A program made the position numbers and the translations under genes. Positions 1 through 64,000 of a stretch of DNA of 64,000 bases are shown here, piece after piece. The stretch's first letter is position 1; each line of letters starts with the position of its first letter. Under the pieces are notes generated by a model, which searched no databases, was not told the DNA's origin, and saw nothing but the letters and a program-made list of their open reading frames with translations. Source of the DNA: Thalassobaculum sp. OXR-137 (GTDB taxonomy: Bacteria > Pseudomonadota > Alphaproteobacteria > Thalassobaculales > Thalassobaculaceae); contig NZ_CP139715.1 of assembly GCF_034377285.1 (NCBI RefSeq), positions 2,340,001-2,404,000 on the forward strand. Direction: 5' to 3'.

Positions 1-2
1 TG

Positions 3-743
3 GGTACCAGGGAAGACCGAGACCGCAAACTGCCGACGACACCGGACCCGGTGGGCGGCGAGATCTCGACGCGATCCGAGATCGACGCCTTCCTGTCCAC
101 CGTCCGGTCGATGCCGGCGCAGCCGGGAACCGGCCGGCGCGGACGGCTCGTCTTCGCCCTCGACGCTACCGCCAGCCGGGAGCCGACCTGGGACCGGGCC
201 TGTCACATTCAGGCGGAGATGTTTCACCAGACCGCCGCGCTAGGCGGGCTCGACGTGCAGCTCGTGTTCTATCGCGGCTACGGCGAGTGCAAGGCGTCGA
301 AATGGCATTCTGACCCCAAGGCGCTCGGCAAGGTGATGACCGGCGTGCGCTGCCTCGGCGGCCAGACCCAGATCGCCAAGATCCTCAAGCACGCCATTAA
401 GGAGACCAAGCGCGAGAAGATCGGCGCCCTGATCTTCGTCGGCGACGCGTTCGAGGAGGATATCGACGCGGTCTGTCACGCGGCGGGCGAACTCGGGGTG
501 CTCGGGGTGCCGGTCTTCGCGTTCCACGAGGGCGGCAATCCGGTGGTCGCCCGGGCGTTCAAGCAGATCGCGACGCTGACCCGCGGCGCCTATTGCCCGT
601 TCGATCTGTCCAGCGCCGATCGCCTGAAGGAACTGCTGGCGGCCGTGGCGGTCTATGCGGCCGGGGGGCGGCAGGCGCTGCTGAACTACGGCGCCGGCCG
701 GGGAGAGGCCGTCAGGCTGCTCACCAGCCAGGTCAGGGGCTGA
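3..743 (+). CDS. VWA-domain protein, 5' end probably outside the window
   Basis: The frame is open to the left edge; the first start inside the window is GTG at 51, but the residues before it (DRDRKLP...) look like coding sequence, so the true start is probably at or beyond the edge. Counting from the GTG, a von Willebrand factor A fold begins near residue 32 with a MIDAS-like DATAS motif (D38, T40, S42), a later GQTQ threonine segment and FVGDAFEED, which fits the third metal-ligand loop. The protein has no signal peptide or membrane segment, so it is probably cytoplasmic. It is followed three bases later by a membrane J-domain gene, which suggests co-expression. The family's exact role is unknown; a metal-dependent protein-binding role is inferred from the fold. 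Confidence 0.8.
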   Translation, partial: GTREDRDRKLPTTPDPVGGEISTRSEIDAFLSTVRSMPAQPGTGRRGRLVFALDATASREPTWDRACHIQAEMFHQTAALGGLDVQLVFYRGYGECKASKWHSDPKALGKVMTGVRCLGGQTQIAKILKHAIKETKREKIGALIFVGDAFEEDIDAVCHAAGELGVLGVPVFAFHEGGNPVVARAFKQIATLTRGAYCPFDLSSADRLKELLAAVAVYAAGGRQALLNYGAGRGEAVRLLTSQVRG

Positions 744-746
744 TCG

Positions 747-1457
747 GTGCAATATGTCGTTCTCGGGCTGTGCCTGATCGTCGGCCTCGCGCTGATGGGC
801 CGCTGGCTGCTCAACGCCGAGCCCCGCAAGATCCTGAAGGCGGCGAAGTGGCTGGGCATCGTCCTGGCCGGGGCGCTGGCGATGGTCCTGCTGTTCCGGG
901 GCGGTCTGCAGGGGCTCGCGGCGGCGGTGCCGCCCCTGCTGCTGTTCCTGTTCCGCGGCCGGCGCATCTGGCAGGCGATGCGCAATGCCGCCAAGACGGC
1001 GCGGGGCCCCACGCCGGGTCAGAGCACGGGCGTGCGGACCCGCTGGCTCGCCATGACTCTCGACCACGACACCGGTGCCATGGACGGGGAGGTGCTGCAG
1101 GGTCCTTTCGCCGGCCGATACCTGTCGGAGCTGTCGCCCCAGGAGCTGTCGGCGCTGGCCGACGAACTGGACGGCGACACCGAGTCCCGTCAGGTGTTCG
1201 ATGCATGGCTCAACCGGATGGGTCCAGAGATGTGGGAGCAGGCCGGCGGCGAGCCGCCGCCGGGAGGAGGCGACGAGTCGGCGATGACCGCCGCCCGGGC
1301 GCGCGAAATCCTGGGCGTCGCCGAGGACGCGAACGAGGCGGATATCCGCGAGGCCCATCGGCGGCTGATGCGGGCCAATCACCCGGACCGGGGCGGATCC
1401 TCTTGGCTGGCGACCCAGATCAACCTGGCGAAGGACGTGCTGCTCGGGCAGGGGTGA
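747..1457 (+). CDS. Membrane-anchored J-domain protein (DnaJ/TIM14-like)
   Basis: The start is GTG, three bases after the VWA gene's stop, so the two are probably co-transcribed. The N-terminal 75 residues contain two or three hydrophobic segments (about 3-20, 35-50 and 57-71). The C-terminal 50 residues form a short J domain with the diagnostic HPD motif at 212-214 (ANHPDRGG), followed by the helix [10 protein letters not shown]. This layout, membrane anchor first and J domain at the very end, is that of bacterial relatives of mitochondrial TIM14/Pam18, which stimulate DnaK ATPase at the membrane. The region between (about 90-180) is of unknown function. Whether DnaK is the partner here is inferred from the family. 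Confidence 0.85.
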
Positions 1458-1553
1458 GCGGGGTTTGCTTGCGTCGGACCTTGGCATTGCGCGATAACCC
1501 CCCAACTCATAGGCACACCCCCGTCTAACTGATATCCCGATTGTGAGGAGACG

Positions 1554-2423
1554 ATGCCTGTACCCGTCCGCAAGGCCATTTTCCCTGTTGGTGGCCTTGG
1601 AACCCGCTTCCTGCCGGCCACCAAGTCGATGCCGAAGGAAATGCTCACCGTTGTCGACAAGCCGCTGATCCAATACGCGGTCGAGGAAGCGCGCGAGGCC
1701 GGCATCGAGGAACTGATCTTCGTCACGGGCCGCGGCAAGAGTGCCATCGAGGACCACTTCGATGTCGCCTACGAGCTCGAGGATATGCTGACCTCGCGTC
1801 AGAAGAACGATGCGCTGAAGCTGCTCAGCGCCACCATCCCGGCACCGGGCAGCACCGCCTTCACCCGCCAGCAGGAGCCGCTCGGCCTCGGCCACGCGGT
1901 CTGGTGCGGCCGCAACTTCGTCGGCTCCGAGCCGGTGGCCGTCCTGCTCGCCGATGACCTCATTCTGTCCGAACCGGGCTGCCTGAAGCAGATGATCGAG
2001 GCCTATAATCAGGTCGGCGGCAACATGGTCGCCCTGATGGAAGTCGAGCGCGATGCGATCTCCGCCTATGGCGTGGTCACGCCGGGCGAGGTGAACGGCA
2101 ATCTGGTCGAGGTCCGCGGTCTGGTCGAGAAGCCGAAGCCGGAAGAGGCGCCGTCCAATTACGCCGTCATCGGCCGCTACATCCTGCAGCCGAAGGTCTT
2201 CGAGGATCTGGGCCGCATGGAGAAGGGGGCCGGCGGCGAGATCCAGCTCACCGACGCCATGGCCCGCCAGCTCGGCCTGCAGCCCTTCAACGGCGTGCTG
2301 TTCGAGGGCAAGCGCTTCGACTGCGGCAACAAGGTCGGCTTCCTGGAGGCGAACCTCGCGTTCGCGCTGGCACGCGACGATATGCGCGACGACATCAAGT
2401 CGTTCCTGAAAGACTACGTCTGA
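1554..2423 (+). CDS. galU: UTP--glucose-1-phosphate uridylyltransferase
   Basis: GalU makes UDP-glucose from UTP and glucose-1-phosphate in the cytoplasm, feeding surface polysaccharide and UDP-glucuronate synthesis. The 289-residue length is normal. The N-terminus carries the nucleotidyltransferase signature GGLGTRFLPATK at about 13-24 followed by SMPKEMLTVVDKP; further on are GLGHAVW and the metal-binding LLADD. The start ATG is preceded by GAGGAG. The next gene is ugd, which uses its product directly, and then a phosphohexomutase that can supply its substrate, so the three genes form a functional set on one strand. Confidence 0.97.
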   Translation: MPVPVRKAIFPVGGLGTRFLPATKSMPKEMLTVVDKPLIQYAVEEAREAGIEELIFVTGRGKSAIEDHFDVAYELEDMLTSRQKNDALKLLSATIPAPGSTAFTRQQEPLGLGHAVWCGRNFVGSEPVAVLLADDLILSEPGCLKQMIEAYNQVGGNMVALMEVERDAISAYGVVTPGEVNGNLVEVRGLVEKPKPEEAPSNYAVIGRYILQPKVFEDLGRMEKGAGGEIQLTDAMARQLGLQPFNGVLFEGKRFDCGNKVGFLEANLAFALARDDMRDDIKSFLKDYV

Positions 2424-2434
2424 TATCTGCGGTG

Positions 2435-2459
2435 GGCCCGGCGTCCCGCGTCGGGCCCG
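2435..2459 (+). other. GC-rich hairpin between galU and ugd
   Basis: GGGCCCGGCG at 2435-2444 pairs with CGTCGGGCCC at 2450-2459 (10 pairs, one G-U) around a five-base loop. There is no T-run, so it is more likely a processing or partial-attenuation structure than a full intrinsic terminator. Confidence 0.4.
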
Positions 2460-2477
2460 GGGCATGGGGAGACATCG

Positions 2478-3821
2478 ATGCGCATTGCGATGATCGGCAC
2501 GGGCTATGTGGGCCTCGTCACCGGCGCATGCTTTTCCGAGTTCGGCGTGGACGTGGTCTGCGTCGACAAGGATGAGGACAAGATCCGCCGGCTGAAGGCC
2601 GGGGAGATCCCGATCTTCGAGCCCGGCCTGGACGACCTGGTCGCCAACAACGTCCGGGCGGGCCGTCTCTCCTTCACCACGAACCTGGCCGAAGGGATGA
2701 AGGGCTGCGACGCCGTCTTCATCGCCGTCGGCACGCCCAGCCGGCGCGGCGACGGCCATGCCGATCTCAGCTACGTCTACGCCGCCGCGGCGGAGATCGC
2801 CGACAATCTGGACGGCTACACCGTGATCGTGACCAAGTCCACGGTCCCGGTCGGCACCGGACGCGAGGTCGAGCGGATCATCCGCGAGCGCCGGCCCGAC
2901 GGCGATTTCGACGTCTGCTCCAATCCGGAATTCCTGCGCGAGGGTGCTGCGATCAACGACTTCATGCGCCCGGACCGGGTGGTGATCGGCGCCGGCAGCG
3001 ACCGCTCCCGCGAGGTGATGCGCCAGCTCTACCGGCCGCTGTTCCTGATCGAGACCCCGATCGTCTTCACCGAGCTGGAGACGAGCGAGATGATCAAGTA
3101 CGCCGCCAACACCTTCCTGGCGACGAAGATCACCTTCATCAACGAGATCGCCGACCTGTGCGAGCGGGTGGGGGCGGACGTGCACGACGTGGCCAAGGGC
3201 ATCGGCCTCGACGGCCGCATCGGCCGCAAGTTCCTGCACCCGGGTCCCGGCTACGGCGGCTCGTGCTTCCCGAAGGACACCCTGGCGCTGGTCAAGACGG
3301 CCCAGGATTACGGCTCGCCTCTGCGGATCATCGAGACCGTCGTCGACGTGAACGACAAGCGCAAGCGGGCGATGGCCGAGCGCATCGTCGCCGCCTGCGG
3401 CGGGTCGGTCGCCGGCAAGACGGTCGCCCTGCTCGGCCTGACCTTCAAGCCGAACACCGACGACATGCGCGACAGCCCGTCGCTCGACATCGTCCCGGAG
3501 CTGATCAAGGCGGGCGCCACCGTGCGCGGCTACGACCCCGAAGGCATGAACGAGGCGGCCAAGCTGCTGCCCGACATCAAGTACTGTCAGAGCGCCTACG
3601 AGGCGATGGACGGGGCCGACGCCGTCGCCATCGTCACCGAGTGGAACGAGTTCCGCGCCCTCGACATCAACCGGATCAAGACGCTGCTGAAGGCACCGGT
3701 GATGGTCGATCTGCGCAATGTCTACGATCCGCAGGAGATGCGCGCCGCCGGCTTCGCCTATACCTGCATCGGCCGCGGCACCGAGCGTGCCGGCACCGCC
3801 GCCAGTCAAGCCGCGCATTAA
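2478..3821 (+). CDS. ugd: UDP-glucose 6-dehydrogenase
   Basis: Ugd oxidises UDP-glucose twice with NAD+ to UDP-glucuronate. The 447 residues show the N-terminal Rossmann motif GTGYVGLVTGACFSE at 7-21, the substrate motif NPEFLREG, and the catalytic cysteine C263 in GGSCFPKDT, followed by the C-terminal UDP-binding domain (TFKPNTDDMRDSPS). The start is preceded by GGGGAGA. It lies 54 bases after galU, whose product it uses. UDP-glucuronate would serve acidic polysaccharide or lipid modification, but no glycosyltransferases are in the window to say which. Confidence 0.97.
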   Translation: MRIAMIGTGYVGLVTGACFSEFGVDVVCVDKDEDKIRRLKAGEIPIFEPGLDDLVANNVRAGRLSFTTNLAEGMKGCDAVFIAVGTPSRRGDGHADLSYVYAAAAEIADNLDGYTVIVTKSTVPVGTGREVERIIRERRPDGDFDVCSNPEFLREGAAINDFMRPDRVVIGAGSDRSREVMRQLYRPLFLIETPIVFTELETSEMIKYAANTFLATKITFINEIADLCERVGADVHDVAKGIGLDGRIGRKFLHPGPGYGGSCFPKDTLALVKTAQDYGSPLRIIETVVDVNDKRKRAMAERIVAACGGSVAGKTVALLGLTFKPNTDDMRDSPSLDIVPELIKAGATVRGYDPEGMNEAAKLLPDIKYCQSAYEAMDGADAVAIVTEWNEFRALDINRIKTLLKAPVMVDLRNVYDPQEMRAAGFAYTCIGRGTERAGTAASQAAH

Positions 3822-3832
3822 GGCCCGGCGTC

Positions 3833-5230
3833 ATGGCGGAACAGGCGACGGCCTCCCACCGGTTCGACCCGACCATCCTGCGCGAATACGACGTCCGCGG
3901 CGTGATCGGCAGCACCCTGCATGCGGCCGACGCCCAGGCGCTCGGCCGCGCCTTCGGCACCATCGTCGCCGAGAAGGGCGGTCGCCGGGTCGCCGTGGGA
4001 CGCGATGGACGGATCTCCTCGCCGGAGATCGCCGCCGCCACGATCGCCGGCCTGCGGGCCGCCGGGATCGACGTGCTCGATGTGGGCGGCTGCCCCACCC
4101 CGGCCCTGTATTTCGCGGTTCACCATCTGGGGACGGATGGCGGGATCATGATCACCGGCTCGCACAACCCCCCGGATTACAACGGCTTCAAGATGATGCT
4201 GGGAACGGCTCCGTTCTTCGGGGCCGATATCCAGCGGCTGGGCGAGATCGCCGGCACCGGCGGCTTTGCCGCGGGGCAGGGGTCGGTCGAGGCCGCGCCT
4301 GTGCTGGAGGCCTATGTCGCCCGCCTGTTGCAGGACCATCGCGCCGGACGGGATCTGTCGGTGGTCTGGGATTGCGGCAACGGGGCGACCGGCCCCGTGG
4401 TGACCGCGCTGACCGAGGTTCTGCCGGGGACCCACACGGTGCTGTATCCCGAAGTGGACGGGACCTTCCCGAACCATCATCCCGATCCCACGGTCCCGGA
4501 GACGCTGGAGGGGTTGCGGGCGGCGGTGGAGGCGGCCGGCGCCGATCTCGGCATCGCCTTCGACGGCGATGGGGACCGCATCGGGGTGATCGATGAGACC
4601 GGACGGGTAATCTGGGGCGACCAGCTCCTGGCGATCTACGCCACGGAGATCCTGGCCGACGCCCCCGGTGCCACGGTGATCGCCGACGTGAAGGCAAGCC
4701 AGGTGCTGTTCGACCGGGTCGCCGAGCTGGGCGGGGTGCCGCTGATGTGGCGCACCGGCCATTCGCTGATCAAGACCAAGATGGCCGAGACCGGCGCGCC
4801 CCTGGCGGGCGAGATGAGCGGTCACCTGTTCTTCAAGGACCGCTACTACGGGTTCGACGACGCACTCTACGCGGCGGTGCGGCTGTTGGCGCTGGTGGCC
4901 GGATCGGACCGGCCGGTATCGGCCTGGCGGGACGATCTGCCGACCGTGCTGAACACGCCGGAGATCCGCTTCCCCTGTGCCGAAGAGCGCAAGTTCGGGG
5001 CGGTGGCCGAGGTGAAGGCCGCGCTCGCCGGCCGACGCGACGTGTCGGTCAACGACATCGACGGCGTCCGCGTGAGCTCGGACGACGGTTGGTGGCTGCT
5101 GCGCGCCTCGAACACCCAGGATGTGCTTGTGGCCCGCTGCGAGGCGCAGAGCCCGGAAGCTCTCGACCGGCTCAAGGAGCAGGTGCGCGGCGCGGTCCGT
5201 GCCGTCGGACTCGACGTTCCCGACTTCTGA
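3833..5230 (+). CDS. Phosphomannomutase/phosphoglucomutase (AlgC type)
   Basis: This alpha-D-phosphohexomutase moves phosphate between C6 and C1 of mannose or glucose through an active-site phosphoserine. The phosphoserine loop TGSHNPPDYNGFK places S110 as the phosphorylated residue; the metal loop DGDGDRIG, the sugar-specificity loop GEMSGH and the phosphate-binding C-terminus RASNTQD follow in family order. ATG 3833 gives a 465-residue protein of normal size and sits 11 bases after ugd. The open frame continues upstream to 3158, but that part is a shadow of ugd. With galU and ugd it forms a nucleotide-sugar block. Confidence 0.93.
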   Translation: MAEQATASHRFDPTILREYDVRGVIGSTLHAADAQALGRAFGTIVAEKGGRRVAVGRDGRISSPEIAAATIAGLRAAGIDVLDVGGCPTPALYFAVHHLGTDGGIMITGSHNPPDYNGFKMMLGTAPFFGADIQRLGEIAGTGGFAAGQGSVEAAPVLEAYVARLLQDHRAGRDLSVVWDCGNGATGPVVTALTEVLPGTHTVLYPEVDGTFPNHHPDPTVPETLEGLRAAVEAAGADLGIAFDGDGDRIGVIDETGRVIWGDQLLAIYATEILADAPGATVIADVKASQVLFDRVAELGGVPLMWRTGHSLIKTKMAETGAPLAGEMSGHLFFKDRYYGFDDALYAAVRLLALVAGSDRPVSAWRDDLPTVLNTPEIRFPCAEERKFGAVAEVKAALAGRRDVSVNDIDGVRVSSDDGWWLLRASNTQDVLVARCEAQSPEALDRLKEQVRGAVRAVGLDVPDF

Positions 5231-5265
5231 GAGAGAGATCCGGCGAGATTACCCGGCCGGGCGGC

Positions 5266-6510
5266 TCAGCCGCCGGCGGGCACCGGAACGCAGGGCAGTT
5301 TGCGGCGCTTCAGGTCGAGGCAGACCGAGCGGGCGTCCTTCTCCAGCAGGCCGATCAGCCGGGCGCGGTAGATCGGCACGTCGCGGTTGGTCAGCGGCTC
5401 GACCTTGCCCTCGGTCTCGTTCAGCAGGCCCGGCAGCAGGCCGCGGGCGGTGGCGATGGAGCGCTGGGCCCGGACTTCCGTCGAATAGGCGCCGACCTGC
5501 ACGCCCCAGGCACCGGAATCGTCGCGCGACCCGACCTCTTCCTCGGGATTGTCGCCACGGCTGGGCACATCCTCCGGGATCGAGGTGAGGGCGGCGATGA
5601 TCTGCGGAGCCGGCGCGGGCGCCGGGGCCACGGCGGCCGCCATGATGGTCGGCCGGGCGACCGGGAGGGGCGGCTTGAACGAGGCGATGCGGATCTTCTC
5701 CGCCTGTTTGAACCCGTCAGTGAGGATGTTGCGCATATGCGCGTTGCGCTTGCTGCCGGACTCGCCGCCGAACACGACGCCGATCAGCCGCGATCCGTCG
5801 CGCACCACCGAGGCGACCAGGTTGAAGCCCGACGCGTTGATGTAGCCGGTCTTGATTCCGTCCGTGCCCTCGTAGTGGCCGAGCAGCTTGTTGTGGTTGG
5901 TGTAGGTCCGGCCCTTGTAGCTGAAGCTGCGGGTCGAGAACTCACCATAGTAACCCGGGAAGTCGCGCCGGATGGCGATGGCCAGCCGGGCCATGTCGCG
6001 CGCCGTCGTCACCTGGCGGCTGTCGTGCAGGCCGGACGCGTTCATGAAACGGGTGGAGGTCATGCCCAGATCGCGGGCCCGCTCCGTCATGGACACGGCG
6101 AAGCGGTATTCGGTACCGCCGAGCGCCTCGGCCACGGTGACGGCGACGTCGTTCGCCGACTTGGTGACGAGCGCCTTGATGGCGTCGCGGACCTGGATGG
6201 TGTCGCCGTCGCGCAGGCCGAGGCAGGAACAGGCCTGGCCGGCGGCGCGGGCGGAGGCGGTCAGGCGCTGGTTCAGGGAGAGCTTGCCCTTCTCCAGCGC
6301 GTCGAACACCATGTAGAGGGTCATGATCTTGGTGAGCGAGGCCGGATGGCGCTGCTCGTCCGGATGACGGGCGAACAGGACCTTGCCGCTCTCCACGTCG
6401 AGGACGAGGGCCGCGTACTTGGTGGCTGCCATGGCCGGCATGGTGGTCAACCCGGCCAGAAGACCGAGGACAAGGAACGGTATTGCCAATACCTGACCGA
6501 TCCGCCGCAT
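5266..6510 (-). CDS. D-alanyl-D-alanine carboxypeptidase with C-terminal SPOR domain
   Basis: This is a periplasmic class C low-molecular-weight penicillin-binding protein that trims the terminal D-Ala from peptidoglycan stems. ATG 6510 has GGAG upstream and begins a clear signal peptide (cleavage after about A29, AMAA). Active-site motifs are SLTK (S58, K61), SAN (118-120) and KTG (220-222). A linker rich in A and P leads to a C-terminal SPOR-like domain from about residue 335 (GVQVGAYSTEVRAQRS), which binds denuded glycan at septa. Odd points are cysteines at 94 and 96 beside the active-site region and two more near the C-terminus, which could form disulfides. The gene converges with the phosphohexomutase. 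Confidence 0.93.
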   Translation of the reverse strand: MRRIGQVLAIPFLVLGLLAGLTTMPAMAATKYAALVLDVESGKVLFARHPDEQRHPASLTKIMTLYMVFDALEKGKLSLNQRLTASARAAGQACSCLGLRDGDTIQVRDAIKALVTKSANDVAVTVAEALGGTEYRFAVSMTERARDLGMTSTRFMNASGLHDSRQVTTARDMARLAIAIRRDFPGYYGEFSTRSFSYKGRTYTNHNKLLGHYEGTDGIKTGYINASGFNLVASVVRDGSRLIGVVFGGESGSKRNAHMRNILTDGFKQAEKIRIASFKPPLPVARPTIMAAAVAPAPAPAPQIIAALTSIPEDVPSRGDNPEEEVGSRDDSGAWGVQVGAYSTEVRAQRSIATARGLLPGLLNETEGKVEPLTNRDVPIYRARLIGLLEKDARSVCLDLKRRKLPCVPVPAGG

Positions 6511-6698
6511 GCGTGCACTCCATTGCCGTTTGGGCTGGGGCTCGAACGGAACTGGGGTCGACGCTGCGACCACCTAATCAACGAACCCTACCCTAGACGC
6601 TGGATTAGCTTCTGTCCATAACCGATTGATTCAGGTTTACGACTTTGCTGAGGGCTCTCTGTGTTCGGCCAATGGTTTTGGTGCAACGCGGAAGATTA

Positions 6699-6713
6699 TT
6701 GTGCAGTGCACAA
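6699..6713. promoter_or_regulatory. Perfect palindrome, probable PhaR-type operator upstream of the phasin gene
   Basis: TTGTGCA-G-TGCACAA is a perfect 7-bp inverted repeat around one base, just upstream of the phasin promoter. A related element, TTGCGATGCACAA (6759-6771), lies just downstream of the -10 box. PhaR repressors of polyhydroxyalkanoate granule genes bind TTGTGCA/TGCAA-like palindromes, so phasin repression in the absence of polymer is inferred. Confidence 0.6.
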
Positions 6714-6721
6714 AAAATCCC

Positions 6722-6750
6722 TTGACCCGTCCATCGTACTCCCTACATAT
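6722..6750 (+). promoter_or_regulatory. Probable sigma-70 promoter of the phasin gene
   Basis: TTGACC (6722-6727), a 16-17-base spacer and TACATAT (6744-6750) make a good -35/-10 pair about 75 bases before the phasin ATG. It is flanked by palindromic TTGTGCA-type elements at 6699-6713 and 6759-6771. The rest of the 6511-6825 gap must also hold the promoter of the divergent carboxypeptidase gene, which I could not place. Confidence 0.55.
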
Positions 6751-6825
6751 CCGTCATGTTGCGATGCACAATTCCGGATCCCCGTATCCGGGTCGCGACG
6801 CGCATTCGACCGAATGGAGAGAGAA

Positions 6826-7350
6826 ATGACCACCAAGAAAACCACTGCAAGCAGTGCCACGCCGGTCGACGCAGCCGTCGCCGCTGGTAAGGAGACCATG
6901 GAAAAGATGACCAAGCTGACGCACGAAACCGGCCAGAAGAATTTCGAGCAGGCCGTTACCGTCGCCAAGGAGAACATGGAGAAGGCTTCGGCCGCCGCGT
7001 TCAAGGGCTACGACGAGTTCGCCACCTACTCGCAGGCCAACTACGACGCCTTCAACAAGTCCTTCGGCATCATGACCAAGGGTTTCGAGGACGTGTCCAA
7101 GGCCTGGTTCTCCTACACCCAAAGCTCGGTCGATGCCGGCGTCGACTTCTCCAAGAAGGTTATGGGCGCGAAGAGCGTGAACGAGATCGTCGATCTCCAG
7201 AACGACTTCGCCAAGTCCTCCTTCGACAGCTTCGTCGCCGAGAGCACCAAGCTCTCCGAGATGTCCGTGAAGACCGCCAACGAGGCGATCGAGCCGATCA
7301 AGGCCCGCGTCGACGAGACCGTCGTCAGCATCTCGAAGGTCGCCGCCTGA
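6826..7350 (+). CDS. Phasin family protein (polyhydroxyalkanoate granule coat)
   Basis: Phasins coat polyhydroxyalkanoate granules in the cytoplasm. The 174-residue product is almost entirely amphipathic helix, rich in K, A, E, S, F and Y, with the phasin-type core FEQAVTVAKENMEKASAA...GYDEFATYSQANYDAF and a C-terminal helix ending in SISKVAA. ATG 6826 is chosen because GGAGAGAGAA stands just before it; the longer open frame to 6661 runs through the promoter. The gene is alone between strong hairpins and its own promoter, which fits a highly expressed single-gene unit. No PHA synthase or depolymerase is in the window. Confidence 0.9.
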   Translation: MTTKKTTASSATPVDAAVAAGKETMEKMTKLTHETGQKNFEQAVTVAKENMEKASAAAFKGYDEFATYSQANYDAFNKSFGIMTKGFEDVSKAWFSYTQSSVDAGVDFSKKVMGAKSVNEIVDLQNDFAKSSFDSFVAESTKLSEMSVKTANEAIEPIKARVDETVVSISKVAA

Positions 7351-7398
7351 CGGCTGCCCGAGCGCGATGACCGCGCTCGCCGATATCTGTTTCGCATG

Positions 7399-7429
7399 GG
7401 AGGCCCGGTCGGCAATCGACCGGGCCTCC
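7399..7429 (+). terminator. Strong hairpin after the phasin gene
   Basis: GGAGGCCCGGTCG (7399-7411) pairs perfectly with CGACCGGGCCTCC (7417-7429) around GCAAT. A smaller hairpin, GAGCGCG/CGCGCTC, lies just before it near 7360-7378. There is no T-run, but the 13-bp stem is the best candidate terminator for the phasin unit. Confidence 0.6.
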
Positions 7430-7637
7430 GCGCGTTCCGGGCCACCCTTGCAGCGGGGTTTTCGGTCCGGTCTGAAGCGAATTGGTCCGGTTCCCACGGC
7501 ACCCCCTTCCCCCCGGCCGGATGAATCTCATATTCTCCAGAGAGCGGCGGCGCCTGCGCGGTTCGACGGTCGCCCATATCTCGGTGGCCGGCGGTCGCCG
7601 ATCGCCGGGGATATCACCAGACGCCCACGGGTTCAGA

Positions 7638-7964
7638 ATGAGTGACGACGATCGCGGAAACGGGAACGGCACCAACACCGGCGTGGTCGTAAAGACGCGT
7701 CCTAAGACCAAAAAACCGTCGATGTACAAGGTCATCATGCTGAACGACGACTACACGCCGATGGAGTTCGTCGTTCACGTGTTGGAGAGATTCTTTAACA
7801 AGAATCGAGAAGAAGCGACCCGCATCATGCTGCACGTACACCAGCGCGGGGTGGGGGTGTGCGGAGTCTTCACATACGAGGTGGCCGAGACCAAGGTCAC
7901 TCAGGTCATGGACTTCGCGCGTCAGCATCACCATCCTTTGCAGTGCACCTTGGAGAAAGATTGA
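7638..7964 (+). CDS. clpS: ATP-dependent Clp protease adaptor ClpS
   Basis: ClpS delivers N-degron proteins to ClpAP. ATG 7638 gives 108 residues, the usual size with a disordered N-terminal tail of about 30 residues (rich in D, G, N, T) that the family uses to engage ClpA. The core has [17 protein letters not shown], which forms the N-degron pocket, then the ClpA-binding helix and [15 protein letters not shown], ending [12 protein letters not shown]. The open frame extends upstream to 7482, but that part lacks coding character. clpA begins four bases after its stop, so the pair is translationally linked. Confidence 0.95.
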
Positions 7965-7968
7965 CGAC

Positions 7969-10326
<2,358 letters not shown>

Positions 10327-10351
10327 ACCCGGCCTCCATCGTACGAGACCG

Positions 10352-10384
10352 CGGCCCTCTCCCGATCGGGAGGGGGCCGTTTCG
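10352..10384 (+). terminator. Intrinsic terminator of clpS-clpA
   Basis: CGGCCCTCTCCC pairs with GGGAGGGGGCCG (one G-U pair) around GATC, followed by TTTCGATT, 25 bases after the clpA stop. Confidence 0.75.
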
Positions 10385-10400
10385 ATTCAGTCACCCTATC

Positions 10401-10476
10401 CCGTCATCCTGATGCAAATCAGGATCAAGCTCCGTCGACTGTGCACCGCAGGTCCTGACTTGCGTCAGGATGACGG
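10401..10476. repeat. REP-like inverted repeat downstream of clpA
   Basis: Arms 10401-10425 and 10452-10476 are imperfect inverted copies beginning CCGTCATCCTGA. Each arm also holds its own small palindrome (CCTGAT-GCAA-ATCAGG and CCTGAC-TTGC-GTCAGG), so the element can fold as two small hairpins or one long one. It sits between two converging genes, as REP/BIME elements usually do. A second element of different sequence but the same GTCATCC edge is at 40131-40202. Confidence 0.7.
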
Positions 10477-10478
10477 CT

Positions 10479-11219
10479 CTACCGAACCCAGCCGCTTTCC
10501 AGCGCGCTGGCCCAGGCCTTGTTGCCGCGTTCGGCGGCGAGGCGGGACATGGCCATGTTGTCGTAGGGCACCTGCCGGAAGCTGACGGTCCAGCGGCCGC
10601 CCGCCTCCTCCAGGATCGCGTAGGCGGCGTCCGGCGTGCCCGCCTGCATGGTGTGCGGAGTCGGCGGCGTCGGATCCTCGTAGCCGGGGCAGCCCACACT
10701 GCCCGGGTTCACCACCATGCGCCCGTCCGACAGGCGCACCGCCCGTGGGATGTGGCTGTGGGCGCAGAGCAGCAGCGGACAGTCGATCCCGGCCGCCTCC
10801 GCCTCGATGGCCTGCAGCCGGTTCATGGCCATGCCGCCGTCCAGAACCCGCTCCAGCCAGTAGGTGTTGTCGTCGCTCGGCGTGCCGTGACACAGGAAGA
10901 TCCGGTCCTCCACGAGGCGGGTCGCGGGCAGGGCGGACAGCCAGTCCAAATGGGCCTCGGTGAGCTGGCTGTGGGCCCAGCGATCCGACTTTCCCATCTC
11001 CTCCGGCGTCTTCTCCAGGATCCAGCGGTCGTGGTTGCCACGGATGGAGATCATCTCGTTGGCCAGCAGCAGGTCGGCCGTCTTCCCCGCCTCCAGGGGC
11101 GAGCTCAGGTGGTCGCCCAGGTTGACGGTCAGATCGACCCCGATCCGGGCGATATCCGCCAGCACCGCCTCCAGCGCCAGGTGGTTTCCGTGAATATCCG
11201 CGATTGCCGCAATGCGCAT
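10479..11219 (-). CDS. Metallophosphoesterase family protein
   Basis: This 246-residue calcineurin-like phosphoesterase shows the family metal ligands in order: DIHGN (D8, H10), GDH (D36), GNHD (N62, H63) and, further on, the CHG and AHSHI histidine motifs. There is no signal peptide, so it is cytoplasmic. It resembles the YfcE/serine-threonine-phosphatase-like group of small phosphodiesterases, but the substrate cannot be told from the sequence. It lies downstream of, and on the same strand as, the molybdenum cofactor genes with a gap of about 78 bases, so co-transcription is possible but not shown. Confidence 0.88.
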   Translation of the reverse strand: MRIAAIADIHGNHLALEAVLADIARIGVDLTVNLGDHLSSPLEAGKTADLLLANEMISIRGNHDRWILEKTPEEMGKSDRWAHSQLTEAHLDWLSALPATRLVEDRIFLCHGTPSDDNTYWLERVLDGGMAMNRLQAIEAEAAGIDCPLLLCAHSHIPRAVRLSDGRMVVNPGSVGCPGYEDPTPPTPHTMQAGTPDAAYAILEEAGGRWTVSFRQVPYDNMAMSRLAAERGNKAWASALESGWVR

Positions 11220-11297
11220 GCGTCTCTCCTCAACCGTCGGTTCTGTCGACCGATCATCGGTGGAGAGAAGCGGGCTGGCAATCGGCCATCCGGTGGG

Positions 11298-11747
11298 TCA
11301 CCCCCAGCGGGCTGCGGCCTCGTCGTCGGCCTCGCGCGCATCGACCCAGCGCGCGCCGTCCGGGGTGTCCTCGCGCTTCCAGAACGGCGCCTTGGTCTTC
11401 AGCCAGTCGATGAGGAAGCCGGTCGCGTCCAGCGCGGCCTGCCGGTGGGCGGAGGCGCAGGCGACCAGCACGATGTTGTCCCCCGGCGCGAGGTCGCCGA
11501 CCCGGTGGATGATCAGGGTGGCATCCAGCGGCCAGCGGGCCCGGGCCTCGCGCTCGATCTCCTCCAACTGCCGCTCGGTCATGCCGGGATAGTGCTCCAG
11601 CGACATGGCGCTGACGGACTGGCCGCCGGCGATGTCGCGGACCAGGCCGACGAAGACGCCGAGCCCGCCGATGGCGTGGTTGCCGGCGGTGAGCGCGGCC
11701 AGTTCCCGGCCAATGTCGAAATCCTCTTCCTGGACGCGGACGGCCAT
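11298..11747 (-). CDS. moaE: Molybdopterin synthase catalytic subunit MoaE
   Basis: MoaE uses the thiocarboxylate carried by MoaD to insert sulfur into precursor Z, making molybdopterin. The 149 residues show the family body (LEHYPGMTE, then IHRVGDL, then the active-site lysine segment WLKTKAPFWKRE). It is the last gene of a minus-strand mobB-moeA-moaD-moaE run, starting two bases after the moaD stop, which fits MoaD-MoaE co-translation. Confidence 0.95.
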   Translation of the reverse strand: MAVRVQEEDFDIGRELAALTAGNHAIGGLGVFVGLVRDIAGGQSVSAMSLEHYPGMTERQLEEIEREARARWPLDATLIIHRVGDLAPGDNIVLVACASAHRQAALDATGFLIDWLKTKAPFWKREDTPDGARWVDAREADDEAAARWG

Positions 11748-11749
11748 GG

Positions 11750-12001
11750 TCAGCCCCCGGTCACCGGCGGGAAGAACGCCACCTCGTCGCCGGCCGCCAC
11801 CGGGTGGTCGGGCTCGACATATTCCTGGTTCACCGCATAGCGGATGGCCCGGGTGTCCTTGAAGGCCTCCGCGTAACCGGGGCCGCGGGTCTTCAGCCAG
11901 TCGACGAGCTGCCCGACGGTGGCCGCCTCGGCCGGGGCCTCCACGGTCTCGCTGGCGCTGCCGATGCGCTGGCGCACCCAGGCGAAATACATCAGTTTCA
12001 T
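11750..12001 (-). CDS. moaD: Molybdopterin synthase sulfur carrier subunit MoaD
   Basis: MoaD is the ubiquitin-like sulfur carrier of molybdopterin synthase. The 83 residues are the usual size, with the beta-grasp start MKLMYFAWVRQRIG and the required C-terminal Gly-Gly (PVTGG) that is adenylated and thiocarboxylated. Its start overlaps the moeA stop by four bases (ATGA), indicating translational coupling. No adenylyltransferase (moeB) is in the window. Confidence 0.95.
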   Translation of the reverse strand: MKLMYFAWVRQRIGSASETVEAPAEAATVGQLVDWLKTRGPGYAEAFKDTRAIRYAVNQEYVEPDHPVAAGDEVAFFPPVTGG

Positions 12002-13257
12002 CGCATCACCTCGTTGAACGGCAGATAGGCGGCCATGTCCCCGACCGCCAGCCCCGGGGAGCCCTCGGCCAGGTCGATCAGGCCGTCGGCGGCGGCAAGC
12101 GCCGACAGGATGCCGGAGCCGTCGGGCCCCGCCTTCACGGCCACCGGCGCCCGATCCGATCCCTGGCCCGGCTCCAGGCGCACCCGCAGGAATTCGCGCC
12201 GCCCGGGCTTTTTCGCATGGTCGAAGCCCGCCGTCACGGGGTAGCGGGGCGGGGCGGATACGTCCGCCCCCGACAGGGCCAGCAGGACCGGCCGGGCCAA
12301 GGTGACGAAGGCGACGACAGCGGCGACCGGGTTGCCGGGCAGACCGATGAAGGCGCGCCCGCCGACGACCCCCAGGGCGACCGGCCGCCCCGGCTTGACC
12401 GACAGCCGCCAGGCATCGATCCGCCCATGGGCGGCGACGGCGGCCCGGACGTGGTCTTCCTCCCCGGCCGACACGCCGCCGGAGGTCATGATCACGTCGT
12501 GATCGTCGGCCGCCTCCGACAGGGATCGGGCGATGGTGCCGGCGTCGTCTTCCAGGATACCCAGATCGGTCACCGTACAGCCGAGCCGGGCGAGCAGGGC
12601 CTTCACCGTGTGCCGGTTGGCGTCGAACACCGCGCCGGGGCGCAGCTCTTCCCCCGGTTCGGTCACCTCGTCGCCGGTGGAGGCGAGCGCCACCCGCAGC
12701 CGGGCGCGAACCGTCAGCGCGGTGCGGCCGATCGAGGCGGCGAGGCCGAGATCGCCGGGGCCGAGGCGCCGACCGGCGGCGAGCGTCACCGCGCCGCGCG
12801 TCACGTCCTCGCCCTGGCGGCGGACATTCGCACCGGCGCGCGCACCGGCGGGGAGCCGGACGCGATCCCCGCCGGCGATGCAGTCCTCCTGCATGACCAC
12901 CGTGTCGAACCCGTCGGGTACCGGAGCGCCGGTGAAGATGCGGACCGCCGTGCCCGGCGGAGGCTCAGCCGACAGCGGATGGCCCGCGGCCACACGGCCC
13001 GCCAGGGGCAGTTCGCCGCCCGCGGAGGGCAGGTCGACCGATCGCACCGCGTAGCCGTCGACGGCGGCATTGTCGTGGGGCGGGACATCCAGCGGAGACA
13101 CGACATCCTCGGCCAGAACCCGGTCCAGTGCCGCATCCAGGGCGACGGTTTCGGTGCCGGTCATCGGCCGCAACCGGTCCCGGATCCGCTCCAGGGCCGC
13201 TTCCACGGTGAGCGGGGTGGGATCGGCGGCGAAGCAGTCGTCGGCCAGCCGCGTCAT
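11998..13257 (-). CDS. moeA: Molybdopterin molybdenumtransferase MoeA
   Basis: MoeA inserts molybdate into adenylated molybdopterin. The 419-residue product begins at ATG 13257, which overlaps the mobB stop by four bases; the open frame upstream of that is a shadow of mobB. Key motifs are PPHDNAAVDGYA in domain I, IFTGAPVPDG, the conserved MTSGGVSAGEEDHV loop of the MoaB/Mog-like domain, and LPGNPVA. Domain IV closes the C-terminus. It sits in the centre of the Mo-cofactor operon. Confidence 0.95.
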   Translation of the reverse strand: MTRLADDCFAADPTPLTVEAALERIRDRLRPMTGTETVALDAALDRVLAEDVVSPLDVPPHDNAAVDGYAVRSVDLPSAGGELPLAGRVAAGHPLSAEPPPGTAVRIFTGAPVPDGFDTVVMQEDCIAGGDRVRLPAGARAGANVRRQGEDVTRGAVTLAAGRRLGPGDLGLAASIGRTALTVRARLRVALASTGDEVTEPGEELRPGAVFDANRHTVKALLARLGCTVTDLGILEDDAGTIARSLSEAADDHDVIMTSGGVSAGEEDHVRAAVAAHGRIDAWRLSVKPGRPVALGVVGGRAFIGLPGNPVAAVVAFVTLARPVLLALSGADVSAPPRYPVTAGFDHAKKPGRREFLRVRLEPGQGSDRAPVAVKAGPDGSGILSALAAADGLIDLAEGSPGLAVGDMAAYLPFNEVMR

Positions 13258-13766
13258 CGCGCCACCTCCAGTCCTGCCGCGGCTTCCATCACCATGGAGG
13301 CGATCGAGGCGGTGTCCTTGAGGTCGAAGGCCGGAAGCGGGCATTCGGCCAGCGGGACATCGGTGGCGACGGCGACGATATGGGGATCGTCCGGCCAGAT
13401 CGGTGACTTGCCGAGGGCGGGGCGATGCACTTCCAGCTTGGGGATCGGATCGAACTTGAACCCCTCCACCAGCACGATGTCGACGGGAGCCAACCGCTCG
13501 ACCAGGTCGTTCAGCGTGGGCTCCGGCCCGCCCCGCAGCTCGTGCATCAGGGCGAAACGGTGGGCCGACCCGATCATAACTTCGTGCGCGCCGGCGGTGC
13601 GGTGCAGGTAGCTGTCCTTGCCTGGACGGTCGATATCGAAATCGTGATGAGCATGCTTGATTGTCGACACGGTAGCCCCACGTTCGCAAAGCACCGGAAT
13701 CAGTGCCCGAAGGAGCGTGGTCTTCCCACTGCCGGACCAGCCGGCGATCCCAAACACGCGCTTCAT
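13254..13766 (-). CDS. mobB: Molybdopterin-guanine dinucleotide biosynthesis protein B
   Basis: MobB is a small P-loop GTPase that assists MobA in attaching GMP to molybdopterin. The 170 residues begin MKRVFGIAGWSGSGKTTL, a Walker A motif at about 9-16, then TIKHAHHDFDIDRPGKDS, a MobB signature, and VLVEGFK. It is the first gene of the overlapping mobB-moeA-moaD-moaE set; mobA itself is not in the window. Its upstream region (13767-13866) is shared with the divergent DUF2062 gene. Confidence 0.94.
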   Translation of the reverse strand: MKRVFGIAGWSGSGKTTLLRALIPVLCERGATVSTIKHAHHDFDIDRPGKDSYLHRTAGAHEVMIGSAHRFALMHELRGGPEPTLNDLVERLAPVDIVLVEGFKFDPIPKLEVHRPALGKSPIWPDDPHIVAVATDVPLAECPLPAFDLKDTASIASMVMEAAAGLEVAR

Positions 13767-13866
13767 CGTACCGGATTTACGAGTTCGACATAAATGCTTG
13801 GATAAGGTTGTTTCGGGCGGACCGCAAATATAGGTTCGCCAGCGATGTGAAGTCCGGGGAAAGCGC

Positions 13867-14412
13867 GTGCGTCGATTGCAGGTGAAAATGGTGGGGAAGA
13901 TCCTGCGTCAGTGGCGCCGGACCAGCATGTCGCCCGGCGTGATCTCCCGTTCCATGTGCATGGGCATGGCGGTCGGATTCTCCCCGACCGTCGGTCTGCA
14001 GGCGGTGATGTGCTTCCTCATCGCCTTCCTCTGCAACCGGTTCTGGCGCCCGGCCATGTTCGACTGGGTGATCGCCCTGGTCGGGTCGTTGGTGGTCAAC
14101 CCGCTGACGATGGTGCCGACCTACACGTTCTATTACTGGATCGGCTGTCAGGCGATGACCTGCGCCAGCCTGGTCGAGTTCAAGGACGCCGATCACATCA
14201 AGGATTTCGTCTACGCCCTCGGCGACGGAACGGTGGCGATCTTCGTCGGATCGATCCCGTTCATGATCGTCGGTCTTCCGGTCGGCTACTTTCTCGGCCG
14301 GGTGATTGAGCGCCTGCTGGAGGCCCGCGCCCAGCGTCGCCGAGTCCGTCTGCTCGAGGTCGCCCGCCGGCGGCGCGAGCAGGAAATCCGGGCGGCGCAG
14401 TCGGCCCAGTAG
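13867..14412 (+). CDS. DUF2062 domain membrane protein
   Basis: This 181-residue inner-membrane protein has the DUF2062 pattern: a basic N-terminus, SMCMGMAVGFSPTVGLQ, and several hydrophobic segments (about 27-47, 60-85 and 115-140), ending in an R-rich helix. GTG 13867 follows GGGGAAAG and is taken as start; ATG 13888, with GGTGAAA before it, is nearly as good. The function of the family is not established. It is divergent from mobB. Confidence 0.85.
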   Translation: MRRLQVKMVGKILRQWRRTSMSPGVISRSMCMGMAVGFSPTVGLQAVMCFLIAFLCNRFWRPAMFDWVIALVGSLVVNPLTMVPTYTFYYWIGCQAMTCASLVEFKDADHIKDFVYALGDGTVAIFVGSIPFMIVGLPVGYFLGRVIERLLEARAQRRRVRLLEVARRRREQEIRAAQSAQ

Positions 14413-14429
14413 GGCTCGGCTCCGGCGGC

Positions 14430-15596
14430 CTATGCCGCCGACGGTCGGGCCTCGCGGATCGGCCAGTGCAGGGCGGCCGACAGCACGCCAAGGGTGACGC
14501 TCAATCCCCACATGACGTCGTAGGACTGGAAGGCGTCGAAGGCGATGCCCCCCATCCAGGCGCCGAGAAAGCCGCCGATCTGGTGGCCGACGAAGACCAG
14601 CCCGAACATCATCGACATGTAGCGGATGCCGAAGATCGCGCCGACGAGCCCGCTGGTCAGCGGCAATGTACCGAGCCACGTGAGACCGAGCAGGCCGGAT
14701 AGCACCAGAACCAGAGGCGGCGTGATCGGCAGGACCAGGAAGCCGGCAAAGACCGCCGCCCGGATCAGGTACAGCACGCCCAGGACGTTCTTCTTGCGGT
14801 ACCGGTCGCCCAGGGCGCCGAAGGCGTAGCTGCCCAGGATATTGGCGAAGCCGATCACCGTCAGCGCCGCCGCGCCCAGCCACGGCTCGAAGCCGCGGTC
14901 GGACAGATAGGCCGGTAGGTGCACCGCGACGAAGGCCAGATGGAAGCCGCAGACGAAGAACCCGGCATTCAGCAGCCAGAAGTCGCGCGACCTCAGGGCT
15001 TGGGAGAAGGCGGCGCTCATGCTCTGCCCGCCCGGGGTGTCGACCGGACGGCCGGCGGTGCCCGAGGCCAGCGGGACGATCAGCAGGGCCGACGCCGCCA
15101 GGATCAGCAGGCTGGTCTGCCAGCCGGTGCCCTCGATCAGGAAATGCACATAGGGCAGGGCGAGGAACTGGCCGAGCGAGCCGCCCATTGAGGCCAGGCC
15201 CAGCGCCTTGCCGCGCTGCTCCGGGGGTGCCGCCCGTCCGACGGCGCCGAGCAGGACGGTGAAGCCGGTGCCGCTCAGCCCCAGGCCGATCATCACGCCG
15301 CTTGCCAGCAAGGTGTCGGCATCGCCCAGCATCATCAGCCACAGACCGAGGGCATAGGTCAGACCGCCGACCGCGGCGACCCGACCGGGCCCGAAGCGGT
15401 CGGCGATGGCGCCGGCCACCGGCGCGCCCAGCCCCCAGAACAGGTTCATGAGTCCCATGGCCAGGGCGAAGGTCTCCCGCCCGCCGAGGCCTTCGCTGAC
15501 GAAGGGCAGATAGAGGCCCAGCCCCTGCCGGAAGCCGACGGCGATGCCCATGATGGCGCCGGTGCACAGAACGAGAATCAGAAGCCTGAGGGCCAT
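14430..15596 (-). CDS. MFS transporter
   Basis: The 388-residue product has about twelve hydrophobic segments and major-facilitator features (ADRFGPGRVAA after TM2, repeated in weaker form in the second half as GALGDRYRKKN). There is no substrate signature that I recognise. It is divergent from a LysR gene 86 bases away, an arrangement in which the regulator usually controls the transporter. It is a typical secondary drug or metabolite transporter of the inner membrane. Confidence 0.9.
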   Translation of the reverse strand: MALRLLILVLCTGAIMGIAVGFRQGLGLYLPFVSEGLGGRETFALAMGLMNLFWGLGAPVAGAIADRFGPGRVAAVGGLTYALGLWLMMLGDADTLLASGVMIGLGLSGTGFTVLLGAVGRAAPPEQRGKALGLASMGGSLGQFLALPYVHFLIEGTGWQTSLLILAASALLIVPLASGTAGRPVDTPGGQSMSAAFSQALRSRDFWLLNAGFFVCGFHLAFVAVHLPAYLSDRGFEPWLGAAALTVIGFANILGSYAFGALGDRYRKKNVLGVLYLIRAAVFAGFLVLPITPPLVLVLSGLLGLTWLGTLPLTSGLVGAIFGIRYMSMMFGLVFVGHQIGGFLGAWMGGIAFDAFQSYDVMWGLSVTLGVLSAALHWPIREARPSAA

Positions 15597-15669
15597 CGCG
15601 GGTCACTCCGCTCGGTTTGCGATGGCGCGACGGTAGCCAGGGGCCTAACATTCTGGAAACGAATTAAAC

Positions 15670-15683
15670 TGATGAATTTATCA
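15670..15683. promoter_or_regulatory. Candidate LysR operator between the MFS and LysR genes
   Basis: TGAT-GAATTT-ATCA is a perfect inverted repeat in an A/T-rich stretch between the divergent MFS and LysR genes, and contains a T-N11-A core as LysR boxes do. It runs into the ATG at 15683, which suggests either autoregulation or that the real start is further in (15707). Confidence 0.45.
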
Positions 15684-16576
15684 TGAAAAATGATGTTAAA
15701 ACCCCGATGGCGCCCGCCACCCTGGGCGAGTCCCTGCGCAGCCTGGACCTGGATGTCTTGCGGGCTTTCGTGCTGGTCGCCGAGACCCGCAGCTTCACCC
15801 GGGCGGCGGAGCGGCTGAACCGGGGCCAGTCCGCCGTCAGCATGCAGATGAAGCGGCTGGAGGAGCTCACGGGCTGCCACATCCTGTCGCGCACGCGCCG
15901 GCGGGTCGAGCTGACCCCCGACGGGGCGCATCTGCTCTCCTATGCCCGCCGCTTGCTGCGGCTGAACGACGAGGCGCTGGGATCGCTCGACCGTGGCGCG
16001 CGCACCGGCAAGGTCCGCGTCGGCGTGACCGACACCTCGATGATCTATGTCAGCCGGATCCTGCGCGCCTTCGCCGAACGCTGCCCTCTGGTCCAGGTGG
16101 AGATGACCTGCGGGCGGAGCTGGGAGGCGCTGGCGGATCTGGAGGACGGCAAGATCGACCTCGCCCTGGTCACCCAGCCCTGCGGCCATGAGGGCGGGCG
16201 GCTGCTGTGGCGCGAACCGCTGGTCTGGGTCGCCGCCGCCGACGCGGAGGCCGAGGCCCGCGAGCCGCTGCCCCTGGCTCTCTTCGCCCCGGGCTGCGTC
16301 TATCGCGATGCGGTGCTTCGGCTGTTGGAGGCTGCCGGGCGGGACTACCGTCTGGTCTACAGCAGCGCCAATTCTCTCGGGCTCAGCGCGGCGGTGACGG
16401 CCGGGATCGCGGTGACCATCATGCCGGCGAGCGCCGTGGGGCCGAACCTTCGGAACGTGGGCAAAGTGGCTGGATTGCCGGAGCTGCCCGAGCTGGATCT
16501 GCTGCTGTACCTGCGGGAATCGACCGCCGTCGGCCCCCGTGCCTTCGCCGACACCCTGTTCGACCTGTTCGCCTGA
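15683..16576 (+). CDS. LysR-family transcriptional regulator
   Basis: The 297 residues have an N-terminal winged helix-turn-helix (about 22-80: LDVLRAFVLVAETRSFTRAA, then QSAVSMQMKRLE) and a C-terminal type-2 periplasmic-binding-like effector domain. It probably controls the divergent MFS gene. ATG 15683 lies in a palindrome and has no ribosome site; ATG 15707 is an alternative start that leaves the helix-turn-helix intact. Confidence 0.92.
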   Translation: MKNDVKTPMAPATLGESLRSLDLDVLRAFVLVAETRSFTRAAERLNRGQSAVSMQMKRLEELTGCHILSRTRRRVELTPDGAHLLSYARRLLRLNDEALGSLDRGARTGKVRVGVTDTSMIYVSRILRAFAERCPLVQVEMTCGRSWEALADLEDGKIDLALVTQPCGHEGGRLLWREPLVWVAAADAEAEAREPLPLALFAPGCVYRDAVLRLLEAAGRDYRLVYSSANSLGLSAAVTAGIAVTIMPASAVGPNLRNVGKVAGLPELPELDLLLYLRESTAVGPRAFADTLFDLFA

Positions 16577-16582
16577 ACCGTC

Positions 16583-16711
16583 CTACCGGCGGGCGGCGAC
16601 GATCGCCTCATCCGTGCGACGGCTTTCGGCCGCACCGGAGCTCGGCAGGAGGAGGGCGACCGCACCGGCCAGGGCGTGGTACACAACCCGTCTCGTCAGC
16701 GACAGGCTCAT
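16583..16711 (-). CDS. Short exported peptide, 42 residues, previously unlisted
   Basis: ATG 16711 is preceded by a textbook AAGGAG seven bases away. The product begins with a basic n-region, MSLSLTRRVVYH, then a hydrophobic stretch (ALAGAVALLLP), a plausible signal peptidase site after GAA (about residue 28), and a 14-residue polar tail (ESRRTDEAIVAARR). It converges with the LysR gene, ending six bases from its stop. I do not recognise it. A leader-less chance frame is possible, but the ribosome site and signal-peptide order argue for a real gene. Downstream, 16712-16949 holds no other gene that I can support. Confidence 0.6.
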   Translation of the reverse strand: MSLSLTRRVVYHALAGAVALLLPSSGAAESRRTDEAIVAARR

Positions 16712-16949
16712 GGCGTGGCTCCTTCGAAACTGAGGCGGGGGCCGCGGCAGGCGGCCGAGGGCGGGAGATGCGGGGACGGCCTACCGCGTCGGATGCGGCG
16801 ACACCATATGCGGAAGATGTGTGCGTTGATGTGCGTAGCCGCACGTAAGTCGTTAAATCTCGGCCATTTTCTTTGCCGCGGCCCTATGGCGTAATGCAGC
16901 TGCCAATGCCCGAACGATTTCCCCGCCGGAGACGGCAGATTGGATCGAA

Positions 16950-17528
16950 ATGCTAGCCCAACTCCCCAATCTGCTGACGATCTCCCGCATCTTCGCGGTC
17001 GTGCCGGTCGTGGTGTGTCTGTGGTTCGGCGGCGAGACGCTGCGGTGGGTGGCGCTTGGCTTCTATTCGTATGCCAGCATCACCGACTATTTCGACGGCT
17101 ACCTGGCCCGCGTGATGAAGGTGCAGTCGGGGCTGGGACGCCTGCTGGACCCGATCGCCGACAAGCTGCTCGTCGGATCGTCGCTGCTGGTTCTCGTCGC
17201 CCTCGACCACATCTCCGGGCTGACCGTGCTGGCGGCCCTGGTGATCCTGCTGCGCGAGATCCTGGTCTCTGGATTGCGGGAGTTCCTGGCCGAACTGCGG
17301 GTCAGCATGCCGGTCAGCCAACTGGCCAAGTGGAAGACCACCGTTCAGCTTCTGGCGATCGGTTTCCTGATCATCGGCGACGATTCCCCCGATTGGATCG
17401 ATTCCCGGTTGGTTGGGGAGGTCGGGCTGTGGATCGGCGCGGTGCTGACCCTCTACACCGGCTGGGACTACCTGAACGCCGGCCTGCGCCACGTCTCAAG
17501 CGAAGCCGACCGCACGCCGGGAGAGTAG
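16950..17528 (+). CDS. pgsA: CDP-diacylglycerol--glycerol-3-phosphate 3-phosphatidyltransferase
   Basis: PgsA makes phosphatidylglycerol-phosphate in the inner membrane. The 192 residues are of family size with several membrane helices and the CDP-alcohol phosphotransferase motif D-x2-DG-x2-AR-x8-G-x3-D-x3-D, visible as DYFDGYLAR followed by GRLLDPIADK. The N-terminus LPNLLTISRI is also typical. It converges with uvrC, with 22 bases between the stops, an arrangement (pgsA next to uvrC) common in bacteria. Confidence 0.96.
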   Translation: MLAQLPNLLTISRIFAVVPVVVCLWFGGETLRWVALGFYSYASITDYFDGYLARVMKVQSGLGRLLDPIADKLLVGSSLLVLVALDHISGLTVLAALVILLREILVSGLREFLAELRVSMPVSQLAKWKTTVQLLAIGFLIIGDDSPDWIDSRLVGEVGLWIGAVLTLYTGWDYLNAGLRHVSSEADRTPGE

Positions 17529-17550
17529 GGGCGGGGGCAACTCCCCCTGA

Positions 17551-19518
17551 TCACCCATCCTCGTGGAAATGGTCGTAGACCTTCCGCGCCACCGCCTTGC
17601 TGATCCCTTCCACCGCTTCCAGATCGCCGAGCCCGGCGCGCGAGACGCTGCGGGCGGAGCCGAAATGGTGCATCAGCGCCTTCTTGCGCTTGGCGCCGAT
17701 ACCGGCGATCTCGTCCAGCGGATTGGCGCTGATCTGCTTGGTGCGCTTGGCCCGGTGGGTCTCGATGGCGAAGCGGTGGGCCTCGTCGCGCAGCCGCTGC
17801 AGGAAATAGAGCACCGGATCGCGCCGCTCCAGCAGGAACGGCTCGCGGCCGGGCATGAAGAAGCGCTCGCGGCCGGCGTCGCGGTCTGGACCCTTGGCCA
17901 CGCCGACCACCGCCACGTCGTCGATGCCGAGTTCGGCGAAGACCTCCTTGGCCACGGAGAGCTGGCCCTGGCCGCCATCGACCAGGATCAGGTCGGGCCA
18001 GACCCCGGTCGTGCGGTCGGGATCCTCTTTCAGGGCGCGGCCGAACCGGCGGGTCAGGACCTGGCGCATCATCGCGTAGTCGTCGCCGGCTTCCACATCG
18101 TCCAGCCCCTCCTGCCGCATGCTTTCCCGGTCGGTGACGTTGCGGATGTTGAACTTGCGATAGGCGTTCTTCATCAGCCCGTCCGGCCCGGCGACGATCA
18201 TCGCGCCGACCGCGTTGGTCCCCTGGATGTGCGAGTTGTCATAGACCTCGATCCGCTCAGGCGTGGTGTCGAGGCCGAAGGCGGCGGCGACACCTTCCAG
18301 CAGCTTGCGCTGGGAGGCGCTCTCGGCCATGCGGCGGCCGAGCGCTTCGCGGGCGTTGGTCAGCGCGTGGTCCATCAGCTTGCGCCGGCCGCCGCGCTGC
18401 GGGCGGGACAGTTCTACCTTGCGGTCGGCCCGGGTCGACAGCGCCTCGGCGATCAGGTCCTGCTCCGGAATGTCCTGGCTGATCAGCACCAGCCGGGGCG
18501 GCACCTTGTCGTCGTAGAACTGGCCGATGAAGGCGGCGAGCACGTCTTCCGGCTCGGTCTGCTTGTCATGGGCCGGGAAGTAGGCGCGGTTGCCGAAGTT
18601 GCTGCCGGCGCGGAAGAAGAAGACCTGGATGCAGGTATTGCCGCCTTCGTAGTACATCGCGATGACGTCGGCTTCCTCCAGGCCCTCCACATTGATGTCC
18701 TGGTTTGCCTGCACCGCCGTCAGCGCGCGGATACGGTTGCGGTAGATGGCGGCGGTCTCGAACTCCAGGGCTTCCGCCGCCTCCTGCATGCGGGCGGCGA
18801 ACTCACGCTGGATCTGGTTGCTCTGGCCGGTGAGGAACCGGGTCGCGTCCTCCACCTGACCGGCATACTCGGCCTCGGTCACATAGCCGACGCACGGGGC
18901 CGAGCAGCGCTTGATCTGATATTGCAGACACGGCCGCTGGCGGTTGGAGAACATGCTGTCGGTGCAGTTGCGCAGCAGGAAGCCGCGCTGCAGGGCGGTG
19001 ATCGTCCGGTTGACCGACCCGGCAGAGGCGAAGGGGCCGAAATACTGGCCCTTCCGCTTCCGCGCGCCGCGGTGCTTGGTGATCTGCGGGTAGGGGTGGT
19101 CGCCGGTCAGCAGGATGTGCGGGAACGACTTGTCGTCACGGAGCAGCACGTTGAAGCGCGGTTTCAGGCGCTTGATCATGTTGCTCTCGAGCAGCAGCGC
19201 CTCCACCTCGGTATGGGTGCGCACGATCTCCATGGACGCGGTCTCGCTGACCATGCGGAAGATCCGGTGCTCCAGCTTGGCGGCGTGGGTGTAGTTCACC
19301 ACCCGTTTCTTCAGGCTGCGCGCCTTGCCGACGTAGAGCACGTCGCCGTTCTCGTCGAGCATGCGATACACGCCCGGAGCATTGGGCAGCGTCTTGACCT
19401 GAGTCCGGATCACGGCGACGCCGCGTTCGATATCCGGAACGGTCTTCCGCCCGCGCCGGGCCCGTTCGGTGCCGGAGGGGGGATCGCTAATATCGCTCTG
19501 TTCCAAGGACTTGGTCAT
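17551..19518 (-). CDS. uvrC: Excinuclease ABC subunit C
   Basis: UvrC makes both incisions in nucleotide excision repair. The 655 residues show the GIY-YIG nuclease domain near the N-terminus (APGVYRML...VLYVGKA), the UVR segment ([19 protein letters not shown]), the RNase H-like C-terminal nuclease ([15 protein letters not shown] and VDGGQGQL) and a tandem helix-hairpin-helix end ([17 protein letters not shown]). The N-terminus has an extra basic stretch of about 40 residues before the core. A near-consensus LexA box lies 18 bases upstream. Confidence 0.97.
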
Positions 19519-19535
19519 GGACTCTTCAGGGCGCC

Positions 19536-19550
19536 CTTCAAAGTGAGTTC
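19536..19550 (-). promoter_or_regulatory. LexA-like box upstream of uvrC
   Basis: On the minus strand the sequence reads GAAC-N7-GAAG, one base off the alphaproteobacterial SOS box GAAC/GTTC-N7-GAAC/GTTC, 18 bases before the uvrC ATG. uvrB has an equally good element at 32508-32522. SOS control is inferred. Confidence 0.5.
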
Positions 19551-20256
19551 GGGGTGCGATTAAACACGCACCACGTGCGGCTTCTTAATCCACGATTCCT
19601 GTGGAAAACTAGGTGGAAAACCGTTGAGGAGGCATCTGGAGACCGCAGAGTCCGGGGCCCCGGAGCCGAATGCCCAAAATTTGGGCAGCAAAATAAGTCA
19701 CTGATTTTAAACAATATTATTTGTCGTTCCTGGCTCTGTTCCATCGCTCTACGAAACTTCTGTTACGACCAGATTACGACCCCTCCCCAAGCTTGTCAGT
19801 GTGAACAAGTCAGTAGTGGACCTGGGCGCATTCGTAACGCCAACAAGGTGTTAACGCTCGTAAATCTTGTCGGTTATTTCACAATATCGATTGCAGGATT
19901 ATCCAATTTTCCCGGACGGGACTGCGGATGCGGGGCGCGTGAGCCGATTCGCGACGGCAGATCATGGTGTTGCGGCGACCGGGGCGGAGTCTCGATAACC
20001 TGACGGATCGGGTGAGCCAAAACCGGGTCTCTTCGGTTTGAGTTCGACCCCGTCTGAGGCCGGGATTTGACGGCTCGAGACGGCGTCGCCGGGGGCGCCG
20101 CAGAGGCCATCCGACTTTTTGCAGGGCCGCGCGTGGGTTAGCCTGCAACGGAACGGGGTGGTTCGGCCGCTCATAGGGGAGAAGGCCGATAGTATCATGG
20201 TGCCGAACGACACGGCGCGCGGCCTGTGGCGGTGCGGCGTCTGAATTGGGGGTTTT
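19551..20256. other. 706-base intergenic region, partly A/T-rich, no supported gene
   Basis: The stretch between uvrC and the Na/Pi gene is much richer in A/T than its surroundings from about 19560 to 19900. It holds two clustered TGTGGAAAA/GGTGGAAAA elements (about 19599-19620) resembling DnaA boxes, a nearly matching ATCCACG, and a perfect 8-bp palindrome TGCCCAAA-A-TTTGGGCA at 19671-19687. Open frames on both strands have Cys- and Pro-rich compositions and no ribosome sites. It may hold promoters, an operator or a replication-related region, none of which I can prove. Confidence 0.4.
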
Positions 20257-21852
20257 GTGGTCTCGATCATCGGAACTTTGCTCGCCGGCCTGGGCCTGTT
20301 CTTTGCCGGCCTTCAGATTCTCACCGAACATCTCAAGCGCCTGAGCGGACGCCGGCTGCGCACGCTGGTCGAACGCTACACCCGCAATCCGTTGCTCGGC
20401 GCCCTGTGCGGCGGGGCGTTCGCGGTCGTCACCCAGAGCGGTGCGGCGACCATGTTCATCATCGTGAGCATGCTGCGCTCGGGTCTTATGTCGATTCGTC
20501 AAGCGATGCCGATGATCATCGGGCTGAACGTGTTCGGCGCGCTCGTGGTGCTGATCCTGGTGATCGACATCAGGCTCGCGGTGCTGTTCCTGCTCGGATT
20601 CGCCGGCGTGTTCTACAGCGCCGACGCCCGGACCCTGCGCGGTTCGCTGATCGGCGCGCTCCTCGGCATCGGCATGCTGTTCTTCGGCCTCGACCTGATG
20701 AACGAGAGCGTGTCGCCGTTGGCGGGCGCGGCGTGGTTCTCCGACCTTCTGACCTGGACGCGCGGCTCCTACATGGTCGGCTTCCTGATCGGCTGCGTCC
20801 TGAGCTTCGTGGTGCAGTCTTCGATCGCCGTTACCGCGGTGGTGCTGGCATTCCAGCACGCCGGTATGTTCGGCCCCGGCGAGTCGCTGATGCTGATCTA
20901 CGGCGCCAATGCCGGTTCGTCGTTGCTGACCCTGGCGCTCTCGATCCACCTCAAGGGCCAGTCGAAGCAGATCGCCATGTACCAGACGTTCTACAACCTC
21001 GCCGGTGCGGCGGTGTTGGTGCCGCTGCTCTACATCGAGGTCTGGACCGGAACGCCGCTGATGCTGGCTCTGCTCGAGGTGATGTCCGACGACCCGGACA
21101 CCCGGATCGCGATCGCCTTCGTGTTGTTCAACCTCGTGCCGGCCTTCGCCCTGATGCCGACGGTCGGTCCCTCGGTCAGGCTTCTGCAACGGATCTGGCC
21201 GGACACCGAGGTCGAAATCGCGTCGCGTCCGAAATACCTTCACGAGCACGCCGCCGACGACCCGGACACGGCCATGGACCTGGTCGCGCTGGAACAGGCC
21301 CGACTGGTCGGCTATCTGTCCCGGATGTTCGACGCCCTGCGCGAGGACCGGCCCCAGGGCGCGTTCGAGCAGATCCTGGAGGCGTCCGCGATCCTCGGGA
21401 CGACCATCCGCGAGACCATCGACGACCTGGGCTCGGGCCGCCGGCTGACGGAACGGTCGTACGACCGCCTGAACGCCCTGCTGAGCTTTCAACACGCCCT
21501 GGACGCCGCCGCCGAGACGATGGCCGGGATCGCGCGCGAGCAGCGGCTTCTGGCAACCAGCGATGCCGGCCGGCGCTTCACCGGTGCGATCGTCGAAGGC
21601 ATCGACACCATCGTCCTGACACTTGGCGACGTCCTGCGCGAGCACGACCAGGACGACCGCGACCTGCTGTCCGCCATAACGTCCGACGACGGCAACGGGA
21701 TGAAGGCCGTCCGCAAGGCCTATCTGGCCGAGGAGCGCGGGCTTGAGGCGGACGAGCGGCTGCGCCTGCTGGCGCTCTCCAACCACGCCGAGCGGCTGAT
21801 CTGGCTGCTGGGCTACATGGGCAAGTCGGAGACCACGATTTCCGCCGGATAG
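20257..21852 (+). CDS. Na/Pi cotransporter family protein with PhoU-like tail
   Basis: The first about 310 residues carry two Na/Pi-cotransport repeats with paired helices and the QSGAATMF and QSSIAVTAV motifs, each repeat's QS signature being a coordination site in this family. The last about 200 residues are a soluble helical PhoU-like domain. Length (531) is normal for the bacterial YjbB type. The start is GTG 20257 with no clear ribosome site. Phosphate export or uptake driven by sodium is the family role; no pst or pho genes are nearby. Confidence 0.92.
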   Translation: MVSIIGTLLAGLGLFFAGLQILTEHLKRLSGRRLRTLVERYTRNPLLGALCGGAFAVVTQSGAATMFIIVSMLRSGLMSIRQAMPMIIGLNVFGALVVLILVIDIRLAVLFLLGFAGVFYSADARTLRGSLIGALLGIGMLFFGLDLMNESVSPLAGAAWFSDLLTWTRGSYMVGFLIGCVLSFVVQSSIAVTAVVLAFQHAGMFGPGESLMLIYGANAGSSLLTLALSIHLKGQSKQIAMYQTFYNLAGAAVLVPLLYIEVWTGTPLMLALLEVMSDDPDTRIAIAFVLFNLVPAFALMPTVGPSVRLLQRIWPDTEVEIASRPKYLHEHAADDPDTAMDLVALEQARLVGYLSRMFDALREDRPQGAFEQILEASAILGTTIRETIDDLGSGRRLTERSYDRLNALLSFQHALDAAAETMAGIAREQRLLATSDAGRRFTGAIVEGIDTIVLTLGDVLREHDQDDRDLLSAITSDDGNGMKAVRKAYLAEERGLEADERLRLLALSNHAERLIWLLGYMGKSETTISAG

Positions 21853-21883
21853 CGGGCCTGGCGCCTGGCGCCGCCGCGCGATC

Positions 21884-22663
21884 TCAGTCCCGCGGCGTGT
21901 CCGGCCCCGGCGGGGCCCACCAGAGGTGCTGGCCGCCATCGACCGCGATCATCTGACCGGTGACCGATCGGGCGTTTGCCAGGAACAGGACCGCCTCGGC
22001 CACCTCTGCCGGGTCGGCGCCATGCTGGAGCGGCATGGACCGCGCCTGGGCATCGAACCGCTCCTGGTCCTGATGGGTGCTGGGCAGGATCGGGCCGGGA
22101 CCGACGCCGTTCACCCGGATCCGGGGTGCCAGTTCCAGGGCCAGCGTGCGCGTCAGCCCCCAGAGACCGACCTTCGACAGGGTGTAGGATAGAAAGTCGT
22201 CGGTGAGGTTCCAGACCCGCTGGTCGATGATGTTCACGACGACGCCGTCATTCTCCGCGGGCAGCCGGGCGGCGAACTGCTGCATCAGCACAAGGGGCGC
22301 CCGCAGGTTCGGCTCGATGTGCCGGTCCCAACTCTGGCGGGTTGCCGTGGCGAGGGTGTCGCGCTCGAAGGTGGAGGCGTTGTTGACCAGCAGGCCGACC
22401 GGGCCGAGTACCGCCTCCGTCCGCTCGATCAGGCTGTGCACCTCCGCCTCGTCGGCGAGGTCGGCGCCGACGGCTTCGGCGCGGACGCCGAGCGCGCGCA
22501 GATCCTCGGCCGTGTCCCGCGCCGCCTCCTCAGAGCGGCCGTAATGCACCGCGACGTCCCAGCCGGCCCCGGCCAGGGCAAGGGCGATGGCGCGACCGAC
22601 CCGGCGCGCCGCGCCCGTCACCAGCGCGGTCTTGGGTAGGGGGTTGGGCGTACGCTGCGGCAT
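21884..22663 (-). CDS. SDR oxidoreductase, pteridine reductase (FolM/PTR1) type
   Basis: This 259-residue short-chain dehydrogenase has the TGxxxRxG cofactor motif (TGAARRVG, 16-23) instead of the usual TGxxxGxG, and a catalytic triad of D147, Y160 and K164. The aspartate 13 residues before the tyrosine, where most SDRs have serine, is the arrangement of trypanosomatid PTR1 and bacterial FolM. NADPH-dependent reduction of dihydropterins or dihydrofolate is therefore the best guess. It is close to, and on the same strand as, a Ca/Na antiporter gene with a 5-base gap. No folate genes are nearby. Confidence 0.88.
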   Translation of the reverse strand: MPQRTPNPLPKTALVTGAARRVGRAIALALAGAGWDVAVHYGRSEEAARDTAEDLRALGVRAEAVGADLADEAEVHSLIERTEAVLGPVGLLVNNASTFERDTLATATRQSWDRHIEPNLRAPLVLMQQFAARLPAENDGVVVNIIDQRVWNLTDDFLSYTLSKVGLWGLTRTLALELAPRIRVNGVGPGPILPSTHQDQERFDAQARSMPLQHGADPAEVAEAVLFLANARSVTGQMIAVDGGQHLWWAPPGPDTPRD

Positions 22664-22668
22664 GCGGC

Positions 22669-23640
22669 TCAGTAGGACGCGAAGTTGATCGTGTGCATCG
22701 GCACGAACTGGTTGGCGATGAACGCCACATAGGCGGCGAAGAAGACCAGGGCCCAGGGCCGGCTGAAGGCCGGCAGCTTGATCGCCATTGCCACGAAGAC
22801 GATGGTCACACCCAGCATGAACCAGAGGTCCAGGGACATCACTTCGGGGGGGATCGGCAGCGGGCTGACCAATGCAACCGTCCCTAGAATGCCCAGCGTA
22901 TTAAAAATGTTGGACCCGATGATATTGCCCAACGCCACGTCGCTGTGACGGCGCAGCGCCGCGACCAGCGTCGTGGCCAGTTCCGGAAGCGACGTGCCGA
23001 CGGCGACGACGGTGATGCCGATAACGGTCTCGGAGATGCCGGCCCGGTTAGCGACGTCCACCGCGCCGTCGACCAGCAGCCGGGCGCCTACCAGGACGGC
23101 GATCAGGCCGCCCACGGTATACAGCACGCTGCGCAGGGTGCTGGTCGGCAGAGCGTCGAACTCCTCGACCTCCTTGGCGTGCACGCTGTCGGGGCGGCGG
23201 CGCTCCTCGTAATAGCAATAGAGCAGGTAGGCGACGAGGAGGGCGAGCATGACCGCCCCGTGCCAGCGTTCGATGATGCCGTGCAGCCCCACGCCGACGA
23301 ACAGGATGGTGCCCAGAATCAGCGCCAGCCCGTCCCGGCGCAGCGGCGCGCCGCCGCACACGAAGGGCGAAATGACGCCGACCGTTCCGATCATCAGCAG
23401 GATGTTGGCGATATTCGAGCCGATGACATTGCCGATGGCGATGCCGGGAGACCCGTTCATCGCCGCTTTGAGGCTGACGAACAGTTCAGGCGCCGAGGTG
23501 CCGAAGGCAATGACGGTGAGCCCGATGACATGGGGACTGATGTTCAGGCGCCGGGCAATGGCCACCGCGCCCCGAATCATCGTCTCGGCGCCGACCAGAA
23601 GAAGGACCAGACCGGCGAAGATCAACCCTGCAGAGATCAT
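22669..23640 (-). CDS. Calcium/sodium antiporter (CaCA family, YrbG-like)
   Basis: The 323 residues form ten or so membrane helices in two inverted alpha repeats, seen as FGTSAPELFVSL...GNVIGSNIANI in the first half and VGTSLPELATTL...GNIIGSNIFNT in the second. These carry the acidic residues that bind Ca2+ and Na+. Length is normal. It probably precedes the pteridine-reductase gene in one transcript. The upstream gap (23641-23921) separates it from a divergent K/H antiporter gene; I see no clear promoter there. Confidence 0.94.
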   Translation of the reverse strand: MISAGLIFAGLVLLLVGAETMIRGAVAIARRLNISPHVIGLTVIAFGTSAPELFVSLKAAMNGSPGIAIGNVIGSNIANILLMIGTVGVISPFVCGGAPLRRDGLALILGTILFVGVGLHGIIERWHGAVMLALLVAYLLYCYYEERRRPDSVHAKEVEEFDALPTSTLRSVLYTVGGLIAVLVGARLLVDGAVDVANRAGISETVIGITVVAVGTSLPELATTLVAALRRHSDVALGNIIGSNIFNTLGILGTVALVSPLPIPPEVMSLDLWFMLGVTIVFVAMAIKLPAFSRPWALVFFAAYVAFIANQFVPMHTINFASY

Positions 23641-23921
23641 GAGGCCCTCCAGAAATAATCGCCGGTCGAGTGCGTGCGGCTATCTGTGCCGGGGCGCGAC
23701 GGGGCGGTCTGGCGGGCTTGCGATCGGGTCATGTAAATCTGAGGGTTGGTGGCGGAATGTGGCGCGCGTGACCCATAGGAATGGGGAGCGGCGACGAAAT
23801 TTCAATGATTGTATACGAAGAGATTTCATGGCTCCCGTAGCATCGCCCGCGCTGACTCTTTAGGATCGATTTGCCGGTTGGCGGGACCGGCGATTTGCCG
23901 AGACTGGTTGGAGAAAAATCG

Positions 23922-25940
23922 GTGGAAAGCCTGCTGGACGCATTCGACATCATGCAGTCGAGCGGCCACGGGAGCCCGATCGGCGATGCGTTGATCTTCC
24001 TGGCGGCGGCGGTTCTGTTCGCCCCCTTGCTGCGGCGGCTGAAATTCAGCCTGGTTCTCGGGTATCTCGCGGCCGGGGCCATGATCGGCCCGCATGGCCT
24101 GTCGATCATCGACGACGTCGCCGAAACCCGCGAACTGGCCGAAATCGGAGTCGTCTTCCTGCTCTTCACCATCGGGTTGGAACTGTCCTTCGCCCGCCTG
24201 AAGGTGATGCGCCGGCTGGTCTTCGGATTCGGTACCGCCCAAGTGGTGCTGACCGGCATTCTGGTCGCCGGGATCTCTCTGTATCTCGGGCAGACCTACG
24301 GCGCGGCGGTCACCATCGGTGCGGCCCTCGCCCTGTCCTCCACCGCCTTCGTCCTGCAATTGATGAACGAGCGCGGTGAACTGGCGACCCGTCACGGCCG
24401 CGCGGCATTCTCCGCCTTGCTGTTCCAGGACCTGGCGGTGGTCCCCATTGTCATCGTCGTCCCGCTCCTGGGCCGCGACCTGGACGGCCTGACGATCCTG
24501 CTGGAGCTGCTCAAGGTCACCGGCACGGCGATTCTCGCCCTGGCGATCATCGTCATCGCCGGACGCCAGCTCCTGCGGCCGCTCTACCATGTCATCGCCT
24601 CGGCCGGCGCGCCGGAACTGTTCACCGCGATGACGCTGCTGGTGGTGCTCGGCATCGGCTGGGCCACCCAGCAGGTTGGGCTATCCATGGCCCTGGGCGC
24701 CTTCCTCGCCGGCCTGCTGCTGTCGGAAAGCGAGTTCCGCCATCAGGTGGAGGCCGATATCGAGCCGTTCCGGGGGATCCTGCTCGGCCTGTTCTTCATG
24801 ACCATCGGCATGTCCATCGACCTGGGCCTCGCCTTCCGTGAGATCGCAACGGTGCTCGGCTACCTGGGTGGGCTGATCCTGCTGAAGTTCGCCGTCGTGC
24901 TCGGGCTGGCGCTCGCCTTCAAGATGCCCATCGCGGTGAGCCTGCGCAGTGCGGCTCTGCTGGCCCAGGGAGGCGAGTTCGCCTTCGTCATCCTCGGCAT
25001 CGCCGCCGCGTCTTCGGTTGTCTCCGATTTCGCCGTCGACCTGCTGTTCCTGGTGGTCGCCGTATCGATGGCGGTCACGCCGGTGGTGGTCTGGGCGGTG
25101 GGTAAGGTCGCCATCCTGCTGGAGAACAAAGAGAATTCCGAGCTCTCGGCCGATGTCAACCTGGGGCACGAGATGCACGATCACGTGGTCATCGCCGGCT
25201 TCGGCCGGGTCGGCCACACCATCGCCCGGCTGCTCGACGCCAAGATGGTCCCCTATGTGGCGGTGGATACCGACGCCCAGAACGTGCGCGACGGGCGCCG
25301 CGACGGCCACACCGTCTTCTATGGGGACGCCAGCCGGCCGGAGGTGCTGCACAAGCTCGGCGGCGAGCGCGCCCGGGCCGTGGTGCTGACCATGTCGACC
25401 GGCGGCCATGCGGTCGAGCGGACGGTTCAGCACCTCGCCGGCCGGCTGCCGGATCTGCCGATCTTCGCGCGCGCCCGCGATCCGCTCCATGCCCGCCGAT
25501 TGGAGGAGCTGGGAGCGGCCGGCACCGTGGTCGAGACGATGGAGGCCAGCCTGCAGCTGGGCGGTGCCGTGCTGCGCCAGACGGGAACGCCCTGGGGCGA
25601 CATCGAAGAACTGATCAGCAGCCTGAGAATGGTCGACGGCATCGGCCGGAAGATCGGCGAGCGCCCGGACGGCGAGGCCGGCCCCGTCGCCCCACCGGAG
25701 GACCCGGTCCTGGTGGCGGCCCTGTGGGCGGAGGAGGAAGAGGAGAAGGCCCGCAACCGGGACGGGGCCAAGTCAGACCAGCCGGCGCCGGCCGCCGGCC
25801 CGCGGGACGATGATGACCGCAACGCCACGTCCGAAGAGGACGAGGTCTTCGCCGAGCGCACCCGCTCCGACGCGGAGACGGTGCCGGCCCTTCCGTCGAA
25901 GCTGCAGGACGACGACACAGGTGGCCGCACGAGGGATTGA
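23922..25940 (+). CDS. Monovalent cation:proton antiporter-2 (Kef-type) with TrkA-N domain
   Basis: GTG 23922 follows TTGGAGAAAA and is preferred over the open frame's earlier TTG at 23871; it gives 672 residues. About twelve helices form a CPA2 Na/K:H exchanger domain (to about residue 395), then a Rossmann TrkA-N/RCK domain begins with HVVIAGFGRVGHTIARLL, which binds NAD or glutathione-like ligands to gate the channel. The C-terminal 120 residues are acidic and disordered. Probable role is K+/H+ efflux. Alternatives are Na+/H+ exchange or glutathione-gated Kef function, which the sequence does not settle. Confidence 0.92.
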   Translation: MESLLDAFDIMQSSGHGSPIGDALIFLAAAVLFAPLLRRLKFSLVLGYLAAGAMIGPHGLSIIDDVAETRELAEIGVVFLLFTIGLELSFARLKVMRRLVFGFGTAQVVLTGILVAGISLYLGQTYGAAVTIGAALALSSTAFVLQLMNERGELATRHGRAAFSALLFQDLAVVPIVIVVPLLGRDLDGLTILLELLKVTGTAILALAIIVIAGRQLLRPLYHVIASAGAPELFTAMTLLVVLGIGWATQQVGLSMALGAFLAGLLLSESEFRHQVEADIEPFRGILLGLFFMTIGMSIDLGLAFREIATVLGYLGGLILLKFAVVLGLALAFKMPIAVSLRSAALLAQGGEFAFVILGIAAASSVVSDFAVDLLFLVVAVSMAVTPVVVWAVGKVAILLENKENSELSADVNLGHEMHDHVVIAGFGRVGHTIARLLDAKMVPYVAVDTDAQNVRDGRRDGHTVFYGDASRPEVLHKLGGERARAVVLTMSTGGHAVERTVQHLAGRLPDLPIFARARDPLHARRLEELGAAGTVVETMEASLQLGGAVLRQTGTPWGDIEELISSLRMVDGIGRKIGERPDGEAGPVAPPEDPVLVAALWAEEEEEKARNRDGAKSDQPAPAAGPRDDDDRNATSEEDEVFAERTRSDAETVPALPSKLQDDDTGGRTRD

Positions 25941-26009
25941 TCTCGGTCAAGGATCTGCCCCTCTCCTCCTCCTAGCGTCATGTCATCACATCGCCAGGAG
26001 GAAACCCCC

Positions 26010-26252
26010 ATGACCACCGACCTGCACCACGACATCGGCAGCGAGTTCCCGGAGCTGAAGGACAAGATCCATGTCCTGAAGACGGAGAACGCTCACTTCG
26101 CGAAGCTGTTCGACGCCTATCACGAGGTCGACCGGGAGGTCGCCCGCATCGAGGCCGAGGTGGAACCGGCCTCCGACGCCTATGCCGAGGAGTGCAAGAA
26201 AAAGCGTCTGGCGCTGAAGGATCAGATCTTCTCGATGCTCAAGGCCGGGTAG
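26010..26252 (+). CDS. YdcH family protein (DUF465)
   Basis: ATG 26010 has AGGAGGAAA before it, so it is preferred over 25980. The 80-residue product is an all-helical coiled-coil hairpin with the family pattern FPELKDKIHVLKTENAHFAKL, then YHEVDREVARIEAEVEP, and the C-terminal CKKKRLALKDQIFSML. Small proteins of this family are widespread in proteobacteria; their function is not established. It stands alone between two larger genes. Confidence 0.9.
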   Translation: MTTDLHHDIGSEFPELKDKIHVLKTENAHFAKLFDAYHEVDREVARIEAEVEPASDAYAEECKKKRLALKDQIFSMLKAG

Positions 26253-26324
26253 AGCCCTCCCGGGAACCCGCCGGCCCGCCATGCGTTCCCCAAGGCGATC
26301 TCACAAAACGGATACCTTGGGCGC

Positions 26325-28232
26325 ATGCGCATCCTGTTCGGCATACTGGGTGGCCTGGTTGCCGTCGCTCTGATCGCGGTGGTCGCCGGCATGTGGTGGC
26401 TGACCACCGGCAGCGGCCGGGATTGGGCGGTCGGCCAGGTCAGCGAACGCGTCGGCCGCGACATCATCGTCGAGGACATGAGCGTCGACTGGGGCTGGCG
26501 GCCCGAGGTGGACGTGACCGGCCTCAAACTTGCCAATGCCGTCTGGGCGCGGGCCGACCACCTGCTGACGGCCGACCGGGTGGCCTTCAAGATCCACCCC
26601 TGGCCGTTGCTCCGCGGCGATATCGAGCTGGACTACCTCATCCTGCAGGGGCTGAAGGTCGATCTGGAACGCAACGCGGAGGGTGACGCGAACTGGAGCT
26701 TCGGGGAAAACCCGGCTTCCGCCGCCGCGGTCGAGGGCGTGTCCCCGGAGGACCGGGACGACGCGCCGCGGATCGGCCGCCTGGAGATCCGCGAGGGCAC
26801 GCTCGCCTATCGCGATCCGGAACGCGGGATCGACGTTGAAGGCACGGTTTCGACGGGCAGCGGAGAAATGGACGCGCCCGAACCGCTGTCCCTCGGCTTG
26901 AAAGGGACGCTGCAGGACCAGCCGCTCAGCATCGACTTCGTCGGCGGCTCGATCCTGGAGCTGCGCGACGGCGACGACCCGTACCCGGTCGACCTGACGA
27001 TCGCCGCCGGTAAGACCGATTTCACCCTGAAAGGTACCTTCGCCGACCCGATCGCCCTGGAGGGGGCGGACGTGGAGATCGATTTCAGCGGTCCGAACCT
27101 CGCCGATATTTTCCCGCTATTCGGTGTCCCCACGCCGCCGACCCCGCCCTACAAGCTCACCGGACGCGTGACCCGGGAGGGCAAGGTCTGGACGGTGGAG
27201 GGCCTGGACGGCCGGATCGGCGACAGCGACATCGCCGGCAGCGCGACCCTGGACTACGGCCCTGAGCGCCCGATGCTGACCGCCGATCTGGTCTCGCAGA
27301 AGCTCGATTTCGACGATCTCGGGCCCCTGGTGGGCGCCACGCCCGCCTATGGCGAGGGTGAGACCGCGTCGGAAGAGCAGGAACGGATCGGCCGCCAGCT
27401 CGTCGATCAGGGCAAGCTGTTCCCCGACATTCCCATCGCCGCCGGACGGCTGCGGCTGATGGACATGAAAGTGACCTTCAAGGCACCGAACGTGCTGTCG
27501 CGCACCGAACTGGCGGTGACCTCGCTGGAAGCCACGGTCACGCTGGAGAACGGCCGCGCCGTTGCCAAGCCGTTCAAGATGGGGGTTGCAGATGGCGTGG
27601 TGTCCGGCGAGTTGGCCCTGAACGCGCGGGACGAGGTCCCCTCGGCCGATGCGGACGTGACGTTCGACGACCTGGCCCTCGCCGCGTTCTTCAAGGACAG
27701 CAAATACTTCGAGACCATGGGCGGGACCCTGTCCGGAAGCCTGTACATCCTGGGCAGGGGAAACTCCCTGGCCGATATCATGGCCGCGGCCAACGGCGAC
27801 GGGGTGATCGAGATCTCCAAGGGCGCCTTCAGCGGCCTGCTGATCGAGGCGGCTGGCGTCGATCTGGTCGAATCACTGATCCTCTTCATCGGCGACGACG
27901 CCCGCGTGCCGATCCGCTGCGGCGCCGGCCGGGCGGTGGTGAAGGACGGGGTGGCCCAGTTCGACCGCGTCGTGGTCGATACTGCCGACTCGGTTCTCTA
28001 TGCCCGCGGCGGGGTCAATCTGCTGGACCAGACGGTGGATCTCTTCATCACCGCCGACGCCAAGGATTTCAGCCTGATCGACATGGAAGCCCCGGTCCGG
28101 GTGAGGGGCCCCCTGGGCGATCCCGAGACCAGCATCTCGCCGGACAAGCCGGACATCCCGTTCTTCGAGATGGGCGAGGCCGAGGACGTGGATTGCGGGG
28201 CGCTTCGCCAGCAGGTGATGAAGGGCGACTGA
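26325..28232 (+). CDS. AsmA family protein
   Basis: The 635 residues begin with an inner-membrane anchor (about residues 4-24, GGLVAVALIAVVAGMWWL) and continue as a long periplasmic beta-rich domain of AsmA type, with DVTGLKLANAVWA and an FKIHPWPLLRGDI pattern near the N-terminus and the C-terminal AsmA_2 segment (about 470-560, GGTLSGSLYILGRGNSLADIM). AsmA-like proteins are thought to move phospholipid between membranes. There is no clear ribosome site at the ATG. It is followed on the other strand by a LysR gene. Confidence 0.9.
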   Translation: MRILFGILGGLVAVALIAVVAGMWWLTTGSGRDWAVGQVSERVGRDIIVEDMSVDWGWRPEVDVTGLKLANAVWARADHLLTADRVAFKIHPWPLLRGDIELDYLILQGLKVDLERNAEGDANWSFGENPASAAAVEGVSPEDRDDAPRIGRLEIREGTLAYRDPERGIDVEGTVSTGSGEMDAPEPLSLGLKGTLQDQPLSIDFVGGSILELRDGDDPYPVDLTIAAGKTDFTLKGTFADPIALEGADVEIDFSGPNLADIFPLFGVPTPPTPPYKLTGRVTREGKVWTVEGLDGRIGDSDIAGSATLDYGPERPMLTADLVSQKLDFDDLGPLVGATPAYGEGETASEEQERIGRQLVDQGKLFPDIPIAAGRLRLMDMKVTFKAPNVLSRTELAVTSLEATVTLENGRAVAKPFKMGVADGVVSGELALNARDEVPSADADVTFDDLALAAFFKDSKYFETMGGTLSGSLYILGRGNSLADIMAAANGDGVIEISKGAFSGLLIEAAGVDLVESLILFIGDDARVPIRCGAGRAVVKDGVAQFDRVVVDTADSVLYARGGVNLLDQTVDLFITADAKDFSLIDMEAPVRVRGPLGDPETSISPDKPDIPFFEMGEAEDVDCGALRQQVMKGD

Positions 28233-28247
28233 CGCCCCGCCGGCCGT

Positions 28248-29129
28248 TCAGGCCGGTTCCCGGCAGATCCGCTCGAATTCCAGCGCCGCCGCCGACAGCC
28301 GCCGCTCCTTGTGGCGGAGCAGGGTGAACTGCCGCGGCGCCAGGGGAATATCCAGAACCACCAGCTCGCCGGCGGCGATGAACGGCGATACCACCAGCTT
28401 CGACAGGGCCGCGGCACAGGAGCTGCCGCGCACCGCACCCAGGACCGCCTCGTTGGTCGGCAGGGTGGCGGCGGTCGGCAGGGTGGCGCAGTCGATGCCA
28501 TGGCGGTCCAGCGCCGCCTCGAACTCCGCCCGCGTGCCCGATCCCCGCTCGCGCATGACCCAGGTCAGGTGATGGAGCGTTTCCAGCGTGGTCCGCGCGG
28601 CGATCGCGGCGGCCCGTTGCGCCATCACGATGACCAACTCGTCCGCCAGGAACGGCTGTGCCGCCAGCGCCGGCTCGTCCACCGTTCCCTCGATGAATCC
28701 CAGCTCGGCCCGGCCAGAGATCACCGCCTGCACGACATTGGCGGTGTTGCCGTCCCGGAATCCCAGGGTGATGCCGGGATGGCGCTCGCAGAAGCGCATC
28801 AGCCGGTTCGGCAGCCAGTAATTGGCGATGGTCTGGCTCGCTTCGATGTCCAGATGCCCGGTCCGTAATCCGCCCAACTCGCTCAGCAGCCCCTTGGCCT
28901 CGTTGACGGCGGCGAGGGTGTGGCGGGCCTCCTCCAGAAACACCCGTCCGGCGCGCGTCAGCTCGATGCGGCGGCCCACCCGGTCGAACAGGTGGACATC
29001 GTAGGTGGTCTCCAGCGTCTTGATCGCCGCACTGGCGGCCGAGGGGGTCAGGCCGAGGGATTCCGCGCCCCGGCTCAAATGTTCGCGCTCGGCGACGGCG
29101 ATGAAGATGGCGAGCTGTTCGAGGGTCAA
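28248..29129 (-). CDS. LysR-family regulator next to yeiH
   Basis: The 293 residues have the N-terminal LysR helix-turn-helix (MTLEQLAIFIAVAEREHLSR, then ASAAIKTLE) and an effector-binding domain with GHLDIEASQTIANYWLP, a signature of the CysL/YeiE subgroup that regulates sulfite or sulfur-related genes. The start codon is TTG 29129; no ATG is in frame upstream before a stop. It is divergent from the YeiH gene, and YeiE-YeiH is a known regulator/transporter pair. Confidence 0.9.
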   Translation of the reverse strand: MTLEQLAIFIAVAEREHLSRGAESLGLTPSAASAAIKTLETTYDVHLFDRVGRRIELTRAGRVFLEEARHTLAAVNEAKGLLSELGGLRTGHLDIEASQTIANYWLPNRLMRFCERHPGITLGFRDGNTANVVQAVISGRAELGFIEGTVDEPALAAQPFLADELVIVMAQRAAAIAARTTLETLHHLTWVMRERGSGTRAEFEAALDRHGIDCATLPTAATLPTNEAVLGAVRGSSCAAALSKLVVSPFIAAGELVVLDIPLAPRQFTLLRHKERRLSAAALEFERICREPA

Positions 29130-29149
29130 TCGTTCGATCCAATTGAATG

Positions 29150-29174
29150 AAACATCTTATATTATTCGATGTTT
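29150..29174. promoter_or_regulatory. Candidate operator between the LysR and yeiH genes
   Basis: AAACATC and GATGTTT form a perfect 7-bp inverted repeat separated by 11 A/T-rich bases, in the 93-base divergent gap. The arrangement is that of a LysR binding box (T-N11-A). Control of yeiH by the neighbouring LysR protein is inferred. Confidence 0.5.
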
Positions 29175-29222
29175 ATGGATTAGAGGAATGCCTAGTTTCC
29201 ACCTCCCAATCAGGAGGATGGA

Positions 29223-30233
29223 ATGCGCACACCCCGATTCATGGCGGAGATTCTTCCCGGGCTCATGCTCTCGGGGGCCATCGGGTTTCTGGCATACGGG
29301 TTCGAGCAGGCCGAGCACCAGATCTTCGGCCACGTCTATCTGGACGGACTCGTCGTCGCCATCCTGGCCGGGACGCTGGTTCACACGTTCTTCGGCCTGC
29401 CCGACAGGTTCCGGCCGGGGGTGTCATTCTCCGCCAAGATCGTCCTGGAGGTCGCCATCGTCCTGCTGGGCGGGACGATCAGTGCCGCCGCCATCGCCTC
29501 CTCCGGTCTGCCGCTGATCGCCACCACCGTGGCGGTGGTGACGGTGACGCTGGTCGCGAGCTACCTGATCGGCCGGTCGCTCGGCCTGGACGACAAGCTG
29601 GCGACCCTGGTGTCGTGCGGGAATTCGATCTGCGGCAACTCCGCCATTATGGCGGCGGCGCCGGCGATCGACGCCCGCTCGGAGGATGTGGCCGCCTCGA
29701 TCGGCTTCACCGCCGTGCTTGGCATCGCGGTGGTCCTGCTGCTGCCGCTTGCTGCGCTGGCCCTGGGGCTGGACGACTGGCACTACGGCGTGGTTGCGGG
29801 GCTCAGTGTCTATGCGGTGCCGCAGGTCCTGGCGGCGACCGCGCCCGTCAGCGCGGTGAGCGCACAGATCGGCACGCTGGTGAAGCTGGTGCGGGTGCTG
29901 ATGCTGGGGCCGGTCGTGCTGGCCGCCGGGCTGCGCTACGGCCGGCGGGGCGGGGGACGGCTGCCCCTGTCGGTTCTCGTGCCGTGGTTCATCCTCGGCT
30001 TCATCGCCCTGATGCTGTGCCGGTCCTTCGGCCTGCTGCCCGATGCGGCGGCCGGTCCGATGCAGGCCGCCTCGGCCAACCTGACGCTGGTGGCGATGGC
30101 CGCACTCGGCCTGTCGGTGAACCTCCGCTCGGTGCTGGCCTCGGGCGGGCGGGTGCTGGCGGCCGGGGTGCTGTCGATCCTGCTGCTGGTCACGCTGGCG
30201 ATCCTGTCCACCAGACTTCTGCCGCTGCTCTGA
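29223..30233 (+). CDS. YeiH/YadS-type putative sulfate exporter (UPF0324)
   Basis: ATG 29223 follows a strong AGGAGG. The 336-residue membrane protein has about ten helices and conserved family elements: SCGNSICGNSAIMAAAP near the middle and a second inverted-repeat half. YeiH-family proteins are annotated as putative sulfate exporters, and their gene is often linked to a LysR regulator as here. The substrate is not proven. Confidence 0.92.
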   Translation: MRTPRFMAEILPGLMLSGAIGFLAYGFEQAEHQIFGHVYLDGLVVAILAGTLVHTFFGLPDRFRPGVSFSAKIVLEVAIVLLGGTISAAAIASSGLPLIATTVAVVTVTLVASYLIGRSLGLDDKLATLVSCGNSICGNSAIMAAAPAIDARSEDVAASIGFTAVLGIAVVLLLPLAALALGLDDWHYGVVAGLSVYAVPQVLAATAPVSAVSAQIGTLVKLVRVLMLGPVVLAAGLRYGRRGGGRLPLSVLVPWFILGFIALMLCRSFGLLPDAAAGPMQAASANLTLVAMAALGLSVNLRSVLASGGRVLAAGVLSILLLVTLAILSTRLLPLL

Positions 30234-30248
30234 AACAGCGACCGGGCT

Positions 30249-32486
30249 TCAGCGGCCGCGCCGCTTCCGGGCCTTGCCCTTGCTGCCGCTGCCCTTCTCG
30301 GGTGGGCGGCCGCTGGGCGGTTGGATGGCGACCTTCAGGCGCACCACGCCGCCTCTCGGCAGCGGCTTGCCGTCGGTGGTGACGCCCAGTTCGGCCGCTT
30401 CCAGGCGCTTCAGCTCGTCGCGGATGCGGGCCGCCTCCTCGAATTCCAGATCGGCGGCGGCCGCCTTCATCCGGACTTCCAGCTCCTCGATGATCTGGCG
30501 GATCGGCTTGTCGACCAGTTCGCCCTCGCCGCTTCCGGTATCCACCGAGACGTGGTCGCCGCGCTCGTAGACGCTCTGCAGGATGTCGCCGATGTTCTTC
30601 TTCACGCTCTCCGGCGTGATGCCGTGGGCGGTGTTGTATTCCATCTGGCGCTGGCGGCGGCGCTCGGTCTCGCCCAGCGCGTATTCCAGGCTGTCGGTGA
30701 TCCGGTCGGCATAGAGCAGCACCCGGCCCTCGACGTTTCGCGCCGCGCGGCCGATGGTCTGCACCAGCGAGGTCTTGGAGCGCAGATAGCCTTCCTTGTC
30801 GGCGTCGAGGATGCAGACCAGGGCGCATTCGGGAATGTCCAGGCCCTCGCGTAGCAGGTTGATGCCGATCAGCACGTCAAACACGCCGAGCCGCAGGTCG
30901 CGGATGATCTCGATGCGCTCCAGCGTGTCCACGTCGGAGTGGATGTAGCGGACCTTGATTCCGGCCTCGTTCATGTACTCGGTCAGCGCCTCGGCCATCT
31001 TCTTGGTGAGGACGGTGATCAGCACCCGGTGGCCGCGGGCGGCGGCGTCCTGGCATTCGGCGATGCAGTCGTCCACCTGGCTCTTGGTCGGCCGGATCTC
31101 GCAGACCGGGTCGATCAGGCCGGTCGGCCGGACGAGCTGCTCGGTGAACACGCCGCCGGTCCGCTCCAGCTCCCAGGGGCCGGGGGTGGCCGAGACGAAC
31201 ACCGTCTGCGGCCGCATGTCCTCCCACTCCTCGAACTTGAGCGGGCGGTTGTCCATGCAGGACGGCAGGCGGAAGCCGTATTCCGACAGGGTGTACTTGC
31301 GGGCGTAGTCGCCCTTGAACATGCCGCCGATCTGCGGAACCGTCACATGGCTCTCGTCGACGATCAGCAGGGCGTTCTCCGGCAGGTATTCGAACAGGGT
31401 CGGCGGCGGTTCGCCCGGATTGCGGCCCGAGAGATAGCGCGAGTAGTTCTCGATCCCGGCGCAGGATCCGGTCGCCTCGATCATCTCCATGTCGAAGGTG
31501 GTGCGCTGCTCCAGCCGCTGCGCCTCCAGCAGCTTGCCGGCGAGGTTCAGTTCGTTCAGCCGGACCTTCAGCTCTTCCTTGATGAGGCGGACCGCCTGCT
31601 GCAACGTCGGCTTCGGGGTGACATAGTGCGAGTTGGCGAAGACCCGGATCTGGTCGAGGCTGGAGGTCTTCTCGCCGGTCAGCGGGTCGAATTCCTGGAT
31701 CGCCTCCAGCTCGTCGCCGAACAGGGACAGGCGCCAGGCGCGGTCCTCCAAGTGGGCCGGAAAGATCTCCAGGCTGTCGCCGCGCACCCGGAAGGTGCCG
31801 CGGTGGAAGCTGGCGTCGTTGCGCTTGTACTGCAGCTCCACCAGCCGGCGCATGGTCGCCGTCCGGTCGACCCGCTCGCCGACCTTCAGCTTCAGGATCA
31901 TGTTGCCGTAGGTCTCGACCGCGCCGATACCGTAGATGCAGGACACCGAGGCGACGATGATGACGTCCTCGCGTTCCAGCAGGGCGCGGGTGGCGGAGTG
32001 GCGCATCCGGTCGATCTGCTCGTTCACCGAGGATTCCTTCTCCACGAAGGTGTCGGTGCGCGGCACATAGGCTTCCGGCTGGTAGTAGTCGTAATACGAG
32101 ACGAAATACTCCACCGCATTATGCGGGAAGAAGCTCTTCATCTCGCCATAGAGCTGGGCGGCGAGCGTCTTGTTCGGCGCCAGGATCAGGGCGGGCCGCT
32201 TCACCTCCTGGATGACGTGGGCCATGGTGAAGGTCTTGCCCGACCCGGTCACGCCGAGCAGCACCTGATCCAGTTCGTTCGCGTGGATCCCCTTGATCAG
32301 TTCCTGAATCGCCTGGGGCTGGTCGCCGGCCGGCTGGAACTCGGACACGACCTGGAACGGGACGCTCGCATCCTGGGCGGCGACGTCGGCCTTGATCTCG
32401 GCGGTGATCGCCCGGTTGGTGGCGTTCACCTCCTGCCGCAGGCCGCGGAGATGCTCAAGCTGGGCTTCGATGAGGTCTGTGCTCAT
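30249..32486 (-). CDS. uvrB: Excinuclease ABC subunit B
   Basis: UvrB is the damage-verifying helicase of nucleotide excision repair. The 745 residues show Walker [15 protein letters not shown], the beta-hairpin ([20 protein letters not shown]), DESH box ([14 protein letters not shown]), helicase motif VI (QTIGRAARN) and a C-terminal UVR domain ([12 protein letters not shown]...[14 protein letters not shown]) that contacts UvrC. The last 40 residues are a basic, disordered K/R/G tail. A near-consensus LexA box is 21 bases upstream of the start. Confidence 0.97.
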
Positions 32487-32507
32487 GCTGAGAACATAAG
32501 GTCGGGG

Positions 32508-32522
32508 GTACGAAAAGGGAAC
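32508..32522 (-). promoter_or_regulatory. LexA-like box upstream of uvrB
   Basis: On the minus strand the sequence reads GTTC-N7-GTAC, one base off the alphaproteobacterial SOS box GTTC-N7-GTTC, ending 21 bases before the uvrB ATG. uvrC carries a one-mismatch box at the same relative place. Confidence 0.55.
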
Positions 32523-32538
32523 AGCTTTGAGGTGTGCC

Positions 32539-33957
32539 CTAAATCGGCAGCCGAATTACCGCCCGCAGGCCGCCGAGCGGCGAGTCCTCCAGGGTCAGGT
32601 CGCCGCCGTGGCTGCGCACGATGTCGCGGCTGATGGTGAGGCCGAGGCCGGTGCCGCCGGTCTCCAGATTGCGCGAGGGCTCCAGACGCTTGAACGGCTG
32701 GAACGCTTCCTCCCGGCGGTCCTCCGGGATGCCGGTGCCGTCGTCGTCGACAGTGATCTCGATCATATCGCCGGTCCGCACCACCGCCACGTTCACGCGG
32801 GTTCCATATCGCGCCGCGTTCTGGACCAGATTCGCCACCGCCCGGCGCAGGGCGTCGGGGCGGGCCGGCAGCACCGCCTGGCCGTCGTCGGGCTGCTCGT
32901 AGACGATGCGGGTGCCGCCGCGGCGTTCGTTGGCGATGAGGTCGTTCACCAGGGTGCCGATGTCGATCTCCACCGGCACCTCGGCCCCTTCGCCCCGGGC
33001 GAAGGCGAGGTAGCCCTCCACCATGCGCTCCATCTCGTTCACGTCGGCCTTGAGTTCGGCGGTGTCGTCGTTATCGCCGAGCATGGCCAGTTCGAGCTTC
33101 ATCCGGGTCAGCGGCGTGCGCAGGTCGTGGCTGACTCCGGCGAGCATCTCGGTGCGCTGGGAAAGCTGGCGGTTGATGCGGTCGCGCATCTGCAGGAAGG
33201 CGGCCGAGGCCTGGCGTACCTCCGTCGCGCCTTCCGGTTTGAACCCGGTCACCTCGCGGCCGAGGCCGAAAGCGCGTGCGGCGATGGCGAGCCGGCGGAT
33301 CGGCCGGATCTGGTTGCGCATGAACACAATGGCGATGGCGAACAGCACCAGCGACGAGCCGAACATCCAGAGCAGGAAGACGTAGGTGGTCGAGGTGAAG
33401 AGCCGCTTCTTGTGGGCGAGGACCTGCAGCACGCCGGAGGGAAGCTGCACCAGGATCTCGATCCGGCGGTCGATGGTTTCGGTGTTCATGATGTAGGGGC
33501 GATGGACCTTGGTCTCCATCGCGTCCTTCATCGCCTCCTGCGTCTGGTCGAAGACCGAATAGATCGGCTGGTTCGGCAGGATGCCCTCGGGCTGCCAGCG
33601 CAGCTCGATGTCGAAATGCCGGCTCGCCCGCTCGGACAGCTCGGCCACCCAGTCCTGGCTGACCGGCGGGCGGAGCTCCTCGATCAGGAAGGCGATGTCG
33701 CCCGCCAGGCTGTGCACCAGGCGCCGGGTCATGATCTCCCAGTGCCGTTCGTAGAAGACGTAGGCCGAGATCAGCTGCATCAGCACGACGGGCGTGACGA
33801 TGATCAGCAGGGCGCGGCCGAACAGGGTCTTGGGCAGGTACCGCTTCAGCCGCTTCTTCGCCGGGCCCGGCATATCCGCCACGCGCGGCCGGCTGAGCGA
33901 CGCTTCGTCGGTACGCGCGCCGGCGAGGGAAGGACCGTCTCGGGTGATCTCCGCCAT
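32539..33957 (-). CDS. Sensor histidine kinase (EnvZ-like), orphan
   Basis: ATG 33957 gives 472 residues; the GTG at 33996 is an alternative but has no ribosome site. Layout: a cytoplasmic basic N-tail, TM1 at about 49-69, a periplasmic domain of about 120 residues, TM2 at about 190-213, HAMP, the phosphoacceptor H277 in [17 protein letters not shown], and the HATPase domain ([37 protein letters not shown]). This is the EnvZ pattern. No response regulator is adjacent on either side, so the partner must be elsewhere. Confidence 0.93.
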
Positions 33958-34083
33958 GGGACAGATGCTCCGGGCCTGGGCGTTGTCACTCGGCACGACA
34001 ATAGCAGGTCTGCACCGGTGTCGCGCCCCCGACGGGTGCGGCCGATCGCCGGCCCGGAGTCCGGTCCCTGGCGGCCCAGCCGA

Positions 34084-34836
34084 TCAGCCGTAGTTCTGGC
34101 CGCCGTCCACCGCGATCGTCTGCCCGGTCACCCAGTTGGCCGCGTCGGAGACCAGGAAGGCCGCGACACGCGCGATCTCCTCCGGGGTGCCCATCCGGCC
34201 GAATGGGATCTTGTCGCGGGTGGCGAAGTACTTGTCCGGATCGTTGTAACGGCGCCATTCCCAGCTTCCGCCGGGAAACTCGATGGAGCCCGGCGCGATG
34301 CAGTTCACCCGGATGCGCTGCGGCGCGTAGCGGACCGCATGGGACTGGGTGAGCTGGATCACCGCCGCCTTCACCGCCCCGTAGGGGATGGAGCCGCTGG
34401 GACCGATGCCGGAAATGGACGAGATGTTCAGCACGCTGCCGCCGGTCTTCTCCAGATGCGGGGCCGCGGCCCAGGTGGCGCGCACCACCCCCATCAGATC
34501 GACGTCGATGCCCTTCTTCCAGCCCTCCTCGTCGTCGGTGGCGCCGAAGCCGGACGGGTTGTTGACCAGCGCGAACAGACCGCCCAGGGCGTCGGTCGCG
34601 GTCTGCACATAGGCGGCCAGCGCCTCGGCGTCCCCGACATCGCAGATCGCGCCGTGGACGTTCTCCGCCGGCGCATCGCCGCCGAGCTCGGCCAGGGCGG
34701 CATCCAGCGACTCCTGGGTGCGGCCGCAGATCGAGACCTTGGCCCCTTCCGCCAGGCAGGCCTTGGCGATGGCCAGGCCGATGCCCCGCGTGCCGCCGGT
34801 CACGATCACGCCCTTGCCCGAAAGTCCGAGATCCAT
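34084..34836 (-). CDS. SDR family oxidoreductase (FabG-like)
   Basis: The 250 residues are a classical short-chain dehydrogenase with the NAD(P) motif TGGTRGIG at 13-20, NNPSG, and the catalytic triad S139, Y152 and K156 in the usual S-12-Y-3-K spacing. It closely follows the SDR length and ends GQTIAVDGGQNYG. Substrate is unknown; a 3-oxoacyl or hydroxy-acid reductase is a possibility. It stands alone, 126 bases downstream of the histidine kinase, on the same strand. Confidence 0.9.
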   Translation of the reverse strand: MDLGLSGKGVIVTGGTRGIGLAIAKACLAEGAKVSICGRTQESLDAALAELGGDAPAENVHGAICDVGDAEALAAYVQTATDALGGLFALVNNPSGFGATDDEEGWKKGIDVDLMGVVRATWAAAPHLEKTGGSVLNISSISGIGPSGSIPYGAVKAAVIQLTQSHAVRYAPQRIRVNCIAPGSIEFPGGSWEWRRYNDPDKYFATRDKIPFGRMGTPEEIARVAAFLVSDAANWVTGQTIAVDGGQNYG

Positions 34837-34999
34837 CTTCGTCTCCTGAATTGATGAGCGCTGACTTTAGGCGTGCTGCGGTGCAGCGCCAAGACACCGA
34901 CGGCACCGCGTCGGGGGTCGGGAGCCGAAAAGAGCCGGTCTTGCCGAAACGCGCCGCCCCTGCTTCGATAGCGTTCCCACCGCTTTCCGAGATCCGATC

Positions 35000-36187
35000 A
35001 TGACCGAGACCCGCTCTGCCGACCAAGGCACACCTGCCGGGGTGGCGCTGCCTTATCGACTGCGCCTGCCGGGGCCGACCGCCGTGCCGGAACGGGTGCT
35101 CAAGGCCGCCGGCCGGCCGATGGTCGCCCATCGCGGTCCCGAGTTCCTCGACCGGTTCCAGGCCATCCAGCGCCGGCTGCAACCGATCCTCGGACGCAGC
35201 GGCGTGCCGCCCTTCCTGTTCGCCTCCACCGGCATCGGCGCCATGGAATCCGCCATGGTCAACGTCGCCGGTCCGGGCGCGAAGATCCTGATCACCACCA
35301 ACGGCCAATGGGGCCCGGTGTTCCGGCGTCTCGCCGAGGCGATCGGGGCCGAGGTGGACGAGGTGGTTTCCGACAGGGGCGCGCCGATCGATCTGGACGG
35401 CGTGCGCCAGGCGCTGAAGGACAAGCGCTACGACGCGGTGTTCACGGTCCACAGCGAGAGCTCCACCGGCGCGCTGACCGATCTGAAGGCGCTGGGGTCG
35501 ATCGTCGGCGAGACCGATGCGGTGCTGGCCTGCGACAGCGTCAGCGGATTGGGCGGCGCGGAGATGCGGGCGGACGAGTGGGGCGTGGACGTTGTCGTCT
35601 CGGCCTCGCAGAAGGCGCTGATGTGCCCACCGGGCCTCGGCATCGCCAGCATCAGCGAGAAGGCCTGGGATCTCATCAACCGGGACGACCGCGGCCCGCG
35701 CAGCTATTTCGACTACCGCCGCTTCCGCCCCATGGCCGAGAAGGGGGAGCCGACCTATACCGCCCCTATAGCCATGCTGAACGCCCTGGACGAGGCGCTG
35801 ACGATGATCGGCGAGGAGGGGATCGAGGCGGCCATCGCCCGTCACCTCCGTCTGAACGCGGCGCTCACCGCCGGGCTGGAGGCGCTCGGCTTCTCGGTTT
35901 TCCCGACCGGCACGCCGAGCCCGACCCTGGTGGTGGCGAAGACACCCGAAGGTCTGTCGGCGCCGGCGCTGATCGACCGGCTCGCCGACGGCTACAACGC
36001 CGTCATCGCCGGGACCCGGTTCGAGGATCTGAAGGACCGGCTGGTGCGCATCGGCACCATGGGATACGTCACCGACGGCGATATCCTGACCGACATCCAC
36101 CAGATCTCCCAGGCGATGACCGATCTCGGCCGCAATGCCGACGAGGGTGGGGCGCTGGCGGCCGCCGCTGCCCGTCTGTCCGACTGA
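35000..36187 (+). CDS. PLP-dependent aminotransferase class V (alanine-glyoxylate/serine-pyruvate type)
   Basis: The 395 residues have a class V fold-type I layout, with the PLP lysine K205 in ASQKALMCPPGLG and the conserved upstream DSVSGLGG aspartate. The N-terminal RLPGPTAVPERVLKA matches alanine--glyoxylate and serine--glyoxylate aminotransferases, and CPPGLG after the lysine is typical of them. Glyoxylate transamination (photorespiratory or serine-cycle use) is inferred. The upstream gap shares its promoter region with the SDR gene; there is only a weak ribosome site. Confidence 0.92.
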   Translation: MTETRSADQGTPAGVALPYRLRLPGPTAVPERVLKAAGRPMVAHRGPEFLDRFQAIQRRLQPILGRSGVPPFLFASTGIGAMESAMVNVAGPGAKILITTNGQWGPVFRRLAEAIGAEVDEVVSDRGAPIDLDGVRQALKDKRYDAVFTVHSESSTGALTDLKALGSIVGETDAVLACDSVSGLGGAEMRADEWGVDVVVSASQKALMCPPGLGIASISEKAWDLINRDDRGPRSYFDYRRFRPMAEKGEPTYTAPIAMLNALDEALTMIGEEGIEAAIARHLRLNAALTAGLEALGFSVFPTGTPSPTLVVAKTPEGLSAPALIDRLADGYNAVIAGTRFEDLKDRLVRIGTMGYVTDGDILTDIHQISQAMTDLGRNADEGGALAAAAARLSD

Positions 36188-36275
36188 CCCGGCGGCGTCG
36201 GATGTCTCGCCGGACGTGAACTTTTCGGTGCCGGCGTGATATAGGCACCGAAACGAGTCACCGTACGGGTTACCG

Positions 36276-36869
36276 ATGGACGCATTCGAAAAGATCCTGG
36301 ACCGCAACCGCCAGTGGGCGGATCGCATCAAGGCGGCCAATCCGGACTATTTCGCCAAGCTCTCGCTTCAGCAGGCGCCGGACATCCTGTGGATCGGCTG
36401 CGCCGACAGCCGCGTGCCGGCGAATCAGATCCTGGATCTGCCGCCGGGCGAAGTCTTCGTCCACCGCAACATCGCCAACGTGGTGGTCCCCTCCGACCTG
36501 AACTGCCTGTCCGTCCTGCAGTTCGCCGTCGAGGTTCTGGGCGTGAGCCACATCCTGGTCTGCGGCCATTACGGCTGCGGCGGCGTGCGTGCGGCGATGG
36601 CCGATACCGACAACGGCCTGATCGACAACTGGCTGAACCACATCCGTCTGGTTCATCGGCTGCACGCCCGCGACCTGCCCGAGGACATGCTCCAGGAAGA
36701 GGCGCTGGACCGGCTCTGCGAGCTGAACGTGATCGAGCAGGTGGACAACGTCTGTCGCACGACCATCGTCCGCAAGGCGTGGGAGCAGGGCAGCAAGCTG
36801 CAGGTCCACGGCGTGGTCTACAGCCTGAAGGACGGCGTCCTCAACGAACTTTGCCTGCGGGATTCCTGA
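36276..36869 (+). CDS. Beta-class carbonic anhydrase
   Basis: This enzyme interconverts CO2 and bicarbonate. The 197 residues have the family zinc ligands and catalytic dyad C42, D44, R46 (CADSR) and H98, C101 (CGHYGCGG) and the helix NCLSVLQFAVEVL; the length is usual for the Can type. There is no signal peptide. It follows the aminotransferase gene at 88 bases on the same strand, and converges with the peptidase gene, seven bases away. Confidence 0.97.
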   Translation: MDAFEKILDRNRQWADRIKAANPDYFAKLSLQQAPDILWIGCADSRVPANQILDLPPGEVFVHRNIANVVVPSDLNCLSVLQFAVEVLGVSHILVCGHYGCGGVRAAMADTDNGLIDNWLNHIRLVHRLHARDLPEDMLQEEALDRLCELNVIEQVDNVCRTTIVRKAWEQGSKLQVHGVVYSLKDGVLNELCLRDS

Positions 36870-36875
36870 GGCGCT

Positions 36876-38270
36876 TTACAGCGCCGCGATCCGGGCGAGC
36901 ACTGCGGCGTTCGAGCGGATGCCGTTGTGGAAGCAGACCAGCTCGAACTTCTCGTTGGGGGAGTGCACCCGGTCGTCGGCCAGCCCGAAGCCGAGCAGGA
37001 TCGACTCGATCCCCAGGTACCGCTTGATCGAGCCGACCGCCGGGATCGAGCCGCCGGAGCCGATCAGGTGGGCGTCGCGCTCGAACACGTCCTTCAGTCC
37101 GGCCTGGGCCGCCTGGAGATACGGGGAGTCGGTCGGCACCCGGATCGCCGGCGCCTCGCCGAGTTCCACGAACGAAGCTGTGTATTCTTCCGGCAGGCGG
37201 TCGGTGATGAACTTCTTCAGGTTATCCAGCACCGCGCGCGGATTTTGGTCCGGGACCAGGCGGCAGGAGATCTTCACCATGGCTTCGCGGGCGATCACGG
37301 TCTTCGCCCCGTCGCCCACATAGCCGCCGAGAATACCGTTCACGTCGCAGGTCGGCCGGCCCCACTGGCGTTCCAGCGCGCCGATCCCGGCTTCGCCGCC
37401 GGCGGTCTTCAGCCCCACCTCGCCGAGGAATTCCGCCTCGTCGAAGCCCAGCGCGTCCCACTGGGCGCGCTCGTTCTCCCCGACCGGGATGACGTCGTCG
37501 TAGAAATGCGGGATCTGGATGCGGCCCTTCTCGTCGTGCAGCTCGCCGACGATCCGGCCGATCAGGTTCAACGGGTTGATCATGGTGCCGCCGAACAGGC
37601 CCGAATGCAGGTCGCGGTCCGGCCCCTTGATCGTCGCCTGCAGATAGGCGAGGCCGCGCAGGCTGTAGGTGATCGCCGGCTGGCTGACATCCCACATGCC
37701 GGTGTCGCAGACGATGCAGGCATCGGCCTTCAGCTCGTCGGCATTGGCCGCGATGAAGGCGTCGAGCGACGGGCTGCCGGTCTCCTCCTCGCCCTCGAGC
37801 AGGACGGTGATCCGGCAGGGCAGGGTGCCGTGCACGGCGATCCAGGCGCGAAACGCTTCGATCCAGGTCATGACCTGGCCCTTGTCGTCCACCGCCCCGC
37901 GAGCGACGATCCGCTTGCCGCGCTCCGCATCGACCAGAACCGGCTCGAACGGGCCGGAGTCCCAGAGCTCCAGCGGGTCGGCGGGCTGCACATCGTAATG
38001 GCCGTAGTACAGGATATGCGGCGCGTCACCGCCCGGCCCGGCATGGTGGGCGACCACCATGGGATGGCCCTTGGTCTCGCGCACGGAGGCGTCGAAGTCG
38101 AGCTCGGCCAGGGTGTCGGCCATCCACTGGGCGCCGCGCTTCACCTCGCCGGCGAAGGCCGGGTCGGTCGAGACGCTGGGGATGCGCAGGATGTCGAACA
38201 GCCGCTCGACCGACGCGTCCAGGTTGGCATCCACATGCTCCAGAACCTTGGCGGTCGGCAGGGCGGTCAT
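36876..38270 (-). CDS. M20/M25/M40 family dipeptidase
   Basis: The 464-residue protein is a cytosolic metallodipeptidase of M20 family. The first metal-ligand motif is YYGHYDVQPADPLELW, the catalytic glutamate pair lies in LLEGEEETGSPSL, and the dimerisation domain follows. It ends with a conserved GSGGSIPAVGSI segment near the second metal site. Its start overlaps the trpF stop by four bases (ATGA), so it is co-translated with trpF, pyrF and lapA. The peptide substrate is not known. Confidence 0.92.
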   Translation of the reverse strand: MTALPTAKVLEHVDANLDASVERLFDILRIPSVSTDPAFAGEVKRGAQWMADTLAELDFDASVRETKGHPMVVAHHAGPGGDAPHILYYGHYDVQPADPLELWDSGPFEPVLVDAERGKRIVARGAVDDKGQVMTWIEAFRAWIAVHGTLPCRITVLLEGEEETGSPSLDAFIAANADELKADACIVCDTGMWDVSQPAITYSLRGLAYLQATIKGPDRDLHSGLFGGTMINPLNLIGRIVGELHDEKGRIQIPHFYDDVIPVGENERAQWDALGFDEAEFLGEVGLKTAGGEAGIGALERQWGRPTCDVNGILGGYVGDGAKTVIAREAMVKISCRLVPDQNPRAVLDNLKKFITDRLPEEYTASFVELGEAPAIRVPTDSPYLQAAQAGLKDVFERDAHLIGSGGSIPAVGSIKRYLGIESILLGFGLADDRVHSPNEKFELVCFHNGIRSNAAVLARIAAL

Positions 38271-38950
38271 TGTGCGGTCTCCAGATGGGATTGCTTGGCC
38301 GCGGCCAGGAAGGCGCGGATCCTTTCGGGGCTCTTCACGCCGGGCTTGTCCTCGACGCCGGAGGAGGTGTCGACCCCCGGCGCGCCGGTCAGCCGGATCG
38401 CCTCGGCGACGTTGTCGGCGGTCAGGCCGCCGGACAGCATCCAGGGAATGTCGAACCGGAGGCCGTCCAGCAGGCTCCAGTCGAAGGTCAGGCCGTTGCC
38501 GCCGGGCAGGGCGCCCTTCATGTCCTTCGGCGCCTTGGCGTCGAACAGCAAATGGTCGGCGACGTCCACAAAGGCGTCCGCCTCCAGCATATCCTCCCGG
38601 GTGGCGATCCGCAGGGCCTTCATCACCGGCAGGCCCGTCCGGGCCTTCAGTTCGGCCACCCGCGCCGGATCCTCCCGGCCGTGGACCTGCAGCATGTCGA
38701 TGACGCCGGTCGCGGTGATGGCGTCGATCTCCGCGTCGGTCGCGTCGACGACAATGGCGACCCGCGTGACGCCGGTCACATCCTCGCCCAGGGCCTGGGC
38801 CAGATCTGGGGTCACGGCGCGGCGGCTGCGCGGATAGAACATGAAGCCGATCATGTCGGCCCCCGCGTCCACCGCCGCATCCACGACGGTGAGCGTGTTC
38901 AACCCGCAGATCTTCACCAGCGGCGCGGTTTTTTTCGGGGGTCTGGTCAC
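38267..38950 (-). CDS. trpF: Phosphoribosylanthranilate isomerase
   Basis: TrpF catalyses the Amadori rearrangement in tryptophan synthesis. GTG 38950 overlaps the pyrF stop (GTGA) and gives 227 residues; the longer open frame upstream is a pyrF shadow. The catalytic cysteine is in VKICGL near residue 14, then FYPRSRR, and the phosphate loop LSGGLTADNV. In many alphaproteobacteria trpF is followed by trpBA; here a peptidase gene takes that place, so tryptophan synthase genes must lie elsewhere. Confidence 0.95.
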   Translation of the reverse strand: MTRPPKKTAPLVKICGLNTLTVVDAAVDAGADMIGFMFYPRSRRAVTPDLAQALGEDVTGVTRVAIVVDATDAEIDAITATGVIDMLQVHGREDPARVAELKARTGLPVMKALRIATREDMLEADAFVDVADHLLFDAKAPKDMKGALPGGNGLTFDWSLLDGLRFDIPWMLSGGLTADNVAEAIRLTGAPGVDTSSGVEDKPGVKSPERIRAFLAAAKQSHLETAQ

Positions 38951-39657
38951 AGCAGGCTCTCGGCGATCGTTCTGGCGGCGGCGGCGGGATCGGCGGCCTG
39001 GGTAATCGGTCGGCCGATAACGATGTAGTCCGCCCCGGCGGCGACGGCGTCGGCCGGGGTCATTTTGCGCTTCTGGTCGTCCTCGGCGGCATCGGCCGGG
39101 CGAATGCCCGGAACCACCAGGACGAAGTCGCCGCCGCAGGCCGCATGGAGCGAGGCGATCTCGTGCGGCGAGCAGACCACGCCGTCGCAGCCGGCCTCTC
39201 GGGCCAGCAGGGCGAGGCGCTTGACCTGGTCGCCGGAGGGGGTGGCCTGACCGACCGCGGCGAGGTCGCTGTCGTCGATGCTGGTCAGCACGGTCACGGC
39301 GATCAGCAGCGGCGGCGCGATCCCGATCTTCTCCGCCGCTTCCCTGTTGGCGGCGACCGCGGCCCGCATCATCGCCGGTCCGCCCGAGGCGTGGACGTTG
39401 ATGATTTTCGGCCGGCACGTCGTGACGGCGGAGCGCACCGCGCCGGCCACCGTGTTCGGGATGTCGTGATATTTGAGATCGAGGAACAGCGGTGTCTCGC
39501 CCGCGATCTCCCTCACGCCGCCCGGGCCGTTGGCGTTGTGGAACTCCATGCCAAGCTTGATGCCCCCCACATGCTCGCGCACCTTGGAGGCGAGCGTCCG
39601 GGCCGTCGCCATGTCCGGGGTATCGATGGCGACCAGTATTCTTTCGTGGGGCTGCAT
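38947..39657 (-). CDS. pyrF: Orotidine 5'-phosphate decarboxylase
   Basis: PyrF makes UMP from OMP. The 236 residues show the lysine-aspartate catalytic array in FLDLKYHDIPNT and a C-terminal phosphate-binding loop (VVPGIRP and IVIGRPIT). Its start overlaps the lapA stop by one base (TGATG). It lies in the lapA-pyrF-trpF run on the minus strand. Confidence 0.96.
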   Translation of the reverse strand: MQPHERILVAIDTPDMATARTLASKVREHVGGIKLGMEFHNANGPGGVREIAGETPLFLDLKYHDIPNTVAGAVRSAVTTCRPKIINVHASGGPAMMRAAVAANREAAEKIGIAPPLLIAVTVLTSIDDSDLAAVGQATPSGDQVKRLALLAREAGCDGVVCSPHEIASLHAACGGDFVLVVPGIRPADAAEDDQKRKMTPADAVAAGADYIVIGRPITQAADPAAAARTIAESLL

Positions 39658-40025
39658 CAGCTTGCTCGTTTATCGACCAGTGCAGGGCGCTTCGGGGAAG
39701 CCGGTACCTGCGCCCGGATCTCCTCTTCGCGGATGCGCATCACCGCCAGTTCGCGCTCCAGGTCCTCTGCGCGCTTCTCTGCGCGGTTCGCCCGCATCTT
39801 GTGGCCGAGTTCTCCCGTCCAGGCAATCACCGCGCCCAGGATGAAGCCGGCGACGACCGCCAGCAGGAAGATCAGCGACAGCGGCGCGTCCAGCGCTCCC
39901 GGCAGCGGCCAGAGCTCCATCGACACCGGCTTCCAGTTCGACACGGCGAACAGCACCACCACGATGGTGATGGGAAGTTTGATGCAGAAGGAGATCAGGG
40001 CAGTTGCCCAGTTGCGATGCCCCAT
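39657..40025 (-). CDS. lapA: LapA family membrane protein (DUF1049)
   Basis: The 122 residues have two hydrophobic segments (about 13-25 and 48-68) around a short periplasmic loop (VSNWKPVSMELWPLPG), then a charged cytoplasmic coiled coil (AEKRAEDLERELAVMRIREEE), the usual LapA layout. LapA-type proteins are linked to lipopolysaccharide assembly control. In related genomes it follows ihfB; here a MocR/PaiB pair lies between them. It begins the lapA-pyrF-trpF-peptidase run. Confidence 0.85.
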   Translation of the reverse strand: MGHRNWATALISFCIKLPITIVVVLFAVSNWKPVSMELWPLPGALDAPLSLIFLLAVVAGFILGAVIAWTGELGHKMRANRAEKRAEDLERELAVMRIREEEIRAQVPASPKRPALVDKRAS

Positions 40026-40130
40026 GGCGAACCTCGACGGTTACGGTGGCCACAATCTAGCGATGCGGCGTCGTTTGGACAACGCTACAGGGCACTGTGG
40101 GTTTCGAAACCGGGCGGGCGGCGCACGGGG

Positions 40131-40202
40131 GAGGTCCCGAAACGAGTTCGGGATGACACTGGTCATGACACTGTCGTCATCCCGAACTCGTTTCGGGACC
40201 TC
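40131..40202. repeat. Perfect 27-bp inverted repeat (REP-like)
   Basis: Arms 40131-40157 and 40176-40202 are exact inverted copies starting GAGGTCCCGAAACG and ending in GGATGAC, with an 18-base spacer. As RNA this would fold into a 27-bp stem in either direction. It stands between the lapA promoter region and the PaiB-like gene's stop, just where the inserted gene pair meets the lapA run. It may also act as a bidirectional terminator. Confidence 0.75.
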
Positions 40203-40223
40203 ATCTCCCACAGGCGCAGGCCG

Positions 40224-40841
40224 TCACCCCTCCATGATCTCCGCGACAGCGACATTCCCCGCATCGCCGCGGCCGCGCAGGCCGGCGGCCGCGGCGCCGA
40301 TATCCTCCGGCTTCTTGTTCTGGGCCATCTTCGACTTGGCTTCCAGCCGTTCCACCGGAAGCTCGAAGGCCAGCACGCCCTTGATCATCCGGGCCATCAG
40401 CCCGTCGCGCATCTTGTGGTGGGTCCAGGGCTTCTTCGGCGCCAGCGGAGCCTCGTGCTCGGCCGACAGGTCGGCCAGAAGATCGGTCGTATGCTCCGCC
40501 TCCGTCACCGCCTTCAGCCGGCCGGAGGCATGAACGGCAATGTAGTTCCAGGTCGGCACCTGGTCCGCGCTGGCGTACCAGTCGGGGGAGATATAGGCGT
40601 GCGGGCCGGTGAAGACGGCGGTGGCCGCCGCCCCCGACTCGATCAGCGCGACGATCGGATTGGCCCGGGCGACATGGCCGCGGATCGCCAGCTCGTCGCC
40701 GCGCGACTCCACCATCAGCGGCAGGTGGGTGATCTCGATGCCATCCCCCGCATGGGCGATCAGCACGGCGAACGCGTTCTCGCGCATGACCGCGAGGATG
40801 GCGTCGCGGTCCTCGAGGCGGAAGGCGGGAGGGATGTACAT
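40224..40841 (-). CDS. FMN-binding negative transcriptional regulator (PaiB family)
   Basis: The 205 residues have the split-barrel FMN-binding PaiB pattern: MYIPPAFR at the start, ITHLPLM, YISPDWY and ATWNYIAVH-like (TWNYIAVHASG), then EHEAPLAP near the C-terminus. PaiB of Bacillus represses sporulation and protease genes; in proteobacteria its role is not known. It is divergent from a MocR regulator, a common pairing that suggests control of one by the other. Confidence 0.9.
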   Translation of the reverse strand: MYIPPAFRLEDRDAILAVMRENAFAVLIAHAGDGIEITHLPLMVESRGDELAIRGHVARANPIVALIESGAAATAVFTGPHAYISPDWYASADQVPTWNYIAVHASGRLKAVTEAEHTTDLLADLSAEHEAPLAPKKPWTHHKMRDGLMARMIKGVLAFELPVERLEAKSKMAQNKKPEDIGAAAAGLRGRGDAGNVAVAEIMEG

Positions 40842-40930
40842 GGCGCGGCTCCGTACCGTTGGTCGGGTTGTCTACCGCTCTTTTGGTCGTATGATATGCA
40901 CCAAAGTCCGTTTCGATATGGGTCCAAGAG

Positions 40931-42421
40931 ATGGCCGATGCCTTGCCCGTCTGGGGTGTTTTCCAGCCCGACCGGGGCGATCCGACGCCGCTGCAGGAGC
41001 AGATCGCCGGGTTCTTCCGGCGCTCGATCGCCGAGGGACGGCTGCCGCCGGGCGCCCGGCTGCCGTCGAGCCGCCAGCTTGCCGACCAGCTCGTGGTCGC
41101 CCGCAACACGGTCAGCCTCGCCTATGAGCGGCTGACCGCGGAGGGCTACGTGGTTGGCCGGCGCGGCGGCGGCACGCGGGTGGCGCACGACCTGCCCGAT
41201 CTGAAGCCGCAGGTTCCGGCCCAGCCGGCCCCGGCCGTGCCGCAGGCGCCGGTGCGGCTGTCGCAGGCGGCGCAGAAGATGATGGCCGAGCGGGTCGGGA
41301 TCGGCGCGGTCGACGGTCCGCTGCAGCCGGGACGCCCGGGCCTGGACGCCTTCCCGGGGCGGGTCTGGGCGCGGCTGGCGGGGCGGTTCTGGCGCGAGAC
41401 GCCGGCTACCGCCTTCGGCTATGGCGATCCGGCCGGGTTCATCGACCTGCGCCTCGCGATCTCGCGCTATCTCGGCGCCTTCCGCGGGCTGATCGTCGAT
41501 CCGGACGCGCTGATCGTGACCTCCGGCGCCCAGCAGGCCATCGACCTGATCTCCCGCGCCCTGCTCGACCCGGACGATACTGCGGTGATCGAGGAACCCT
41601 GCTATCCCGGCCTGCGCGGCCCGATGGTGGCCACCGGCGCGCGGCTGGTGACGGTGCCGGTGGATGCCGACGGGCTCGACGTCGCCCGCGCTCGAGCGGC
41701 CGCTCCGGACGCCCGTCTGGTCACGGTCACCCCGACCCACCAGTTCCCGCTCGGCGTCACCCTGTCCCTGTCGCGCCGCCGCGCGCTGGTCGATTGGGCG
41801 ATGGGTGATCTCGCGACCGGCGGCGGACCGTTCGTCTTGGAGGACGACTACGACGGGGAGTTCCGCTACGCCGGCAAGCCGGTGCCGCCGCTGAAGGCGC
41901 TCGATGGCGCCGACCGCGTGCTCTATGTCGGCACCGTGTCGAAGGCCCTGGCGCCCTCCCTGCGGATCGGCTTCATCGCCGCCCCGCAGCGCCTGGTCGA
42001 TCCGCTGGTGCGGCTGCGCGGACATTTCGACCGGCAGCCGGCCCTGGACACCCAGGCGGTGCTGGCCCGGTTCCTGGACGAAGGGCACATGGCCGGCCAC
42101 CTGCGCCGGATGCGGACCCTCTATCGCGAGCGCCGCGACGCCCTGGCCGACGCGCTGGAGGCGGTGCTGGACAGCCGCTTCACCGTGGAGCGGCCGGAAA
42201 CCGGGATCAATCTGGTGGTGTCGCTGGAGGGCGGGCCGCAGGACCGGGTCGTCTGCGAGAAGGCGATGGCGCTCGGCGTGCGGCCGGCGCCGATCTCCGC
42301 GTATTTCCGCGATCCGACACGGCGCAACGGCCTGCTGGTCGGCTTCGCCTCGCTGCCACGGGCGCGCGCCCGCTGGGCGGCCGGATGCGTGAAGGCGGCC
42401 ATCGACGCCACCGCACGATAG
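40931..42421 (+). CDS. MocR-type regulator (GntR wHTH plus PLP aminotransferase domain, PdxR-like)
   Basis: The 496 residues begin with a GntR winged helix (about 15-80: PLQEQIAGFFRRSIAEGRLP) and continue as a fold-type I aminotransferase domain whose PLP lysine is K338 in TVSKALAPSLR. PLP-sensing MocR proteins such as PdxR control vitamin B6 and amino-acid genes. It is divergent from the PaiB gene and has been placed between ihfB and lapA. Its 3' end converges with ihfB. Confidence 0.93.
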   Translation: MADALPVWGVFQPDRGDPTPLQEQIAGFFRRSIAEGRLPPGARLPSSRQLADQLVVARNTVSLAYERLTAEGYVVGRRGGGTRVAHDLPDLKPQVPAQPAPAVPQAPVRLSQAAQKMMAERVGIGAVDGPLQPGRPGLDAFPGRVWARLAGRFWRETPATAFGYGDPAGFIDLRLAISRYLGAFRGLIVDPDALIVTSGAQQAIDLISRALLDPDDTAVIEEPCYPGLRGPMVATGARLVTVPVDADGLDVARARAAAPDARLVTVTPTHQFPLGVTLSLSRRRALVDWAMGDLATGGGPFVLEDDYDGEFRYAGKPVPPLKALDGADRVLYVGTVSKALAPSLRIGFIAAPQRLVDPLVRLRGHFDRQPALDTQAVLARFLDEGHMAGHLRRMRTLYRERRDALADALEAVLDSRFTVERPETGINLVVSLEGGPQDRVVCEKAMALGVRPAPISAYFRDPTRRNGLLVGFASLPRARARWAAGCVKAAIDATAR

Positions 42422-42472
42422 GCGGCCTGGCCGGGCATGGTCCGGGGGACGGCTTCGGAGGAGTGTCGGAAG

Positions 42473-42496
42473 AAAAATCCCGGATCGGATCCGGGA
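42473..42496 (-). terminator. Intrinsic terminator of ihfB
   Basis: On the minus strand CCCGGA-TCCGA-TCCGGG is followed by ATTTTTC, seven bases after the ihfB stop. Confidence 0.6.
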
Positions 42497-42502
42497 GCAG
42501 GG

Positions 42503-42784
42503 TCAGTCGGTATTCAGCTTCTCGCGGAGCAGTTTGCCGGTCTTGAAGAACGGCACCGCCTTGCTGTCCACCTTCACGGATTCGCCGGTGCGGGGGTTGC
42601 GCCCCACCCGGGCCTCGCGCTGTTTGACGGAGAAGGCGCCGAAACCGCGCAATTCGACCCGGTCGCCCCGGGCCAGCGCTTCGGCAATCTCCTCGAACAC
42701 CGTGGAGACGATCCGTTCGATGTCGCGCTGGAAGAGATGCGGGTTCGCCTCAGCCAGGCGCGCAATCAGTTCGGACTTGGTCAT
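42503..42784 (-). CDS. ihfB: Integration host factor subunit beta
   Basis: IHF is a nucleoid DNA-bending heterodimer. ATG 42784 gives 93 residues of the DNABII fold: [12 protein letters not shown], then [23 protein letters not shown], and the DNA-intercalating arm [12 protein letters not shown], followed by [13 protein letters not shown]. The longer open frame above it is not coding. It follows rpsA (in the aroA-cmk-rpsA-ihfB order) but is separated from it by a strong terminator, so it may have its own promoter in 42785-42941. Confidence 0.97.
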
Positions 42785-42941
42785 GATTCCGAGCCTCCGC
42801 GAGGTCAAATCGCGAAGCGGCTGGCACGTACCAAGTCGGCGCACCCTTCCGCCCCATCGAAAATGTGCCAGTGCTACCGGGTAGCGTCAAGTCTAAGTAT
42901 CTCTAATAGAACCATTTTCGCCTACTCATATTGAGTGGGGC

Positions 42942-42976
42942 AAAAAAACAGGGCCGCCCGCGATGCGGACGGCCCC
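42942..42976 (-). terminator. Intrinsic terminator of rpsA
   Basis: On the minus strand GGGCCGTCCGC pairs with GCGGGCGGCCC around ATC, followed after TG by seven T's. It ends the rpsA transcript before ihfB. Confidence 0.85.
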
Positions 42977-43006
42977 AATTTGATACGTTTTCGAACGGAA
43001 GCGGGC

Positions 43007-44710
43007 TTATTCGTCGCCCTTTGCCGCCTCTTCGCGCTGCTTGAGCGCCGCACCCAGGATGTCGCCCAGGCTGGCACCGCTATCGGACGAACCGAATTCC
43101 TGCATCGCCTTCTTCTCCTCCTCGACCTCACGGGCCTTGATGGAGAGGGTCAGCTTGCGGGTCTTGTTGTCGATGTTGGTGACCTTGGCGTCGACCTTCT
43201 CGTCCACGGCGAAACGCTCGGGGCGCTGCTCGGAACGATCACGCGACAGCTCGGCCTTCCGGATAAACCCGGTCATGCCTTCGCCGACGCTGACTTCGAT
43301 GCCGCCATCGGTGATCTGGGTTACCGTGCAGGTCACGACCGCGCCCTTGCGGACGCCGGCGGAACCGGCTTCGAACGGATCGGTGGTCAGCTGCTTGATG
43401 CCGAGCGAGATGCGCTCCTTCTCGACGTCGACGTCCAGGACCTTGGCGCGAACCATGTCGCCCTTCTTGTAGGTCTGGATCGCCTCTTCGCCCGGGGTGT
43501 CCCAGTCGATGTCGGAGAGGTGCACCATGCCGTCGATCTCGCCAGGCAGGCCGATGAACAGGCCGAACTCGGTGATGTTCTTGACCTCGCCCTCGAGCTC
43601 GGTGCCCGCCGGGTACTTCTCGACGAAGTCTTCCCACGGGTTGCCCAGGCACTGCTTGAGGCCAAGCGAGATGCGGCGCTTGTTCGGATCGACGTCCAGG
43701 ATCATCACCTCGACCTCCTGGGAGGTGGAGACGATCTTGCCCGGATGGACGTTCTTCTTGGTCCAGCTCATCTCGGAGACGTGGACCAGGCCCTCGATCC
43801 CCGGCTGCAGCTCCACGAAGGCGCCGTAGTCGGTGATGTTGGTGACGCGACCGGTGAACTTCGTGCCGACCGGGTAGCGCAGCTCCACGCCTTCCCACGG
43901 ATCCGCCTCGAGCTGCTTCATGCCGAGGGAGATACGCTGGGTTTCCGGGTTGAAGCGGATCACCTGGACCTTCACGGTCTGGCCGATCTGCAGGGCCTCG
44001 GTCGGGTGGTTGATGCGGCGCCACGCGATGTCGGTGACGTGCAGCAGGCCGTCGACGCCGCCCAGGTCAACGAACGCACCGTAGTCGGTGATGTTCTTGA
44101 CCACGCCCTGGAGGACCATGCCCTCCTTGAGCGAAGCGACCAGCTCGCTGCGGGCTTCGGCGCGGCTCTCTTCGAGAACGGCACGGCGCGAAACCACGAT
44201 GTTGCCGCGGCGGCGATCCATCTTGAGGATCTGGAACGGCTGCGGGGTGCCCATGAGCGGACCGATGTCGCGCACCGGACGGATGTCCACCTGGGAGCCC
44301 GGCAGGAACGCCACGGCGCCCGACAGGTCGACGGTGAAGCCGCCCTTGACGCGCGAGAAGATCACGCCGGTGACCCGCTCGTTGTCGTTGAACGCCCGCT
44401 CCAGCGCGGCCCAGGCCTCTTCGCGGCGAGCCTTGTCGCGGCTCAGCATCGCTTCGCCGTTGCGGTCCTCGAGGCGCTCGACATAGACCTCGACTTCGTC
44501 GCCCGGCTTCAGCTCGGCCTTCTGGCCCGGGGCGGCAAATTCCTTAAGCGCGACGCGGCCCTCGGACTTGAGGCCGACATCGATCAGTGCGTAGTCGTTC
44601 TCCACCTCGACGACGATGCCTTTGACGACACTGCCTTCGATCGAGGTGACCTGGCCGAACGACTCCTCCAGCATGGATTCGAATTCGTCGGCGTAAGCGG
44701 CTTCAGCCAT
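43007..44710 (-). CDS. rpsA: 30S ribosomal protein S1
   Basis: S1 brings mRNA to the small subunit. The 567 residues contain six S1 OB-fold repeats; the middle ones show the clear pattern GxVKNITDYGAFVDLGGVDGLLHVTDI (about 200-225), then RVTNITDYGAFVELQPGIEGLVHVSEM, and GEVKNITEFGLFIGL. A lysine/glutamate tail follows the last repeat. ATG 44710 follows GAGGAGAAC. It lies downstream of cmk in the conserved aroA-cmk-rpsA order; the 242-base leader may carry feedback control of rpsA. Confidence 0.98.
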   Translation of the reverse strand: MAEAAYADEFESMLEESFGQVTSIEGSVVKGIVVEVENDYALIDVGLKSEGRVALKEFAAPGQKAELKPGDEVEVYVERLEDRNGEAMLSRDKARREEAWAALERAFNDNERVTGVIFSRVKGGFTVDLSGAVAFLPGSQVDIRPVRDIGPLMGTPQPFQILKMDRRRGNIVVSRRAVLEESRAEARSELVASLKEGMVLQGVVKNITDYGAFVDLGGVDGLLHVTDIAWRRINHPTEALQIGQTVKVQVIRFNPETQRISLGMKQLEADPWEGVELRYPVGTKFTGRVTNITDYGAFVELQPGIEGLVHVSEMSWTKKNVHPGKIVSTSQEVEVMILDVDPNKRRISLGLKQCLGNPWEDFVEKYPAGTELEGEVKNITEFGLFIGLPGEIDGMVHLSDIDWDTPGEEAIQTYKKGDMVRAKVLDVDVEKERISLGIKQLTTDPFEAGSAGVRKGAVVTCTVTQITDGGIEVSVGEGMTGFIRKAELSRDRSEQRPERFAVDEKVDAKVTNIDNKTRKLTLSIKAREVEEEKKAMQEFGSSDSGASLGDILGAALKQREEAAKGDE

Positions 44711-44952
44711 TAGTTCTCCTCAGAAACACGTATACGGACCATGGCCCAACGGGTCGGGCGTCATGTCCGGTTAGCGGCGGCTTGCGATGTCTGGATCGAA
44801 TCTTCATCTGCGGCCATATCGGCCGTCGGGAAGATCATGTGCCCGATCCTTCGCGGGCGGCCCGACTCTCCTGTGTCGGGCATCGACCGAATTCCGCGGC
44901 CGCCGGGTTGGTTGACATATGCCGGTCCTCCCTCCTGGAGGCGACCGGCGCC

Positions 44953-45579
44953 TTACTTCGTTCCTGCCGCCTCGATAACGGCGAGCGCACGCTTCAAAAC
45001 GTCCGACGGCGAGAGATCCGAGGTATCGATCTCGACGGCATCGTCGGCCTTGCGCATCGGAGCATCGGCTCGACCCGCATCACGTGCGTCCCGCGCCTCA
45101 ATATCGGCGAGAACGCGCGCATATATACTGGCCTCGCCCCGCTCTAGCAACTCCTGATGTCTGCGGGTCGCCCGCACGGCCGCCGAGGCGGTCACGAACA
45201 GCTTCACCTCGGCCTCGGGCACGACGACCGTCCCGACGTCCCGTCCGTCAAGCACCGCGCCCGGCGGGCGGTGGGCGAAATCGCGCTGGAAATCCAGCAG
45301 GGCGGCCCGCACGGCGGGGATCGCGGCGACCTTGGAGGAGGCGGAGCCGACCTCGGCCGAGCGCAGGTCGGGGCTGTCCAGGATCGCGGTGTCGAGCGAC
45401 CGGGCGGCCCGCTCGGCCGCGGCCGGGTCCTCCGGATCGCCGCCGGCCCGCAGGACCGCCAGGGCGGTGGCGCGGTACAGCGCGCCGGTGTCCAGGTGCG
45501 GGTAGCCCAGATGGGCGGCCAGCGCCTTGGACAGGGTGCCCTTGCCGGCCCCGGCCGGACCGTCGATGGCGACGATCAT
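44953..45579 (-). CDS. cmk: Cytidylate kinase
   Basis: Cmk phosphorylates CMP and dCMP. ATG 45579 overlaps the aroA stop by four bases (ATGA) and gives 208 residues with Walker [11 protein letters not shown] (about 6-15), [18 protein letters not shown] and the [10 protein letters not shown] lid segment. The open frame above it is an aroA shadow. It is followed by rpsA. Confidence 0.97.
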
Positions 45580-46904
45580 GCCCCGGTCCCGATCGCGGCC
45601 CCGGCGCCGTTCATCAGATCCTTGAAGCCGGGGAAGGAGGTGGCGATGGCGGCCTCGTCGTCGATGGCGACAGCCTCGCCGGAGACCATGCCGAGAACCA
45701 GGAAGGCCATGGCGATGCGGTGGTCGAGATCGACCGCGATGGTCGCCCCGCCCGCCACGCCGTTGCTCGCGCCGTGCACGGTGAGGTCGTCGCCGTCCAC
45801 CTCCACCCGGGCGCCGCAGGCGGTCAGGCCGGTGGCGGTGGCGGCGAGCCGGTCGCTCTCCTTCACCCGCAGCTCGTCCAGGCCGCGCATGATCGTGGTG
45901 CCCTCGGCATGGGCGGCGGCGACGGCCAGGATCGGGTACTCGTCGATCATCGACGGCGCCCGCTCGGCCGGCACGTCGATCCCCTTCAGGAGGGAATGGC
46001 GCACGACCAGGTCGGCCACCGGCTCGCCGGCCTCGATCCGCTTGTTGGTCAGCTCGATATCGGCGCCCATCTCCAGCAGCGTCTCGAACAGGCCGAAGCG
46101 CAGCGGGTTGGTGCCCACCCCCGGCAGCAGCAGCTCGGAGCCCTCGACCAGCAGGGCGGCGACGGCGGGGAAGGCGGCGGATGAGGGGTCGGCGGGTACG
46201 ATCACCGGCCGGCCGGTCAGCTCCGGTTCGCCCACCACGGTGATGCGGCGGCCCTCGGCGGTGTCCTCCACCCGGACCTCGGCGCCGAAATGGCGCAGCA
46301 TGGTCTCGGTGTGGTCGCGGGTCCATTTCGGCTCGATCACGGTGGTCTCGCCCGGCGCGGCCAGACCGGCCAGCAGGATCGCCGACTTCACCTGGGCGGA
46401 GGCGACCGGCAGGGTGTAGGTGATCGGGGTCAGCGTTTCCGGACCGGTGACCGCCAGCGGCGGCCGGCCGCCGTCGCGCGAGACGATCTTCACCCCCATC
46501 TGGGCCAGCGGCGCACCGACCCGGCCCATGGGCCGGCGGCGCAGGGAGCCGTCGCCGGTGAAGAAGGTGGTGATCGGCTGGCCCGCCGCCGTGCCCATCA
46601 GCAGGCGCATGCCGGTCCCGGCATTGCCGCAGTCGATGACGTCCGCCGGTTCGTCCAGGCCGCCGACCCCGCGTCCGACCACGCGCCAGCTTCCCGGACC
46701 GAGATGCTCGACGGTGGCGCCGAACGCCCGCATGGCGGCGGCGGTGGCCAGGACGTCCTCGCCTTCCAGCAGCCCTTCGATGGTGGTCTCGCCGACCGCC
46801 AGGCCGCCGAGAATCAGCGAGCGGTGCGAGATCGACTTGTCGCCGGGAATGCGCAGAGTCCCCGTCAGCGGACGGGCACGCGACGAGATCAGCGGCTGCG
46901 GCAT
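45576..46904 (-). CDS. aroA: 3-phosphoshikimate 1-carboxyvinyltransferase (EPSP synthase)
   Basis: AroA makes EPSP for aromatic amino acids. ATG 46904 (GGAG nine bases before) gives 442 residues and puts the conserved [15 protein letters not shown] near the N-terminus; the longer frame to 46958 has no ribosome site. Further motifs are GNAGTGMRL and the C-terminal [10 protein letters not shown]. The K in GDKSISHR and the GNAGT loop belong to the PEP and shikimate-phosphate sites. It heads the aroA-cmk run with cmk overlapping its end. Confidence 0.97.
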
Positions 46905-47098
46905 GGGACGGGTCTCCGGCGGGCAGTTGAAGCGGAACGGTTCGGTCCGGGCGGTCATATCATGCCCGTTTGTCTGCCGCGAGCCGTGCCGGTCGCGTCT
47001 AGATCACGGACGCGTCGCGCGGCCGACACGATATAAATATCATCCGGCCCGGCCGTGCGGGGTGCACAGGCCGGCGGTTATGCATTAAACGGGGGACG

Positions 47099-47135
47099 GT
47101 CTCGGCATTACTTACGATCCCGAGACGCATTTTTC
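47099..47135 (+). terminator. Possible small terminator hairpin
   Basis: GTCTCGG (47099-47105) pairs with CCGAGAC (47120-47126) across a 14-base loop and is followed by GCATTTTT. It points to the right strand, so it could end a short transcript from the 47000-47100 region; none is proven. Confidence 0.3.
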
Positions 47136-47190
47136 CGGCTGCGGGATGGCATATTTGGAGCGACCCGGCGAGGGGTCGGCAAATTTGCCT

Positions 47191-47220
47191 TTGACATGGT
47201 TTGGCTATCGTGGATATTCC
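47191..47220 (+). promoter_or_regulatory. Sigma-70 promoter of the zinc-ribbon gene
   Basis: TTGACA (47191-47196), an 18-base spacer and TATTCC (47215-47220), about 50 bases before GTG 47271. Confidence 0.55.
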
Positions 47221-47270
47221 CGCGCCACACCGTAAAGGTAGGTTTCTGATGAAGCGACGCGGAGTTGACC

Positions 47271-47699
47271 GTGGCGAAGCCTGAATGGGGAATCAAGCGG
47301 GTCTGTCAGTCCTGCGGCGCTCGGTACTATGACCTTGAGCGTCTGCCGATCGTCTGTCCGGCCTGCGATACGCCATACGATCCGGAAGCGGTTCTGAAGA
47401 GCCGTCGGACCCGTGCCCTTCCGCCTGAAGAGAAGCCGAAGAAGCGTCCCGTGGACGACGAGGCGGAGGATCAGGAGACGGAGGACGACGAGGACATCGA
47501 AGAAGAGGAGGAGGAAGACCTTCTCGACGACGATGTGCCCGTCGATGACGAGGACGAGGAAGAAAGCGACGTCGTGAAGAAGCGTACCGTCGTCGATCCG
47601 CTCGCGGCCGATGACGACGATGACGACGAGCTCCTCCCGGACGATGACGAGGACGACGAGCTGCCGCTCGACGACGACGAGGACGACGAAACTAAATGA
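47271..47699 (+). CDS. Zinc-ribbon protein with hyper-acidic tail (TIGR02300/FYDLN type)
   Basis: GTG 47271 with GGAG six bases before is preferred to the TTG two codons earlier. The 142 residues have a zinc ribbon made of C12, C15, C29 and C32, enclosing YYDLE (the FYDLN-type motif, here with Y for F and E for N). From about residue 60 the protein is almost only D and E with a few K, R, V, L, the usual tail of this alphaproteobacterial family. Function is unknown; the composition suggests a nucleic-acid mimic or metal buffer, which is guesswork. Confidence 0.9.
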   Translation: MAKPEWGIKRVCQSCGARYYDLERLPIVCPACDTPYDPEAVLKSRRTRALPPEEKPKKRPVDDEAEDQETEDDEDIEEEEEEDLLDDDVPVDDEDEEESDVVKKRTVVDPLAADDDDDDELLPDDDEDDELPLDDDEDDETK

Positions 47700-47719
47700 T
47701 TTTTTGTGCCGCTAACCTC

Positions 47720-47748
47720 TTGATCTTCGTAAAACGAGGGGATAGATA
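47720..47748 (+). promoter_or_regulatory. Promoter of the tRNA-Ala gene
   Basis: TTGATC (47720-47725), a 17-base spacer and TAGATA (47743-47748) lie 40 bases before the mature tRNA 5' end. Confidence 0.6.
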
Positions 47749-47787
47749 AGCGGCCTCCGGCGGCACCCAGAGCCGCCTGCGAGACAC

Positions 47788-47863
<76 letters not shown>

Positions 47864-47887
47864 CTTCCAAGACGTTGAATACAAAGC

Positions 47888-47915
47888 AAAAGGGCCGCTG
47901 TTGGGCGGCCCTTTT
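47888..47915 (+). terminator. Intrinsic terminator after tRNA-Ala
   Basis: AAAAGGGCCGC pairs perfectly with GCGGCCCTTTT around TGTTGG; the A and T arms make it work in both directions, so it also ends the phage late transcript that comes from the right. Confidence 0.85.
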
Positions 47916-47954
47916 CTTGTGCGTCATACAGGCGATCGGGGCATTAACCGGGCG

Positions 47955-48137
47955 TTAAAGCGGGCCCTTCGCCTTGGCCTTGGCGCTGTCCCAGATACGC
48001 CTAACCTCGTCTTCCGGCATTCCGCGGCCGGGCCACATAGCCTCGCTGAGCCAAGAGAGGGCTCTAGGCCCATTCCATGTGCCGTCCGGGTTGGCCGCTG
48101 CCTCTTCGAGCGCCCTTGCCTTCCTTGGGTCGCTCAC
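47955..48137 (-). CDS. Small phage protein, 60 residues, unknown
   Basis: The last gene of the late operon codes for a soluble protein rich in W, R, A and P (TWNGPRALSWLSEAMWPGRGM) with a charged C-terminus. Its ATG overlaps the stop of the 94-residue gene before it by four bases (ATGA). I do not recognise it. Being adjacent to the lysis genes, it may have a late or lysogenic accessory role, which the sequence does not show. Confidence 0.65.
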   Translation of the reverse strand: MSDPRKARALEEAAANPDGTWNGPRALSWLSEAMWPGRGMPEDEVRRIWDSAKAKAKGPL

Positions 48138-48418
48138 GGCAGCTTTCCTTTCCTCAGTGGCAGGGTCTCCTCCAGCACCTTCGTAGGAACGCCGGCCTTG
48201 GCGTTGGCCATGCGGATCTGCCGGATGATGCTCTCCTCGTTCTCGCCCCAGAACACCTCGTCCAGGACGCCCTGGGTGCCGATCTGTAACGGGGAATTGT
48301 AGATCGCTTGCCGCAACGATGGCGGCAGCTCGTCCAGGGCCTCCATCTCGGCGGACGCCAGGACCTTCCTGGCTCCGGCCACTCCGTTACCGCTGGCCAC
48401 AAGCCGCCCCCATCGCAT
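48134..48418 (-). CDS. Small phage protein, 94 residues, unknown
   Basis: ATG 48418 lies inside the last 32 bases of the o-spanin gene in another frame, and the stop overlaps the next gene. The body (LPPSLRQAIYNSPLQIGTQG, then IIRQIRMANAKAGVP) looks helical and soluble, with no signal peptide. I do not recognise the family. It could be a moron-type accessory gene behind the lysis cassette. Confidence 0.65.
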   Translation of the reverse strand: MRWGRLVASGNGVAGARKVLASAEMEALDELPPSLRQAIYNSPLQIGTQGVLDEVFWGENEESIIRQIRMANAKAGVPTKVLEETLPLRKGKLP

Positions 48419-48602
48419 CGTTCAGGTCGTTCAACCCCACGGCCGTCGCCGGCGTGTCCTGCCGGGACGGCCAGAGCACGTAGCTCCGCCACGTCAGGCA
48501 CCCCGCGTCGCCGCTAGTCGCGGTACCGAAGCACCCGGTCAGGATCAGCGCGAGCCCGATCAACGGCATCGTGCGCTGCGCTCTGTCGATCAGCCGTTTC
48601 AT
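48387..48602 (-). CDS. o-spanin (Rz1-like lipoprotein)
   Basis: The 71-residue product has a basic n-region, a hydrophobic stretch and a lipobox (LILTGC, C24), so it is an outer-membrane lipoprotein. It begins inside the i-spanin gene in another frame and extends past its end, the classical overlapping Rz/Rz1 layout. The mature part is short and contains two further cysteines. With the i-spanin it would fuse inner and outer membranes at lysis. Assignment rests on layout and lipobox, not on sequence identity. Confidence 0.75.
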   Translation of the reverse strand: MKRLIDRAQRTMPLIGLALILTGCFGTATSGDAGCLTWRSYVLWPSRQDTPATAVGLNDLNDAMGAACGQR

Positions 48603-48723
48603 CCGCGTCCTCCGCTCTCTGCCGATCCGCTCCTGCCTTGAGGAGCTGGTTGTCCCTGAGCCAGCCCGCGATCCTGTCAGCGAACCTCGCCAGCACGAGC
48701 ACGAGCTGCGCCCAGGTCAACAT
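48514..48723 (-). CDS. i-spanin (Rz-like)
   Basis: ATG 48723 is two bases after the holin stop. The 69-residue product has an N-terminal hydrophobic helix (MLTWAQLVLVLARFADRIAGWL) and then a charged coiled-coil tail (RQRAEDADETADRQSAAHDAVDRA), as inner-membrane spanins do, only shorter than lambda Rz. The o-spanin gene overlaps its 3' half in another frame. Confidence 0.7.
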   Translation of the reverse strand: MLTWAQLVLVLARFADRIAGWLRDNQLLKAGADRQRAEDADETADRQSAAHDAVDRARADPDRVLRYRD

Positions 48724-48725
48724 GG

Positions 48726-48902
48726 TCAGGTCTCGTTCGGCACGGCCCACACGCCGAAGGCGGTCAGCAGCGGCACGACGGCCTCAAGGGCCTGATCGGC
48801 GGTGACGCCGACGAGGAGGTCCAGCGGGTAGACCTGCTGGATGATCACGAGCGCGGCCCCGACCAGGGCGACGATCAGCTTGCGGTACGGGCGGAGGTTC
48901 AT
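48726..48902 (-). CDS. Holin-like small membrane protein, 58 residues
   Basis: ATG 48902, TGA 48726. The product starts MNLRPYRKLIVALVGAALV and has two hydrophobic segments (about 9-23 and 39-54) joined by a short acidic turn (YPLDLLVGVTADQA), ending VWAVPNET. Such small two-segment proteins with an N-terminal RPYRK are typical phage holins of podo- and siphophages, which open the inner membrane for the lysozyme. It lies directly before the spanin pair. At 58 codons it is easily missed. Confidence 0.8.
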   Translation of the reverse strand: MNLRPYRKLIVALVGAALVIIQQVYPLDLLVGVTADQALEAVVPLLTAFGVWAVPNET

Positions 48903-48932
48903 GGGGTTGGGTCTCCTGTGTCTGGGGGCCGG

Positions 48933-49160
48933 TCAGGCCGTGACGTGCTTAACGGCCCACATCACCGCTTCTTCGGTCTTGGTTTTGGCGATCGAAAGCT
49001 CGCGGCTTCCACCGATGCTGTCGATCAAGGTCAGCAGCTCTGCACCCTTGTCCTTGATGGCGACCATCTGTGCCTTCTCCGCGTCCGAGAGAACGCGGTA
49101 TGTGTGGCGCACGGCGTTGTTGGCGGTGCGGTCGTCGCTGGCGCTGTCAACCTGCGTCAA
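48933..49160 (-). CDS. Acb2/Tad1-type hairpin protein (putative anti-CBASS/anti-Thoeris)
   Basis: The TTG start at 49160 has GAGGAG seven bases before it and is just after an in-frame stop, so it is the only good start. The 75 residues have the all-helical Acb2/Tad1 hairpin pattern: LSDAEKAQMVAIKDKGAEL, then a short turn with GGSRELSIAKTKTEEAVMWA (51-70), where the SRE-S-A-TK-EEA-MWA motif is the family's ligand-binding core. Phage Acb2 sponges up cyclic nucleotides of CBASS; Tad1 binds the Thoeris signal. Function here is inferred from family likeness. It sits between the lysozyme-like gene and the holin, an odd place for a defence-blocking gene. Confidence 0.75.
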   Translation of the reverse strand: MTQVDSASDDRTANNAVRHTYRVLSDAEKAQMVAIKDKGAELLTLIDSIGGSRELSIAKTKTEEAVMWAVKHVTA

Positions 49161-49171
49161 TGTTCATCTCC

Positions 49172-49639
49172 TCAGAGGACGTATTTGCGATAGAGGTCCG
49201 CGAAGTGCGCCGGGACGCCTGCCCCAAGCTCGGTGTTATAGACGCGCTTCCACGTCGCCCCCATGCCGTCCGCGTCCTCGTAGGCCGGGAGGGGGGAGGG
49301 GTCCATCCAGTAGCGCAGCCGGCAGATCGCAGCCGCGAAGGACAGGTTGGTGATGAGCTGGAGGTGCGGGGCTTCGCCCGTCATGAGCGGCTGAAGGTTC
49401 CGCGTGATGTCTGGCCGGGTGCCAAGATAGCGCCGATAGATGTCATTGAACGTCGCCACCTCGACCTGGAACAGGCCGAGGGCCGGGCCGTCGCCATGCT
49501 GGCGGAGATAGGTCAGGTTGCTTTCGGCCAGCGCCGTGCAGAACACCAGCCCCTCCGCCGCGGGGGTGTGGAAGCGGGGGCCAAGAGCCTTGATGGCCGG
49601 GGCGACCACGTCGGTGCGGAACTGGTAGGGGTTAAGCAT
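49172..49639 (-). CDS. Phage lysozyme-like/transglycosylase-like endolysin
   Basis: ATG 49639 begins a 155-residue product with a goose-lysozyme/SLT-like core: HTPAAEGLVFCTALAES (catalytic Glu probably E39), then QHGDGPALGLFQVE, and later a TELGAG turn. This family is frequent in phages near the end of the late region and is presumed to cut peptidoglycan. There is no signal peptide, so a holin is needed, and one lies downstream. It might instead be virion-associated. Confidence 0.7.
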   Translation of the reverse strand: MLNPYQFRTDVVAPAIKALGPRFHTPAAEGLVFCTALAESNLTYLRQHGDGPALGLFQVEVATFNDIYRRYLGTRPDITRNLQPLMTGEAPHLQLITNLSFAAAICRLRYWMDPSPLPAYEDADGMGATWKRVYNTELGAGVPAHFADLYRKYVL

Positions 49640-49689
49640 GACGCTCTCCGAAGTTGAGAGCCGCAGTCTACAGATTGTCGGTCGACAAA

Positions 49690-52600
49690 TCAATCCCGGC
49701 CGGTCGTGCGCCCGCCGCTGCCGCGCCCGGTGGTCCTGCCCTCCGGGTCCTTGCCCTTGCTCCAGCGCCGCACGCGCTCGCCGGTCAGGAAGGTCGCGAA
49801 GTCGCTGGCTGCCTGCGGTGAGAGGGGAGCCGTCGCCGGGCCGCCGATGGGGCCGAAGGGTGAGGCGATCAGCGCGCCGTATGCCTTGTTGAGCACGGGG
49901 CCGCCGGGGGCGAGCGCGAGCCCAGCGGCGACGGAGGGCACGACCACGGCGTTGTAGACCGCGCGCCACGCATTCCACTCGGCCGAGTTGGTGTTGGGGC
50001 TGTTCTTGCCGATCGGCTCGGGGATCAGGCCCACGAGTTTCTGTCCGTCCTGGAGATATTGCCCGACATACGGCCCGGCGATCAGCGCGGTCAGATCCCG
50101 TTCGTACTTCGCGCCGAGCACACCGTTCACCAGCGGGTCCAAATTGCCGAGCGCCCCCGCGCGGCTGGCGTACTGGACAATACTTAGCTCTTTTGGACGC
50201 TCCTCCGCCTCGTCGGAGTTGGTCAGCCGGTCCCGCAGGCTCGCCACGCCCATCTGCATGCCACCCAGGACTGCCAAGGCCATGCCCGGCCCCAGCGCCA
50301 GGGTGGCGCGGTCGGCGAGAGTCAGGTCCTTGTCGGTGGCCGCGCGGTACGCCTGTTTGCCCACCCGATAGGTGACGTTCCGGGTGTAGGTGTACATGAA
50401 GGACATGATGCCGTAGGCGAGACGGCCAACGGGGTGGTTGGCGGCGGCCGGGCGGTCGACGGCCTTCGGGTTCTGAATGCTCTCGTCCACGAACCGCAGG
50501 ATCGCGGCCATGTACTGCCGCGCGGCGGGGCTGTCGCCCATCAGGTCTGCCACCTTCGGCGCGCGGCCTTCGGCTTTGCCCAGGAACTTCGCCATGGCCG
50601 CGACATCGCCATCTGCGACGCCCAGGTCGGCCAGCAGCAGCTTGGCCGATGCCGTGCGCTTGCCTTCGCCGCCGGCGTCGCGAACCAGCCGGGCCAGGAA
50701 GTCGTGCCCGATCTTCACGCCCGCGAGGCGCTGGGCCTCGGTAAGCGGCTGGAGGCCGGAGCGGGTGAAGAACCGGGCCAGCAGCGCGTTGTTCAGGCGG
50801 CTCGCCTGCCCGCCGCCGAACTGGCCGGCCAGCACCATGTGGGTCATGGCGTCGCCCACCACGCCCATGAACTCGGCCGCGTCACGGTGGTCGTCGAGCG
50901 ACTTGCCCCGGAAGATTTCCTCCCAGGTGCCGGCGAATGCCTTCAGGCCGTCCAGCGCGTTGCCGGTGCGCACTCCATAGGCGAAGGGCTCGGCGATCGA
51001 GGACCACACGGCGCGCGGCAGCATGCGCAGGATGCCGACGGTCTGCACCCAGGCGACGGCGGAGCCGACGGGGGATAGGCCGTTGCCGTTGAGCAGGCCC
51101 AGGGAGCTGTCGATCGCCGTGCGCAGGTAGGCCAGATCAGCGGGGTCGACGCCCGCCCGGATCATGCCGTCGAACGCCTTGTCCAGGTCGGCCCCGTTCT
51201 TGCCGAACCGGCGGGTGAATTCGACCTTGCGCGTAACGTTCCGATAATAGGAAGAAAGCGTCTCGAAGGCGTCGCGGTTGTACCACTTCGCCATCATCTC
51301 GTCCGCCTCGGGCGGCAGCTTGCGGCCCTTGGTGAAGTCGGAGAGCGGTCCCTGTTGGCCGAAGCGCATCGCGCCCACGCCCAGCTCGCGCTCCCGCCAG
51401 TCGAGGGCCGCCTGCTTCGCGTCCTTCTCGGACAGGCCGATCTTGCGATAGACCTTGATGGCGTCGGCCTCGAACTCGGCCCCGTCCTTGCGGACGGCGT
51501 CGCTGTCGAGCATGCGCGGGAAGTAGTCCTTGGCATAGCCAAGCTCCAGCCCGGCGTCCTGGGCATACGCATGGACCTCGTCGAGAATGCCCCGCAGCCG
51601 CTTGGCCACGGTCTGCGCCGCCTCGGAGCCGCGCTTCGCGCGCCCGGCCAGAATGTCCCCGACCTCCGTGGCGAACGCCAGGTCGCCCAGCTTGTCCTTG
51701 CCGACGATGTTCCCCATGCGGTTCATGAGGTTGAAGGTCTTCTGGTTGACGGCTTCCTCGTAGACCTGTCCGACCTTCCGGCCGGATCCGGGGTCGGTGG
51801 CGATCTTGTCGATCACCTCGCCCATGATCTTCTTGGCCTCGCCGGAGTAGCGGTCGCGCAGCATGAACATCTGCCCGCGGTTGCTGTTCGCGACGTAGCC
51901 GGCAACGTTGGTCAGCGCCCGGATCGGGGAGGAGTTGGCGGTCGACGCCTTCAGCAGCCGGCGGACGGCAATCGCGTCCTTCGTGGCGGCAGCGGCCTCC
52001 TTGCCGATGGTGGCGGCGAACGGCTTACCGATCAGCCGCCCCACTTCGGCCGGATCGACGCCGGAATTGAGCGTTACGGAGCGCTCCTTCCGGGGGGCAC
52101 GATCGCCGTTCCCCGCATCAGCCTCCGGCGCATCTCGCGAGCCTCCGGCGGCATCGCGGCCATCGTCTCCGCGAACTTCTCCTGTGCCGCCCTCAACGCG
52201 CGCTGAAACGCCGGGCTCTCGGTCAGGGGCAGGGGCAGATCGGGCCGGCCGTTGTGGAACGCGACCGCCGGGGGCATCCTCTCCGCGGGGGTCTGGACCC
52301 CGAACTCGATCGTCTCGTCCAGGCGCGTTGCCGTCACCGCGCCCCATACCTCGCGCATCATCTCCCTGCTCGCGTCGGTCAGCAGCGGCACCGTCACCAC
52401 GTCCCCTGTCTTCCACCACGGCAGCGGGGTCCGGTCGATCGACCCGCTCTCCGATGACGGCGCGGCCATCTCTTCCAGCCGTCGTGCCTGTGTCTCGCGC
52501 TCCGTTTCCATCCTGTCCTCCTGCGTTGGTGTTGGTCTCACTCCGCCCACGTTCGCGCACGGTGAAGCCGTTGCCCGACGGGTGGTTGTCGATCTCGAAA

Positions 52601-54621
52601 ATCTGATCCGGACTGCGCTTGTGGCCCTGGCTCAGCACCCAGCGCGCGGCCTGCTTCTGGTCCTTGAACTTGACCGGGCCGCCCTTGTCGGACGCCACGA
52701 AGCCGAACTCGTCGGTCGCATAGCGCCCGTCCGTACCGGGCTCGCCCGTCTTCGGGGAGAAGCCGGAGGCTTTCGCGCCCTCGTACTTGGAGCGGGCGTC
52801 GCCGGTCGAGTATCCGCGCTCGCTGTCGGCACGGCGGGATCGGGAACGCTGCTCCCACTCTCGCAACAGGTCAGCCACGCTCGACATCCGCTCGGCCGAA
52901 GCGCGGACATAGGCCCGGTCCTCGAAGCGGGCAGCGCGCTCGTCGCGCGGCCGACCGGTCTCGGGGTCGCGGGTGGCGAAGTCCATGCCCGAGCTGTCGC
53001 TGTCCAGCCGGGTCGGTCGGTCAGCGGTGCCCGTCGCCGTGCGGGCGTAGGGCTGCCCGCCAGCGTCGATCTCCGTGGTGGTGGGCTGTCGCCCCCGACC
53101 GGCCTCTCCCGCGCCCTGCTGGGGCCGCGTGGCGGGGCTGTACTGGCCATCCCCGATGGCAGCATCGGACGTAGCGCGCGCCGGGGCAGGAGCTTCCGCC
53201 GTCCGCTGTCGCTGGGCAGCGGCAACGACCCGCTCGCGGGCCTCCGCCGGCAGCGTGCGGTAGGTCTCCGCCGGAATGCCGAGCTGGGTCTGCACCAGGA
53301 CCTCCGGGTCCTCGTCGATCCGTGCGCCGATGTCGTCGCCACGGGCACGGGCGATGCCCGCATCCAGGCCGGGGTCGACCGTGCCCGCCGGGCGTGCCGT
53401 GGTGGCCTCCGGCGCTCCGGCGCCTGTGCGGACGGGCGGCCCGGCCTCGATCGTATCGGGTGCGCGCGGCGGAGGCGGCTGCTCTCCGGCAGCCCGCGCT
53501 TCCGCAAGCTGCTCCGGGGTCAGTTCCGCCGGGGCCTTCCGGGCGGCAAGCTCGGCCTTGCGGGTCGCCTCTGCATCTGCCTTCGCCTGCGCCGTCGCCT
53601 CGGTCGTCGTGGTGAGCGGCTGCGCCCCTTCCTGTGCTCGAACCGCCTCGTTGGCGCGGCGAGCCTGCACGCGCTCAGCCATCTTCGCCGGGTCGGACAT
53701 GGCGCTGATCTGCTCGTCCGTCGCTCCGGCGGAGCGAAGAAGGTCTCTTGTCTCCGGATCGGTCTGCACGGCACGCGCCACCTCCTCGGCCGAAACCTCG
53801 GCCTCGGGTTTGCCGAAAAGCCTCGCGACACGGCCGCCGATGGCACGGGACATCTCGGGCGTTACGTTCAGCACGCCACCGATCAGTGCCGATATCGCCA
53901 CCCCCGCGGCTCCGCCAGCAACGTCCGGCGCTTCCTGCCGGCCGGCCTGGATGTTGCCGACCTGGATGACGGGCTCGACGGCAGCGCTCACCCCAGCGTT
54001 TGCCGCAGCACCCTTGGCGAGTGTGCGCGGCACGGTCGAGGCCCGCCCCACCGGGATCAGGTTCTCGGGGGTCGGGATGCCGCCGGCGATCTGCCCGAGC
54101 AGCGCGGCAGCCCCCTCGGCCGGGCCGGACCACTCCGGCAGCGCATCGAACTCCGCACGGCGCGCGGCGTCCTTCTCCTGGAAATCAGCGCGCGCCGCAT
54201 CGGCGACGCCACGTTGTTCGACGGCATAGCGCTCCAGATCGGCGTCGCTCATACCCCGGATCGTAGCCTGTGACCCGCTGGCGATCGCCCGCATGGCGGC
54301 CGGATCTGGTGGCAGGTCGGCCATGCCGGTCGCGCGAGGGTCCGCGCCCCTGCGCCGGGCAAGCTCATAGTCGGCAGCATCCGCAAGCTCTCGGGTGCCG
54401 CCGCGCGACTGCGCGTCCGACACCACCTGTCCCGCAAGCGTCCCCTCCGCGAACGACTGCTCCGCGTTGATGCGGGCGCGATCCAGCAGGGACGGCCCCC
54501 GCCCCGGCGCGTCCGCCTGGTCGAGCACGAACCCGGTCGGGGGCGGGGGCAGGGTCGCCGGCTGCTTCGGGTCCCCGTCAAGAAGGAAGCCCGGCGGTGG
54601 GGCGGGGATCATGCCGGCCAT
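49690..54621 (-). CDS. Very large internal virion (DNA-ejection) protein, 1643 residues
   Basis: ATG 54621 overlaps the stop of the preceding gene (TGATG) and the frame stays open to TGA 49690. The N-terminus repeats a PPPGFLLDG/PPTGFVLDQ motif twice; residues about 30-690 are A/R/E/P-rich and largely helical with FKDQKQAARWVLSQGHKRSP at the end. Residues about 690-850 are a G/D/R/A-rich stretch whose codons lose the G/C third-base bias, because a second gene (52074-52511) is coded there in another frame. From about 850 the normal pattern returns, with long helices and a C-terminal virion-protein-like domain. Position equals T7 gp16. Likely it is an ejected core protein; it may be two ancestral genes joined. 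Confidence 0.75.
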   Translation of the reverse strand: MAGMIPAPPPGFLLDGDPKQPATLPPPPTGFVLDQADAPGRGPSLLDRARINAEQSFAEGTLAGQVVSDAQSRGGTRELADAADYELARRRGADPRATGMADLPPDPAAMRAIASGSQATIRGMSDADLERYAVEQRGVADAARADFQEKDAARRAEFDALPEWSGPAEGAAALLGQIAGGIPTPENLIPVGRASTVPRTLAKGAAANAGVSAAVEPVIQVGNIQAGRQEAPDVAGGAAGVAISALIGGVLNVTPEMSRAIGGRVARLFGKPEAEVSAEEVARAVQTDPETRDLLRSAGATDEQISAMSDPAKMAERVQARRANEAVRAQEGAQPLTTTTEATAQAKADAEATRKAELAARKAPAELTPEQLAEARAAGEQPPPPRAPDTIEAGPPVRTGAGAPEATTARPAGTVDPGLDAGIARARGDDIGARIDEDPEVLVQTQLGIPAETYRTLPAEARERVVAAAQRQRTAEAPAPARATSDAAIGDGQYSPATRPQQGAGEAGRGRQPTTTEIDAGGQPYARTATGTADRPTRLDSDSSGMDFATRDPETGRPRDERAARFEDRAYVRASAERMSSVADLLREWEQRSRSRRADSERGYSTGDARSKYEGAKASGFSPKTGEPGTDGRYATDEFGFVASDKGGPVKFKDQKQAARWVLSQGHKRSPDQIFEIDNHPSGNGFTVRERGRSETNTNAGGQDGNGARDTGTTAGRDGRAVIGERVDRPDPAAVVEDRGRGDGAAADRREQGDDARGMGRGDGNAPGRDDRVRGPDPRGEDAPGGRVPQRPARSAPAPDREPGVSARVEGGTGEVRGDDGRDAAGGSRDAPEADAGNGDRAPRKERSVTLNSGVDPAEVGRLIGKPFAATIGKEAAAATKDAIAVRRLLKASTANSSPIRALTNVAGYVANSNRGQMFMLRDRYSGEAKKIMGEVIDKIATDPGSGRKVGQVYEEAVNQKTFNLMNRMGNIVGKDKLGDLAFATEVGDILAGRAKRGSEAAQTVAKRLRGILDEVHAYAQDAGLELGYAKDYFPRMLDSDAVRKDGAEFEADAIKVYRKIGLSEKDAKQAALDWRERELGVGAMRFGQQGPLSDFTKGRKLPPEADEMMAKWYNRDAFETLSSYYRNVTRKVEFTRRFGKNGADLDKAFDGMIRAGVDPADLAYLRTAIDSSLGLLNGNGLSPVGSAVAWVQTVGILRMLPRAVWSSIAEPFAYGVRTGNALDGLKAFAGTWEEIFRGKSLDDHRDAAEFMGVVGDAMTHMVLAGQFGGGQASRLNNALLARFFTRSGLQPLTEAQRLAGVKIGHDFLARLVRDAGGEGKRTASAKLLLADLGVADGDVAAMAKFLGKAEGRAPKVADLMGDSPAARQYMAAILRFVDESIQNPKAVDRPAAANHPVGRLAYGIMSFMYTYTRNVTYRVGKQAYRAATDKDLTLADRATLALGPGMALAVLGGMQMGVASLRDRLTNSDEAEERPKELSIVQYASRAGALGNLDPLVNGVLGAKYERDLTALIAGPYVGQYLQDGQKLVGLIPEPIGKNSPNTNSAEWNAWRAVYNAVVVPSVAAGLALAPGGPVLNKAYGALIASPFGPIGGPATAPLSPQAASDFATFLTGERVRRWSKGKDPEGRTTGRGSGGRTTGRD
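52074..52511 (-). CDS. Nested (overprinted) gene inside the 1643-residue protein, 145 residues
   Basis: ATG 52511 has a perfect ribosome site (CAGGAGG, five bases before) and the frame ends in TAA at 52074. Its codons have the strong G/C third-base preference of the neighbours, while the outer frame loses it just over this span. The protein looks natural: METERETQARRLEEM, TPLPWWKTGDVVTVPLLTD, then ESPAFQRALRAAQEKFAETM and a basic end. I know no family for it. An AAGGAG at 52084-52089 stands six bases before a GTA in the outer frame, as if a separate third gene once began there. Confidence 0.65.
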   Translation of the reverse strand: METERETQARRLEEMAAPSSESGSIDRTPLPWWKTGDVVTVPLLTDASREMMREVWGAVTATRLDETIEFGVQTPAERMPPAVAFHNGRPDLPLPLTESPAFQRALRAAQEKFAETMAAMPPEAREMRRRLMRGTAIVPPGRSAP

Positions 54622-55730
54622 CAGGTTACCGGAACCCACTTGGTGCCATCCCACTCGATCTTCTCGCCAGTCTGCGGATTGGTCGCGGTGGGACGGGCCT
54701 GGGTTCCGGCCTCAGCCGGAGCCGCTGGAGAGGCGTCCTTCTTCCCGGTAACAGTCGGCGTAGCCCCAAGCGTCCACCATCCTCCGGTCGAACCGACCTC
54801 CGCGCGCTCCTTGATTGCTTGCTGTACAGCGGTTCCCGCGTTCCGGGTCTCCTGGTAAAGCTCGCTCGCCCGGTTGACGACTGAATTGATGACGCCGTCC
54901 TCCACCTCCGCCCCCTCGGGGAGCGACCGCAAAACCATCTCCTCCATGACCTTCGAGTCCTGCGGGGAAACATTGATCGGCTTGTCCGCTGACCCACCCG
55001 GAACCGTCGTCTGCGTCGTGCGCTGGTCGCCGGGCACCGTGAGCACCGTGGAGCCACCGGAGGCCACGACGGGCTTCTCGCGCTCCAGCGTCTCCTTGCT
55101 GGCTCGATCAGCGTCGGCGCGGGTGTTACGTCCACCCTCTTGCAGAACGGCCTCGCGCATCGAGCCGGCGATGGTGTCCCGGTTCCGATTGCCCAGCCCG
55201 GTTTCTTTGGTATCGAGCTGTTCGTCCGCGACGCGCTCGTTGTCGCCCCGGATCGCCGTCTGGCCCGCCAGCGTGTAAGCGGTGTCAGCCGTGCGCGCGG
55301 AGCCACCGGCACCGACGGCAGCCCGGCCCACCTGATCTTCGCTCGTGCCGGGCGTGTTCGCCGTCAGGAAGCGCATCAGGTCGGACACGCTGTCGGGGTT
55401 GCCGCCGCTACGCGCGACTTCGGTAGTGATGCCCTTGACCGCCTGGGCCACGCTGTCCGGGTTGGACAGGTCCAGCCCGCCGAACAGATCGGCGATCGCA
55501 CCACGCCCGGTGGCTTCCGCCGCCAGGTTGTCCGCCTCAAGGCCATACTTCCGGGCCGCCTGCGCGCGAGGGTCCTTGTCCTCGTCATAGGTCGCGGCAC
55601 CGATCACGTTGCTGAACAGGTTCGCGATCTGCCCCCAAGGCTGACCGCCCCCACGCCCACCACCGCCGCCGACCGAGAGGCCGGGGCTGGAGATGTTGCT
55701 GTTTATGCGTGCGTAATATGCGTTCTGCAT
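54621..55730 (-). CDS. Internal virion protein (gp15-position), 369 residues
   Basis: The 369-residue product begins with a glycine-rich segment (LSVGGGGGRGGGQ) and is otherwise helical, with a C-terminal TNPQTGEKIEWDGTKWVPV that is common at the end of phage virion proteins. Its place between the gp14-like protein and the giant protein is that of T7 gp15. No enzymatic motif is seen. The stop overlaps the giant gene's start by one base (TGATG). Confidence 0.7.
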   Translation of the reverse strand: MQNAYYARINSNISSPGLSVGGGGGRGGGQPWGQIANLFSNVIGAATYDEDKDPRAQAARKYGLEADNLAAEATGRGAIADLFGGLDLSNPDSVAQAVKGITTEVARSGGNPDSVSDLMRFLTANTPGTSEDQVGRAAVGAGGSARTADTAYTLAGQTAIRGDNERVADEQLDTKETGLGNRNRDTIAGSMREAVLQEGGRNTRADADRASKETLEREKPVVASGGSTVLTVPGDQRTTQTTVPGGSADKPINVSPQDSKVMEEMVLRSLPEGAEVEDGVINSVVNRASELYQETRNAGTAVQQAIKERAEVGSTGGWWTLGATPTVTGKKDASPAAPAEAGTQARPTATNPQTGEKIEWDGTKWVPVT

Positions 55731-55739
55731 CGCGCCCTC

Positions 55740-56894
55740 CTAGAACGACGGCGGGAGGTAGTTGCTCCCGCCAGCAAGCGCGGGCCGCGCGCCCAGACCA
55801 CTCAGATAGCTGCCGACCTTGCCCCAGGAAGGACCGCGCCCGCCGCTGGCGGCACCGCCCGCAGCACTGCCGATCGCTCCGAACAGGCCCGCCATCGGGC
55901 TGGAATTGCTGAGGCCGCTGAGCCGGATCTGGCCGTTGCGGCGCAGCGCGTCCTCGTAGGCGGTCGACGACGAGTTGAGGCTGGTCACGTAGTCGTCAAT
56001 GATCGCGCCCCGCGATGTCTCGTAATCGCTGCTTGCCTGGATGACACGCCCACCGCGCTCGGCCTCGAACCCGGCTTGACGCTCGGACGCGGCCAGGACG
56101 TTCGCGATGTCGAACTCGCCAACCTTCTCGGCCCCCTCGTAGGACACCTGGAACGGCGTGAGCCCGGCCCCCAGCTTCTTCAGGTCGCGGTTGGCCTTGC
56201 TGCCGATGGCGGCAAGATCCTCGCTGCCGTCCTGGAGAACTTCGTCGGTGCGGCGCAGGTTGTCGGCATAGCTCGCAACGTTAGCCCCGGCGGTGCCGAC
56301 GGCGCGTGCACGGTCCACGCCGGTCTTCCGGTCCGCCTGGAGCCGCTTCGCGACCGCAGCGGGCACGTCTCCCATCACGTCGATGTAGGAGGGGCCGGTG
56401 TTGATGTTGCCCTCGATCACGCCAGCGCGGCGCGCGGCACTCTCCAGCCGAGCGGCCTCGCTGGTGCTGAAGTCGGCCATCTTGACGGTATTGTCCACCG
56501 CCGCATCGCCCTCACGGGCAAAGCCTGCGGCGCGCTCCCGCGCTCCCGCCAGAAGGGCGTTGTAACCCCCGGCCGCTTCGTTCTTCTCGCCGGCCACGCG
56601 GGCTTCGATGTCGCCCTGCGTCCGCACAGCATCGCCCAGGATGCGCGCGATCTCGCTCTCGGTGTCCCGACGCTCCGTGCGGCGAATGTCGTACTGCTCG
56701 CCCGAGACGCCGAACATTTCGTCATTGGCTTCGATCAGGCGGTTGTTGCGGTCGTCGAACAGCTCGCGGCTGTAGTTGGTCTGCCGGTCCACCTCCGCCT
56801 GCGTCGCTGCCGCGTTGGCGTTCGCCTGCCGGCTCTGAGCGATGGCGGAGGCTCCGGTAGCCGCGGCGCTGACTGCTGCCATGGGGGTGCACAT
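55740..56894 (-). CDS. Internal virion protein, T7 gp14-like, 384 residues
   Basis: The N-terminus MCTPMAAVSAAATGASAIAQ matches the M-C...AA...GA-AI pattern of T7 gp14, the internal virion protein that forms the outer-membrane channel during ejection. The middle is helical (SEIARILGDAVRTQGDIEAR), the C-terminus rich in G, S and P. It lies ten bases before the gp15-like gene. The assignment rests on N-terminus and order. Confidence 0.75.
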   Translation of the reverse strand: MCTPMAAVSAAATGASAIAQSRQANANAAATQAEVDRQTNYSRELFDDRNNRLIEANDEMFGVSGEQYDIRRTERRDTESEIARILGDAVRTQGDIEARVAGEKNEAAGGYNALLAGARERAAGFAREGDAAVDNTVKMADFSTSEAARLESAARRAGVIEGNINTGPSYIDVMGDVPAAVAKRLQADRKTGVDRARAVGTAGANVASYADNLRRTDEVLQDGSEDLAAIGSKANRDLKKLGAGLTPFQVSYEGAEKVGEFDIANVLAASERQAGFEAERGGRVIQASSDYETSRGAIIDDYVTSLNSSSTAYEDALRRNGQIRLSGLSNSSPMAGLFGAIGSAAGGAASGGRGPSWGKVGSYLSGLGARPALAGGSNYLPPSF

Positions 56895-56905
56895 GGGGCG
56901 CTACC

Positions 56906-57886
56906 TCACGCGGCCGTGACGCCGTAAAGGGAGGCAGCCGGCTTCGCTGCCGCCTTCTTCTTCTGCGCCTCCGGCTGGGCACCGACAACCGACAGGCTGC
57001 CCTCGGACACCGGGGCCTTGAGGGCGCTGGAGAAGTTGGACGCCTGGGCATCAGCCTCAGCTCCCGCGGGGTCGGCCGTGTTCGCGGTGGTCGCCACGTC
57101 CAGGAAGGCGTTGCCGACCTCTCCGAAGGTCGGCCGATCCACGGCGGCCCCGGCCTCGATCTGCGGGGTGAAGGCCGTCACGCGACGATCCAGGTCGGAG
57201 AGCGTTTGCCCGATGTCGGTCGGGATCAGGTCCGGGTCGCCCAGGATCGTGGAGCTGAGCGCCTGATCGAGCAGCGCCCGGCGGCGGTCCAGAATGTTGC
57301 TGCGGTAGCTCGCGGCGGCGTCGGACGCCTCCTGGGCGATGCGCGCCTGCTCGCTGGCTAGCTTTTCGTCCAGCAGGCCGAAGCGCCGGGTCGCGGCGGA
57401 GCTTTGCAGGTTGCCGTTCTGCGCGAGCGCCAGGGTGGCGGAGCGCTTCGCTTCGTTCGCGTTTTGCGCAATGACCGGATTGTAGTAGGCGAGATAGTCG
57501 CTCTCGAACCCCTGGAAATAGGCATCGTCATAGCCGGAGAATGCGTTGTTGATCTGCGCCTGAAGCTCCGCCTCGCGACTGCCGCGCGCGGTCTGGTACT
57601 GCGATACCCGGTCGGCCTGAGCCTCGGCGGCTGCGATGTCCGCGTCTTGCTGCTCGCGGATGCGCTGACCAGCTTCTTCTTCCCGACGGAGCTGGTCAGC
57701 TTGCAGTCGGCGCTGCTCCTCTTCCCAGGCGAGGCGGTCCGCGCGCTCCTGGGCCAGACGGGCCTGCTCGCGCTCCTCGCGCTCGTTACGCTCCTGGCGC
57801 TCGCGCTCGCGGTTCTCCTGCTCCTGGCGATTGGCTTCGGCGTCGGCAGCAGATGTATCCGGCGGAGAGGGGGCGCTAAGACACAT
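56906..57886 (-). CDS. Coiled-coil internal virion protein, 326 residues
   Basis: ATG 57886 overlaps the end of the gp13-like gene (stop 57876) by 11 bases and is chosen over upstream starts that lie within that gene. Residues about 15-90 are a very charged E/R/Q-rich coiled coil (EQARLAQERADRLAWEEEQR); later come AFSGYDDAYFQGFESDYLAYY and a second helical stretch. The K/A-rich C-terminus ends SLYGVTAA. No family known to me; its position suggests a core or ejection protein. Confidence 0.7.
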   Translation of the reverse strand: MCLSAPSPPDTSAADAEANRQEQENRERERQERNEREEREQARLAQERADRLAWEEEQRRLQADQLRREEEAGQRIREQQDADIAAAEAQADRVSQYQTARGSREAELQAQINNAFSGYDDAYFQGFESDYLAYYNPVIAQNANEAKRSATLALAQNGNLQSSAATRRFGLLDEKLASEQARIAQEASDAAASYRSNILDRRRALLDQALSSTILGDPDLIPTDIGQTLSDLDRRVTAFTPQIEAGAAVDRPTFGEVGNAFLDVATTANTADPAGAEADAQASNFSSALKAPVSEGSLSVVGAQPEAQKKKAAAKPAASLYGVTAA

Positions 57887-58349
57887 CGGGGCGGGTCCAG
57901 ACGTAGTTGTAGAAGTCTTCTCCGTTCTTGCCGTAGTTGGCCAACGTGCTCTCACGTCGTGCCCCCAGGGCCTCAAGCCACCGATGGGCCTCAGTGTGGA
58001 AGGCCGCGGATCGGGCCTCACCACGCCACCCGCCCATGTCAAGTAGCGTTGGGATCATACGGTATTTCGCGAACCTTGTCAGAGATAATCCGATATGTTG
58101 GATATTGTCTGTCGCGAACATGAAGACGGAAAAGTTCCCTGGCCACATATTGACCGCCCCGATCACGGCCACGGGCTCGTCGCCATGGCAGGCCACCCAC
58201 CGCAACTTCGTCGGGTAGGCGCACACCTCCGCGGCCAGCCGGTCGTCATCGTCATCCCATCGGGTCGCGTGCACCTCTGCACGGTCATCGGCCCGCATGT
58301 TGCGGGCGATGTGCCGAACCCGATCGGGGCTGAACTCAACCAGCTTCAT
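57876..58349 (-). CDS. T7 gp13-like internal virion protein (GNAT-like fold)
   Basis: ATG 58349 overlaps the end of the nozzle gene by 14 bases. The 157 residues have a GNAT-like layout: VRHIARNMRADDRAEVHATRW at the start, then PVAVIGAVNMWPGN and FHTEAHRWLEALGA. T7 gp13 and its relatives have the same start and are essential virion-assembly proteins of acetyltransferase-like fold. Enzyme activity is not implied. Confidence 0.75.
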   Translation of the reverse strand: MKLVEFSPDRVRHIARNMRADDRAEVHATRWDDDDDRLAAEVCAYPTKLRWVACHGDEPVAVIGAVNMWPGNFSVFMFATDNIQHIGLSLTRFAKYRMIPTLLDMGGWRGEARSAAFHTEAHRWLEALGARRESTLANYGKNGEDFYNYVWTRPDVS

Positions 58350-60720
58350 TGGCTTCGTAGTGCAGCGCGATGTTGGAAAGCGTGGCGTCGCCGGCGGCCT
58401 GGTGCTGGAGGCGAAGGCCGATGTTGGTGGCGTTCGCGGCCACGCCCGACGCAAGGTCGGAATAAGTCGGGCCGTTGATATTCGCGAGGTCGGTGTAGGT
58501 GTCCGGGTTGCGCACATCGAGCGCCATGTCCACGTCCCACGTCCCCTCGGCCGCGAGATCGATCGCCTCCCAGCTTTTCCAGGTCGCGATGCGCCGGGCG
58601 TTCACGAACGGAAGCTCGACCGTGACCATATAGTCGGAGCCGAAGTCGGACCCGTCCGCGCCGCCGTAGACGTAGATTGCGTCGCCAGCGCGGAGATACA
58701 GCTTGGTGCCGATGACCGTTGCGTCCGTGAACTCCAGGCCGGGGGAGAAAACTGACCACGCCGCGATGGTGCTTTCCTTGTAGAAGGACAGGACGTGGAT
58801 CTGAGTGCCGATGACCATCCAGAGCTGGTTGTCGGAGGGCTCCACCACGGCGAAGGCGCGCTCCTTCTGCGTCGCCGTCACGGCCGCCATCTGCGCGATC
58901 ACCGTCTCGTCGATGGCGTCACCGATGTCCGTCACCCTGGCGACGTTGGTGCTGTCGCGAGCGCGGAGCGACTTGACCCCACTCTCCGCCAGATAGACCA
59001 CCTCGCCGTCGTTGTAGGGCACGATCGATCGACGTGCGACACAGCCCTGGTTCTTGAGCACCTGGACCTTACGGTTCTGCTCGTCGTCGGCGAACACCGA
59101 CCAAATTTGGATCGCCTTCGACGCGAAGATCGCAATGTAGGAAAAGAACTCCTCGATCGCGACCAGCGTCTCCGAACCGGATGCCTGGCTGGACATGTTG
59201 ACAAAGCCGGATCCGATAGCATCGCCAGTGTACTTGGTCGGCTGGTTCACGCCGGAGAAGTGCATCAGCGACCCGCTGGTCGAGTACATCTTCGTGCCCA
59301 CCGTCCGGACGCTCTCGCCGGGAGTGAAGGTCTCCTCGGAGCTTTCACCGCCAGAGAAGGCCGATACGCCGGACACAGCGACGTCGCCGGTGGTCGTGAC
59401 GGCAATCTCGTATCCGTTCGGGGCAACCCCGCTGTCCACCGCGGCGAGAATGAACACCGTCGCCCCTTGGGCGGAGGCGGTATACTCGGGGGTCGATGAA
59501 TAGGTGTCGATCTGCGCCGCGATATCGGCGGCGGTCGCAGCGGCGGTCGCGCCGTAGCTGATCGCGGTGCCCAGCACGTCCTCGCCGTTGACGGTGATCT
59601 CGGTGATCTGGCTCGCATCGACACCGCCCGCCATCGCCGGAGGAGCCGTGGTCGTGACGTCGCCGGCCACGCCGACGGTCGCGGTGTAGCCGTTCGGCAG
59701 GCTGCCGACGGTCGGATACGAGACCGTGACGATGGTGCCGACGGCAGCGGCGGTGTAGTTGGGCGTCGAGCTGTAGCTGGTGATCGCCGCAGCAACGGCC
59801 GTGGCGGTCGCCGAGTGCGATGTCACCCAATCCACGGCTGACCCCAGGATCTCGACACCGTTGACCGCGACGGACGTAACCTTGTTGGTGCCGGCGGAGC
59901 TGGTGCCGGCGGTGATCTCGAACTGCGTGGTGGATTTGGTGCCGGCACCAGCTCCGCCGGATGCCACCGTGAAGCTGCCGCGCGCGCGGCCGTCGAACCA
60001 GTCGGCCACCCGCACGCCGTCATAGAAGTGATGGATTGAGGCGTCGGCAAACTCCCCGACCGAGTAGACCTTACCGTCGAAGATGTCGGTGAACAGCACT
60101 GCCGACAGAGCGGTTGCCGGGGTCGGGTGCTGCATGCGGATGTAATCCACCCCCGAGGGGGTCACCGGAGCGGCGATGCCCCCGGACATAGCATCCGGCG
60201 TGGATGTCGTGACATTGCCTGCCACCCCCACCACGACGGCCAGCGTGTTCGCGGCCGTGCCGATGGCGGACGCCGTCAGGGTGACGACTGCGCCGTCGGC
60301 GGTCGCGGTGTAGTTGGGCGTCGACACGTAGGCGGTGATCTGCGCGGCAAGCGCGGTCGCGGTGGCAGCGTGGCTCTCAACCCAATCGACGGCCACGCCC
60401 AGGATCTCGATGGAGTCGACGGTGATGCCCGTCACCCGGTTGGTGCCGGCGTTCAGCGTGCCCGCCGTAACCTCGAATGAGGTGGTGGCGTAGGCTCCGC
60501 TGGAGCCGAAGACATAAAGCGCGTTGCCGGCGCTCGCCATGCCGGTCGTCGCGTCCTCGGGGAGCGTGTAGGTGGAAACGAACGCCTTGCGCTTCTTAAC
60601 CTCGCCGCCGCGGTTGATGTAGCCGTTGACCAGCGACACCAGCGCGCCCGACGGGAGGGTGAGCTTGGACTTCCGGTCGTCCTGCCCGCGCTTGAAGTCC
60701 TCAATGACCAGATACGCCAA
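58336..60720 (-). CDS. Tail nozzle protein (T7 gp12/tail tubular B-like) with repeat modules
   Basis: The 794 residues begin MAYLVIEDFKRGQDDRKS and end with nozzle-type segments (IWSVFADDEQNRKVQVLKNQ, WSVFSPGLE). Residues about 82-182, 267-367 and 370-460 are three copies of a module with the pattern LG-x-DW-x-SH-x-ATA, then YTA-x-A-x-G, NGY-x-x-x-V-x-V and GD/NVTT. The same module occurs twice in the adaptor protein. The nozzle closes the tail of podophages. It overlaps the gp13-like gene at its 3' end. Confidence 0.85.
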   Translation of the reverse strand: MAYLVIEDFKRGQDDRKSKLTLPSGALVSLVNGYINRGGEVKKRKAFVSTYTLPEDATTGMASAGNALYVFGSSGAYATTSFEVTAGTLNAGTNRVTGITVDSIEILGVAVDWVESHAATATALAAQITAYVSTPNYTATADGAVVTLTASAIGTAANTLAVVVGVAGNVTTSTPDAMSGGIAAPVTPSGVDYIRMQHPTPATALSAVLFTDIFDGKVYSVGEFADASIHHFYDGVRVADWFDGRARGSFTVASGGAGAGTKSTTQFEITAGTSSAGTNKVTSVAVNGVEILGSAVDWVTSHSATATAVAAAITSYSSTPNYTAAAVGTIVTVSYPTVGSLPNGYTATVGVAGDVTTTAPPAMAGGVDASQITEITVNGEDVLGTAISYGATAAATAADIAAQIDTYSSTPEYTASAQGATVFILAAVDSGVAPNGYEIAVTTTGDVAVSGVSAFSGGESSEETFTPGESVRTVGTKMYSTSGSLMHFSGVNQPTKYTGDAIGSGFVNMSSQASGSETLVAIEEFFSYIAIFASKAIQIWSVFADDEQNRKVQVLKNQGCVARRSIVPYNDGEVVYLAESGVKSLRARDSTNVARVTDIGDAIDETVIAQMAAVTATQKERAFAVVEPSDNQLWMVIGTQIHVLSFYKESTIAAWSVFSPGLEFTDATVIGTKLYLRAGDAIYVYGGADGSDFGSDYMVTVELPFVNARRIATWKSWEAIDLAAEGTWDVDMALDVRNPDTYTDLANINGPTYSDLASGVAANATNIGLRLQHQAAGDATLSNIALHYEANEAG
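59341..60477 (-). repeat. Three copies of the tail module within the nozzle gene
   Basis: Module copies code at 60175-60477, 59620-59922 and 59341-59613. Each has about 90-101 residues with conserved EILG/DVLG, DWV-x-SH, ATA, ST-PNYTA and NGY. They are similar but not identical, so they are old duplications. Confidence 0.8.
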
Positions 60721-60729
60721 CGCCGGCTC

Positions 60730-62082
60730 CTACGAGTTGATCTCGACGCGGGTGGCGGTAAGGATGCGATCTTGCGGCAGGCGCGTGCTCTGCTGCCCGC
60801 CCGTAGCAAAGTTGAACCCTTTGGACCCCTTGGACTGATTGGCCCTCAGATAGTTGAGCTTGGCGACGGCGGCGGTGGTCAGCTCTGCCTTGCGGTCCTT
60901 GTCCTTGGTGAGCCCGACGGCCGCGTGGAGCACGATCAGATCGCTGTCCAGCGTGCAGATATCGGTGTCGGCCACCAGAGGGCGCAGGGCGCGCTCCCCG
61001 GAAATCTGAAGAACGCTGCCGTTCGAGGCGGGCACCGGCCATATCTCGATCTGCGGCCCGGACCCCGCGTCCTTGATGTCCCAGCGCTGCGGCGGGTCTG
61101 CGCGCTCCTGGGAGGTTCCGCCGGAGAAGGCGGTCGGGGTGCCTGCCGTCACCGCGCCCTCGACGCTCACGGTCGCCGTGAGGCCGTTGGAGGTGGAGGC
61201 CGACGTAACCCCGGCGGCGATCGTGACCTGGTTGCCCTGAGCCGTTGCCGTATAGGCCGGCACAGTGCTGGCGGCGGTGATCTGCGCCGCTACGGCGGTG
61301 GCGGTGGCGACGTTCGAGGTGCGCCATCCGACCGGCGCATCCAGGATGTCCAGCCCGTCCACCAGGACGGAGGCAATGCGGTTGTCCACGCCCGAGGCCA
61401 TGTTCGCGACAGAGGTGACGGTCACGTCCCCACCGACCGTGGCGGCCACGGTTCGCCCGTTGGCGCTGTCGCCGTCATCGGGGCTCGCGTATACGCTCAG
61501 CGCCGGCCCCACGCTGGTCGCGGTATAGCCGGAGGTGGCGGTGTAGTTGTTGACGCCGACGGCGAGCGCGGCAGCGAAGGCCGTATGGCTGGTCAGCCAC
61601 AGTACCTCGGAGCCCAGCAGCTCTGTGCCGTCCACCGTGATCGACGTGATCTTGTTGGAGCTTCCCGCCGTGCCGGCGTTGACGGTGAACCCACCCACGG
61701 CCGCGGCCTGCTCACCGTAGGTGATCGTGAACGTCGCGGTGGCGGGGACGCCTTCGCTCTCATGGACGTTGTACTCCTCGAACCCGACACCGCGCTCGAA
61801 CGGGTGAACAAGGTTCTCTCCCCACTTGACGACCACCGAGTTCATCTTCTCGATGCTCAGCCCCGACGGGACATCATAGAACCGCTGCCCCGCCCGGAGC
61901 GGGAGCCGCCAGTCGGCATTGAGGAACCGCCACTCGTGGCTGTCATAGAGCACCCGCTGCGTGCGCCGGAGCGCGTGCACGAGCCCTTCACGTTCGGAGA
62001 GACCCTGCGCGGGGTCGGTGGCGCGCAGGGTCTCCGCCCGAAGTTCGGCGACAAGCTGTTCGAGAGCGACGCCGACCGGCAT
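60730..62082 (-). CDS. Head-tail adaptor (T7 gp11/tail tubular A-like) with repeat insertion
   Basis: Residues 1-130 and 324-450 form the adaptor: LRRTQRVLYDSHEWRFLNAD, then LRAGQRFYDVPSGLSIEKMN and, after the insertion, RWDIKDAG, ISGERALRPL and a helical C-terminus. Residues about 131-232 and 233-323 are two copies of the module that also occurs in the nozzle. The adaptor lies beneath the portal in podophages. It starts four bases after the previous gene and ends nine bases before the nozzle. Confidence 0.8.
   Translation of the reverse strand: MPVGVALEQLVAELRAETLRATDPAQGLSEREGLVHALRRTQRVLYDSHEWRFLNADWRLPLRAGQRFYDVPSGLSIEKMNSVVVKWGENLVHPFERGVGFEEYNVHESEGVPATATFTITYGEQAAAVGGFTVNAGTAGSSNKITSITVDGTELLGSEVLWLTSHTAFAAALAVGVNNYTATSGYTATSVGPALSVYASPDDGDSANGRTVAATVGGDVTVTSVANMASGVDNRIASVLVDGLDILDAPVGWRTSNVATATAVAAQITAASTVPAYTATAQGNQVTIAAGVTSASTSNGLTATVSVEGAVTAGTPTAFSGGTSQERADPPQRWDIKDAGSGPQIEIWPVPASNGSVLQISGERALRPLVADTDICTLDSDLIVLHAAVGLTKDKDRKAELTTAAVAKLNYLRANQSKGSKGFNFATGGQQSTRLPQDRILTATRVEINS
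61114..61692 (-). repeat. Two copies of the tail module within the adaptor gene
   Basis: Copies code at 61387-61692 and 61114-61386, with LLGSEVLWLTSH and LDAPVGWRTSNVATATAVAAQI as their cores. They interrupt the adaptor between its two halves, so the module was probably copied in from, or out to, the nozzle gene. Confidence 0.75.
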
Positions 62083-62085
62083 GGA

Positions 62086-62613
62086 TCAGGCCGCCGGCTG
62101 GGGGGAGGCGGCAGCAGCCGGCTTCGCGGGCGCAGCGGGCTTCGCAGCGGCGGCCTTGGCGGTGGCCTCGGACTTCGCGACCTCCTCGGCAGCAGCGGCG
62201 TCCAGGTCGGCCTCCTCGTCATCGGAGTACGGCGTGTCGTCCACGTCGTCCATGCGGTAGTAGTTGATCGCATCCTCCGGCGGAGCCGACTTCGGACGGG
62301 AGCCCAGGTACGGGCTGTCGCGGCCGATGCCGATATCCGAGAGCGTCGTCGGAAGGTTCTGCTGCTGCGTGCCCGGCCACAGCTCCTCGATCGGGTGCGG
62401 GCCGTCCGCGAGGCGCTTCTGGTAGAGGTGCCGCAGTCGGTCCAGCTCCATGGTGTGCTGGCGCTTGGTGGAGCCGCAGGGGTGGATCTCCTTGACCGCG
62501 TCGCTGCCGTGGAGGTGGCGCAGAATGGCGATCTCGGGAACAGTCAGGTTGTTCTTCGGGATGGCCATCTCCAGACGGCCGCCGTGCAGCACGGTCGCGT
62601 TGTACAGTTCCAT
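62086..62613 (-). CDS. Phage structural-region protein, 175 residues, unknown
   Basis: The N-terminal 130 residues are a compact domain (MELYNATVLHGGRLEMAIPK, then VTVPEIAILRHLHG-like (TVPEIAILRHLHGSDAVKEI) and ELDRLRHLYQKRL), followed by an A/K/P-rich low-complexity tail (about 135-175). It resembles small proteins found between capsid and adaptor genes in podophages, some thought to be host-range or maturation factors. I cannot assign it. Its stop is four bases before the adaptor's start. Confidence 0.7.
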   Translation of the reverse strand: MELYNATVLHGGRLEMAIPKNNLTVPEIAILRHLHGSDAVKEIHPCGSTKRQHTMELDRLRHLYQKRLADGPHPIEELWPGTQQQNLPTTLSDIGIGRDSPYLGSRPKSAPPEDAINYYRMDDVDDTPYSDDEEADLDAAAAEEVAKSEATAKAAAAKPAAPAKPAAAASPQPAA

Positions 62614-62637
62614 TGGGTCCTCCAGGGTGAGGGGAAG

Positions 62638-62661
62638 GACCGGGGCGCTGTCGCCCCGGTC
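62638..62661 (-). terminator. Hairpin after the decoration-like gene
   Basis: GACCGGGGCG pairs perfectly with CGCCCCGGTC around CTGT. T7 has its late terminator after the capsid gene at the same place in the map; no T-run is seen, so partial read-through to the adaptor is likely. Confidence 0.5.
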
Positions 62662-62678
62662 TGTTGGTTGGCTGGGGG

Positions 62679-63923
62679 TCAGCCCGCGTACTGCGGAGCG
62701 CCCAGGTAGTTCGGGTCGTCGACCAGGGCCACGATCGCAAAGGAGGTGACGCCGTCGCAGGCGGTGAGCGGGTCCAGCGTGCCCCGGACATCGCCCGAGG
62801 TGGCGGTGCCGACGGCCTGAGAGCCGGCAACGTAGACGCCGAGCTGACCGCCCGACTGCGTGATCTCCAGGACGCCATTGAGCGCCCCGGCACTGTCGAA
62901 GCCGGCGGACCCGATAACCTCAATGCTGACGCCCGGAGCGACCGCCGTGGTGGCGTGCCCCAGGGTCGGGGTGTCGGAGTCCAGCGTGCCGGCGGCCCCG
63001 GTGTCGACAGCCATGGACAGGCCGTCAACCGGCGTCCCGGTCACCTCGACGGTGATGTCGCCGCCAGTCGTGAACGCGATCTCGACCGCGCTACGGATGC
63101 CGGTGATGTTCCCGTAGACCGGGCAGACCAGATACCAGGGCGTGCCGGCGTTGATCTGCGTGGCGTTGTACTGCCACGGCAGAAACACCTTCTGCCCGCC
63201 GCCCGAGATCAGGCTGTCGTTCTGGAACTCCGCCGTGATCATGTTCGGATCGCGGAGGAAGAACGGCAGGCCCAGGACATCGGATGTGCCGACCGTAAGC
63301 CCGGTAATATCCACGCTGGACGACACGGAGATAATCTCCTTGACCGCCTTGGTGCCGGTCAGTGCCGTCCCCGAGCCAGAGGACATGACGACAAGGTTGC
63401 CGTACTCGTCCTTGCAGGTCAGGGTCAGAACGGCCTCAGTGGTCCACGCGGCCACCGGGGCACGGGGCACGTCGAAGATGGCGCGATCGCTGCCATCGGT
63501 GCCGTAGACGCCATTGAAGCCCGTGGCGAGACCGCCGGCCGCGGTACACGCCTGGGTTTCGACAGCACCGTTCGGGTCGGCCGTGTCCGGGGAGCCCAGC
63601 GAGATCAGCATCGGGGTCGCGGAGACCGCCTTGTTGATCAGATGTTCGTCCCGGTAGTCCCTGCCGCTCTCGTCGAGCTGCACCCACACGCGCGAGCTGG
63701 CGGGGATGGTCGTGGTCCCCTTCCAGGTCACGGTGGCCGCCGTGTCGCCGAAGGCGATGGTGAAGCCCTTGCCGACGCGATGATCCGCCTGAAGGGCGAC
63801 CATGCGATGGTCGGAGCCGTTGATGAAATCACCCTTGGACTTGCCCGCGGGGTATCCCACCGTAAAGGTGCCGTCGGTCGCTACTGCCGACGCGAGCACC
63901 AGTTCAACAACAGAGTGTGACAT
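62679..63923 (-). CDS. Virion surface/decoration-like protein, 414 residues
   Basis: The N-terminus has the layout VVELVLASAVATDGTFTV, then GDFINGSDHRMVALQA, FTIAFGDTAATVTWKG and TTIPASSRVWVQLDESG, a beta-sandwich pattern found in head decoration or fibre proteins of marine podophages. The rest is beta-rich and low in charge. It lies between an upstream gene (only its last codons are in the window) and the adaptor. Major capsid or fibre roles are alternatives. Confidence 0.6.
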   Translation of the reverse strand: MSHSVVELVLASAVATDGTFTVGYPAGKSKGDFINGSDHRMVALQADHRVGKGFTIAFGDTAATVTWKGTTTIPASSRVWVQLDESGRDYRDEHLINKAVSATPMLISLGSPDTADPNGAVETQACTAAGGLATGFNGVYGTDGSDRAIFDVPRAPVAAWTTEAVLTLTCKDEYGNLVVMSSGSGTALTGTKAVKEIISVSSSVDITGLTVGTSDVLGLPFFLRDPNMITAEFQNDSLISGGGQKVFLPWQYNATQINAGTPWYLVCPVYGNITGIRSAVEIAFTTGGDITVEVTGTPVDGLSMAVDTGAAGTLDSDTPTLGHATTAVAPGVSIEVIGSAGFDSAGALNGVLEITQSGGQLGVYVAGSQAVGTATSGDVRGTLDPLTACDGVTSFAIVALVDDPNYLGAPQYAG

Positions 63924-63939
63924 GGTTCGTTCCTCCGTT

Positions 63940-63965
63940 CCCCTGATCGCGTCAGCGACCAGGGG
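63940..63965 (-). terminator. Imperfect hairpin before the decoration-like gene
   Basis: CCCCTG-A-TCGC and GCGA-C-CAGGGG pair on both sides of GTCA. It follows the end of the partial upstream gene and may limit or process the transcript there. Confidence 0.35.
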
Positions 63966-63980
63966 TGTGAATGGTGCCGA

Positions 63981-64000
63981 TCAGGAGACCTGATAGACGG
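63981..64000 (-). CDS. 3' end of an upstream phage gene (probably capsid)
   Basis: The minus strand from the edge reads ...VYQVS and a TGA at 63981-63983. Only five codons are in the window; the position before the decoration-like gene is that of the major capsid gene in this gene order. Confidence 0.4.

Follow-up and report, generated by a model that had tools for sequence, protein, structure and literature searches.

What does a 75-residue protein do when its gene sits among the last genes of a prophage, next to what look like lysis genes? The question arises from an open reading frame in a 64,000-nt stretch of DNA from Thalassobaculum sp. OXR-137 (contig NZ_CP139715.1, positions 2,340,001 to 2,404,000; the window), which an initial annotation had described as an Acb2/Tad1-like anti-defence protein inside a phage lysis cassette. 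The evidence as a whole makes a compact, Acb2-type phage sponge the best explanation for this gene, a reading that we regard as probable. As a sponge candidate resembling Acb2 the protein is well supported, and its family is already known.

The reading frame, stop codon included, occupies the minus strand, which had not been specified before, and runs from a TTG at 49160 to a stop codon at 48933–48935. The motif previously reported for this product, SRELSIAKTKTEEAVMWA, is indeed found in it. TGAGGAG lies seven bases 5' of the claimed TTG start, which is modestly backed by relatives, since their N-termini differ from that of the protein studied here. Specifically, in a gapless alignment the codon for residue 1 is ATG in 62 of 155 relatives, and the codons shown for the remainder are mostly not start codons; an out-of-frame ATG also lies seven bases upstream of the TTG. 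Judged by its match to the Pfam family PF24729, by 148 distinct related sequences and by a low dN/dS (median 0.11 over 51 related, non-independent pairs from across the family), the frame is a real gene. A small gene in a prophage could be a decayed one or a passenger without function, but the same family-wide median dN/dS, residues that are near-invariant over the 148 distinct sequences, and the intact frame and ribosome site make this highly improbable.

Membership of the Acb2/Tad1 family, as first proposed, is borne out by profile search: PF24729 (Acb2/Tad1 hairpin) matches residues 20–74 with 74.9 bits (E = 5.8e-21; gathering cut-off 27). The protein also matches the PHROG groups 717 (E = 2.4e-7), 1454 and 15810, the first of which is the group where, according to the accessible part of their report, Jenson et al. 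found the homologues of T4 Vs.4, with 198 in their tree (PMC10097602). When a profile of 48 relatives was compared with PDB sequences, the top nine were all Vs.4, PaP2 p26/Acb2, Acb2 homolog 43 or Tad1, at E-values of 0.004–0.006 for the first three proteins and 0.08–0.09 for Tad1, with an unrelated entry next at 0.14 (the Tad1 entry 7uav is labelled an ABC transporter ATPase in this result, and a further entry, 8smd, is named Tad1 by Foldseek). These E-values are modest singly; what counts is that the top nine agree. A single-sequence phmmer search of the PDB placed an unrelated protein first (E = 0.048), with Acb2 homolog 43 at 0.54 and Vs.4 at 0.57.

An AlphaFold model of the monomer, computed from a 54-row alignment, has a mean pLDDT of 86.1 and helices at residues 9–16, 26–49 and 53–74, so that the protein is predicted to consist of a short N-terminal helix followed by two long antiparallel ones. 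The N-terminal 20 residues are poorly modelled (block means 63 and 57), and helix 9–16 is of low confidence. The helical-hairpin fold expected of the family is recovered: the model has the fold of an Acb2 protomer, as that fold is described in the available portions of PMC12043709 and PMC10419184. The first eight Foldseek matches in the PDB are all Vs.4 or Acb2 (E 0.35–1.9, probability 0.84–0.99, TM up to 0.67), and of the first 20 matches in a viral structure library 17 bear the name Acb2/Tad1 hairpin protein, the other 3 being nameless; neither library gave a structural match with E < 0.001, as expected for so small a hairpin. Of the double name Acb2/Tad1-like, the first half therefore stands, as the model is a stand-alone helical hairpin, whereas the second was dropped because no N-terminal antiparallel beta-sheet precedes the hairpin. 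Membership of Tad1 was rejected on the 75-residue all-helical model, which has no strand.

The residues known from Vs.4 allow the comparison to be carried to single positions. Vs.4 is reported, in the part of the study accessible to us, to bind cGAMP via Tyr8, His11, Lys23, Arg79 and Phe82, while mutants at Leu29, Ala66, Ala73 and Ala77 lost both oligomer formation and binding (PMC10097602). The former align to Tyr21, Leu24, Lys36, Lys71 and Thr74 here, and the latter to Leu42, Ala58, Ala65 and Ala69. Among 148 distinct relatives from 163 loci, Tyr21 is kept in 141 of 145, Lys36 in 142 of 148 and Lys71 in 133 of 141 (the rest being Arg for both lysines), and Thr74 in all 141. On the interface side, Ala58 is found in 146/147 relatives and Ala65 and Ala69 each in 143/147, while at position 42, across 147 relatives, Phe (83) is commoner than Leu (60); Arg53 is present in 146 of 147. 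In this alignment, then, most of the pocket and hexamer-interface positions known from Vs.4 are conserved. Within the Vs.4 pocket the Tyr and Lys are retained, Arg has become Lys, and His11 and Phe82 are lost, a loss that is not decisive since PaP2 Acb2 lacks the same two in the alignment. Three further positions outside the Pfam model are nearly fixed, namely Arg11 (139/141), Asn14 (139/142) and Arg18 (140/143), and by these counts the pattern Arg-x-x-Asn-x-x-x-Arg is an N-terminal element of the hairpin's own subfamily.

The gene belongs to a temperate prophage of about 47.6 kb in tRNA-Ala, whose integrase (L084:9598–10719) adjoins attR, the far copy of the repeat. Genes for a large terminase, a helicase, a primase/helicase and an internal virion protein lie between the att repeats. 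Reading leftward, the late genes extend as far as the tRNA, and the last of them come in the order 1654-aa protein, lysozyme-like protein, hairpin protein, 58-aa membrane protein, overlapping Rz/Rz1-like pair, two small ORFs and terminator. The features are collected below.

Features at the left end of the prophage, in window coordinates.
Feature	Coordinates	Strand	Basis
attL, 3' part of tRNA-Ala(ggc)	47815..47863	+	perfect 49-bp repeat at extended coordinate 95409-95457
Terminator-like hairpin, late cluster end	47888..47915	-	11-pair stem, T tail
Candidate outer-membrane spanin (Rz1-like), overlaps preceding gene	48387..48602	-	LILTGC lipoprotein signal; weak LPAM_1 E 0.45
Candidate inner-membrane spanin (Rz-like), start uncertain	48514..48750	-	position and overlap only
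Membrane protein, candidate holin, 58 aa	48726..48902	-	hydrophobic segments; phrog_17495 membrane protein E 2.3e-5
Acb2-like hairpin protein, 75 aa	48933..49160	-	PF24729, PDB profile and Foldseek, residue conservation
Lysozyme-like protein, candidate endolysin, 155 aa	49172..49639	-	phrog_3108 E 1.7e-38 (function unknown)
Late protein before candidate endolysin, 1654 aa	49690..54654	-	weak phrog_684 virion structural match, E 2.1e-4

As annotated here, the hairpin gene has the same direction as the late genes and the candidate lysis genes of this integrated temperate phage, and is closely packed with them. The lysozyme-like gene ends 11 nt upstream of it and the gene for the 58-aa membrane protein begins 30 nt downstream. 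The 155-aa protein has no Pfam match and carries an ESN...GLFQ pattern, which we take to be typical of lysozyme-like proteins; a relative in Vibrio phage PhiPS02 directly follows an annotated holin, and a remote match (28.7% identity) lies over an annotated endolysin feature in PQ867849. By its lysozyme-like pattern and the adjoining holin in PhiPS02, phrog_3108 itself resembles an endolysin family. The 58-aa protein has a clear membrane segment and a second, borderline one, and its only holin match is weak (phrog_297, E = 0.046). Further downstream, the overlapping pair of small ORFs looks Rz/Rz1-like on anatomy, owing to the lipoprotein signal of the second; the first gave no Pfam match, no segment over the membrane threshold and, as its best PHROG match, a weak one to a group without known function (E = 0.0096). 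On the upstream side, the 1654-aa protein is perhaps an internal virion protein. The lysis cassette first proposed is thus supported by the lysozyme-like gene on one side, the membrane protein on the other and the Rz/Rz1-like anatomy, but the family matches do not prove an endolysin or a holin, and we call this setting a likely lysis cassette.

The gene order suggests that the hairpin gene is expressed late, and argues against a role in lysogeny. The proposal that the protein keeps a lysogen's host defence quiet is weakened by the late-cluster position, by the 11-nt gap and by a search of 47864–50400 that found no promoter-like match (a weak test, with 0.2 expected by chance). Terminator-like sites in the region number 3, against 1.5 expected in shuffled sequence. 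A review, in the part available, likewise has Acb2 acting during induction and not during lysogenic maintenance (PMC12043709). The same prophage carries a DHH/DHHA1 phosphoesterase (L083:8914–9780, extended 72914–73780; phrog_4771, E = 2.6e-90). This class includes enzymes that cleave dinucleotides, and the gene could be a second one that handles nucleotides.

Is the position beside lysis genes a property of the subfamily? Relatives were found at 118 loci in viral contigs and 89 in species genomes, of which 80 and 80, respectively, were kept; judged by record title, the genome loci are mostly from Alphaproteobacteria, with a few from other groups. Of 50,697 phage records, 27 have a relative, and 23 of these are Paenibacillus phages, at 36% identity. 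The relatives in the 80 viral contigs are 61–93% identical to the protein and share almost no neighbours with the window. When 12 window proteins including the hairpin were compared with 164 loci, a gene beyond the hairpin was shared in four loci only, and the window's lysis neighbours were detected in none of the 164 at a tblastn E of 0.001, a threshold that small divergent proteins can escape. A subfamily confined to lysis cassettes was rejected on this result.

What the relatives do adjoin was counted among the 25 commonest neighbour families listed, with most neighbours in none of the families named here; the counts are approximate, because the simple gene-calling script overlooked even the hairpin gene at some loci. 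Among these families, a portal protein (phrog_146) is the upstream neighbour in 9 of 65 scanned (66 non-redundant), a head morphogenesis protein (phrog_324) the downstream neighbour in 4 of 66 (of 67), and second neighbours (116 of 130) include terminase phrog_38 six times and endolysin phrog_1493 twice, while neighbours at the genome loci (136 of 155) include phrog_146 seven times and a head-tail adaptor four times. In Sinorhizobium phage Aussie the relative lies between the head-to-tail adaptor and the stopper, in podovirus ctCJ8213 close to recT and an exonuclease, and at L089 directly after a replication initiation gene. Since relatives have portal, head, replication or recombination genes as neighbours, the lysis setting is one position among many; by these neighbourhoods the gene travels as cargo, for which late modules recur without being the rule. 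The late placement had been called unusual, which fits PaP2 acb2 at the end of a polymerase/primase cluster, but not those close relatives that adjoin portal and head genes. One of the 116 second-neighbour proteins contains a Tad2-like Thoeris anti-defence domain (PF11195, E = 8.3e-25), hinting at an anti-defence island.

The packing among candidate lysis genes, together with the relatives beside portal and head genes, could also mean that the partner of this late hairpin-fold protein is a normal nucleotide of the cell, or else a protein of phage or cell, and that its role lies in assembly or the timing of lysis instead of counter-defence. We consider this unlikely: the setting is not constant, as the recT/exonuclease and replication-initiation loci demonstrate, the residues of the known pocket are retained, and no hairpin copy was detected in the available flanks of 30 relatives of the candidate endolysin (tblastn E 0.01).

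If the protein is an Acb2-type sponge, which signal would it bind in this host? A search for the SMODS family found no cyclase match in the host genome, so that the classic target may be missing here; a SAVED search was silent, as were its controls, and is uninformative. A Cas10 palm2-like match (L206, C1:1740403–1740645) scores 25.1 bits, below the cut-off of 27. At the end of the main contig (L207:9963–11745; C1 at about 5.458–5.460 Mb) the host carries a caspase gene flanked on either side by a TIR gene, with AbiTii next in line. The caspase gene matches Peptidase_C14 (E = 1.2e-17), the first TIR gene runs past the contig end, and by its gene content the cluster resembles type IV Thoeris, in which, as far as the accessible text describes it, N7-cADPR activates a caspase-like protease (PMC12847820). 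With one genome as its basis, a link between this cluster and the sponge is a guess.

The ligand might accordingly be a signal of the cyclic ADP-ribose type, such as the N7-cADPR of a TIR-caspase (type IV Thoeris-like) system, in place of a CBASS dinucleotide. The host cluster without a SMODS match, the near-invariant Arg11, Asn14 and Arg18 of the subfamily and the precedent of Tad1 favour this; Tad1, which has a related hairpin, is described in the available part of a review as binding gcADPR in a pocket of loops, C-terminal tail and two helices (PMC12043709). However, the host cluster is one case, its first TIR is truncated where the contig stops and the phage may encounter other hosts, while ThsB_TIR matches in 7 of 36 carrier genomes were counted in carriers alone, with no taxon control. 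The pocket loops of Tad1, moreover, presumably lie in the N-terminal sheet part that is absent here. We therefore give this ligand a small chance, slightly above that of a role in lysis or assembly.

A tie to CBASS was sought in the 36 carrier genomes, a subset of the 80 genome loci made up mostly of named isolates. SMODS exceeds the cut-off in 10 of these 36 against 10 of 289 genomes of the class (Fisher p = 7e-6), but in the genus of one carrier 16 of 59 genomes have SMODS and only the carrier itself (1 of 59) has the sponge, which makes the class sample a poor control. Co-occurrence with CBASS was rejected as support on that within-genus frequency; SMODS is not clearly commoner in carriers once taxon is considered, and no association is claimed.

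Under the preferred reading, that of an Acb2-kind sponge, the protein would assemble into a hexamer in which protomers act in pairs, with a cyclic nucleotide bound between Tyr21, Lys36 and Lys71; there may be another site around Arg53. Made late, alongside virion and lysis proteins, it would bind the alarm nucleotide of the host and so prevent cell suicide before the particles are finished. The gene would have passed as cargo among unrelated phages and, in this one, landed in the lysis cassette. A bolder version, to which we attach little probability, is that of a mobile sponge subfamily, often in late modules of alphaproteobacterial phages and marked by Arg-x-x-Asn-x-x-x-Arg, whose ligand is not the classic CBASS dinucleotide but, for example, the N7-cADPR made in TIR-caspase immunity, and whose late timing fits defences that head proteins set off.

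According to the accessible part of a 2024 preprint (PMC11722364), Acb2 is rather uncommon and confined to particular phage groups. Searches of the open literature, outside which key subscription papers lie, brought up no report of the compact subfamily or of any Acb2 relative sited in a lysis cassette, none with PaMx33 Acb2 pocket mutants and nothing on the phage, ligand or publication of Acb2 homolog 43. The 148 distinct sequences of this compact Acb2-like subfamily come from viral contigs, from phage records and from bacterial genomes, in the last presumably as prophages, and some lie in late modules; these small, well-conserved proteins lend themselves to studying how a hairpin switches ligand. 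Should the subfamily bind immune nucleotides, several phages may time their sponging to virion assembly or to lysis.

Among the named systems, Acb2 homolog 43 (PDB 9PTQ) is similar in size, with 76 residues, and has the same compact RE-S---TK-EEA motif. T4 Vs.4/Acb2 (PDB 7UQ2) shares the AIKD and IAKTK..EA.MWA blocks and the positions of Tyr8, Lys23, Ala66, Ala73 and Ala77, but is longer (88 residues, with a longer linker), has Arg79 where Lys71 stands here, and has the His11 and Phe82 that are not retained; the neighbours of T4 vs.4 are, we assume, early genes. Acb2 of Pseudomonas phage PaP2 (p26; PDB 8H2J), 29% identical in a MAFFT alignment, has the YRxLS motif in common, and its Lys26 and Arg67, which we take to be functionally important, correspond to Lys36 and Arg53; it differs in its 92–93 residues and longer inter-helix linker, and its gene closes a cluster with DNA polymerase and primase, unlike the lysis setting here. 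Tad1 (PDB 7UAV, 8SMD, 8KBF) shares the C-terminal hairpin, in its case with SREnacAlThvEEAlMW, but there, as far as the review's accessible text goes, an N-terminal beta-sheet precedes the hairpin (PMC12043709), whereas the protein studied here has the hairpin without the sheet.
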